A stretch of 64,000 nucleotides of DNA, taken from Mugil cephalus (lineage: Eukaryota > Chordata > Actinopteri > Mugiliformes > Mugilidae). The notes under the pieces were generated by a model, which did not search any database, was not told the origin of the DNA, and worked only from the letters and a program-made list of their open reading frames with translations. Every line of letters starts with the position of its first letter. The first letter of the stretch is position 1. The stretch spans positions 9,061,001-9,125,000 of the forward strand of contig NC_061778.1 in assembly GCF_022458985.1 (NCBI RefSeq), in the 5' to 3' direction. The position numbers and the translations under genes are program-made. Positions 1 through 64,000 of the stretch are shown piece after piece.

Positions 1-331
1 TGTAGGTCTTAAATTACAATTAAATTATTATTAGTGAAGTCTTCATTTGCAGCATGACCCCCTCTGGCCCCCGTCTATTATGTTCCTCATTAGTGGAGCC
101 CACCTCAGGGATGTTCTGAGTTAATAGTTGAATGATGATACATTTTGTTATTTTGAAAGTAATTATCTGATGTGGACTTCATGTAGGTCTTAAACTTAAA
201 CCATAATGGTCTTAAAAAGTCTTAAATTTCACCTGATCAAACCTGCAGAAATCTTGTTAATCTATCTGAAACACACACCGCGTTAGCATTGTCATGTGCT
301 TTACTCACCTCGTCTTCCCCTTCCTCTTTAG
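1..331 (+). other. taok1 terminal intron end with degenerate repeat
   Basis: Intronic sequence before the last taok1 exon. The motif TGTAGGTCTTAAA occurs at 1 and again at about 182, and 205-258 (GTCTTAAAAAGTCTTAAATT followed by ACCTGCAGAAA) resembles the terminal part of a very common teleost interspersed repeat with GGTCTTAAA/TTTAAGACC ends. I treat it as a decayed copy whose left end is outside the window. The 3' splice site is the TTCCTCTTTAG run ending at 331. Confidence 0.4.
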
Positions 332-847
332 ATCGAGGAGGAGATGGTGTCCTTGCAGAACGAACGCATGGAGCGAACCCAAAGTCTGCTGGAACGTCAA
401 GCCAGAGAAGTCGAGGCTTTTGACTCCGTGAGTATGCGCCTGGGCTTCAGCAACATGATGCTATCAAACATCTCCCCGGATTCCCTCAGCCATAGCTTTC
501 CTGGGGCGCCAGGAAGTTGGAGCCACCATCAGCAACAGCATTCGCCTGGAAGCTCTCAGGGGCACCACTGGGGCGGCGGAGGTTCGGCCGCAGGGCTGAA
601 TCACCAAGGCAGCCATCACCACTATCACTCCAGTCCGGGAGGGGCACCTATGCATGGAGGAGGGGGTCATTCGCTGTGGGGCCACCCATCAGGTGGACCC
701 CTGGGGTCACGAGGTAGTGTAGGTCTACAAAACAGCCCCCAGGCAATGGGGAGGACACCCTCAGGAGAACGCGGCGATCAGGGGATGAGCAGGAGCACCA
801 GTGTCACCTCTCAGATATCTAACGGGTCGCACCTTTCCTACACATAG
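332..847 (+). CDS. taok1: TAO kinase 1, last coding exon (partial gene)
   Basis: This is the 3'-terminal coding exon of a TAO-family serine/threonine kinase (MAP3K acting upstream of p38/JNK and on microtubules); the kinase domain lies off the left edge. It opens after a pyrimidine-rich acceptor ending at 331 and reads in frame to TAG at 845-847. It encodes the end of the C-terminal coiled coil ([20 protein letters not shown]), then [15 protein letters not shown], then a low-complexity His/Gly/Ser/Pro tail, then [13 protein letters not shown] and the terminus SHLSYT. The MRLGF, SPQA and [15 protein letters not shown] blocks match the TAOK1 C-terminus as I know it; TAOK2 and TAOK3 tails differ. 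The middle of the tail carries more histidine runs than I recall for mammalian TAOK1. Teleosts can have two copies (taok1a, taok1b); I cannot tell which this is. Confidence 0.9.
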
Positions 848-3800
848 ATCCTGGAGTCAGTTTGAGCGTGGAGATGTAGAGTCCAACAAACACAACACAA
901 CAGAGGACTGGCTGAGCCCTGCCGCCATGTCTTTCTCTGTGACACTACCCCACCATTTCTCCCATGTACAGGTGTGGATGTGTGATGAAATAAATGTTGC
1001 TCAGGTCAAAAGGGCTGGAGAAGGCACAGCCCGTCCAATGGCAGTTTATTGGCACACATGCAGATCCTTAAATTATGTTACATAGGCAATTTCAGAGTCA
1101 ACAGGTTACTTCCATTTGTTTTTATTTACAGTCTCTCCTGCAAAGGATTTTTTTTTTTTTTTTTTTTATAAAGTTTGTGCTATTCACAGCCATTGCTCTA
1201 ATTTTGCACATGAAACACTGTTGGAAAAAAAAGCCTTTGACATGTGTTAAATATGTCTTCAGTAATGTGGAATCAAACAATCACAGAAAACCTATTTTAT
1301 TAACTCCCCCTTCACTCTCCCCTCGCATATATTCAGTCATGATACTGGCCAGTCCTCTGACACAGCAGCCCTGATGGAAGATGCTTTGCTGTTGTGATAC
1401 CAGCCTGCTGTAATGGTCATTTATTAGGTCACCCCAACCCCCCAACCCCCCAACCCCCCAGGACCCTGGTCATCAACCAAACCGAGAGCCAAATAAACTA
1501 ATTTTAACAGTTTCGGGTGTACGCTACAACACTACTACAGTGCCTTTTTAACTTTTGATAATTGAAATTACACTCAGATGTTTATAGTTTTAATGTTTTA
1601 AATTCCACCTAGAGTATAAGAGTAGTTCAGTCCGTTTTTCCTTTTTTTTTTTTTTTTTAACGTTCGATTAGGTTCAAATGTCCCGGATATCTTTCTCACG
1701 TTTATACATGGACGGTGTAAACAGTAATATGGGTTTAAGTCGCACAAATGTTGGGAAGTACTTGTGTTACTTGTGCATATCAGTCTTTAGGTGGTACTCT
1801 AGAAGTAAACCTGGAAACTTAAATATCACAGAGAATGTGACTGTACACGTTCACAGGAGACTCATTGGCCTTTGAAAACAATCCTACTATTGATCTGTTC
1901 ATTTTTTTATTAGTGCCTTTTAAAACTGCTGCCTTTTTCAAAGCACTTTATACAGCTAAATGTGTATAAAACATATATTCAACTTTTTTTTTTTTTTTTT
2001 TTTTGCAAAGCGCCTGGTGGATGAATGTTTCATCGGTACGTATGTAGTTAAGTTTAAGAGTCGAACTTAACCTGTACTGTGATTTAGTTTTTTGATTGTT
2101 GTTGTTTTGTTTTTTTTTTATTAGAGCAATTTACCAAGTACAAACAACACCTAGGTTATGGCAACCTACACTACGTAAATTAAAACATTTATCCCCCATT
2201 CTTCAGCTTCTACAGTGTTTTGAAAGCATTGATCATCTTGTGAGTTTATGCAGAATTTGAATTGAACAGAGTATGTGTGGATGCTGCAGTTTTTTTTTTC
2301 TTTTTATTATTTTATTTTTTTGTTGTTGTTGTTGTTTTACAACAGTTTTCCTAAAACTAAAACGGAACTGAGTTTAATGAGTTCATTGCGTGCTTGCAGG
2401 TAATTGACCATGACAGCAGGCTTGGCACTACTAAATAAAAAACACACTGTTGAAAACATTTAAGGCCCAGATAAGCAACACTAAGATCGTAAAAGGTGCT
2501 ATAAGTTATAATTGCTATGCCATCTCATTAAGGACCCTAAAACGAGGGAGACTGAATTAAGCACATGCTTGCATGAAAACATTGTAGTGTAGAAATGGAA
2601 ATGTCAAACTAAGTCAACGCACATGCTGTAAAGAAAGAAAAGTACAAAAACAGCCAAATACAAAATTCAATGTGGCAAAAAGCACTTAGGTATTCCTTTA
2701 CAGCTTTAACCATTTTCTGTCTTCTCTTCGATTTGCAGTTGAGTTGTTTCAAGCTAGAACACACTGAGAATATAAAAAGGCTTAATTTAAAAGGACTTTA
2801 AAGATAATTCTCCAGAGAGAATAAAGATATATGCTCCCCAGAATCGCAAAGCTGGAGTAACATACGTGTGTGTGAGTGTTTTATTAAAGAAGAATTTTAA
2901 AAAAACTCACGTCTAAGAAAAAAATATTTTCTAAAATTAATATAACTGGGAAAAAGCTTTCTCACTCGGTCAAAATGCCTCGTGTCCCTGTATTTACCGT
3001 TACCGTCTCTGGTAAACGCCACTGGCCATCACTAAACATTGCCCCTGCATACTTCATTCTCCCCCTGACTTTACACTTTTAGCCATTTGTCCCCATTCCA
3101 CTCTTGGTTCGGAGCCACTTGTTCAGATGCTGGCTCTTCCTGAATGTTGTTCTTTAATATATTCCTATCAGAAATGTGGACACAAAAATGCTGGGATCGT
3201 TTCCTCTAGTGTATATATCCTGCCTAGAAATTCTACATTATATCAATTTACATATGGTGTCATCCCAAAACTCTTGTTCTTTTTTGTATGTCAACTGATT
3301 AGCTCCAGCTACTGTAACACAACAAGTTATATTCTGCATTTTTTTCCCCCCTGATTTGTTTATATTTGGTAAAGAAAATGAGAATGTATTTATCGTTATT
3401 GAATTCTTACCAGTCAAATGTCATGGCTAGGAGTTTGAATGTTAGGTCAATCAAACCTCACGTACATGCCAACGTTAAGTTTATACGGAAACATTTTTGT
3501 TCGCTTTTACGTCATGGTTGCATGTGAGGGAATGTGGATGTTGTTGTGAGTTATAAAACCTCTCCACCAGCCGGGATTTTGTTTTATTTTTTAATATTTT
3601 ACTGTTTTATTTTGATGTCAGATTTTCTCCTACTGACTGAAAGCATGTGGGATACTGAATGAGAGTCGGGCAACAGAAAATAGCGATCCTAGCTATGGTC
3701 AAACACTGTGCCATACCAGAGTTGCCAAGCCCAGACACCACTGCATTTGTTTTAACCTATCATTGGGCTGACCACATGAAATGTATGAAACATAAAAAGA

Positions 3801-4165
3801 AAGTTGGTTCTGGACTAGTGGCCAAAGTTTAAAAAGGCTTGAAGAGATGACGGGGTGACAGGCAAGAAAAGATATTGCATTTCTCTGAAGATGTCAGTAT
3901 TCTTTGGCACATTACCACTACAACTCATAACCTGTATTAAAATGTATAGATGGTGGAACATGTTGTTGAATGTCAGAGAGATTATGAAGATGCTACATAA
4001 GAGATGGTAAAGTACTAAAAGTGGATTTAAATTGTGTATAAAGGTTGATAAAAAAGAATAAAAATAGGATCAAATTTACTATGTTTGTATTGTATTTACC
4101 AATGTGTTGGCAGAGGGATATTGAACAGAAATCAGCTGTAATAAAGTAATTTTAGTATAACTTGC
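848..4165 (+). other. taok1: taok1 3' UTR (probable) with alternative polyA signals
   Basis: No coding potential is visible: the sequence is AT-rich with T-runs near 1148, 1635, 1983 and 2290. AATAAA hexamers occur at 989-994 and 1490-1495. The last strong one, at 4140-4145, is followed by a TG/T-rich stretch typical of a downstream element. TAOK1 transcripts in vertebrates have very long 3' UTRs, so I infer that the UTR runs to about 4165. A CAACCCCC tandem repeat sits near 1430-1460. Confidence 0.5.
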
Positions 4166-4702
4166 CTTGTGTGTTTTATTATCTATCATGCTACCCTTGA
4201 TAGTATGAGTAAATTAAAGCTGTAACACTGAGTATTTAGTATGTAGTTTTTAAATTATTTTTTAACTTTTTTGTTGCTTTTCTTTTTTGTATTTTTACAG
4301 TTTATGAAGACTAGTACAAAAACTGCTGTCATGAAAATGATCAGCGTTAACGTAGGACGATGATATATGTGGAAAAAAGTGACAGAACAAGAACAGTGCT
4401 TTCATTTTGAGAGCAATATGCAATTTATACTACTGCTTATATAAATTATGCATTAGCCATTAGATAAGGTTAGTCTCAATTTCATTTATTTTTATAGAAT
4501 AGTTCAAATCATCAGACTACTTATCATATTCAAACAGCTTGAGAGACTTAAGAAATTAGTTATTACTTTTGTGAATAAGTGAAGAAAGGTTGATATTTTT
4601 CGTTTATGAATTTTAAAAAATCGCACATACAACTTCAATCTACAAGTCCAAAAGCCTTATTTGTAGAATTTTAATAATAAAATAAATATGCCAAACTACA
4701 TA
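4166..4702. other. intergenic, nothing recognised
   Basis: AT-rich spacer between the presumed taok1 polyA site and the MITE. I see no exon, RNA gene or clear repeat. Confidence 0.5.
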
Positions 4703-5060
4703 AGCCCTAAGTAGTCACGCATTCACACATTATTTCCTCTGTTTGACTGTGATAACGAGTTAATTTCTTCTGTTTTCTCGAGATCTCGAGTTATTTATCT
4801 GATTATCTTGGGAAAACGAGCTTTGTTTTTTTTGGCAAACATTAAAGCACAAAAGAACTGGCTCACCTTACAGTAGGCCTATCACATTAGGCTTTTATTA
4901 TTATTGTTATTACTCACATTAGTGTTCAGGGCATCCATCAGTCAGCATGGCAGGTCATGTATGACAGAACTCTAATAAAATATCGAGGAAACAGGAAAAA
5001 AACTCGTTATCACGGGAAAACAGGAAATAATACGTATGAATGCATGGCCGCTTAGGGCTT
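4703..5060. mobile_element. MITE with ~85-bp terminal inverted repeats
   Basis: The left end (AGCCCTAAGTAGTCACGCAT, then a TTATTTCCT block and TGTGATAACGAGTT) is repeated in inverted orientation at the right end (AACTCGTTATCACGGGAAAA, AGGAAATAAT, ATGCATGGCCGCTTAGGGCT). By eye the arms are about 80% identical over 80-90 bp and enclose about 180 bp of AT-rich, non-coding sequence. I could not identify a convincing target-site duplication, so the superfamily is left open. Confidence 0.7.
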
Positions 5061-6001
5061 CCATATCAAACATCTGTCTTTAACGTAATAATAACAAAAA
5101 AGTCAACTGAGCTTTGCAACTTTAACCATACTGACGTCACTGCGTTGGGTTCGCGTAAAAAGGCCCGAGGAGGCCTCTGCAGGTCCGCGGACCACAGCTT
5201 CAACCCACGCAATCACTGCCTCCAGAGGCGGATGTGATATGTGACGAGCATTGTAAACAAAAGTGAGTGTTTAGCTCGGGTGGACAAGGTATGCCGTCTC
5301 AGGAGTCTCTGGCTTGAGTAAGTAAACAGTCTCACAGCGCGGAAAACCTTACCGAGCTACGTATCACCTTCACAACAATGATGACACAAGTGACACGTTT
5401 AACGTTAAGTCAACTCAAGAAAAAAAAAATAACAGTGCATCCAGTGTAGCTAACCCGATTGTAACATCTTCTAATTTTGTAATCTTTACACTGACAATGT
5501 GGTCACTTCGTCCTGTCATGCTGAATGTCATGGTTAGCTCGTACAGTGCATAGTTGTGTTAGCTGCTAAGCTACCACTACTTGGGATCTTGGTGCATTGT
5601 GGACGAATAAGTTGTTGTTAAGGTACGCTAGCATGAATACTGTCGATGTGCTGGTATTAGCTAAACTTGTGTATGCAGAATGTCTTAATAGTTGAAACGT
5701 AATGTGAGCTGGTAATGATTTGCTAACTTAAAATAACTAAACTATAAGATGCAAAGCTGCGAGGTAGGCTAGCTACAGAGAGCTTACATAAAAAATAATA
5801 TTTTTTAATAAAGCGCAATTTAAAAACCGAAGACAAAAATGGTATCCTTCGTGAATGATTAACGCAGAATTAACCTTTAATTCATATGCATTATTGTCCA
5901 GTGCATACATGTATAAACACATTCAGCAACATTTATTTATTTATTTTTTTCCAGATCTTAAATCATCTGTATCTGTTTCTGTTTCCTCGCTAGAGTCAAG
6001 G
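5061..6001 (+). promoter_or_regulatory. Probable promoter, 5' UTR exon and first intron of small membrane-protein gene
   Basis: A locally GC-richer patch at 5150-5290 ends in GGTGGACAAG followed by the donor-like GTATGC at 5289. A T-rich tract with CCAG at 5952-5955 is a good acceptor 46 bases before the ATG at 6002. I infer a non-coding first exon ending near 5288 and an intron to 5955. There is no transcript evidence. Confidence 0.35.
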
Positions 6002-7153
6002 ATGTTGTGTGAAGTCCTGCTGTCATCACTATGGTTCCTGTTCGTTATCTTCTGGGTCGAGACCATCAGTGTGTGGCTCTTTCTTTCCATGTTCTACCAG
6101 GACCGAGCAATTTACCACTGGGGAGATGGGTGAGTAACGACGCCTCTGTGATCAGCCTGCACTGCACGACACACAAATATTTCTGGGGCACTTTCAGCAG
6201 CGTGAGCGCACAATGCTCCCTGAGTCATGATAGGACCAGCTTCTCAATGCTGTGCTCTTACGTACCTCATTCATTCAGAAAAAAAAAAAAAAAAAAAAAC
6301 ACATGTTAAATAATATTAAATCAACATTTAGATACTTAATATTTAATTATTAAATATGAGTGGGTTGCAATGTGTTCTTTTTGATGGATGAAAAATAGCC
6401 AAGTTTCACACCTAATCAACAATGACTGATGTCTTTATTAAACTTTATCACCAGATATTTTTGGGTTGTTATCTGAGCTTTGTGCAGGTGGTATATAATT
6501 AATGTCCAGTTGGGGATCAATTAATAAAGAACACATTTACGTGTGCGCATTCAATTAATGAGAGGGACCCTAAAGTTGCATTATATTGCAGAGTTTGTAG
6601 TTTGTCTCCTTGTTGGCACTCGCACACAACAAACAAGTGCAGTCTGTGGCTGTGACTCAGGGTAGGTGGTATTTTTTTGCATACGAAGTGTGAAGCTTTG
6701 ATTGGATCTCGAGATGCATTTAAAATGTCAAATGTTAAGACGCGTGTTATTATTAGCTAGTTATTGTCATCCGATCAGGACTGGTTCAAATAGGTATGAA
6801 TGTGAGGCTTTTATATTCATCCCCACATCTGTCTTTCGTTTATGACATTTCCCTGCACAATACTTGTTTAACATGAAAGTTAAAGGTGCCACCACCATAA
6901 CCAACCAGACTTAGACCTTTAAAGTCCTTGAGTATTGTCCATGTTCTGAGCACAGCTATTAGATGGAACCATTTGTTTGATGTTACAGGGTATTTGCAGA
7001 TGACCCTGGCCAGATGATATACATGTTGAGCAGGTACGAACCAAGTGTTTACTCGGTTTACAGTTTGTTTTGAAGTAGAAGTCGTGAAAGGCCTAATGTC
7101 TTGTCTCCTTCCGCAGAGTTGAAACCCACGTGGAGACAGAGGTCCAGACCTGA
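6002..7153 (+). CDS. Unrecognised 69-residue single-pass membrane micropeptide (three coding exons)
   Basis: Exons 6002-6129, 6989-7033 and 7117-7153 join in frame to give 210 nt including TGA. Donors are GTGAGT (6130) and GTACGA (7034); acceptors are TGTTACAG (ending 6988) and TCCTTCCGCAG (ending 7116). Residues 1-4 (MLCE) precede one strongly hydrophobic segment, about residues 5-31, rich in Leu, Phe and Trp (LLSSLWFLFVIFW, then SVWLFLSMF). A polar tail follows: YQDRAIYHWGD, then VFADDPGQMIYMLSR from the 45-nt middle exon, then ETHVETEVQT. Three exons keeping one open frame with good splice sites argue for a real gene. I do not recognise the family and assign no function. Orientation and position, between taok1 and paf1, suggest an independent small transcription unit. 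Confidence 0.6.
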
Positions 7154-8130
7154 GATGAAGAAAGATCAAGACGTCCACTGAAAGGACTCTCAACAGAGTG
7201 CTGTTGCAGTTGACTCAAGAACGCATAATGAAAGGCTGTTTTTCCTTTGCACTGACGGCCTTGCACACTGTTGTGCACAGATTGCTTTTTAATAGTAGGC
7301 AGCAGAGAGACGCAGCATGAGGGAAGCCATAATTAATATGTAGAGGGAGGTCCTGCATATTGTATGATTCACACTCACCACTGCAGCATCTATATTTTCA
7401 CTTTCAGCTTTTGGGGAAGCAGAATGAATGTAAAGAAGATATTGGTTCACTACAGATCGGCTTAGTGCATGTTTCTTCTATTTACTTTACTCTCCTATCT
7501 ACTTTATTCCATCTTGACACACTCACCGAGGTGGTGTTTTGGTCATGCTGTCATTCTATGCAAATACAGTAATTTCATTTTACAGTTATATTTGTGTTTA
7601 CAAATGTCAGATTGCAGTGATTCTGTTATGAAGTGTTGCAAATCTTATAATTATCAGATGTTCTATATTTGATGCTATAACCTTTGTCAATGAGTTATTT
7701 TTGAATACTGGCCGTGGTCGACTATTGTACCAGGAATAGATAACCAAGAATTCTTTATTTCAGATTTATTCTATTTTTCACTACATTAGATAAACTGGAA
7801 AGTAATTCTGATTTGTTCACGTATTAAGAATTTTCCTGAGCTTTGAGACACCCCTTGAGCTTTATTTACTAGCGATTGGGTTTTGCTCAGTTGTCATGTA
7901 TCTCTCCCCTGATAATACACATTACCTGCAGAGGTCTCATTATTAAATAAACTGAAAGATTCACGTGTGCTGATGATACGAGGGAAAAAAAAAAAAAATT
8001 GAAAGCCCTGGCAGTGGACTGTGTGTTTATTATTGTAAGAAAGATTGTATGTGTGTATGAAGAGAATCAGAGCGGGCAGATTGTAAAATAACATGTCAAA
8101 TGTTATGTCCAATAAAATAAAAGGGAAAGT
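7154..8130 (+). other. 3' UTR of the small membrane-protein gene (probable)
   Basis: Non-coding, AT-rich. Tandem polyA hexamers (AATAAAATAAAAGG) lie at 8111-8124 and another AATAAA near 7951. Nothing else was recognised. Confidence 0.4.
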
Positions 8131-8243
8131 TAAGACATATTTCTCTCTGCAGGCCACTTTTATCTACATTCAGTTCTCAATGTGGATGTAATTAATTCTT
8201 CTTTTCTGGAAATACTGCATTTTTAATATTTTCCACGCCAGGA

Positions 8244-8258
8244 CACCAGGGGGCGCTG
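8244..8258 (+). promoter_or_regulatory. CTCF-type motif upstream of paf1
   Basis: The sequence CACCAGGGGGCGCTG is an essentially exact match to the core of the vertebrate CTCF consensus (CCACCAGGGGGCGCT). It sits about 240 bp upstream of the paf1 start codon, between the polyA region of the preceding gene and the paf1 promoter, which is a usual place for a boundary or promoter-proximal CTCF site. Occupancy is inferred. Confidence 0.6.
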
Positions 8259-8281
8259 AACATACATCAATCTTCTTCAAA

Positions 8282-8293
8282 CCCGGAAGTGCC
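8282..8293 (+). promoter_or_regulatory. ETS/GABP-type motif in paf1 promoter
   Basis: CCCGGAAGTGCC matches the ETS/GABPA consensus (CCGGAAGTG), common in promoters of housekeeping genes, 200 bp upstream of the paf1 ATG. No TATA box is obvious, which fits a broad housekeeping promoter. Confidence 0.5.
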
Positions 8294-8493
8294 GGATTAC
8301 TACCGGGTCATCCCATAGGTCCGATCCTACTGTGAGAAATTGAAATTAACGTTTTCTTGCGGGGTTTAGATTTAGAAGTTATCTGTATTTTTAAGGAGAG
8401 GGGTGAGTTACAACAAATAGACGTGTTTGTTTTCTTTTTTATTTCCTGTGTGTAAACAGCTTTGCTTTTAGTTGAGAGCGGTGTCTTGTAAAC

Positions 8494-13228
<4,735 letters not shown>

Positions 13229-13610
13229 GACCTGTGCTCCAGACACGACGACGACACCGAGACGTCTCCTCTGTATGTACAGCTCAAATCATGGCACTGT
13301 TACTCTCTCACTGAGTCTGACATTAGCTTTGTCTTGGGCTGCGGCTTCTTGTTGATTGCAAATGTAAAATTTATGTTAGAGATGCTTTTTGCATTTGGAC
13401 TGGAGACATCTCCTATGAAATACAGTTTTTATTTGTAGATTAAATCCCCCACACATTAGCTGTTTGTACACCATCACTCTTGTTTTTTTTTCTGTCAGAT
13501 AGTCGGTATGGGATCATGTAAAAATAATATCTTTTTCCTCTCAGTTTTTGACATGCCATTGTGATACGGCTTTTGAAACCAATAATAAATTGCTGGCGAC
13601 ATTTTGTAAC
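13229..13610 (+). other. paf1: paf1 3' UTR
   Basis: Non-coding sequence after the paf1 stop. AATAATAAA at 13581-13589 (canonical AATAAA 13584-13589) is followed by T/GT-rich sequence, so cleavage near 13600-13610 is likely. Confidence 0.55.
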
Positions 13611-13871
13611 AAACTCTGTGGTCAAAGATCGTTCTTAATCCAATTTAGGGAATCTGGTTTAAAAAGAAGGGGGATAATTATAAACGGTGTTTTGTTGATC
13701 CTCTTTAGCTGGAAATGTACAGGGTATCTTTTGATGATGGATTTCAGTGTAGAAGTGACAATACTCAGCTGCGTTCAGTAAATCATTTAATAACAATTAC
13801 ACAACAACTGGCCATCAATTGACACAAAGGTTACACAAAGGCAAGAGGCTGATAATACACAGGGCGCCCGT
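13611..13871 (-). other. gmfg: gmfg 3' UTR / convergent intergenic gap
   Basis: The short interval between the paf1 polyA region and the gmfg stop. I see no clear AATAAA on the minus strand between 13871 and 13611, so the gmfg transcript may run into or past the paf1 3' UTR. Confidence 0.35.
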
Positions 13872-15498
<1,627 letters not shown>

Positions 15499-15658
15499 TC
15501 TAACAGGATCCTTCTCCGACTTTGTGTCTTCGGGGCGACAGCGCCTTTCTGAAACAGTTTGCGACAGACTGACAGCTACTCTCAGGCTGTCATGTGGTCC
15601 TCCTAAGATGGTAAGGGGAGGGCAGACGCACTGCTAGAGCATGCACTGTACTGATGCT

Positions 15659-15671
15659 GCTTCCTCTTTTT
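15659..15671 (-). promoter_or_regulatory. gmfg: PU.1 (SPI1)-type motif upstream of gmfg
   Basis: Read on the gmfg strand, the sequence is AAAAAGAGGAAGC, matching the PU.1 consensus AAAAAGMGGAAGT except for the last base. It lies about 160 bp upstream of the gmfg start codon. GMFG is mainly a haematopoietic and myeloid gene in mammals, so a PU.1 site here is plausible; binding is inferred. Confidence 0.45.
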
Positions 15672-16167
15672 ACCAACACAAAATGTCCCCAGTTTGCAAG
15701 CTCTGTTGTGTGTCGTATGAAACCGTCTCCATTATAATGCATGTAGGAAGGAGAAGGCGTTGACCGTAAAGCTATGCATTTTTAGTACAGCGACAGAAGA
15801 GGTAGAAGTGATAAATCGAGATAAATCTAGATAAATCTATTGTGAAACTGAACACATTTAGTCCCTCCAAACGACACTTTCGCTTCCTGTTAACACATAG
15901 GCGTGGACATCAGACAGACAGATATATTCAGATATAGAAAGGGTCTTCAAATCTATGGATCTATCAATCAATCTGTGGTTTTCTATTATTCAACAGAGTA
16001 ATACCTGTAATTAAAAGTGATGGATCCATGTTTGTAGCCATTTTATTAACGTATTGAAAGCAGCAAAATAAAGAAAAAAATGTCATGTCACTGCTTCACA
16101 TATGGTTTCAATGCAGAAATGCAACAAATAAGTCACAGAACATTGTATTATTGAAATGCAACACACC

Positions 16168-16170
<3 letters not shown>

Positions 16171-16262
<92 letters not shown>
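16171..16262. repeat. (TA)n microsatellite with (TG)n ends
   Basis: Uninterrupted alternating TA flanked by TGTG on both sides, about 90 bp, with one phase slip at 16206. Confidence 0.95.
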
Positions 16263-17005
16263 TTTAACTGATCATGGAAAGCACGGATCATGTGCCCTAC
16301 AGTAACCCTGCCGTGCATTATTTGAGCCACTTCCCTTCTCAGCTGAACACATCACTAAACTTTAGTCACACTACGTGGCGTCCATACACAAGGAATCAGC
16401 AGCTGTGGCGACAGGGATTTCTTTTCCCGGTGAACAATCTACATTACACTTAATGAAAAACCTACTTCACCGATCTAAAATATTCTCAGATTTAAATTGA
16501 GAATGAATTCACTATTTCATTTGACAGAGTTTTGTTGCCTTACCGCTCTCTGCTGGTGAAGAGCTTGGATGTGGTGCCGCTGTGGCCACAGTTGTGGAGA
16601 ATTTTCTTTGCCATTAATTAAAAGTGAGGATTTAGCAGATTTCTGCTGTCGCTATTTTTAAATATGTTTAGTTTTATTGCATTTGGACAAAATTCAGAAC
16701 CATTTCGGTGCATGCAGTGGATTTTCTTTTCTTTTTCATTGTTTTGGAGACCAATCAGAAGATACAAAAAAAAACAACAACCAAAAAATCAATTAACACA
16801 TCATTGGGGCGTCGCTGTTATATTTAACATATTTCACATAGAGTAGCATGCCCAGGCCACTTGCAAATAAATAAACATATTATGAGGTGCGTGTCTGTTT
16901 TATCTTCTGTCCTCTGCTGTGTGTGTGTATGAAACACTGCAGACCAAAACACATCATAATAAAGTCTATGAGACGCATGCTTTCTTGTGGTCGACTGATG
17001 AGGGT

Positions 17006-17606
17006 TAGGGATGTGCGTATCCATCCAGAAATATCAATACTTCCGACAGACGTGTGTTTCTGTTTCTTAGAATCGATCTTCACGTCAGAATATCGATACC
17101 AAGTCCCCTTTTACAAGAAATATCAATACTTTTATGAATGGGAAATGATAGAGAATGTAGAATGTGAACTTTGTTGTCATAGTTCAAGTTCTGTCAAGTC
17201 CTGACCTGAAGACCACTCTGTCAAGTCAGAGCTTGACTGTTCTTATTTTCATTTTTGTTTGAGAGATTTCTTTTTAAATGTGATTTGGTCAGATTTTCAG
17301 CTAACTCGTTGATTTTTCAGATTGTCTTTAATTGCTCCGATTAAACAGAAGTCTTATATTTGGCAGCTTGTTTAATTCTTATACAGAAGAATAAATACTT
17401 TTTTTCATAATTATATTCACAAATGTTCATTGTAAAAGTCATCATTTCATACAGAAGAAGGTGTATAAAAGTATCAATATCGTTATTGAGATATTACCCA
17501 AATATATATAGATTAATATTAGAGATTAGAGATTCTCCAATACGCGGCTCTTGGTATTACTTGGTACTGAATCGAAAGGAAAACATAGTGGTCTCTCATG
17601 TCCCTA
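17006..17606. mobile_element. hAT-type non-autonomous element, ~600 bp
   Basis: Starts TAGGGATGTGCGTATCC and ends CATGTCCCTA, so the outer 10 bp are inverted repeats (TAGGGATGTG versus TAGGGACATG). Flanks ATGAGGGT (16998-17005) and ATGATAGT (17607-17614) form an imperfect 8-bp target-site duplication. Internal ATCAATAC/ATCGATACC motifs and TTGGTACTGAATCGAAAG near the right end resemble the subterminal GTACCGATAC repeats of teleost hAT elements. No transposase frame remains. Confidence 0.55.
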
Positions 17607-17639
17607 ATGATAGTTGTCAATAGGAGCCTTTTATTTCTA

Positions 17640-17977
17640 AGGCTGTGGGCGGGACAAAACATTACGTACGTCTTGACGTATGACGCCGTGTCTACGTCGT
17701 CCAACGTCAACTCAAACCCGAAGTAGATTTCTCCAGGCGTACACTCCTTATTTTCTGTATTGCAATCAACATTTTTGTACATAAATTCTTTAACATAGTG
17801 TGCTTGAAGCTTCAGATGCGTGCCGCTGTAAGGGAATATCCTTAAGGAGTACCACGTATGGGATCGAAATCTACGCTTCTTCCAGCTAAGCTAACGTTAC
17901 TAGCGCCTACCCTACCGTCGAGCTGGCTATGCATTAGCACTTTAGCCTAGCCCGCTAACCAGTGACAACTGACAAAG
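17640..17977 (+). promoter_or_regulatory. samd4b: Probable samd4b promoter and first non-coding exon
   Basis: The region is rich in CpG and ACGT cores: TACGTACG, TTGACGTATGACG, TACGTCG and AACGTCAAC within 17665-17710, resembling bZIP/CRE-type sites, plus GGGCGGG at 17646. A donor-like AAAG followed by GTAAAC at 17978 could end a 5' UTR exon that splices to the acceptor at 19321-19324. This is inferred; there is no transcript evidence. Confidence 0.35.
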
Positions 17978-19324
17978 GTAAACAACAAAACGTTCCGAGG
18001 CCACCTATTGTAAATTGCCACTCAGGTAGCTTTATTTTCCCGTCTCGCTGTAGCCTGTAGCCTTTATCGTCTCCGTTAGCATCGCTGAGACTGAAGTACG
18101 GAGCGGTGAAAGGGGGCAGCAACAGCGTCAAGGAAAAACAACGAAAAACAATACAAACCCCGGATCCCTCCTCACACACTAGGCCGAGCGAGCTAACTCC
18201 GGCTAACCCGCCGTGTAACGCCTAGCTGCCGGTGTAATGTGCGGCTGTTTTAATTTAGCACACGTCGGAGGGATTAAAACAACCGAACAAGTGTTGACTG
18301 ACCAGGGCTTAGCTGTATACTTATATTTTATAGGTTACAGGTGCCCTCGTCTGCTGTGCTGGGAGTAGACAGTTTTGACATATAACTAACATTACCCTCG
18401 CTGGTTATTAGTGATTATGTCTGTAATGCTTTTTCCCTCAGTAGCGGATAAACCACGTTACTAATAGCTGATGTAAACACACGGCCTCAATTGCCCTTAT
18501 TCTTAAGTTAGCCTATTTCAGTCTATATTTAAATTGCCTGTGTTAAGATTTATTCGCGTCGTTATTTACATGTAATCTCGTAGATAAACACTTTTAGCAC
18601 ACTATTTTTTTTTGTGAATGACTTGCGTCTTTGTGGTGATTATTTGACTCAAACTGCATGAGCCAGCTCGGCACCAATATTTGAGACGTAATGAAGCGCA
18701 TTAGTAAAAACGTACCTGGGACACTCTAAATTAATTTGCTGTTGATGAATATTTGTGATGTATCATTTTGTTTTGAACACGTAAGGTGCATGCAAAGTCC
18801 ATTTTGGTAACGCCAGGAGGATTTTTACATTCTTTGTCACCGCCAAAGTCTTTAGTTCTGTATTGGTTGTGCCATAGTTTCTTATCAATGTGCCATCATG
18901 AGAAAATGCCACTTTGCTATTGTCAGTTGTGTTATTCACTTTGTGATTAGGTTGATGATCTATCTCCATCCTCCAAGAAAATCATGGAGTCTTAGCTTGA
19001 GCCATTTGGGGGGAAAAAACTGTGTCCCTCAAATACTGAAACACTTGGTTACGATTACAACATTACAGAAATTACTTATTCAGAAATTATCGAGTTAACT
19101 ACTCGGATATAAATATGTGATTTGGGTGATGAGGATTGCAATAAATTTGGAAAAATTAAGAGTTTGCAATTAATTATGCTGAATAAATATATAAAGTGCA
19201 GAATTTTGCTTCGTATGTTTGTTGATTTAATGGGGCACAGATGATGTGATCCTGTACGTGCCAGAATGAAACAAAAAAAAAAGCTGACCAAGCCTTTCCT
19301 TTTTTGTGTCATCACGTATCCCAG
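17978..19324 (+). other. Probable samd4b first intron / 5' flank
   Basis: Moderately CpG-rich to about 18300, then AT-rich. I see no coding exon. A usable acceptor (TATCCCAG) ends at 19324, 245 bp before the samd4b start codon. Confidence 0.4.
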
Positions 19325-19569
19325 CTGACAGACACTTTCGGCTCAAGACATCTCCTCGAACATCCACACGGCATCCCTGTCTGCAATTCCTCCTGCACCT
19401 GAACCATGTGAGGGCCCCTCGGTCCAGTCTGAGGGGATCCCAGGACTGTTGAAAATACAACCCCGCTGTGCGGGGCTGGACTCACCCTGTCTGCGCCCGA
19501 GACAGCAGCCTTTCCAGTAGCCCCCTCCCTCTCCCCACGTTCCTGTTCTCCTTACCGAGGAGACACGCC

Positions 19570-22500
19570 ATGATGTTCCGAGACCAGGTAGGTATCCTCA
19601 CAGATTGGTTCAAAGGCTGGAATGAGTGTGAGCAGACGGTGGCGCTGTTGTCCCTCCTGAAGAGGGTTTCCCGCACCCAGGCTCGCTTCCTACACATCTG
19701 CCTTGAACACTGGCTGGCAGACTGCACCGAAATCCACATCCTAGAAGCTGAGGCCAACAATGCAGGTAGCTGAGTGATTTGTCATCGCATGTAACTGATG
19801 ATTAATCTATTACTAAACGGAGTTAGTGTATAGTGTTAGTTCTGTTTCTGAAATTAAAGAATTCTTATGTTAAATAATTAACCGCTCCTAATATTCCTTT
19901 TGTCCTTTGTCTTTAGCGATTGTCAGCCAGTGGCATCAGGAGCCAAAAGAGAAGGTGGTGTCCTTGCTGTTGTCCCATCTGCCTCTGCTGCAGCCACGTA
20001 ATAGCGAGGCCAAATGTGAATACATGAAGCTACTGCAGAAGGTGTTGAGTCACACTATTGAGAGTAGTCTGTTTGTGGAAGAAAGCAGACAGCTACTCTC
20101 CTACGCACTCATCCACCCTGCCACCACACTGGATGACCGCACCTCTCTGGCCATGTGGCTAAATCACCTGGAGGAGCACCTTTCCAGTGGCTATGCACCC
20201 CGGGCTCCATCCAGCCCATACCACCCACGCCAGGGCTCGGATGAATGGCCAAGCTCTGCTGAGGCTCTGGACCCGGGCCTTGCTTGGCATGACAAGTCCT
20301 CTTCATCCAGCACGTCTCCAGCGGGCCAGAATGGACACATGCCTTTCCCAGGTGGGATGTCCTCACCTATTAACAGCAATAACACAGGTAATGTTTCTCA
20401 TTCGTGTTGTGCTTTTTAATAGGCTTGGAAATCGTTTGGTTGGGCCATATAAGATATGTCCATTGTGGCCTTATCACCTCAGTAGTGTTAGTTGTTATTA
20501 TCTTTGGCATGCAGTTGCTCCCCGTTGTTTCTTATTCATGTATTGTTTCCCTTGCCAGGTCTGAGTGGGCAGATGCAGCCCAGCCCTTTGAAGAAGTCCA
20601 TTATTCCTTCCAGTCCCCAGGCTTGTGGCACTGAGTGGGTTTGCCAGGACGATACAGGGGGGCGACAGAACTTCATGCCAACAGACCACGCGCCCCTTTC
20701 GCCCCAGAGCAGCGTAGCCTCTTCGGGCAGTGAGCAGACAGAAGAGCAGGGATCCGCTCGCAACACCTTCCAGGAAGATGGCAGTGGCATGAAAGGTCAG
20801 AGTTCATGACTTAACCCGGGCCGAATGCACCTCTAGCGTTTGGCTCTGGAAAAAGCCGCGTACAGCCAACAGCTGTAGTGATGTAACCCAACATGACTTT
20901 TTGGTCCCTCTGTTCTAGATGTTCCTGCATGGTTGAAGAGTCTCCGCCTTCATAAATATGCATCGCTTTTCTCCCAAATGACCTACGAGGAAATGATGAT
21001 TCTCACGGAGCAGCACCTGGAGTCGCAGGTTTTTAAGTCTTCCTTTTACATACGATAGGGCCCGGATTGGATTGTTCTACACTCCTTATCAATTGTGAAC
21101 ATTATTGTCCTCAGACCTGATGATACATCTCTTCTCAATGAGGCATGAAATTAAACAACGCACCCTACAGTTATATTGAGTCAGTCACACATACAAATGG
21201 TGCGATTTTGCCTCTACCCCTTGGCTTTAATGAAACAGATGGTGATTAGGTTTGTTATTTAGTAACTTTATAAATTCCCCAGTGTCCCCACAAGAGAAAA
21301 CTCGCCTGCGCCTGATGCCATCTTGTTGTGTTCTGTCTCTCCTCTTTAGAACGTCACTAAAGGAGCGCGGCATAAGATTGCCTTGAGTATCCAGAAACTG
21401 CGAGAGAGGCAGAGTGTACTCAAGTCTTTAGAAAAGGTAATTCACATGGGATGATGTCCTTTCCTTGCTTAAAAAAATAATATGCAACGGTGTTGATGAA
21501 TTTCAGCTCATGCTGATCAGAACCACACTTGATTATGCACTTGGTGAAAATCACGTGACACTCAATTCAGCTCCAATGGGAAATTCATGTTCTGCTCGTT
21601 GGCATAGAAACAGACTGCACGGGGCTGGGAGGGAATCGGTTACGAGACATTTCAATAGAGCAAATGTTTGTTTTTAATAAAGCTTAAATCCAGATTTACA
21701 GCTTCACATTTTCCTGAGTAGCTTCTCCAGCGTGTGAATTTGATGTTGTCACTTCTCAGGATATTTTGGAAGGTGGAAACCTGCGTAATGCCCTCCAGGA
21801 GCTTCAGCAGATCATCATCACCCCCATTAAGGCCTACAGTCCACCCAGTGCAGCGCAGCCTGCCTCGGACGCCACCTCCTCCCCTTCGGAAGCCACAAAA
21901 ACAGGAGCAGATAAAGAGCCGGCCTCAGAGGGCTTCCAGTCCCACAACCCACCCCCCTGTGATGGAGACTCCTCAGTCACACCCATCTCGGATGGCGACA
22001 TTGCTGGACAGTTCACCCGTGTCATGGGTAAAGGTGAGAATATGATTTGGATATTTCCCTTACATTGGAATTGATTATCAATATTAATTAAAGCAAGGAT
22101 ACTTTATAAATTTCACACAGCCATATTAATGCATGCGTTAATATTAATCTTCTAGCTTGAGTTATGTAAATATTGCTCACATGTACTTCGTGGACATGAA
22201 TATGAAAACTGTGGCTTCGTTTTTTTTATTCAGTGTGCACTCAGCTGCTTGTGTCAAGGCCCGATGAGGAAAATATCAGCTGTTACCTTCAGCTAATAGA
22301 GAAATGTCTGACACATGAGGTGAGAAGCTACCGAGTTTTTTTTTTCTTCTTGAATTTGCTCATTTTATTAAACCCATTTGAGTGTGAAGTGTCATAAATG
22401 TGCTGAAGACAATTTTCTGTAAAAACTGCATTTTTTTTTCTTCAAATGGCGATTTAATCGTTCAATTTAAAATTCACAAATTCCACAAGCATCTCCAGAA

Positions 22501-25500
22501 ACTATGCTTAATGCTGTGTAGACATTTGATTCCTTTGTCTTTTTCTTTCTTCCTCTGTCTTTTTGTTCCGTCTGTCAGGCTTTCACAGAAACTCACAAGA
22601 AAAGGCTGGTCTCCTGGAAGCAGCAGGTCCTCAAACTGCTCCGCCTGTTCCCTCGGAAAGCTATGCTGGACATGCCTGTTTACCGACAGAAAGGGTGAGA
22701 CTGCTGGCCTTCCTTTAACTTTGATCTCCCTCTTTAGCAGGGGAGACGTCACACCAGCTGAATGTAACCCTCTCCCTGCACTCATCGCTTCTGTCTCAGC
22801 GTTGCTTTGATTCCCGTTCCCTCTTCTCTTTCACGCTCTCCTCCCTTTTGAAATCACAAGTATCATTTCATTCGAAATAGCTCCAGGACTCGAACTTGCA
22901 GTTCTCAGAACTGACATTGAGTTGTAATGTTGTGTTACTTTTTTTTTTTTTTGTTTGTTTTGTTACTCCAGCTGGACCTATGGGTCCAACTCCCTCCCCA
23001 CAGCAGGCTCTGTGAGTGGAGGTGTAGGGCGGCGGGGCCAAAGGCAGTTCCAGATGACCCCTCGCGGGCTCCCCGCCGGGCGCGTGTGTCTTCCTAGTGG
23101 GATCGGGGGAGCATCTCCTCGCCACACACTCACTAGTCCTGCGTTGGCAGGCCAGGGCAGACAAGTAAGTATTCCTGTCAATTTAATTCCAATTTTAACA
23201 TCAGTCTGTCACATGTATAGCTACATTTGACTTTTACAGAAAAAAAGGTGGAAAAAACGGTGGAGAACTACAGAGTCTAATCCATGCACGCCTGACCGTA
23301 CAAGGGATTTGGCATCCTCTATTTATATGATTATAGAGATTTTATTTAAATAAATAAATAAATGAAACCTTTCCAGCCGGCCTGGTTAATTGACATTTGT
23401 GTAATGAGAAGTTGTGTTTTCCTCTGTAGAACCTGTGGTTTGCCAACCCTGGGGGCAGTAACAGCATGCCAAGTCAGAGTCGCAGCTCTGTGCAGCGGAC
23501 GCACTCGCTCCCTGTCCACACTTCCCCACAAACCATGCTCATGTTCCAGCAGCAAGGTATGGCATGCAGTCGCACGTCTTTTGTTTTTCATTCATGTGGA
23601 TGTATGTTTTCACCCACAGGCTATTCTTATCCTTGTTAACATATTCTCTGCCAGCTATCTCACCTCCTTTAATTTCCTGCCTACGTTTAACACATTTTAT
23701 TTTGCCTACATGTTTCTTATCATGGGCTTTATAAATTTGAAAATAAAATAAACCTTTTGAAGCTAAATTGGAAAAAAAAAGGTTAATGGAATGAGGTTAT
23801 TTAGAAGTGGTGATTTTAGCAGCCTTGCAAGCGAACCAAATTGTGTTTAGAAAAAAAAAAAACAGCTATGAATTGGTCGAATGCCAGAGTACAGAGCTGC
23901 TATTGCTCCGTGCCAAGGACAGAATAACAAGACAGCTTAGCAGCAGGTTGCGGTAAATAATCTGTCGCCTGTACAATATACGTAACCTTTTGGTCACCTC
24001 GTCTTGTGTCCCAGATGCCACACACAAACATTGCAAATTCACTCGTGGCAGGCAGGTAGACCATGTTTAAAGAGACTCGTCATCGGTCAACAGAGCATTT
24101 CTTTTTAAAGCCAAAGACATAGAAACCCAGCACAGTTGCCATGCCTGCAGGTACAGACACTAGCTCCTTTGTGCTTTTTATTTATTAAATAAATATACAA
24201 AATGTATTGCAGTTTTAACATATCAGTTGCATAGATATTTAATTCCAAACCAAAGCCTAGAAACCATCACAAGACCACATACCTTATTTCCTTTACATGC
24301 AAATCTGCATAATTGCTTTAAACCCGGTGTGCTAGTCATATTTTTGTACAAAAATGTAGGACTTCTGTACACATTGCGTTTCAAGACAAAAATAAATTAC
24401 TAGCTCAATTGTCTTGGGCTTGGTTGGCCTGGGTACCTCTGTCTAAACGAGGAGTGATACTTCAGTGCATTTTAAGGCGAACGCACACGACTCCCTCTGG
24501 GATGGCGTCAGCAGCGATGTCCAACAGAAACAGTCCATGCGGAATGATTCATTAGAAAGCAATTTCTGGACGGGCCCTGTCCCATATACTCTTGGTGTGG
24601 CTAATGCAAGTCTGTGGCCTGGAGCCGTCCCTGCTGGGTTCCTGCTTTGTCCACTGAAGAAAATGAAAGAAATGGAGTTCTAACAAAATTAGCGTATACA
24701 CTGTAAAAAAGTAGTCTTCCATAACAGTTGGTACAATATGAGAAAGCAAAGGACTTTTAACTACTGGTACTGACATGTCTTTAGGCTGAGGACAGGGGTC
24801 AGCATGGGCAGCCAGATGGGTCTGCCCCCACAAAACAAACTGTGATTCACTCAGTACGTTTACATGCATGTGAAAAAAAACAAATTATTGCCTTAATCCG
24901 ACTATAACTGGACAACTTAAGTGTAAACACGTTACTCCGAGTAAAATCTGAGTTCTCCTGATCTGATTAAGACACCCAGATAATGCGATTGGAAATTGAT
25001 TTTCTCTGTCATGTACATGCTCAATCGGACATTTAAAAAAAAAAAAAAAGACATTTAAGAAAGCCGGTCCCAGTAGAATAAGCTAAACAGAGCCGTTAGA
25101 AGAATCACCTGAGGGATAGTTCCCGTCTTATCTGCACTATAATTACCCCGAATATTACCTACACCATTAAAAAAAGTTGTACTATTATCCATCTGGTTGT
25201 TGTTTGAAATTCCGGTCCACCGCATGAACGACTCTTGTTTATTATATGACGTAATAGGTCAACAGGAAAGGAGGTCATATTTACATGGTATAAACCCCTG
25301 AAAAGACACATATCGCCACCTAGTTTGGTGTTTCCATCAGTTATTCGATTTTCTCCGCTGCATGTAAACTGGAACAAGGACCACATTGAAAGTGGAATTT
25401 CTAGCATAGGTCGATTAAGCTGTGCATGTAAAGTATTTCCGCAGTTTGAGCTACAGTAGCTTGTCGTTTTGATGGGACCAGCTTTTTCTCCTCACATGCA

Positions 25501-28191
25501 TCATTGAGCCTTGGACGCTAGTCGTCTCACCATGACAACTTGGCCTTTGGCAAAGTCACGCAAATCCTTTCACAGTTGGAGGATGACAATATGTTCGGTT
25601 GCTGCCCATTATTTCTCGCCACCTGAAAGGTGCCATGATAATGAGACATTTGGAGTTATCCACTAGACCAGTAGCTATGACCGGCTGGTGACAACATATG
25701 AGCATTTAGGAACATGAAAGAAGCCAAAACTATGCATGATACTGTAGAGATTCCCTTTGAGAGATTTCTGACAACTTTCGTCTTCCCTAAAAGAGCGTTA
25801 TGAGAAAAAGTATTTTCTCAATGAAGAGATAAAACAGTAGTATCATGACACTTTATTCTTCCTGGGACCCCCAACGATCCCCTTTGAAGCTGTCTACTGA
25901 TCAGTCATGGATCAAATATAAAACCTGAATAGTGATAATAGGCGTGTTAACTGAAGCTCCTACAGTCAGAGCAGTCAGGTGCAGTTTGCACCAGATACCA
26001 GAATCCATTTTAAGTACATCATGACTGACCAATTGCGTTCACATTTTGTTTTGTAAGCAGCAAACTCATAACTAACCATACAACTAAGATGGGGGATAAC
26101 TTAACCTCACCTCAGTAAAAGTGTCTTTTCATGTGGCTGTGCTGGAAGGACCAATATTGGCTTACAGTTGATTTAAGAATTGCTCATCCAAACAGTTTCA
26201 CAGTGAATCTTTGCATTTGAACTCGCCGACTTTCATTGTGCAGTAGCCTGAGGAGAAAAGCGATGCGAACGGAACAAGCCACTGCTAAATAATCAAACAG
26301 AACAGAAACAGAAACTAGATTTCTATTAGTCGCTTGCTGGGACGTAAGTACTGTGGCAATTAAATAATAGTAGGACTGCTGATAGTTATTCACTATAGCA
26401 GATATCATCTAAAAGTACTTAACGTTAGGCTGCGATAAGTTGGCGTTAATGGCTTGATTCTGGAATGACTCCAGCGAATAAGCCGCTGGATGAACACATG
26501 CAGACGACGCCAGTAGAGCTTCCAGGTAGCTGGGAGGGAGGCCCGGTTGGGGACGTTTCCTAGAAAGATATAATTCCTTATCATCCATTGGTTGTTTTAG
26601 GAGGAGAGGTTGTGGTCACTGCAGTTGACTCATTTTGAGATATTGCTGCAGAGGAAAGTTAGTCAGCCCTTCGGGTGCAGGGGGGGGGCTCAACAGTCTG
26701 GGGCCTCATGAGGCTTCTTGTCTAACTGTTGTGAAAGTGTATCAGAAAGCAGCTTTCTGGCAAAATATGAGCACCACTCATCCAAACGACGTTCAAAGTC
26801 GACACTGTGCACAGCTACTAAGTGTGAAGTGTATTGGATGTGGAGTTGTTGAGAAGGGATGTTTACTACTGGTACAAACTACTCACACCAGTTGTATGGA
26901 GTAGACTCATCATAATTAGTTTGGTTAACAGAACTAGCCAGCACATTTAGTATCAATCTGCTAATTATATTCAGGCCGTCGACTCAGCTAAACATTACAT
27001 TAATCTTTTTTGCGCATACGCCAGAAAAGGATATTTGTGTCCTGATATCGGAAGTAGAAATGGTGCATTCATTTCATTTGGCCATTATCTACTAAGGGAA
27101 AATGCTCTTTTTGTTTCACAGTTACCGTGGAAAATGGCAATCCAAGTATCCTACTATAACCCTCGATGTTTCTGTGAACTGAGAGTGTTTTTACTTTTCC
27201 TCAGAATGCCAAGTTCCAGGTGCTGACCTGGAGATCAACCCCACGCTGGAGTCACTGTGCCTCAGTATGACAGAGCATGCCTTAGGGGGTAAGTGTCCTC
27301 AGCAGCTCGGTGGAGCTAAAAGCTCTCCGCTAACTAGGCCAGAGACCGGAACCCCTCACACGACTAGGCACCGTCAAGACAGCGAGAGAAAGGATTAAAT
27401 GAACCGACTGTTCATCGGGAAATGCTACACGTACGACTGCGTTCACACCCAGTTTATTCTATTCAGACAGGGAGGATGACTCTCATCATGTATATTTAAT
27501 TAGGTATATTTGTGTTTACATTTTTAATAACATTTGAATTATGCAATATGGTCTAGTTGTCATAACATTTGAGCCTTTACTTTGTATTTTGTTACCATCT
27601 CATGAATTAAACAGTATATATATACTTGTTGCATAAATTTTGGTAAAGATTCAGGCAATTATTTTATTCTTTGCCAAGTGCATGGAAGGTTATTGGTGGT
27701 ATATAAAAATACTTTTAAATCAAATCTACAACACTTCTTTCTGTATTGATGTAAACGTACTCAAACTCAAGCTGATATTATATTAAATGCCCAGAAGCAC
27801 AACAGAACAAAAAAAATGGGGTTGTCCAAATAATAGTGGTACTTACTTTCAGTCAGCAGCAAGGTGCATTTCTCCAGCTCATGGAAGGAGCTGTTACCTC
27901 TCCAGAATTATGTCTATAAATATAACATATGTTCATTAGCTGGAATATCATAAAAATGTGTGAACGTCATGCATCGGGTGTACAGATGGAAAGAATTTGT
28001 GGACGCATGAAAAGGCATCAGTAACTTTTTGTGTGAACGAGAAAAGACAGTAGGATCCACCATCAGTGAACAAATTGTGTTTAATAACGCGATGTGTCTT
28101 ACGCAATTGATTTTATGACCGGAAATGTCTTGAACCACTCTTATTTCCACTCTCCCTCTCAGATGGAACAGACCGGACATCAACAATATGA
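19570..28191 (+). CDS. samd4b: SAMD4B / Smaug2 RNA-binding translational repressor
   Basis: Cytoplasmic Smaug-family protein; its SAM domain binds hairpin Smaug recognition elements in mRNAs and promotes repression and deadenylation. Coding exons: 19570-19765, 19917-20387, 20559-20795, 20919-21028, 21350-21436, 21760-22033, 22234-22319, 22579-22694, 22972-23164, 23430-23556, 27205-27288, 28163-28191. They sum to 2010 nt, 669 aa (human SAMD4B about 694). It starts [20 protein letters not shown]. Smaug N-terminal blocks include [12 protein letters not shown] and [20 protein letters not shown]. The SAM domain spans about residues 302-368 ([18 protein letters not shown] to [14 protein letters not shown]). 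A PHAT-like helical block lies in exons 7-8. The conserved end is [20 protein letters not shown]. Intron 10 is 3.6 kb. The final exon encodes only nine residues plus part of a split codon. GMFG and PAF1 adjacency supports SAMD4B over SAMD4A. Confidence 0.95.
23557..27204 (+). other. samd4b: samd4b intron 10
   Basis: A 3.6-kb intron between GTATGG at 23557 and TTTTCCTCAG ending at 27204. It contains the terminal-inverted-repeat element at 24852-25440. The rest shows no exon with convincing splice sites. Confidence 0.6.
24852..25440. mobile_element. Non-autonomous DNA transposon with CATGTAAAC-type termini
   Basis: The left end CAGTACGTTTACATGCATG and right end GTGCATGTAAAGTATTTCC are imperfect inverted repeats of about 18 bp. 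Further TACATG and CATGTAAAC-like motifs lie inside (25013, 25281, 25361), and no coding remnant is visible. The pattern matches common teleost non-autonomous elements with TTTACATGCA termini; I cannot fix the superfamily or a target-site duplication. Confidence 0.5.
27289..28162 (+). other. samd4b: samd4b intron 11
   Basis: An 874-nt intron with donor GTAAGT at 27289 and acceptor CCCTCTCAG ending at 28162. Nothing else was recognised. Confidence 0.6.
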
Positions 28192-29078
28192 AAAGAAGAA
28201 AGGAAAAATACACTTCGGTTGAGGCCTGTCCAGTTCCTCATCACCCAGCACAAAGATATACGTATGCTTCAAAAAACCAGGCAAAGCAGTCACTACAAAA
28301 TGACAAAAAAACTGTGTATATGTTCTCTAATATTTTTGTACTTTATTATATACAACTAAGTTTATTAAAAATGGAATACAGATGATTATTATATTGCAGG
28401 ACAGAGAAAACAAAAAGGTGAACTGTGCAAGCTGCTCCATGTCACCTGCAGGACTGTGGCATGATGTGCAGTGGCTCAGTTCGCCGCGGTGAGAGAAAAA
28501 CAGTAGATTGGTGCTGTCTTAAAGGGGTTCTGCCCTGTGAGTTACTCTTCTTTTCCTTCTGCCTTGGAGCAGGGCTTTTTATCCAAAACAAACTGACAGC
28601 CACAGCCCCCGTGCAGCGTGACGCGTAGATTGAGAAAATTTTCCAGCTAGAAGTAAGGCACTTTTAAAGTATCTTTGTTAGGCGCTAAACTATTAGTGGC
28701 CCAAGGATACAGTCACTGAGGTTCCACTTGTAGACGGGTGTTGATATACAGAAATGAGTACACTTCCTATCCATATTAGTTGTTCTGTAACCAGTTCTAG
28801 TCAGGGCTTGTGTTGGTTGAAACTTGGACGGCTTTCCTTGGTTCTCGTTGGCCTCTTTTGGAGAACGTGTGTTTGTGGCAGAGGCGGTAAAGGGAGAACC
28901 AAAAAAAGGTTGAGAGACAGTGTGTAGTTTAACCGTAGGAATACCTTTGGTCTTGGTTGTTTTTTCCTGAACACATAGTCAATGTAGAAGTGACTGTCCT
29001 CCTCTAAACTTCTACAAAAGCCAAAGAGAAGGGTTGTGCGATTTGAGAAAGTTATTTGTAGTGAAATGCAACAGAATG

Positions 29079-29115
<37 letters not shown>

Positions 29116-31140
29116 AAAGAACAGCGGTTTGAAAAATTTACGCCAGCTGCAATTTGTCTCTGTTATTTTATGCCCTACTACATAAATGATGATGAATCTC
29201 ATTTTGTGCCGAGGATTCCCCAGAGGGGTGAGTAAAGGCTGGTGAGGTTTGTAATGTGTGAGAGCTGATTTGATATTGAATTGATAAAAGCGAGGATGGC
29301 AGAGTATTTTCAATTTACACTCTAATGCTGGGTGAGAAAACTAAATGAAACCCATCTCAGCCCTCTGGCCCTCTTATGATTGGCTTTGGAAAATGAAGCC
29401 TGATCTTGTAATAAATGCTCTGGAGCGCAGCGCCTCACCCTCGCAGTGCCCTCTTCCTCAAATGGCCAATGTGATGATTTGATGAATCATACTTTTCAAG
29501 GTGCTTGACGATGTCCATATTTTTCTGTTTGTGTCTCAGTGTGTTTCAGTCTCAGAACCCTAACATTATCACCTGGTATATCAGTGTTGAATCAAAAACT
29601 GTCTTATACAGCCTCTGTCTTTGAATGTGGCAGAGCCGGAGGTGCATGTATGTGTAATATGGTCTTAACTTTTGGATCACTTTTGGTTGCATCATAAGGC
29701 AGGGATAACCATTCACATATTATTTCAGCAGAGCCATAGGAGGTCTGTCTAGTAAAGATGGTTATTTACAGATATCTTTTCCAATTGTATTTTTTACTCT
29801 CCCTTGATATTGATAACTTATGCTTATTTTCTATAATCGCATGTTTTGCCACACTAATACAGCACTGTTGTAGATAGAGGACATGGTGGTTGATGGCGCC
29901 CAAGTGTCACCGACAACTAGAGAGCAGAAAATCTTGCAACTAATGTTGTATGTTTATATCGCCTAAATGTCACTGTTTACATCTCTCTGGGATAATGCCC
30001 AATTCATGTTATGTGATGTCATGAATAATCCATTGTCTCACTATGTAACACATTAAAGAACTGAAGCCTTCTCACACGTTGAGCCGGCTGGGTAGAAGCT
30101 AAAAACAGAAGTCTTCTACCCCCTAATACATGGACTCCATATGAGTCTCAGTAGATTTTTTTTTTAAATTCCCCCCCAAACAAAACCAGAATGAGGCATT
30201 TAACACCTGCTTTGTTTTTTTGGTCATGCGGTGAGGAGAAAGAATTGCTTCTCTGGCCTTGTGATTAAACCGTTAGCTGTCATGTCCTGATGAACTATTC
30301 ATGTGGTGCCTGAAATGCTCAGCTCCAGCATCCTCAAAATGTTTGTTTTAATAATGGTCTTGAGAAGTATTCTAGTCATGGATTTCTTCAGAGCAGGCTC
30401 TTGGATAGATCTGACTTAGTAAAAGCATCACACTCATGCCTGCAAAGGACTTACCAATGCTGGCTTTAAGACTCAGCTATCTTATTTTTTAACTCTTCAC
30501 TATACTGTGTATCAACTGTGTTATGTTACAAATGGCTCAGATTATCCTTTTCATGGCCTCTGTTGCTTTGGACAGCCTAATTATGACTCCAAGTAGACAC
30601 AGAGGTACAATGCAGCAGACTTCTGCAAGTGTGTGTTCACAGTGATGATGCAGCAGGGGATGACAATGCTTATCTGAGCCACAAATGATGTGATTATGAG
30701 TAAACAGAACACTAATAACAGGCCAAGGAATATGTTTACTCCATGTTTACATTCCAATGATGCATGAAATGAGTTGGGAAATGGACTTCATAAGTTCAGC
30801 CTGGTGTATTGTAACATACCAAGCATCCACTAGGAGGTACAGAGCCTGTGTCATTATGGAGACGTCTACCAAGTGGTCCTGAGATCATGTTAATGTCCCT
30901 GCCAGGCTTAACTATTGAATTAATGCAGCCAGCTGTAGGCTACACTGCACATATATGTGTCTTGTACAATTTATATTTAATTCTAATAACTCCCCCAGAC
31001 ATTTTCTAATATTTTATGAACCTTTTGCATCACATGCTTACACTCTACTTTTTTACTGTCACTCATATGTGTGAATGGTCTGAATTGCAACATCCGTCGG
31101 ATCATTGAGACAGTCCAAATAAAGAGGTTCAGTTCTTTTG
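28192..31140 (+). other. samd4b: samd4b 3' UTR (probable)
   Basis: About 2.9 kb without coding potential, containing a 30-base T-run. A canonical AATAAA at about 31118-31123 (CCAAATAAAGAGG) is followed by T-rich and GT-rich sequence (TTCTTTTGCAAC, TGTGGTTTGTTTGTG), a good polyA site just before the next promoter. UTR length is inferred. Confidence 0.45.
29082..29111. repeat. poly(T) tract, 30 bp
   Basis: An uninterrupted run of 30 T. It could be an antisense retroposon tail or simple slippage; no retroposon body was recognised next to it. Confidence 0.9.
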
Positions 31141-31299
31141 CAACTTCACTTTGTGGTTTGTTTGTGACTATTTAATGCATCGCATATGAGATACGCCCAT
31201 TGACAACGGAATAGAAAAAAAGGCAGTCGTTTTTGCTTAATTATTATTCTCTGTGACGTTGCTGACGCCCTTTTTAATCATTTGCTAGAGAGGAAAAAA

Positions 31300-32607
31300 A
31301 GGCAGATGAGTCCTTTAGTTTTTACTTCCGGGTTACACTCCTTCATGCTAACGTGAGCTAGCCGCCTTCCTGTTAACGTCATTAGTTTATCCTAGAAGAA
31401 ACAAAAATCCCTCTTTTCGTCCGGAAACTTCATAACAACCGTCTGGGTAGGTTCACATTTTTTTATTAAGGCTGTGAAAGTTGCATGTAAGTTTATATAG
31501 TCACAGCGAACCCGTTTCCTTCTACAGTTAGCATTTAGCCTGCTTAGCCTTCACGGACACTGTTAACATCTTCAGTTTGATACGTCTCACTGTTCAGAGA
31601 TGGTTGAGTCCTAATTTGCAAAAGAAATAGGAGATATTAGTGATACACAGGGACAGATAACGATAGCTTTATTAAGGAGGGGGAAAAAAGTTTTTTGTTT
31701 GTTTTTTAATCGACCGTTCACAATCTGTCGATCTGTGATTAACAGTGGTTGTTTTTTATTATCAGGACAAAGGGAGGGTGTAGGTTGACACAACAGCCGT
31801 TTTATAATACATATAAAAAGAGCGTTTGTTCCGTCAGCGTATTATTATTTTTTTAACTTTCTGATGTAACTTTACAAGTTTGTGAGTTATTTTTGACAGC
31901 CATTTTTCAGTATCTTGTAGAATAACTGCTGTAACTTGGCTTACGTTATTGTTGTGAGATACTTTTAGATGACTTTATTTATCCCGATGGCTTTAGCGGT
32001 GATTACCTGTCTGGATAAACAGGTTTTTTGTTTGTTTTTTTTTATCTTTGTTAGTCTGACATGATGTGGCATCATCCTCATGATGAACTCCACTTCTATT
32101 TATAGACAAACTTCTTGATACAATAACTTTGAAGCAAGGGTCAGTTTATTCCTCAGACTAACAGCCACGAAACAATACAGTGCTTTCATTCACAAACTTG
32201 GATGTTGGCTTATAGTAGCTGTGTTGTGTGTTTCATTTTGTTTCCTGCATGCTGTTAATTTGCCTTAAGTTCACTATGAACTCGTGTGAAAAATCATCCA
32301 AAGGTTGGATTGGGCGTGTTTATATGTTCTAGGTTTTCTAGGTGTGTTAAATGATAAGGACGACTTAACTTCCACCTCTATCTATCAGTTGTAAATTTGT
32401 TTTAAGCAATATTTTAGTTTATCTTTTTTTGCGTTTACTTTTATATGCAACGAAGCTACAGTGACAAAGTAATTTCCCTCGTGGATCATTAAAATCTGTC
32501 TAAGTCTAAACAGAGAGTGTGTCACCAGATGTAAGACAGTATGTAACTCGGTGTCATTTCAGCAAGACATATCTGGGCTTTAAGCAGAGCTCTTGTTTTG
32601 TTTTCCA
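31300..32607 (+). promoter_or_regulatory. socs9: socs9 promoter, non-coding first exon and intron (probable)
   Basis: TTTACTTCCGGGTT at 31321-31334 is an ETS-type motif on the minus strand in a locally CpG-containing patch. A plausible 5' UTR exon ends CGTCTGG before GTAGGT at 31447. The acceptor TTTGTTTTCCAG ends at about 32608, giving a leader of roughly 170 nt before the ATG at 32777. Splice sites are seen; transcription is inferred. Confidence 0.4.
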
Positions 32608-32776
32608 GGTCCTTTAAAGTCTATGCGGCCACTATGCACGGACAGTAATAATAATGAAACCTCAAACGAAGGATGTGCATGGGAAACTTCTGCTAAAACA
32701 TAACTGCAGTCACGAGTCGTCCCTTGGAAACTCCCTGGAGTGGTGCAACTGTTGCCATTTCCTCCCATAATCCGCC

Positions 32777-34417
32777 ATGTCGTTACCAAATGAGTCGGGG
32801 AACCGAGGGAAAGATCGAGAGAGGGGGGCCCGTCCCAAGGTGAGGCAGAGTCGATCCGAGGAGAGACGAGATTCAGGCGGCGGACGGAAAGGTGGAAAGG
32901 GGAAGAAAAAGGGCCTCGCCTCCCACGAACCAGCAGCGGAGCGGCCCGTCAGCGACGGCTTTGAGTATGGTGAGTTGCTGGGTGAGCTGGAGAGCAGGGA
33001 CCAGTCTTCCTCATCCTCCTCCCCTCTCAGGGACAGTTGGAGATGGCAGGGTTTGGAAGTTGCCGCCTCTTTACTGGGACAGGAACGGGTAACAGCCAGA
33101 CCTGGTCTGGGAACAGTTAGCTCTGCTGCAGAGTTGTCTGCACCCAGCGAAAGTGATGGCAGAGGATCAAGCAGCAGTCGCACTCTCAGGCAAAAAATCC
33201 AGGATGCAATGGGGCAGTGCTTCCCAATAAAGACACACAGCGCAGCGGCACCAGCTCCGCCTTCACAGGCTCTTTCATCAGCAACTGCTTGTGCCTCCTC
33301 GAGGCGGAAGATCCATCTCAGTGAGTTGATGTTGGATGACTGCCCTTTCCCCGTAGGATCCGAGCTGGCTCAGAAGTGGTATCTCATTAAGCAACACACG
33401 GCCCCTATTACTCAGACTCCCTTGCTAGATTCTGCAGTGGTGTGCAGTGCCCCAACTTCAGCCATGGCTACGGTGGTGGAGGACGTGGACGACCGGTTAC
33501 GAGAGCGCAGGCGCATCAGCATCGAACAAGGGGTTGAGCCACCTCCCAACGCAGAGATCCACACGTTCGAGGTGACGGCCCAAATCAACCCTCTCTACAA
33601 GCACGGCCCCAAGCTGGCTCATGGTATGAATGACCTGGCCGGGACCGACAGAGCCGCTGTTCATCAGCAGCAGCAGCAGCTTCTTCTCCAAAGACAGCAG
33701 CAACACCAACTCCTATTACAGAGCTGCTTGGACACGCTGGACGAGGTGGTGGCCTCAGCGTCGGCCTCTGTTCACCCATGTGACACCGTCTCTGATCCTG
33801 TGGTTGACCCAGAGGTGCCGGCCGCCAACATAACCCCTAGAGCCATACTCCCTCAGACTGAGCAACAGAAATCTCACGACGGCTACCGCATTCACACTCA
33901 GATTGATTACATTCACTGTTTAGTTCCAGACCTGCTGCAGATCACCAACCTCCCGTGTTACTGGGGGGTCATGGACCGCTACGAGGCCGAGACGCTGCTG
34001 GAGGGAAAGCCTGAGGGCACCTTCCTCCTGCGTGACTCCGCCCAGGAAGACTACCTCTTCTCCGTCAGCTTCCGCCGCTACGGCCGCTCGCTACATGCGC
34101 GCATCGAACAGTGGAACCACAATTTTAGCTTCGACGTTCACGACCCCAGCGTCTTCCACGCTCCCACAGTCACGGGACTCCTAGAGCACTACAAGGACCC
34201 AAACTCCTGCATGTTCTTCGAGCCCCTTCTGTCGAACCCCATCCACCGCACGCAGCCCTTCAGCCTGCAGCACATCTCTCGGGCCGTCATCAGCAGCTGC
34301 ACAACCTACGATGGCATTAACATGCTTCCCATTCCAAATGCTTTGAAAAAGCACCTGAAAGAATACCACTATAAGCAGAGAGTACGTGTACGGCGTATGG
34401 ACACCTGGTGGGAATGA
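32777..34417 (+). CDS. socs9: SOCS4/5-family suppressor of cytokine signalling, best fit SOCS9
   Basis: Adaptor of an Elongin-BC/Cullin-5 E3 ligase that damps JAK-STAT and growth-factor receptor signalling. It is a single 546-aa exon. Order: basic disordered N-terminus (1-50); [20 protein letters not shown] (from about 135); [17 protein letters not shown] (about 177), the conserved N-terminal SOCS4/5 region; [20 protein letters not shown], a SOCS5-like block; Gln-rich [22 protein letters not shown]2 domain about 395-490 with the phosphotyrosine-binding Arg419 in FLLRDSA; SOCS box about 493-546 with BC-box [13 protein letters not shown] (495) and Cul5-box LPIP (517-520). It has the SOCS5-like middle but lacks the SOCS5 N-terminus and starts more like SOCS4. 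With samd4b and gmfg as neighbours, this points to the third ohnologue, socs9. Plain socs5 is the alternative name. Confidence 0.9.
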
Positions 34418-34660
34418 AGGACAACAAAAGAAAAAGACTAAAAGAAACTACCAAATACTTTTAAATGCAACTCTCTCCTAAATGAACTGAACTGAGTTCT
34501 CTGTTGGATGTATTAGCCTACACCACACTGTACTTATTTATTTTATTCCTGCTGTCTTAACAATTGTACTAAACCACACTGATGAGGCAATATGTAATCT
34601 CACACTCAAGAGTTCTTTGTGCTCAGATTAAACAAACTTATTTCAATCTGTCTCTGAGAC
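34418..34660 (+). other. socs9: socs9 3' UTR (probable)
   Basis: A short UTR. The ATTAAA variant polyA signal near 34626-34631 is followed by a T/GT-rich stretch (TTTCAATCTGTCTCTG). Beyond it I see no further transcript feature. Confidence 0.4.
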
Positions 34661-37600
34661 CATCCTCACACGCATTGCGTGTCTTTTCAAGTACGAGTAA
34701 ATCAGCTTAATTATCTGACGATAGGGGGACGCAGTCCTAGTGTGACTGGAGATGATTATAATAGAGCTGTTCATCAGTCACGTGCTGAGAAGGTGAATCT
34801 CTTAAAGACAAGGTTTCTTTTGCTGAGGTGCTGGTGGTGCAGCTTGTCAGGAGTATTAATCTTTTTGTTCTTAACTCACCGAGCTGAGGGCTGATTGTAA
34901 GAAGTGAGATGTGGATGCTCATGCTACCTGGTCATATTAAGACTATGAGAGGGCATGTAGGAGTCGGGCTTAAGATTCTCACATTTGACTTTTTCTTTGC
35001 GGTTAAATTGCACGGAAGAAGGTGCAAATTAAAGAGCGACTGAACATAGAGAAAACCTTGTTCCATCCAGCGGTTTAACCGCTCGCTTCGCTGCAGTGTA
35101 AACTCCAACCTCGTCTTATCGCTTTCGGCCCCGATAAGGCCACACCCAATTGCACCAGGATCTGGTTAGATGAGGAATAGACTTGGAAGATTATGACCAA
35201 GTGAGTGTGTTTCTGCATGTAGTCGTAAATGTTAATGTCTCCAGCTCAGATTCTAAATCATTCAGCTGCTTTGTGTTCATCCGGGCCATCTGTGGGCTTC
35301 CCTCTGAGGTTAAATTGCATGTAGCCTGTGCCAGTGGTCTTCATTAGTTTTGAAGTAAAGGATCAAATGTGGCCGGCGTGAATCACCAGTGAAGCAGCTG
35401 CATTATCAGAATGCAAATGAAGAAGCCCAGAGGTGTGTGAACCCTATTTTGCTCAAAATTTGACTGTTGTGCCACCCAGTTGCGTATCCAGCCCTCAGGG
35501 GCACGGCCAGCTTTTGTTTTTCTTTTGCATTCAATTGTGATGCGAATATTGAGATCCTGACAGACAACCAAAAAAAAAATTGTTGTTGATCCTGCTGTGC
35601 GTATTTGAAAGAGGTAGGCCGTCTCCATGCTAATCTTCCATTCCAGCTGTTCAATGGCAGAATTACCATAATGAAATAGCACTTGTGAATCTAGTAATTA
35701 ACTGAAAGAGTGACGGGAGAAGGAATGTATTTTGAGCTATTTCCGGGGGTTGATACAGTCGGTTATAGACACAAAAATCTGCAAAGATGAATCGCAGACC
35801 TTAAAATACACTGTAAAAATAACAGTCAAGAGGCTAAGACCTAAACTTTAGTGCAAAGAGAGGAAAGAGGATCAGACAGGATAGAGTATATTCTCAAATA
35901 CTCAAAAACCGGATTAGAGAACTCCTGTTTTACTTTATCACCTGAATTTCTTTGGTAACATCAGTTACTTTGAACCAACACGAGGGTAAGATCCACTTCA
36001 TTACTATAAAAAACCTCAAATATGCACTTTTATATCATAATTCTAACTATTCTGGATGTACTTTTTTGTGCCTTCTCAGATGATAAACGATTAAACATCT
36101 GCATATTTAAATGTACAAATACAATCAGTAAATACGCCCTGAAAAACTCCCACCGCAGCACGAAGAGCAGAATGTATTTCATGCAACACATACTTTAATT
36201 TACCTTATTATCTGTGACGTATACAAAGATTAATTGCAAAATTTGCCTCTGTGCCGCAGCCGTTTCGCGGCTGTGTGTGAACAGCATTTTGTATTAATGA
36301 GTACGCACGAGAGAGACCACACCGCCAGCCGCCGTGTGGGCTAAGTAGTAATCACAAAAGACAACCGTCCCAGTGTTAATGGGGAAGCGTGGAGAATGAG
36401 TCCTAGATCATCTCCTGTGCCACTGTGATGCTGCTTTCTTCCTCCGATTTGATATGCACGATGGAAATCACCCATGACAAGCAGTCATCCGATAATGAGG
36501 CTGCCGTAATTCAAACAGCCGTTCCAGAGCGCCTTTTAAGTGGATGCAGAATGCAAAGTCTGGACCTTTGACCTTTGTATACTCGATTAAGTCACAACAA
36601 AAACCTCAGCCATGACATAATTTACAGTGAGCGAAGACTTTTGACCTGTCATACGTGCACAAGTGTGGACTCCACTGTGAACCCTCTACACAAGCAATTT
36701 CAACTCCCTGACAGCTCAAGGTTTTTACCTTATATCCCCCACCACAACGCAAGGCTTTGAGGTTTGATATTCCTCCCAGACCAGACCCTTCAGTATGAGA
36801 TGTTTGCGTCTGGACCACGTGTCACGTCAGCCCACTTAGATTCCCATCATTTTTCATCAACGGGACTCGAGCGCTAATTGTAAATTCATGTGAAGGTTCT
36901 TGGAAAGGAGCGTGTCATTTGATTACTTCAATTGTTAGCCTTGGAGTCAGTGTAACATTAGGTGGCTTGGAGATGTATATGTATAGCAGATTAGCTAAAC
37001 TTGCAAAAATATGAAATTTATAAATAAATTATGGGATTGAACGGTCACCATTTTACTCACTCATCTAGTAAGACACATCACTTTTCTAGGAATGTTTATT
37101 GTATTATTGCAAAATAAAGTGTAACCAACTCAAATTGGACAGTTAGAAAGCTCCGAAAATAACTCGCAGTTTTAACAAAACTGCACAAATGGGTTATTTT
37201 CTCATTTCGTATGCTTCTCCCATTAGTTCAGCATGCTGTAATGCATCGAGCACAGCAGGGGGCTCTAAAGAGCTTCAGTGTGTTTTACACTAGCCGCTCT
37301 CAAGCCTGGCTTTTCTCCGTGTGGTGCATTGAGATGGGGGGATTGAGTCCGGTTGCTGCAGCTGGCAGCACCGTGGCACTCATCATACAGGTATTACAGG
37401 CCCTGAGGGGAGGAAAAGAGGACTTTTCTTTTCCTGGATCAACAGGCCCAGAGGGACAGGATGCTCGAGCAAAGCAGAAAGCTCATTGGATACACATACT
37501 TAGTGTGTTTGTGCCTGTTTGGGCCTCTTTTTTCCCTTGCTTCCATCAAGGGAAAAGATTTTCCTCTGAGCCTAATCTCTACAGTTGAGAATCATGGGGG

Positions 37601-39215
37601 TGGAGAATAAGCTTGGGATGTTCACAACACCTGGGGACAATTACTTTCCCAAATAATCTTCCGGTCATAATCTAACAAATGCCTTAAAAGGTTTTGACAT
37701 GGCACAGATTTATTCGAGACTGGAAATCTGTCCTTTTTTTTTTCCCCCTTATTTTTTATTTATTTTTATTTTTTTAGATCTACGCTGTTGGGTGCTGTAT
37801 GTGGGCCAGTATAGCTTGTAAACCAAACTACCATGAGATCCAGTACATATCTGGGCCATTAATTCAGGGGAGGGTGTATCAAACTGATTTCAAATTCTTG
37901 CAAGATGCGTACAGCTAGACGTGATTCTTCTTATCCGCCCAGAGAGGAAGGACATATTTCTGTGACAGAGGAAACACTGCAGCTCAGAGGGAGAGAGGGG
38001 AGAAAGAAGGAGTTATTTTTGGTCAGTAAACGAATCCAGCTGAATTCCAACCTTGAACATGAATCAGAGCATGTATCAGAGCAAACCAAGTGCCTCATGT
38101 CAAAGCCAGGTAAGTAATTCCTGAGATATTAAAGTTCCCATTCTTAAAAGTGTCTCAGTTCCCAGCCCTTTATTGGGTTACATTGTCACACAGAGGCATA
38201 TGTTTGATGTTTGTTTCCCTGCAAGCAAGCCTTTGACAGCACAATAACTCCTTTCCTCTTTCTATGTGAAATCCAAATGCACTCCTGTTTCTTGTGTACA
38301 GGGAGGCCTTTGCTACAGGAAATATAAAAATCTGTCAGTATTCTAATTTGAAGCTGGGTTTTTTTTCCCCCTTACAGTTCAGCCTCTTGCTTAGCCCATT
38401 TTCACTCAACTCCATTCGGACATGTTGTTGACGGAATAATAAGGGTGTTCAGCATGTTGCAGCTAAGCCAATGGATACAACACAGATCGATGGGATTGCA
38501 GTGTAAATCACACACAACAGCCCATATCCGGGGCTTAAGCCAATGAAGTCATTAACCAACCAGCCGAGTAATAACGCAGCGATATACTACGGAAAAATTA
38601 TGACGTTCGATTGCATTTAAAGCCTGGCAAATTCACATCTAATGCAATCTGACATTGAAATGTAGTTGTAATATGCCTCTTAATGTATTTGTACAAACAG
38701 CCTCCAATGCAGACGCAGATAGCACTGATATAATTATAGATAAGCAGTGTTTGTTTGGAGGAAAATGCTTAATTGTAATAATCCTTCAGCATCCTTCACT
38801 GTGTAAAAAAAAAAAAAAAAAGGGATCATGCATCATTGATAAAAGGTGGCGGAAGAATATATAATTGCACACATGATAAATTAAATTGTATAACACCTGC
38901 GCTCTGTGACTAATTACGCAGTTGCACAACAGTTGCATTGGCCAGTGTCACAGTGGAAAAAGTCCAAATGATAAAGGAATGTGTGGACCCTGCCAGCTAG
39001 TTATTGTAAGAGTCATTCATCATAATGGGCGCATTTTAGACCCAGTGATATTTTTATTTCAGCATATTGTCAAGCGAGTGGACATGTTTAATTTGCAGCA
39101 AAATATGTCAGTGGAGGCCAGATCGCCTAAATTATTTGGCCCCTGAGCAAATCGCACAAACACACAGATCAGTCTTCTGAATGAATCCTGTGGGTCTTGC
39201 TCTACTGCACGAATC
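34661..39215. other. Intergenic, nothing recognised
   Basis: AT-rich, with scattered open frames of 60-125 codons that lack family resemblance, splice context or codon bias. I see no RNA gene or clear mobile element. Confidence 0.45.
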
Positions 39216-39221
39216 GCCAAC

Positions 39222-39633
39222 GTTTTTCAGGCCGTGGACCCCCAAAATGATGGAGAGATTAAGTGGTTTTAAGTGATACTATCTGTGTTCTGTATTAAAC
39301 TCAACCCAGTGCTATTTATAAATATACATGATTATCATCATTTTGCATCCAACATTAAGCTAATCAGATAATGCACATGTTCAAATATTCATTGGAACAT
39401 TCAATATTCATGTGCAGCAGTAGGATGGCGCCGTAAACATAAGCATACCTGTTTATAAGCATAAAAACATACATGCAAACACGGGATTTCACCTGGGGAC
39501 GGAATAGGCTCTCTTTAAATTTGTGGGGGAAAATAATATATATAAAAAATATTTAATCAACCAAAGACTTTGCCCCCTGCAGTACCTCCACAGACCCCAT
39601 AGGGGTCACGGACCCTCTGTTGAAGACCCATTT
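39222..39633. repeat. Dispersed repeat family R, copy 1
   Basis: Shares ordered blocks with 42597-43225: TGATGGAGAGATTAAG near the left, a TTTTGCATcCAA-TTAAG block, GGGATTTCACCTGGGGAC, TTTAAATTTGTGGGGG, GCAGTACCTCCACAGACCCC and the right end TGTTGAAGACC. The right end read in reverse (GGTCTTCAACAGAGGGTCCGTG) loosely mirrors the left end, suggesting a non-autonomous DNA element. Relative to copy 2 it lacks about 200 bp of the interior. Confidence 0.65.
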
Positions 39634-41223
39634 TCTACAGTGTTATAAAAAACATGTAAGTAAATAAGTATGTGTAATAAGAGGCTTTTTTAAAATTCAT
39701 TCATTCATTCATTCATAAAGTGGGCTATGCTTTTGCTGGTAATCTTTGAGTCTGTAATATCTAGTAATCCAATTTATGTCATTGGTTTACGTGTCTCTGT
39801 CACCATAGACTGTACTGTCGTAACATTATTGTTTTACATCAGAATACCAGATGGCGATATGATTGATGGAACAGAAGCTTTGAAATTTACATAAAAAAGA
39901 GACACATGTATTTTTATCACTTGATATGATTTATATGAGACAGCTGTGAGCCTTCAGTTAGGTGCTCTTAACGTCATCAGCAGCGGTGTCATTGAGTGCA
40001 GCGAGCCGACGCAGTGAAGCTGAACTCAGTCATCTTTAGTCTCTTAAATATTTCTGCCGCTATTTTTTATTTTTTTTTGTGCACCATTAAGCCATGGATA
40101 TATGTTGCTTTATCATGTAGAGAGGTTATTTTCTTTATTGTCAAATTCAAATCACATTTATACATTCAAGTGTAAGTGAGAGATACTCTATTTTTTTGCC
40201 CAATTTGTCGCTGCTTTTACAGCTAAGTGTCCATTTATATGTCACAGTAACGTCTGATTAGTTTTGTTTGTCATAAAATAAGATGTACTTTACAATACTG
40301 CAAAAATATAAAAGCCCATTTCCATCACCTGCCTGCACCAATGTGCTGTAGCGTAGACTACATTAATAAAACTGTAAAATAAAGAAATAAATAAAAAAAA
40401 AATGCAGATGTTAAGAACAGAAGGATTTGCTGTTCCTGGCGAGAAAGTTTAGATCTTGTGGTTTTAATCGTGACATTTCGCGCTGCAGATTACATGAAAA
40501 ACAAAATAAAGTGAAAGAAAGAGATTTTTTATAGTGCTGCCCTGGCTGCTTCTTCCTGAGCCAGAGTTGGTATATCGCACAAAAATATTATTATTTTTAT
40601 ATGAATAATTCAATAATTCAAATAATCTGCAGCATGCATTTATATGTGTCAGCACAGGTTAAGCACAAACACAATTGATAATTTTATTCATGCCCTGGCC
40701 CTGCTCCATTTAGGTGGGCCTGGGCCCTGGTAATGTGGACTCTGGCTCACTGCAATGGTTGTAACAGACTAAATGCAATGGGGCTGTGATTAAGTTAAAC
40801 AGCTGCACCTGTGTTGTTCACCCTGCTTTGGAATTTCAAAATGGCTGCCGTGAAGAGGGCCCAGCTCAGGTGCCTGGAAATGTCTTCAACACATTTTCAC
40901 ATCTAAAGTGCTGTGAAAGTTCTGCTGAAAATTTGGACTGCAGCTCGCTAATTATCTTTGAGGAAAAGCAGAAACAACAAGTAGCATTCAAGCTACAAAC
41001 AGGAAGCAAAGACAAACAAGAGGCCAACACCTGTTGCTAGCAAATGTCAGGCTAACTATATTAACTCAGACAGGTCATGTTAAGTTTGGAGTAGAGTTTG
41101 CTCACCTCTCACATATGGACTGACAAACGGCAGACTTGTAGCCACGCATGATTAACACAACAAGAAGACAGCACTTCACCTCTCTGCAAGAAATATCCAG
41201 CACGGGCAGAAGCTCAGAGGACA
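39634..41223. other. Intergenic, with short (ATTC)n microsatellite
   Basis: AT-rich spacer. An (ATTC)n run lies at 39695-39716. No gene was recognised. Confidence 0.45.
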
Positions 41224-41339
41224 ATGGATAATTTAAATAATGGTACTCTGAAGAAGGTGTACCATATGATGAGACAACCAGAAGCCCACTCAGATCATCC
41301 CAACCACCTCCGGCAATACCTGGGGATTCCTAAAACGGA
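41224..41339 (+). CDS. Candidate orphan first coding exon of an unrecognised gene
   Basis: ATG in a good context (ACAATGG) opens 38 codons plus two bases, ending at a consensus GTAAGT donor at 41340. The predicted peptide begins MDNLNNGTLKKVYHMMRQ and continues through EAHSDHPNHLRQYLGIPKT. Composition and the exact coincidence of a strong donor with the end of the frame suggest coding. I found no partner exon before the satellite array, so the rest would lie beyond it or does not exist. No family was recognised. Confidence 0.3.
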
Positions 41340-42481
41340 GTAAGTACGTCTTCTGAAATTCTGTATCACTTCGACGCTGCCGCGCTGCTGTATGCTGCTT
41401 TTATCCTCCGGCTTGAGCTCGGTTTGTGTGATTGTTTGGAATTAGCTATGGTTGGTAGAACACCTGCTTCGTACATGCACTAAGCTGTGTGTGTGTCTGT
41501 CAGCATATTGTTCCGGCGTACAGTACTGGTGCAATTAGCTTCTTAGTAGACTTGGGAGAAATGGTACAATTAAGCCCTTACACTGTCATTCAAATGTGCA
41601 AGCAGTTTTCAAATCATTGCAGCACTGTCAACAGCTGTAAGGACAAAAAAAAAAAAAAATGGCAGTGCTTCCCCCCCCTATTAGCTGTCTGCTTCTTGAG
41701 TGACTGTAGAGGCTTTAGGCAGAGTTATTAGCTCAAAGTAGCCTCTGTTCCGTTGGCGCCCTTGTCAGAGAGAGTGACACGTGTTAGGGAATGAGCGCGA
41801 CCAACTGCACAGGTTCAGATAGTGGAAAGAAAAGGCACGGTGCATCCTAACAGGTGACCGAACATGTCAGGTTGGTTTTTCTCTCCGGTGATTGATGTGT
41901 ATATATTTTTTTTTATCCCTCATGTCAGTCACAGGCTGCGATAATTTATTTTTTGTTTTGTTTTTCCCTCTGTGTTCCAGTTAATATTCATATTTCTCAA
42001 GTGTACTTAATAAAACCTAGAGGGAAAACAGTCCCAGCACGATGAGTGAAGTGATTTATGAGACAAATGTGCCAACTCAACTTCTTTCTCCAAGTGAAAA
42101 AGATGCGCAGGCACCAAGTGGATCCGTTTAACTTAGATGGACAGCAGATGGTCCCATCATAACGCTGGCATTTGTTGTTGTTGTGTTTTTGTTTCTTTTA
42201 TTCCACTTATTTGTGTAACACTGCTACAATGAAAACATCTCTGCCGTGTTTCCAAACTGTGAGAACACTGTGAAACGTGTTAGCCACCGCAAACTGAATT
42301 CGCCTATGAATCCGACGGCATGAGTACGTTCCAATTAATTATATTCGCAGGGCATAGCAGTCCACAGTGTAAACCAGCATGGATCTGACATTCTGTCTGA
42401 AGTCGCTTTGGTGTCAGCCAAACACTCGGTGGTGAGCAGTAATTTGAGATTTAGGCCAAGTCGTCATCATACTGCGCGATG
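41340..42481. other. Intergenic, nothing recognised
   Basis: AT-rich spacer with an A13-type run near 41646 and a pyrimidine tract near 41940. No exon or RNA gene is supported. Confidence 0.4.
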
Positions 42482-42596
42482 GTGTTGACTAGGGCTGAGT
42501 ATCGTTTATAAAAATTCCAATACCAGTACCAATACCAGTACACTTAAAAGGATACCCATACTGATTTAGTGCTTCATTTGATTCTTTTTCTACTTC

Positions 42597-43225
42597 AGGC
42601 CAAGGATCCTCAAACTGATGGAGAGATTAAGCAGGGACCCCCTACCCACTATGTGTTCTATATTAAATTCAGCCTAGTGCTTTTAAATGTGCATTATTAT
42701 CATTTTGCATTCAATGTTAAGATCAGATAATACACAGGTTCAAATATAACATACCTATATATACCATGTTAACTTCTCTTCTGCTAATGTTGCAGCGTGC
42801 TTCTGGGATTTCACCTGGGGACTGAATAGGCTGTCTGCCAGTTGACCTGAGAGAGTCACTGTGTAATATGCTGCTTTGTGATTGGCTCAGCAGCGATAGG
42901 GGCGGGGCCTACTGTTTACGGGAAGCTTAGATTGACAGGTCTCAGCTAGTGTAGCGCTCTGCGTGAAATGGTGTGACAGCTCCTGTATGAGTGAATGAGT
43001 GAAGCGCTGACTGAAAGATGACACCTTTTACCGTCATTTATCTGTTTACTAAAATATGTTGGATGTTAAAGAAATTTAAATTTGTGGGGGGAAAATTGTG
43101 GGTCAAAATTTAAAAATAAGTAAATAATAATATATAAAAAATGTCTAATCAACAAAAGAGTTTGCCCCTGCAGTACCTCCACAGACCCCCTGGTGGCGCA
43201 GACCCCCTGTTGAAGACCTATGTTT
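42597..43225. repeat. Dispersed repeat family R, copy 2 (nested in the hAT)
   Basis: The longer version of the repeat at 39222-39633, with the same left block TGATGGAGAGATTAAG and the same right end CCCCCTGTTGAAGACC. It includes about 200 bp absent from copy 1 (for example CTTTGTGATTGGCTCAGCAG and GGGGCGGGGCC). It carries a CTCF-like CCCCCTGGTGGCGC at 43186-43199. Because copy 1 stands alone outside any hAT, I read this as a nested insertion. Confidence 0.6.
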
Positions 43226-43496
43226 TACTTCTTTCATGTGAACAGGAAGTTGTGTAAATGTCACCACTCCTCCACCTTCAAAAACATTTTGAAACATTTC
43301 ACTAAATAGTATTATTATTATTAATAACTGTTATTTGGCCTGTGTGATTTTCAACATAACAACTACGAACTAATGTTCTCTAACACACACAGCTGCCTGC
43401 TATAACATGCCGAAAATGATTTTCTTGACAATAAATGTTTTAACACACAAAGGATGAGTACAGTTAGCCTGGTAGTCATTTATATATTACGTGAAG

Positions 43497-43670
43497 TTAT
43501 CGACGGTTGCGCCATGTCATGTTGAGAAGACGAGACACAGTGCAGTTCTCCACCCTCCAGTTTCCTCTGTGTTTGATGAGGTGCTTTATCAGGTTGCTAG
43601 TCTTCCCTGAAATAATCTTGCCGCATTTTATGCATTTACTAGTACCAGCAGGCGTGTGTAGTTCAGCCAT
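43497..43670 (-). pseudogene. BED-type zinc-finger remnant of hAT transposase
   Basis: A 57-codon open frame beginning MAELHTPAGTSKCIKCGKII and followed by SGKTSNLIKHLIKHRGNWRV. Cys13-x2-Cys16 and His31-x3-His35 form the BED zinc-finger spacing used by hAT transposases and ZBED proteins. The frame stops (TAA) at 43497-43499, and no RNase H-like or dimerisation domain follows. It is a decayed transposase N-terminus inside the hAT element. Confidence 0.7.
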
Positions 43671-43893
43671 ACTTTTGAGTGTTTGGGTGGCATCTCAGAA
43701 CAATGAACAGCTTTACCGCTGTACAAACTACTGTTTTTGCGATGGTGGACCAAACCATAGAAACAGTCTTTTTTATTTTTTGTAGATCTGTGTACAAAAA
43801 GAACCAATTGAAGTAACCATTCGACAGGTAGTTTTGATACTACTCGGTACTGGCTTGTTTCGGTCTGTACCGATACCCAGCTCTGGTGTTGAC

Positions 43894-46800
43894 AGATGTC
43901 TGTTGTCTTATCAAAGATTTTGCCGTAACACTTGGATATAGATAGATTATAAATATAGTAATTAGTAGTTTGAAAACCTAGGAGGCTGTGGGGACGAGAT
44001 GATAGTAACTTCATGCTGAATTTGATGGCAACTGGGAATTCAGAAGTCCAGATCTCAGACAAGGAAAAACCCATTAGCATTTAGCGGTAATACCACAAAT
44101 TCAAAGATATGTTCAGCCCCGACTTCGGCCTTTTCATGTCATTCGTTATCCACCTCATCTCTGCCACCTCAATCCAGTCCCTTATGTTATTGTAGATCTA
44201 ATCATTTAATAGACATGCATGTAGTGTCTCACAGTATGTCGATGCCGTAAGATGCTTTCAATGCTACGACATGGAAAGTCAAAGCTTAGCATGCTAATTA
44301 CCTAATGCAGGATATGCGAAGACACAGTGAAGGGGAGTGGCTGCTGGAATTTTATTAACATTTTCCTCAGACATATTATAAAATTATGGAGAAAACACTG
44401 TAGATTCAACTCCACTACTGGAATCATTTATGTCCTACTAGGCTTTTGAGTATTTCTGCACTGATGTTTTACACTGCGACATTTCACACTATAAAAGCAG
44501 AGGGGAAAATAATCAAGCGCTTGATGGATGAATTCAATTTAAGTGCTTTACTTTCCTGCAATTGTGCACGTCAGGGCCAACATTTCTGCCATTCATTTAC
44601 ACCTATGCTTTTTCTGCCGCGAAAAGTCCATATGTCTGCTATGAAGAATCCATATTGTACATTTAGAGTACAGCTGGAGCACCATGTCTTTCAGAGGGGT
44701 TTTCAGTAATCCTGATTAGCCGATCAGACCTCCTCAAGTGGAAGTCTTTTGGAGCAACCAAATGAAAACGGTGTCATTTTTTCCCGCCCTATGAATCCAA
44801 AAGAAGGTTGGAAGGGAGACGCCGGTCGAAATGTGATCTGTAGACGCTCCTGGGAGGAGGCACAGCCAGTCAGAGCAAATGCAAACGTCTGTGTTGATGG
44901 ACTGTGGGTGTGTAGGAACGGAGGCAGGGAGGTGTTTAGTGCTGACAAAATAATTGATCTGTGTGATGATACTGTGAGGCAGCCAGATTTTAGAGATGTA
45001 AATTAAAATGTAGTGTGTGTGTGTGTGTGTGTTAAAAGCTACGTTTGCATGAAGATCACAGCACAACATCCAGGAAAGAAAACTGCTTCAAGTCTGTTAA
45101 AAGAAATCCAAACAGATCAGTAATATTGAACCTGGCCGCGCATTCGGGTTAATGGAGCTAATGATTTACTTTATATTTGCATAGGCAAGCGAACAGTGGG
45201 ATTTAATCCGATAATAATGTTTGCATTTTGTGCAATATTTAACTGGAAACTGGCATGGGGTCCACGGGATCGGGTTAATGTAATCATTTTGATTGGTTCT
45301 AGCTTGATTTAATCAAATGTCACAGTTCTTATCTAGATTTTATTGCCGTATCAGCTGGTGTCATGAAATGAGGATTGCAGTTGCGGAATAAATTACCATA
45401 AAGATGTGTAGTGGAGAGTCAAGGGCATAATTTAAGGCATCCTTTAAGTTTTATCCTACGTGTTTATGTCATAAAAACAGTGGCAGATGATGTAATGCTT
45501 TGGTTTTATTGTCATCCTCTACCTTCAATTCAGTCGGTTTCAGTGGCTTTACCACTCTAGCATATCCGCTTCTTTAAATTCTGGTTGGAGAATAAAATCA
45601 GTTTGGTTCGTGAGGTAAAATCTTAACAGCGACCTTCTTCCCTTTTCCTAAAGTAACTACAATGAACACTGAGTACATGGAGACAACCATGACGTTGAAT
45701 TTGAAAGAACAAATTAGGGGGAAAAAGTGGACCAGTGCACGATTTTGTTGAAAAGTCAAGAATAAAACTCCTGAAAGTATTCTGCAAAGTACAGCCCGCA
45801 CTACAATAAAGTACCACTAAATATTTGTCATGAGAATACAATCTTATTTCTACTATAACAATATATGATAGGTGGTTCATTTCAGCTTGAAGAGACTTTA
45901 AAACTGTCACAAGCTCCTTTGGTGTACATGAGCAGAGCATAGCTATTTCTGAACTGCTTTACTACCTGTAATTAAGGAATGATAGCAGTTTTTCAGACTG
46001 ATGATATTCTGTGTCGTCTTTGCAGTGTCTAATTAAGTTCATTTTACACGAAAAGGGAACAAAAAAAGCCTTAAGATCATCATCATCTTCATCGTCATCA
46101 TAAGCACTTTGACAGTTCTCTTCCCACTACTGTCAAAATAAATCCTTTTCGTCTCTAATGGCTGCAAAACCCATCACAAACCTCTCCAAACATCCCAGAA
46201 TAACCAAGTCTTGTGTAAACTTAACATTTTAATTCACAAAGTGGGAGCCTTGAAGATGATTAAGCCACAAGTATTTTAAACTTGTGTAAAGGACTTAACG
46301 ATATTTTCCAGCCTCTCTCCTGCTCCTGCTTCGTACCAGTAATGAAAAACATCACAGCTACTATCAGGAGGGAAGACTTTTTCGACTGTTTACTAATTTA
46401 AGGTGTGATTTCCTCTTTGCCTGGATGCTTTCCCGTAACACGAAAGACACATCACCCCCGTGACTCCTCGTTTCCTCCTTTTAGACGGCGGTGCACCCGT
46501 TCATGGACGAGTCTACTGTGATATGTCCAATTATCATATGTTGTGTTGTGGGGCTTCTATAGCTCCTCGGTATTTGGCAAGTATTTTCTGTTTTTATTGC
46601 CGGATAAAGTTATAAATCTTATTTGCTGCCTTATTTTTGATTTATAGGCACTGTTTGCTTTGAGGAGAGCTCATGCATTCATTTTTATGAATTTTCTCCT
46701 TATACCACATCACCTTACTATGGGTCTGTGTGCAAAACTGCAACCCAGGGCCCTATACTATTCACTCGAGGCCATTGTACTTGTTAATGTCTTACACGGC

Positions 46801-47880
46801 ACCATAGGGGGAAGATCTTATTTTTTGCACTAACCACTGAACCACTAGCTGAGGCCATCAAGAATCACTGCAATGCTTTAACAGTCCGCATAAAACCTGC
46901 TGCATGGAGCAGATTGTGCTTTATGCTGATGATCATTTTTTTTACTGTCCAAACCTGAGGAATCCATACCAGCCTTAAAGTCAGCCACACGAGCTTTTGG
47001 TTCAATCTCGTAATACAGAATGAATATTGGGAAATCGATGGATGTAACAGGGTCGTGTTTTCTCCGCCAGACTTCCCCTCCTCTCATCAGAGTTGCCGTT
47101 CTCATGGAATGCCCCAAGACTGGAAAATAAAACCGTTTGAGGCTTAATTCAAACACATAAGTGCTTTGAAGGCTTTAAAAGTATCCTGACAGATAGTCGC
47201 CCATTTCATGGTTGAGTTGAGTAAATTTGCAGCTTAACTGGTCGGTGGACGCATACAATCACACAGTGGTAATTGTAGTTAGACTTAGTAGACTTATTAG
47301 TTTCTGCTTTATTTCTTAAATTATTTTCGTCTTCAGCTGCAGCGTGGTTAGGCTTAGCCAGGGGAACAAAAAAAAAAGTTTGATAGGTTTAAAAAAGATC
47401 ATATTTGTGGTTAACACAGGTCCTTTCACAACATTAAGTGTTAGAAAAAGCTTCTTAGGTATGAATAGCATTATTTTGCTCCAAAGCATTTGTACTTTAC
47501 ATTTTTATTATCATTTATTTGGATGCCTTTAGATGTTTTAGTCACCTGTGTATTTTTATTTATTTAGTTTTGTAATTATTGTTTAATGCTGCATTGTATA
47601 TATATATCTGTGTGTATGAGAGGAAGATATGCAGATGTGTGTTTGTGTGTACCTTCTTTGTGGAGGTGGGTAGTTGTAAGGTATAATTATTTATAGGTTT
47701 AAGAGGGGAGGGTCACTTATAAGTCCTTTGGGCTTTTTGAGCTTTCCTGCACATCTTTTTAACATCTCTTTCCTTATGAAAGAACAACAATAAATTCTTT
47801 CTTTGTTAAATGTTTTTCCATCAGTTATGTGTATTTTTTTCCTTGCCATGTAAAGCCTTTTGTAAATATGACTTGAACAA
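43894..47880. other. Intergenic, nothing recognised
   Basis: AT-rich spacer before the satellite. It contains a (GT)n microsatellite at 45013-45032 and no supported gene. Confidence 0.45.
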
Positions 47881-47883
47881 TGC

Positions 47884-48540
47884 TATATATGTATATATAT
47901 ATGTATATATATGTGTATATATATGTGTATATGTATGTATGTATGTATATATGTATGTATATATGTATGTATATATGTATATATGTATGTATGTATATAT
48001 GTATATATGTATATATGTATGTATGTATATATGTATATATGTATGTATATATATATGTATATATATGTGTGTGTATATATGTGTGTGTATATATGTGTGT
48101 GTATATATGTGTGTATATATATGTGTGTATATATATGTGTTATATATATATATGTATATATATTATGTGTAATATATATATTGTATTTATATATATATAT
48201 ATATGTGTATATTAAAATATATGTATATATATATTGTATATATATATTATATATGATATTATATATATGTATATATATATATGTATATATATATGTATAT
48301 ATATATGTATATATTATATATGTATATATATAATGTATATATATATGATTTATATATGTATATGTATATATGTATATATGGTATATATATATATGTATTA
48401 TGTATAGTATATATTGTATATATTGTATATATGTGTATATATTTTGTATATGTGTATGTATATATTTGTGTATGTATATAGTGTATATATTTGTGTATAT
48501 ATATGTGTGTATATATGAATGTGTATCTAATGTATTTATA
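47884..48540. repeat. TA/TG microsatellite leading into the satellite
   Basis: Almost pure alternating purine-pyrimidine sequence made of TATATA, TATG and TGTG runs (TATATATGTATATATATG, then GTATGTATGTATATATG, then TATATGTGTGTG). It lacks the TACATG core that dominates the next 15 kb, so it forms a distinct left shoulder. Confidence 0.95.
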
Positions 48541-51500
48541 TACATGTATGTTTATATAAAGGTTATATTACATGTATATTTATATACATGTTATCTACAT
48601 GTATTATAACATGTATTTTTATATACATGTATTTTATATACATGTATATACTACATGTATTTTATATACATGTATATTATCATACATGTATTTTATATAC
48701 ATTATTTTATTACATGTTATTTTATATACATGTATATTTATATACATGTATTATTACATACATGTATTTTATATACATGTATATTTATATACATGTATAT
48801 TTAATACATGTATTTTTATATACATGTATATTTATATACATGTATATATACTACATGTATTTTATATACATTATATTTTTATATACATGTATATTTATAT
48901 ACATGTATATATAATACATGTATTTATATACATGTATATTTATATACATGTTATATATACATGTATATTTATATACATGTATATATACATGTATATTTAT
49001 ATACATGTATATATACATGTATGTATATATACATGTATATATACATGTATGTATATATACATGTAGATAAATATACATGTATGTATATATACATGTAGAT
49101 AAATATACATGTATGTATATATACATGTAGATAAATATACATGTATGTATATATACATGTAGATAAATATACATGTATGTATATATACATGTAGATAAAT
49201 ATACATGTATGTATATATACATGTAGATAAATATACATGTATGTATATATACATGTAGATAAATATACATGTATGTATATATACATGTATATAAATATAC
49301 ATGTATGTATATATACATGTATATAAATATACATGTATGTATATATACATGTATATAAATATACATGTATGTATATATACATGTATATAAATATACATGT
49401 ATGTATATATACATGTATATAAATATACATGTATGTATATATACATGTATATAAATATACATGTATGTATATATACATGTATGTATATATACATGTATGT
49501 ATATATACATGTATATAAATATACATGTATATAAATTATACATGTATATATACATGTATATATATATACATGTATATATACATACATGTATATATACATG
49601 TATATATACATGTTATATATATACATGTATATATACATGTATGTATATATACATGTATATAAATATACATGTATATATACATGTATATAAATATACATGT
49701 ATATAAAATACATGTATGTATATATACATGTATATAAAATACATGTATGTATATATACATGTATATAAAATACATGTATATAAAATACATGTATATATAC
49801 ATGTATATAAAATACATGTAGATATACATGTATGTATATATACATGTATATAAAATACATGTAGATATACATGTATATAAAATACATGTATGTATATATA
49901 CATGTAGATATACATGTATATATACATGTATGTATATATACATGTAGATATACATGTATATATACATGTATATAAAATACATGTATATATACATGTATAT
50001 AAAATACATGTATATAAAATACATGTAGATATACATGTATATAAAATACATGTATGTATATATACATGTAGATATACATGTATATAAAATACATGTATGT
50101 ATATATACATGTAGATATACATGTAGATAAATATACATGTATGTATATATACATGTAGATAAATATACATGTATGTATATATACATGTAGATAAATATAC
50201 ATGTATGTAGATATACATGTAGATAAATATACATGTATGTAGATATACATGTATATAAAATACATGTATGTAGATATACATGTATATAAAATAAATGTAT
50301 GTATACATACATGTATGTATGTATACATACATGTATGTATATATACATACATGTATGTATACATACATGTATGTATGTATATATACATACATGTATGTAT
50401 ACATACATGTATGTATACATACATGTATGTATACATACATGTATTTTATATACATACATGTATTTTATATACATACATGTATGTATACATACATGTATTT
50501 TATATACATACATGTATGTATACATACATGTATTTTATATACATGTATTTTATATACATACATGTATTTTATATACATACATGTATTTTATATACATACA
50601 TGTATTTTATATACATGTATTTTATATACATGTATTTTATATACATGTATTTTATATACATACATGTATTTTATATACATACATGTATTTTATATACATG
50701 TATTTTATATACATGTATTTTATATACATACATGTATTTTTATACATGTATTTTATATACATGTATTTTATATACATGTATTTTATATACATGTATTTTA
50801 TATACATACATGTATTTTATATACATACATGTATTTTATATACATACATGTATATATACATACATGTATTTTATATACATGTATATATACATACATGTAT
50901 TTTATATACATGTATATATACATACATGTATTTTATATACATGTATATATACATACATGTATTTTATATACATACATGTATATATACATACATGTATTTT
51001 ATATACATGTATATATACATACATGTATTTTATATACATGTATATATACATACATGTATGTATACATACATGTATTTTATATACATACATGTATTTTATA
51101 TACATGTATGTATACATACATGTATTTTATATACATACATGTATTTTATATACATACATGTATTTTATATACATGTATGTATACATACATGTATGTATAC
51201 ATGTATGTATACATGTATGTATACATACATGTATGTATACATACATGTATTTTATATACATGTATGTATACATGTATTTTATGTATATGTACATGTATAT
51301 ATACATGTATATAAAATACATGTATGTATATATACATGTATATAAATATACATGTATATATACATACATGTATTTATATACATGTATTTTATATACATGT
51401 ATATTTTATATACATGTATATTTATATACATGTATATATACATACATGTATTTTATATACATGTATATATACATACATGTATATATACATACATGTATTT

Positions 51501-54500
51501 TATATACATGTATATATACATACATGTATTTTATATACATGTATATTTATATACATGTATATATACATGTATATTTATATACATGTATATATACATACAT
51601 GTATATTTATATACATGTATATATACATACATGTATATTTATATACATGTATATATACATACATGTATATTTATATACATGTATATATACATACATGTAT
51701 ATTTATATACATGTATATATACATACATGTATATTTATATACATGTATATATACATACATGTATATTTATATACATGTATATATACATACATGTATATTT
51801 ATATACATGTATATATACATACATGTATATTTATATACATGTATATATACATACATGTATATTTATATACATGTATATATACATAGATGTATATTTATAT
51901 ACATGTATATCTACATAGATGTATATTTATATACATGTATATCTACATAGATGTATATTTATATACATGTATATCTACATAGATGTATTTTATCTACATG
52001 TATATCTACATAGATGTATTTTATCTACATGTATATCTACATGTATTTTATCTACATGTATATCTACATGTATTTTATCTACATGTATATTTATATACAT
52101 GTATATATACATACATGTATTTTATATACATGTATATTTATATACATGTATATATACATACATGTATTTTATATACATGTATATCTACATGTATATATAC
52201 ATACATGTATTTTATATACATGTATATCTACATGTATATATACATACATGTATTTTATATACATGTATATCTACATGTATATATACATACATGTATTTTA
52301 TATACATGTATATCTACATGTATATATACATACATGTATTTTATATACATGTATATCTACATGTATATATACATACATGTATTTTATATACATGTATATC
52401 TACATGTATATATAACATACATGTATTTTATATACATGTATATCTACATGTATATATACATACATGTATTTTATATACATGTATATCTACATGTATATAT
52501 ACATACATGTATTTTATATACATGTATATCTACATGTATATATACATACATGTATTTTATATACATGTACATATACATAAAATACATGTATATATACATG
52601 TATGTAGATATACATGTATATAAATATACATGTATGTATATATACATGTATGTAGATATACATGTATGTATACATACATGTATATAAATATACATGTATG
52701 TATATATACATGTATGTATATATACATGTATGTATACATACTTGTATGTATACATACATGTATTTTATATACATGTATGTATACATACATGTATGTATAC
52801 ATACATGTATGTATACATACATGTATATATACATACATGTATTTTATATACATGTATATATACATACATGTATTTTATATACATGTATATATACATACAT
52901 GTATTTTATATACATGTATTTTATATACATGTACACATACATAAAATACATGTATATCTACATGTATATAAAATACATGTATGTATGCATACATGTATGT
53001 ACATGTATTTTATATACATGTATATATACATACATGTATTTTATATACATGTATATATACATACATGTATTTTATATACATGTATATATACATACATGTA
53101 TTTTATATACATGTATATATACATACATGTATTTTATATACATGTATATATACATACATGTATTTTATATACATGTATTTTTATATACATGTATATATAC
53201 ATACATGTATTTTATATACATGTATATTTATATACATGTATATATACATACATGTATTTTATATACATGTATATATACATACATGTATTTTATATACATG
53301 TATATTTATATACATGTTATATACATACATGTATTTTATATACATGTATATATACATGTATTTTATATACATGTATATATACATGTATTTTATATACATG
53401 TATATATACATACATGTATTTTATATACATGTATATATATACATACATGTATTTTATATACATGTATATATACATACATGTATATAAAATACATGTATGT
53501 ATATATACATGTATGTATATATACATGTATATAAAATACATGTATGTATATATACATGTATATATACATGTATGTATATATACATGTATGTAGATATACA
53601 TGTATGTAGATATACATGTATGTAGATATACATGTATGTAGATATACATGTATGTAGATATACATGTAGATATACATGTAGATATACATGTAGATATACA
53701 TGTAGATAAAATACATGTATGTATATATACATGTATGTATATAAAATACATGTATGTATATATACATGTATGTATATAAAATACATGTATGTATATATAC
53801 ATGTATGTATATAAAATACATGTATGTATATATACATGTATGTATATAAAATACATGTATGTATATATACATGTATGTATATATACATGTATGTATATAA
53901 AATACATGTATGTATATAAAATACATGTATGTATATATACATGTATGTATATAAAATACATGTATGTATATATACATGTATTTTATATACATGTATTTTA
54001 TATACATGTATATCTACATGTATTTTATATACATGTATTTTATATACATGTATATCTACATGTATTTTATATACATGTATATCTACATGTATTTTATATA
54101 CATGTATATATACATGTATATATACATGTATTTTATATACATGTATATATACATGTATATATACATACATGTATTTTATATACATGTATTTTATATACAT
54201 GTATATATACATACATGTATTTTATATACATGTATATATACATGTATATATACATGTATATATACATACATGTATTTTATATACATGTATATATACATAC
54301 ATGTATTTTATATACATGTATACATACATGTATATATACATACATGTATACATACATGTATATCTACATACATGTATTTTATATACATGTATATCTACAT
54401 ACATGTATTTTATATACATGTATATCTACATACATGTATTTTATATACATGTATATCTACATACATGTATATCTACATGTATTTTATATACATGTATATT

Positions 54501-57500
54501 TATATACATGTATATCTACATACATGTATTTTATATGCATGTATTTTATATACATGTATTTTATATGCATGTATATATACATACATGTATTTTATATGCA
54601 TGTATATATACATACATGTATTTTATATGCATGTATATATACATACATGTATTTTATATGCATGTATATTTATATACATGTATATATACATACATGTATT
54701 TTATATGCATGTATATTTATATACATGTATATATACATACATGTATTTTTATATACATGTATATTTATATACATGTATATCTACATACATGTATTTTATA
54801 TACATGTATATCTACATGTATATCTACATACATGTATTTTATATACATGTATATCTACATGTATATCTACATACATGTATTTTATATACATGTATTTTAT
54901 ATACATGTGTATATCTACATACATGTATTTTATATACATGTATTTTATATACATGTGTATATATACATACATGTATTTTATATACATGTATATATACATG
55001 TATTTTATGTATATGTACATGTATATAAATATACATGTATATAAAATACATGTATATAAACATGTATATAAAATACATGTATATATACATACATGTATAT
55101 ATACATACATGTATTTTATATACATGTATATCTACATGTATTTTATATACATGTATATATACATACATGTATTTTATATACATGTATATATACATACATG
55201 TATTTTATATACATGTATATAAAATACATGTATTTTATATACATGTATATATACATACATGTATATAAAATACATGTATGTATATATACATGTATGTATA
55301 TATACATGTATATAAAATACATGTATGTATATATACATGTATATAAAATACATGTATGTATATATACATGTATATAAAATACATGTATGTATATATACAT
55401 GTATATAAAATACATGTATGTATATATACATGTATATAAAATACATGTATGTATATATACATGTATATAAAATACATGTATGTATATATACATGTATGTA
55501 TATATACATGTATGTATATATACATGTATGTATATATACATGTATATAAAATACATGTATGTAGATATACATGTAGATATACATGTATATAAAATACATG
55601 TATGTAGATATACATGTAGATATACATGTATATAAAATACATGTATGTAGATATACATGTATGTACATATACATGTATATAAAATACATGTATGTATATA
55701 TACATGTATATATACATACATGTATATAAAATACATGTATGTATATATACATGTATGTATACATACATGTATATATATATACATGTATATAAAATACATG
55801 TATGTATATATACATGTATATATACATGTATATATATATACATGTATATAAAATACATGTATGTATATATACATGTATATATACATGTATATATACATAC
55901 ATGTATTTTATATACATGTATATATATATACATGTATGTATATATACATGTATATATACATACATGTATTTTATATACATGTATGTATACATACATGTAT
56001 ATTTATATACATGTATATATACATAGATGTATATTTATATACATGTATGTATACATAGATGTATATTTATATACATGTATATCTACATAGATGTATATTT
56101 ATATACATGTATATATACATACATGTATTTTATATACATGTATATCTACATACATGTATTTTATATACATGTATATCTACATACATGTATTTTATATACA
56201 TGTATATCTACATGTATTTTATCTACATGTATATTTATATACATGTATATATACATACATGTATTTTATCTACATGTATATTTATATACATGTATATATA
56301 CATACATGTATTTTATATACATGTATATTTATATACATGTACATATACATACATGTATTTTATATACATGTATATTTATATACATGTACATATACATACA
56401 TGTATTTTATATACATGTATATCTACATGTATATATACATACATGTATTTTATATACATGTATATCTACATGTATATATACATACATGTATTTTATATAC
56501 ATGTATATCTACATGTATATATACATACATGTATTTTATATACATGTATATCTACATGTATATATACATACATGTATTTTATATACATGTATATCTACAT
56601 GTATATATACATACATGTATTTTATATACATGTATATCTACATGTATATATACATACATGTATTTTATATACATGTATATCTACATGTATATATACATAC
56701 ATGTATTTTATATACATGTACATATACATAAAATACATGTATATATACATGTATGTAGATATACATGTATATAAATATACATGTATGTAGATATACATGT
56801 ATATAAATATACATGTATGTATATATACATGTATGTATATATACATGTATGTATATATACATGTATGTATATATACATGTATGTATACATACATGTATGT
56901 ATACATACATGTATTTTATATACATGTATATATACATACATGTATATATACATACATGTATATATACATACATGTATATATATACATACATGTATATATA
57001 CATACATGTATTTTATATACATGTATATATACATACATGTATATATACATACATGTATATATACATACATGTATTTTATATACATGTATTTTATATACAT
57101 GTACACATACATAAAATACATGTATATCTACATGTATATAAAATACATGTATGTATGCATACATGTATGTACATGTATTTTATATACATGTATATATACA
57201 TACATGTATTTTATATACATGTATATATACATACATGTATTTTATATACATGTATATATACATACATGTATTTTATATACATGTATATATACATACATGT
57301 ATTTTATATACATGTATATATACATACATGTATTTTATATACATGTATTTTTATATACATGTATATATACATACATGTATTTTATATACATGTATATTTA
57401 TATACATGTATATATACATACATGTATTTTATATACATGTATATTTATATACATGTATATATACATACATGTATTTTATATACATGTATATATACATGTA

Positions 57501-60500
57501 TTTTATATACATGTATATATACATACATGTATTTTATATACATGTATATATACATGTATTTTATATACATGTATATATACATGTATTTTATATACATGTA
57601 TATATACATGTATTTTATATACATGTATATATACATACATGTATATAAAATACATGTATGTATATATACATGTATGTATAAAATACATGTATATATACAT
57701 GTATGTATATATACATGTATATAAAATACATGTATGTATATATACATGTATATATACATGTATGTAGATATACATGTATCTAGATATACATGTATGTAGA
57801 TATACATGTATGTAGATATACATGTAGATATGTATGTAGATATACATGTAGATATGTATGTAGATATACGTATGTAGATATGTATGTAGATATACATGTA
57901 GATATACATGTAGATATACATGTAGATATACATGTAGATAAAATACATGTATGTATATATACATGTATGTATATAAAATACATGTATGTATATATACATG
58001 TATGTATATAAAATACATGTATGTATATATACATGTATGTATATAAAATACATGTATGTATATATACATGTATGTATATAAAATACATGTATGTATATAA
58101 AATACATGTATGTATATATACATGTATGTATATAAAATACATGTATGTATATATACATGTATTTTATATACATGTATTTTATATACATGTATATCTACAT
58201 GTATTTTATATACATGTATATCTACATGTATTTTATATACATGTATTTTATATACATGTATATCTACATGTATTTTATATACATGTATATCTACATGTAT
58301 TTTATATACATGTATATATACATGTATATATACATGTATTTTATATACATGTATATATACATGTATATATACATACATGTATTTTATATACATGTATTTT
58401 ATATACATGTATATATACATACATGTATTTTATATACATGTATATATACATGTATATATACATACATGTATTTTATATACATGTATATATACATACATGT
58501 ATTTTATATACATGTATATATACATACATGTATTTTATATACATGTATATATACATACATGTATATATACATGTATACATACATGTATATCTACATACAT
58601 GTATTTTATATACATGTATATCTACATACATGTATTTTATATACATGTATATCTACATACATGTATTTTATATACATGTATATCTACATACATGTATTTT
58701 ATATACATGTATATCTACATACATGTATATCTACATGTATTTTATATACATGTATATTTATATACATGTATATCTACATACATGTATTTTATATGCATGT
58801 ATTTTATATACATGTATTTTATATGCATGTATATATACATACATGTATTTTATATGCATGTATATATACATACATGTATTTTATATGCATGTATATTTAT
58901 ATACATGTATATATACATACATGTATTTTATATACATGTATATTTATATACATGTATATATACATACATGTATTTTATATACATGTATATTTATATACAT
59001 GTATATCTACATACATGTATTTTATATACATGTATATCTACATGTATATCTACATACATGTATTTTATATACATGTATATCTACATGTATATCTACATAC
59101 ATGTATTTTATATACATGTATTTTATATACATGTGTATATATACATACATGTATTTTATATACATGTATATATACATGTATTTTATGTATATGTACATGT
59201 ATATAAATATACATGTATATAAAATACATGTATATAAACATGTATATAAAATACATGTATATAAACATGTATATAAAATACATGTATATATACATACATG
59301 TATATATACATACATGTATTTTATATACATGTATATATACATACATGTATTTTATATACATGTACATGTATGTATATATACATGTATATAAAATACATGT
59401 ATGTATATATACATGTATATAAAATACATGTATGTATATATACATGTATATAAAAAACATGTATGTATATATACATGTATATATACATGTATGTATATAT
59501 ACATGTATGTATATATACATGTATGTATATATACATGTATGTATATATACATGTATGTATATATACATGTATGTATATATACATGTATATAAAATACATG
59601 TATGTAGATATACATGTAGATATACATGTATATAAAATACATGTATGTATATATACATGTATGTAGATATACATGTATATAAAATACATGTATGTAAAAT
59701 ACATGTATGTAGATATACATGTATATAAATACATGTATGTATATATACATGTATGTATACATACATGTATATATATATACATGTATATAAAATACATGTA
59801 TGTATATATACATGTATATATACATGTATATATATATACATGTATGTATATATACATGTATATATATATACATGTATATATATATCATGTATATAAAATA
59901 CATGTATGTATATATACATGTATATATACATACATGTATTTTATATACATGTATATATATATACATGTATGTATATATACATGTATATATACATACATGT
60001 ATTTTATTACATGTATATATACATACATGTATTTTATATACATGTATATATACATACATGTTATTTTATATACATGTATATATACATACATGTATATATA
60101 CATGTATATATACATACATGTATTTTATATACATGTATATATACATACATGTATATATACATGTATATATACATACATGTTATATAATGTATATATACAT
60201 ACATGTATATAAATAATGTATGTATATATCATGTATGTATATACATGTATATAAATACATGTATGTATATATACATGTATTTATAAATACATGTATGTAT
60301 ATATACATGTATATATACATACTGTTATATATATACATGTATATAAATACATGTATTTATATACATGTATATATACATGTATATACTACATGTATTTTAT
60401 ATACATGTATATATACTACATGTATTTTATATACATGTATTTTATATAATACATGTATTTTATATTACATACATGTATTTTATATACATGTATTTTATAT

Positions 60501-63500
60501 AATACATGTATTTTATATACATGTATTTTATATACATGTATTTTATATACATGTATTTTATATACATACATGTATTTTATATACATGTATTTATATTTAT
60601 ACATGTATTTTATATACATGTATTTTATATACATACATGTATTTTATATACATACATGTATATATACATACTGTATTTTATACATGATATACATACATGT
60701 ATTTTATATACATGTATATATACATACATGTATTTTATTATACATGTATATATACATACATGTATTTTATATACATGTATATATACATACATGTATATTT
60801 ATATAACTGTATATATACATACATGTATTTTATATACATGTATATATCATAATGTATACTGTATACATACATGTATTTTATATATACATGTATTTATATA
60901 CATGTATGTATATATACATGTATTATATACATCATGTATTTATATACATACATGTATTTATATATACATGTATGTATATATACATGTATGTATATATACA
61001 TGTATTTTATATACATGTATGATACATGTATTTATACATGTACATGTATATTATACATGTATATAATATACATGTATGTATATATACATGTATATAATAT
61101 ACATGTATATATAATACATGTATTTAATATATACATGTATGTATATAATACATGTATATTATATACATGTATATTTATTATATACATGTATATTTAATAC
61201 ATGTATATATACATACATGTATTTTATATACATGTATATATACATACATGTATATATATACATGTATTATATATACATGTATATTTATTACATGTATATA
61301 TACATGTATTATGTATATATACATGTATATATAATAATACATACATGTATATATTATATACATGTATATTATACATACATGTATATTGTATATTACATGT
61401 ATATATACATATACATGTATATTATATATACATGTATATATACATACATGTATATTTATATACATGTATATATACATACATGTATATATTATATACATGT
61501 ATATATACATGTATTATATATTATACATGTATAATTATAACATACATGTATTTATATACATGTATAATTAATACATGTATTTATATACATGTATATATAC
61601 TATACATGTATTTTACATGTATATATACATGTATATTATGTATATATACATGTAATATACATACATGTATATATATATACATGTATATGTAATGTAATAT
61701 AATACATGTATATATACATGTATATATACATGTATATATAATACATGTATGTATATATACATGTATATAAAATACATGTATGTATATATACATGTATATA
61801 AAATACATGTATGTATATATACATGTATATAAAATACATGTATGTATATATACATGTATATAAAAATACATGTATGTATATATACATGTATGTATATATA
61901 CATGTATGTATATATACATGTATGTATATATACATGTATATAAAATACATGTATGTAATTACATGTATAGTATACATGTATATAAAATACATGTATGTAT
62001 ATATACATGTATGTAGATATACATGTATATAAAATACATGTATGTAAAATACATGTATGTAGATATACATGTATATAAAATACATGTATGTATATATACA
62101 TGTATATATACATACATGTATATTATATACATGTATATAAATACATGTATGTATATATACATGTATACATACATGTATATATATATACATGTATATAAAT
62201 ACATGTATGTATATATACATGTATATATACATGTATATATACATACATGTATTTTATATACATGTATTATATATATACATGTATGTATATATACATGTAT
62301 ATATACATACATGTATTTTATATACATGTATATATACATACATGTATTTTATACATGTATAATTATACATACATGTATATATACATGTATATATACATGT
62401 ATATATACATACATGTATATATACATGTATATATAATACATGTATATATACATGTATTATATACATACATGTATATAAAATACATGTATGTATATATACA
62501 TTGTATGTATATATACATGTATATAAAATACATGTATGTATATATACATGTATTATAAAATACATGTATGTATATATACATGTATATAAAATACATGTAT
62601 GTATATTTTACATGTATATAAAATACATGTATGTATATATACATGTATATAAAATACATTGTTATATTATATACATGTATATAAAATACATGTATTTATA
62701 TATACATGTATGTATATATACATGTATGTATATATACATGTATTATATATTACATGTATGTATATATACATGTATGTATATATATACATGTATATAAAAT
62801 ACATGTATGTATATATACATGTAGATATATACATGTATATAAAATACATGTATGTATATATACATGTATGTAGATATACATGTATATAAAATACATGTAT
62901 GTAAAATAATGTATGTATATATACATGTATATAAAATACATGTATTATATATACATGTATATATACATACATGTATATATATATCATGTATATAAAATAC
63001 ATGTATGTATATATATACATGTATATATACATGTATATATATATACATGTATATAAAAATACATGTATGTATATATACATGTATATATATACATGTATAT
63101 AAAAATATACATGTATATAAAATACATGTATATAAATACATGTATATAATAATACATGTATATTATACATACATGTATTTTATATACATGTATATCTACA
63201 TGTATTTTATATACATGTATATATACATACATGTATTTTATATACATGTATATATACATACATGTATTTTATATACATGTATATATACATACATGTATAT
63301 ATACATGTATATATACATACATGTATATATAATGTATATATACATACATGTATATAAAATACATGTATGTATATATACATGTATGTATATATACATGTAT
63401 ATAAAATACATGTATGTATATATACATGTATATAAAATACATGTATGTATATATACATGTATATAAAATACATGTATTATATATACATGTATATAAAATA

Positions 63501-64000
63501 CATGTATGTATATATACATGTATATAAAATACATGTATGTATATATACATGTATATAAAATACATGTATGTATATATACTATGTATTATATATACATGTA
63601 TGTATATATACATGTATTGTATATATACATGTATATAAAATACATGTATGTATATATACATGTAGATATACATGTATATAAAATACATGTATGTATATAT
63701 ACATGTATGTAGATATACATGTATATAAAATACATGTATGTAAAATACATGTATGTAGATATACATGTATATAAAATACATGTATGTATATATACATGTA
63801 TATATACATACATGTATTATATATATACATGTATATAAAATACATGTATGTATATATACATGTATATACATACATGTATTATATATACATGTATATTAAA
63901 ATACATGTATGTATATATACATGTATTATATACATGTATATATACATACATGTATTTTATATACATGTATATTATAATACATGTATGTATATTATACATG
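48541..64000. repeat. ~15.5-kb palindromic TACATGTA satellite array (continues past the window)
   Basis: The whole interval is built from the palindrome TACATGTA, spaced by a few short linkers: TATATA, TATG, TTTTATA or its complement TATAAAA, TTTATA/TATAAA, and TCTA/TAGA. Composite units of roughly 26-50 bp recur, for example ACATGTATGTATATATACAT alternating with ACATGTATATAAA or ACATGTAGATAAA near 49.05-49.5 kb, and the reverse complement near 51.5-51.9 kb. C and G occur almost only inside ACATGT, GTATGT/ACATAC and TCTA/TAGA. The right boundary is outside the window. Confidence 0.97.
51881..60200. repeat. Higher-order tandem duplication inside the satellite (~4.14-4.26 kb period)
   Basis: Rare marker variants recur in order at a near-constant offset. 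The first ACATAGATGT cluster is at 51881 and 56021; GTACATATACATAAAATACA at 52567 and 56718; GTACACATACATAAAATACA at 52931 and 57101; the ATATGCATG cluster starts at 54531 and 58789; TTTTATGTATATGTACATGT at 55003 and 59181. Offsets are 4140, 4151, 4170, 4258 and 4178, so the copies differ by internal unit gains and losses. Beyond about 60.2 kb the correspondence fades. Confidence 0.85.

Follow-up and report, generated by a model that had tools for sequence, protein, structure and literature searches.

An AT-rich, self-complementary array at a single locus after SOCS4 in Mugil cephalus and its likeness to the FRA10B and FRA16B minisatellites

The window analysed here, a stretch of 64,000 nucleotides from Mugil cephalus, runs at its right end into a very long array of the octamer TACATGTA. 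With a probability of roughly 0.7, we consider this array to be an AT-rich, non-coding minisatellite that grew in situ at one locus, is prone to inversion and resembles the human minisatellites FRA10B and FRA16B; no selected function was found for it. Its neighborhood is gene-bearing, with the array located 13.5 kb after a vertebrate SOCS4 reading frame. TRF placed the array start at 47884, i.e. 657 bp left of the first array octamer at 48541, and the assembled length from there to the window end is 16,117 bp. The right end is unseen, since the window is followed by 5,000 bases given as N in the genome assembly; the 24.5 kb read beyond this stretch contained no TACATGTA. Neither Rfam at gathering thresholds nor an ARAGORN tRNA search returned a match in the window. 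Two parts of the array can be told apart:

47884 to 48540, plus strand: left edge, a TG/TA alternating repeat with 24 TATATGTA and no TACATGTA
48541 to 64000, no strand assigned: main array, 952 TACATGTA in both orientations of the surrounding units, most spacers between them being 4, 7, 8 or 11 bp long

Overall, TACATGTA occurs 954 times in the window, 952 of them between 48541 and the window end; dinucleotide shuffling of the window (100 rounds) gave 8.85 (sd 3.04). An earlier note on this DNA had described a very long array, beginning at 48541 and built around a self-complementary core, which holds, the start of the octamers being right to the base though the repeat itself begins earlier. 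Octamers cover 49.2% of the interval 48541-64000, which is 82.8% AT and has 1904 of its 2658 C and G letters inside octamers. Spacing from octamer to octamer (951 intervals) was 16 bp in 410 cases, 15 bp in 263, 12 bp in 116 and 19 bp in 35, and exact copies of composite units numbered 59 forward and 32 reverse for a 31-bp unit, 24 + 10 for a 32-bp unit and 15 + 2 for a 43-bp unit. A third-order Markov model of the array predicted 940 octamers versus the 952 seen, indicating that the enriched feature is CATG in an alternating TA background and not the 8-base word as such. CATG was counted 983 times in the array interior, where successive C/G letters mostly alternate (CG 1002, GC 1001, GG 336, CC 318) and 985 of the 1002 C-to-G steps are three bases apart. 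Pyrimidine-purine alternation was 0.894 in the array and 0.941 in the left edge versus 0.480 in the flank. The plus strand of the left edge is nearly free of C (93 G and 1 C over 657 bp), and its TATATGTA is one transition from TACATGTA. This edge is of the same kind as TG/TA (ATGT-type) and (TA)n microsatellites, whereas the interior differs from them in its CATG palindromes, its use of both strands and its higher-order structure.

Stretches of the array had also been expected to fold on themselves by virtue of the palindromic core. Folding itself was borne out: each of 8 sampled 121-nt segments folded better than all 200 of its own dinucleotide shuffles (z from -4.46 to -7.54; unrelated flank, +1.56). 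The left edge (48000-48120) gave a z of -0.79, with 51 of 200 shuffles equally good. The octamer as the cause of folding did not stand, because (TA)60 of about equal length reached -39.2 kcal/mol versus -26.3 to -32.4 kcal/mol for the array. We therefore rejected the octamer as a source of superior hairpin formation. With plain (TA)n the better folder, the growth of the SOCS4 locus is not accounted for by self-complementarity alone.

Self-similarity within the array was scored on 400-bp chunks, whole-array self-BLAST being uninformative because its printed rows align at many lags with 82-86%. The resulting features are as follows:

49084 to 49483, minus strand: inverted-match block, 97.4% over a 400-bp chunk to the stretch starting at about 51558
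51700 to 55880, plus strand: first copy of the ~4.2-kb higher-order repeat, from chunk matching and alignment to copy 2
55822 to 55937, no strand assigned: 116-bp perfect palindrome, the longest in the array, where unit orientation flips (between 55839 and 55898)
55880 to 60000, plus strand: higher-order repeat copy 2, from chunk matching and alignment to copy 1
60000 to 64000, no strand assigned: irregular part with an excess of single-base indels, from spacing and block comparison

Unit orientation flips in coherent blocks, with 54 switches versus 315 expected, and the T and A spacer types taken alone gave 34 switches versus 131 expected (lowest of 2,000 shuffles, 106). T-type spacers neighbor c-type ones 183 times and g-type ones 4 times; for A-type spacers, the corresponding numbers are 5 and 110. 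The flipped pieces vary widely in size, and near 55.2 kb even single units are inverted. Palindromes of at least 24 bp were found at 26 of the 54 switches versus 46 of 596 non-switches. The 116-bp palindrome, centered at array position 7339, compares with a longest palindrome of at most 40 bp in three first-order simulations and 44 bp in 15.4 kb of flank, and the best palindrome center with 300-bp arms (55849, 31 edits) lies close to it. Outside the block at 49084, the best inverted matches of 400-bp chunks were mostly 86-94%.

As for the 4.2-kb duplication, 16 of the 17 chunks spanning 51684-54884 had their best direct match at a lag of 4,140-4,258 bp (90.8-99.5%). Alignment of the two copies comprised 4416 columns, with 3827 matches, 41 substitutions and 548 gapped columns; 38 of the 49 gaps were at least 3 bp long and 11 were one-base gaps. 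Out of the 41 substitutions, 24 amount to the swap of one common spacer type for another, a pattern such as conversion or misaligned exchange would give.

Could this architecture have been produced by the assembler? That misassembly or the tandem joining of two alleles lengthened a shorter array, with flips of the assembler's making, is an improbable reading. It draws on the close similarity of the 4.2-kb copies, the N sequence after the window and the excess of one-base indels at 60-64 kb. Irregular spacings per kb made up 19-36% from 59541 onward versus 2-17% earlier, and between the blocks at 61718 and 63373 there are 17 one-base gaps and just 2 substitutions, whereas those at 55284 and 59323 show 10 substitutions and 3 one-base gaps; the irregularity of this last part is probably uncorrected sequence error near the sequence break. 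Against an artefact, the 4.2-kb copies differ by far more than their few one-base gaps, namely by all the substitutions and longer gaps given above, flips reach down to single units, and more than 11 kb of array would be left even without one 4.2-kb copy. It still counts against the minisatellite reading that some of the block flips and of the 4.2-kb duplication may stem from assembly, e.g. from the joining of two alleles.

The same alignment bears on the idea of a selected array acting as a decoy or docking platform for Irx or NACC1, which we regard as the least probable of all readings. The idea arises because TACATGTA contains ACATGT and matches the center of the NACC1 target ATTACATGTAAT. 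ACATGT and ACAnnTGT are given as putative Irx motifs in PMC4726432, and PMC11472053 describes a preference of the NACC1 BEN domain for CATG DNA, with the oligo ATTACATGTAAT and a KD of 1.3 uM for CATG-containing DNA. Substitutions between the 4.2-kb copies indeed fell on 6 of 2007 octamer columns versus 35 of 1861 spacer columns (Fisher p 8.5e-7). Listed singly, however, they include the 24 spacer-type swaps, without which the numbers become 6 versus 11, and the seemingly strong sign of selection on the octamer shrinks accordingly. Octamer number as expected from the Markov model and the single locus also argue against a selected binding array, and the IRX3 motif evidence is mixed: per PMC5652024, the effect of IRX3 on a promoter was abolished by deletion of ACATGTGT but not by point mutations.

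The earlier note had called the array a satellite, and had proposed that one locus would mean local expansion and many loci a true family. Across the assembled genome (634.8 Mb in 24 contigs), a 23-bp pattern of the 15-bp unit was found at 163 + 72 places, all of them in the window. A 22-bp pattern likewise had each of its 70 exact places there, and the window accounted for 829 of the 892 places with octamer triples. The outcome is one locus, i.e. local expansion; the term satellite was not sustained, while the suggestion of pure expansion gained support. A true family, dispersed at many loci or in (peri)centromeric heterochromatin and with the SOCS4 array as one member, is very unlikely and was rejected on these counts. 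Tandem homogenised units with higher-order repeats are present, and both the 4.2-kb repeat and the strong unit homogeneity (952 intact octamers versus 45 one-mismatch forms, counting forms that share no more than 2 bases with an intact octamer) resemble satellite arrays. Many loci or megabase heterochromatic arrays are absent from the assembly, so that only copies left unassembled, which are possible, could rescue a family, and the array sits in gene-bearing sequence. Long satellite-looking arrays in assemblies may thus be one-locus expansions. One exact unit pattern had no match in viral_contigs and another had none in genome_contigs, both non-vertebrate collections that say little here.

The closest known systems are FRA10B and FRA16B, described in PMC9714581 as AT-rich minisatellites with units of 33 and ~42 bp, variable make-up and predicted secondary structure, FRA10B being 91% AT and more than ~5 kb when expanded. 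Similarly, the Mugil array is a single-locus, AT-rich array of many kb with composite units of 31-43 bp, variable unit make-up and predicted secondary structure. It exceeds the FRA10B size figure in the assembly and is less AT-rich (83%), and its units stand in both orientations in blocks. FRA10B and FRA16B are rare human fragile sites, a kind marked by polymorphic length and by gaps inducible with distamycin or BrdU; the Mugil array is known from assembly sequence. The fragile-site likeness drawn in the earlier note was supported for AT-rich minisatellites, but a comparison with human palindromic AT-rich repeats (PATRR) fails. According to PMC4940405, PATRR11 and PATRR22 each form one nearly perfect palindrome, several hundred bp long and more than 90% AT. 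The Mugil array shares AT-richness, self-complementarity and, in principle, possible cruciform extrusion, but consists of hundreds of short dyads. Membership, for which one nearly perfect, spacer-free palindrome would be expected, was rejected on its AT content below 90%, its longest perfect palindrome of 116 bp and its best 300-bp arms 31 edits apart.

How might such an array arise? We propose growth out of a TG/TA alternating microsatellite, of which the left edge would be the remnant; its G, its near lack of C and its 24 TATATGTA count in favor of this ancestry. A CATG center would be the point where a CA strand turns into a TG strand, and such centers may have come from single T-to-C changes or from copying of a folded strand and then spread. 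Being nearly self-complementary, the units could form hairpins and small cruciforms during replication and repair, and slippage, unequal exchange and fold-back template switching might then yield duplicated units, multi-kb duplicates and flipped blocks. Duplicated units, multi-kb block copies and flipped blocks are all present in the assembly. By analogy with FRA10B and FRA16B, local instability and possibly fork stalling are predicted. As a precedent, changes perfecting imperfect inverted repeats in yeast without RNase H2 are attributed to template switching in PMC3820800.

Point mutation to CATG followed by ordinary head-to-tail slippage and unequal exchange, with no fold-back, appears unlikely as a full account. 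The 24 TATATGTA in the left edge and the prevalence of gaps of at least 3 bp between the 4.2-kb copies agree with it, but it leaves unexplained whole inverted blocks and the 97.4% inverted match from 49084 to 51558. It also counts against the proposed fold-back that CATG can arise without it, as one T-to-C change in TATATGTA gives TACATGTA.

If the inversion-prone minisatellite proves real in long reads, it would be a natural single-locus array of more than 16 kb, AT-rich and self-complementary, with its likely microsatellite ancestor attached and its history of duplications and flips readable. The expansion of AT-rich minisatellites such as FRA10B and FRA16B would then be approachable across individuals and related species.

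The genome also harbors a second, smaller array:

Contig C2, 27539535 to 27542173: second array, 2.6 kb, in an XPO1 intron

Like the SOCS4 array, it contains TACATGTA (n = 63), with spacings of 15 and 16 bp the commonest, and alternates pyrimidine and purine (0.981). It differs in its main spacers (TACAATA and TACCATA) and its 82 ACGT, and just 103 of 2616 24-mers are common to both. We tentatively raise a broader scheme of a self-perfecting microsatellite, possible but doubtful, in which fold-back template switching turns TG/TA or CA/TA repeats into two-strand palindromic TACATGTA arrays, independently at least twice (beside SOCS4 on C9 and in XPO1 on C2), followed by runaway growth and block flips. 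If true, this would constitute a distinct route from a microsatellite to an inversion-rich, fragile-site-like array.

Finally, no published description of the unit was found among the titles and opening abstract lines listed for palindromic AT-rich repeats and AT-rich teleost minisatellites, which is weak evidence of absence. As a plain string, TACATGTA appears in two PCR primers (PMC2483724), ATACATGT lies within a PCR primer of a fish satellite-DNA paper (PMC8620147), and a 32-bp mitochondrial repeat unit of larks encloses one TACATGTA and is otherwise different (PMC11278119).

The earlier note had claimed a 15.5-kb array built on the self-complementary octamer TACATGTA and reaching from 48541 to the window end, and this was borne out, with 952 octamers counted there. 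Elsewhere in the window the octamer occurs twice, the expectation for the whole window being about 9. Tandem Repeats Finder has the array begin at 47884 and gives, in its top-scoring row, a 31-bp period with about 525 copies; GC content drops from 0.37–0.40 in the preceding kilobases to 0.15–0.18 in the array. AATAAA, a possible polyadenylation signal, is found at 47789–47794, about 90 bp ahead of the array start. The array opens with a distinct segment:

47884–48540, left edge: 657 bp of TG/TA repeat, in which G occurs 93 times and C once

By word count, this edge contains TATATGTA 24 times and TACATGTA 0 times. In the interior from 48541, C and G are balanced (1320 vs 1338) and CATG holds 1966 of the 2658 C+G. 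Pyrimidine-purine alternation accounts for 89% of steps in the array, 94% in the edge and 48% in the flank, and 66.8% of the array's 10,040 C/G-free 8-mers are also present in the edge, read on either strand, a figure that stands without a control. Trained on the array, a third-order Markov model expects 940 octamers; as a word, the octamer thus contributes nothing over and above CATG set in a TA background.

The octamers are separated mainly by 4, 7, 8 or 11 bp, which gives steps of 12, 15, 16 and 19 bp; these steps make up 824 of 951 intervals. Among the commonest spacers, TTTTATA occurs 163 times and, in reverse-complement form (TATAAAA), 72 times; the others are TGTATATA (127), TATATACA (123) and TATA (55). 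The octamer reads identically on both strands, which leaves the spacers as the only indicator of orientation. T-type spacers adjoin c-type spacers 183 times and g-type 4 times, while for A-type spacers the neighbour is c-type in 5 cases and g-type in 110 (Fisher p 1.9e-70); because T-type pairs with c-type and A-type with g-type, composite units of 31–43 bp invert as wholes. With 208 unclassed and 92 palindromic spacers of the 951 excluded, 54 orientation switches were counted among 651 oriented spacers, vs 315 under random order. When the count was restricted to T and A types (303 spacers), there were 34 switches vs 131 expected, the minimum of 2,000 shuffles being 106. Perfect palindromes of at least 24 bp lie at 26 of the 54 switches vs 46 of 596 other neighbouring spacer pairs. 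In inverted orientation, the 49084 chunk is 97.4% identical to the stretch at 51558; for other chunks the top inverted match is mostly 86–94%.

Perfect palindromes of at least 16 bp cover 32.5% of the array, compared with 10–13% of three first-order simulations and 0.6% of 15.4 kb of flank. That array stretches fold on themselves, as previously proposed, held for the eight 121-nt windows sampled: placed by position before folding and folded as single-stranded DNA, all eight beat each of their 200 shuffles (z −4.46 to −7.54). Better-than-shuffle folding was absent in the edge (z −0.79) and in one flank window (z +1.56). A (TA)60 strand (−39.2 kcal/mol) folds more strongly than all array windows (−26.3 to −32.4 kcal/mol).

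At a larger scale, the segments at 51.7–55.9 kb and 55.9–60.0 kb are mutual copies. For 16 of the 17 chunks placed from 51684 to 54884 (400 bp each), the closest direct match lies at a lag of 4,140–4,258 bp (90.8–99.5%), the exception at 53284 matching slightly better elsewhere (92.6 vs 92.2%); for chunks 55084 to 55684, later blocks match equally well or better. Matches at other lags are mostly 86–93%, so the weaker chunks of the 4.2-kb repeat exceed background by little. Aligned over their full length, the copies agree in 3827 columns and differ in 41 (98.9%), with 548 of 4416 columns gapped, in 49 gaps (11 of one base, 38 of 3–71 bp). Five positions (55.3, 59.3, 61.7, 62.5 and 63.4 kb) share a recurrent block of roughly 600 bp. 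Beyond about 59.5 kb, spacings are irregular and one-base gaps many: the 61.7 and 63.4 kb blocks differ by 17 one-base gaps and 2 substitutions vs 3 and 10, respectively, for the 55.3 and 59.3 kb blocks. Judging from sequence, we read the indel excess in the last ~4 kb (60000–64000) as probable uncorrected error near a sequence break. Directly right of the window 5,000 bases read N, possibly an assembly gap, and TACATGTA was not found in the 24.5 kb read beyond them. In that region, L009 5501–6060 resembles, by eye, a decayed Tc1-type transposon, and at L009 8941–9245, a few kb past the array, an interrupted (TA)n tract spans about 300 bp and lacks TACATGTA.

A selected role was looked for through protein motifs and substitutions between the 4.2-kb copies, and none was found. 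ACATGT is described as an Irx motif in use (PMC4726432), and CATG DNA such as ATTACATGTAAT as bound by NACC1 (PMC11472053). Octamer columns carry 6 substitutions in 2007 vs 35 in 1861 for spacer columns, which might suggest selection on the octamer; 24 of the 41 substitutions swap common spacer types and, with these set aside, 6 vs 11 are left, giving no clear contrast.

The earlier note's question of one locus or many was put to the assembly (634.8 Mb in 24 contigs, the window lying on the 28.4-Mb contig C9) by counting unit patterns, and the exact patterns fall at one locus. All 70 places of a 22-bp pattern lie inside the window array, and TACATGTATTTTATATACATGTA occurs 163 times forward and 72 times reverse in genome and window alike; the label "satellite" is not borne out by this confinement. 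Genome-wide repeat counts are possibly lower bounds, and the exact agreement for TACATGTATTTTATATACATGTA suggests that exact-pattern counts are complete. Octamer triples (spacers 4–11 bp) occupy 892 places (reversed control pattern, 1), 829 of them in the window and, among the matches listed, 46 in a second array on contig C2 and 3 each in two small C9 clusters. A 26-bp pattern with at most one mismatch gave 143 places (control, 3); of the matches listed, 4 belong to the C2 array and all the rest to the window array. The array neighbourhood carries genes:

32771–34417, SOCS4 reading frame: Pfam SOCS, SH2 and SOCS box; PDB 2izv SOCS4, E 2e-89
near the array, exon of Smaug homolog 1: PDB 8oik, E 2e-36

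In the assembly or in silico, we observe one locus with a TG/TA edge, a palindromic interior with units of both strands, blocks inverted as coherent wholes, duplication at a higher order and strands that fold on themselves. The array probably grew from the edge TG/TA repeat, with CATG arising by point change or by copying of a folded strand; duplication and flipping would result from slippage, unequal exchange and hairpin-associated template switching. In yeast without RNase H2, mutations extend the arm identity of imperfect inverted repeats, which is generally attributed to template switching (PMC3820800), and hairpin- and cruciform-cutting nucleases are described as breaking yeast DNA at palindromes (PMC8053094). 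Fourteen copies of the FRA16B unit stall forks in vitro (as cited in PMC9714581). Likening the window array to fragile sites is reasonable in the sense of "works like" and is unproven in the sense of "is"; the array stands out by its marked degree of strand inversion.

The second array, C2:27539535–27542173 (L018 4535–7173), measures 2.6 kb, with 98% alternating pyrimidine-purine steps. Exportin-1-matching stretches flank this C2 array on both sides, placing it in an XPO1 intron. It contains 63 octamers and 82 ACGT, and its main spacers, TACAATA and TACCATA, are unlike those of the window array. The two arrays have in common 949 of 2628 12-mers, 103 of 2616 24-mers and 23 of 2609 31-mers. From its sequence we read the C2 array as a probable independent case of the same grammar, with a remote common source as the lesser possibility. 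CpG is present 91 times in the C2 array vs once in the window array (48541–64000). By eye, the C2 array changes along its length from CA/TA repeat to CATG units and then to units rich in ACGT/CACGTG. Elsewhere on C9, 10 kb at 878001–888000 hold many differing minisatellites (AGACTAG, AGAGACC, CAT-based and GAGACA-based units), one of which has a TGTACA-rich unit containing TACATGTA.
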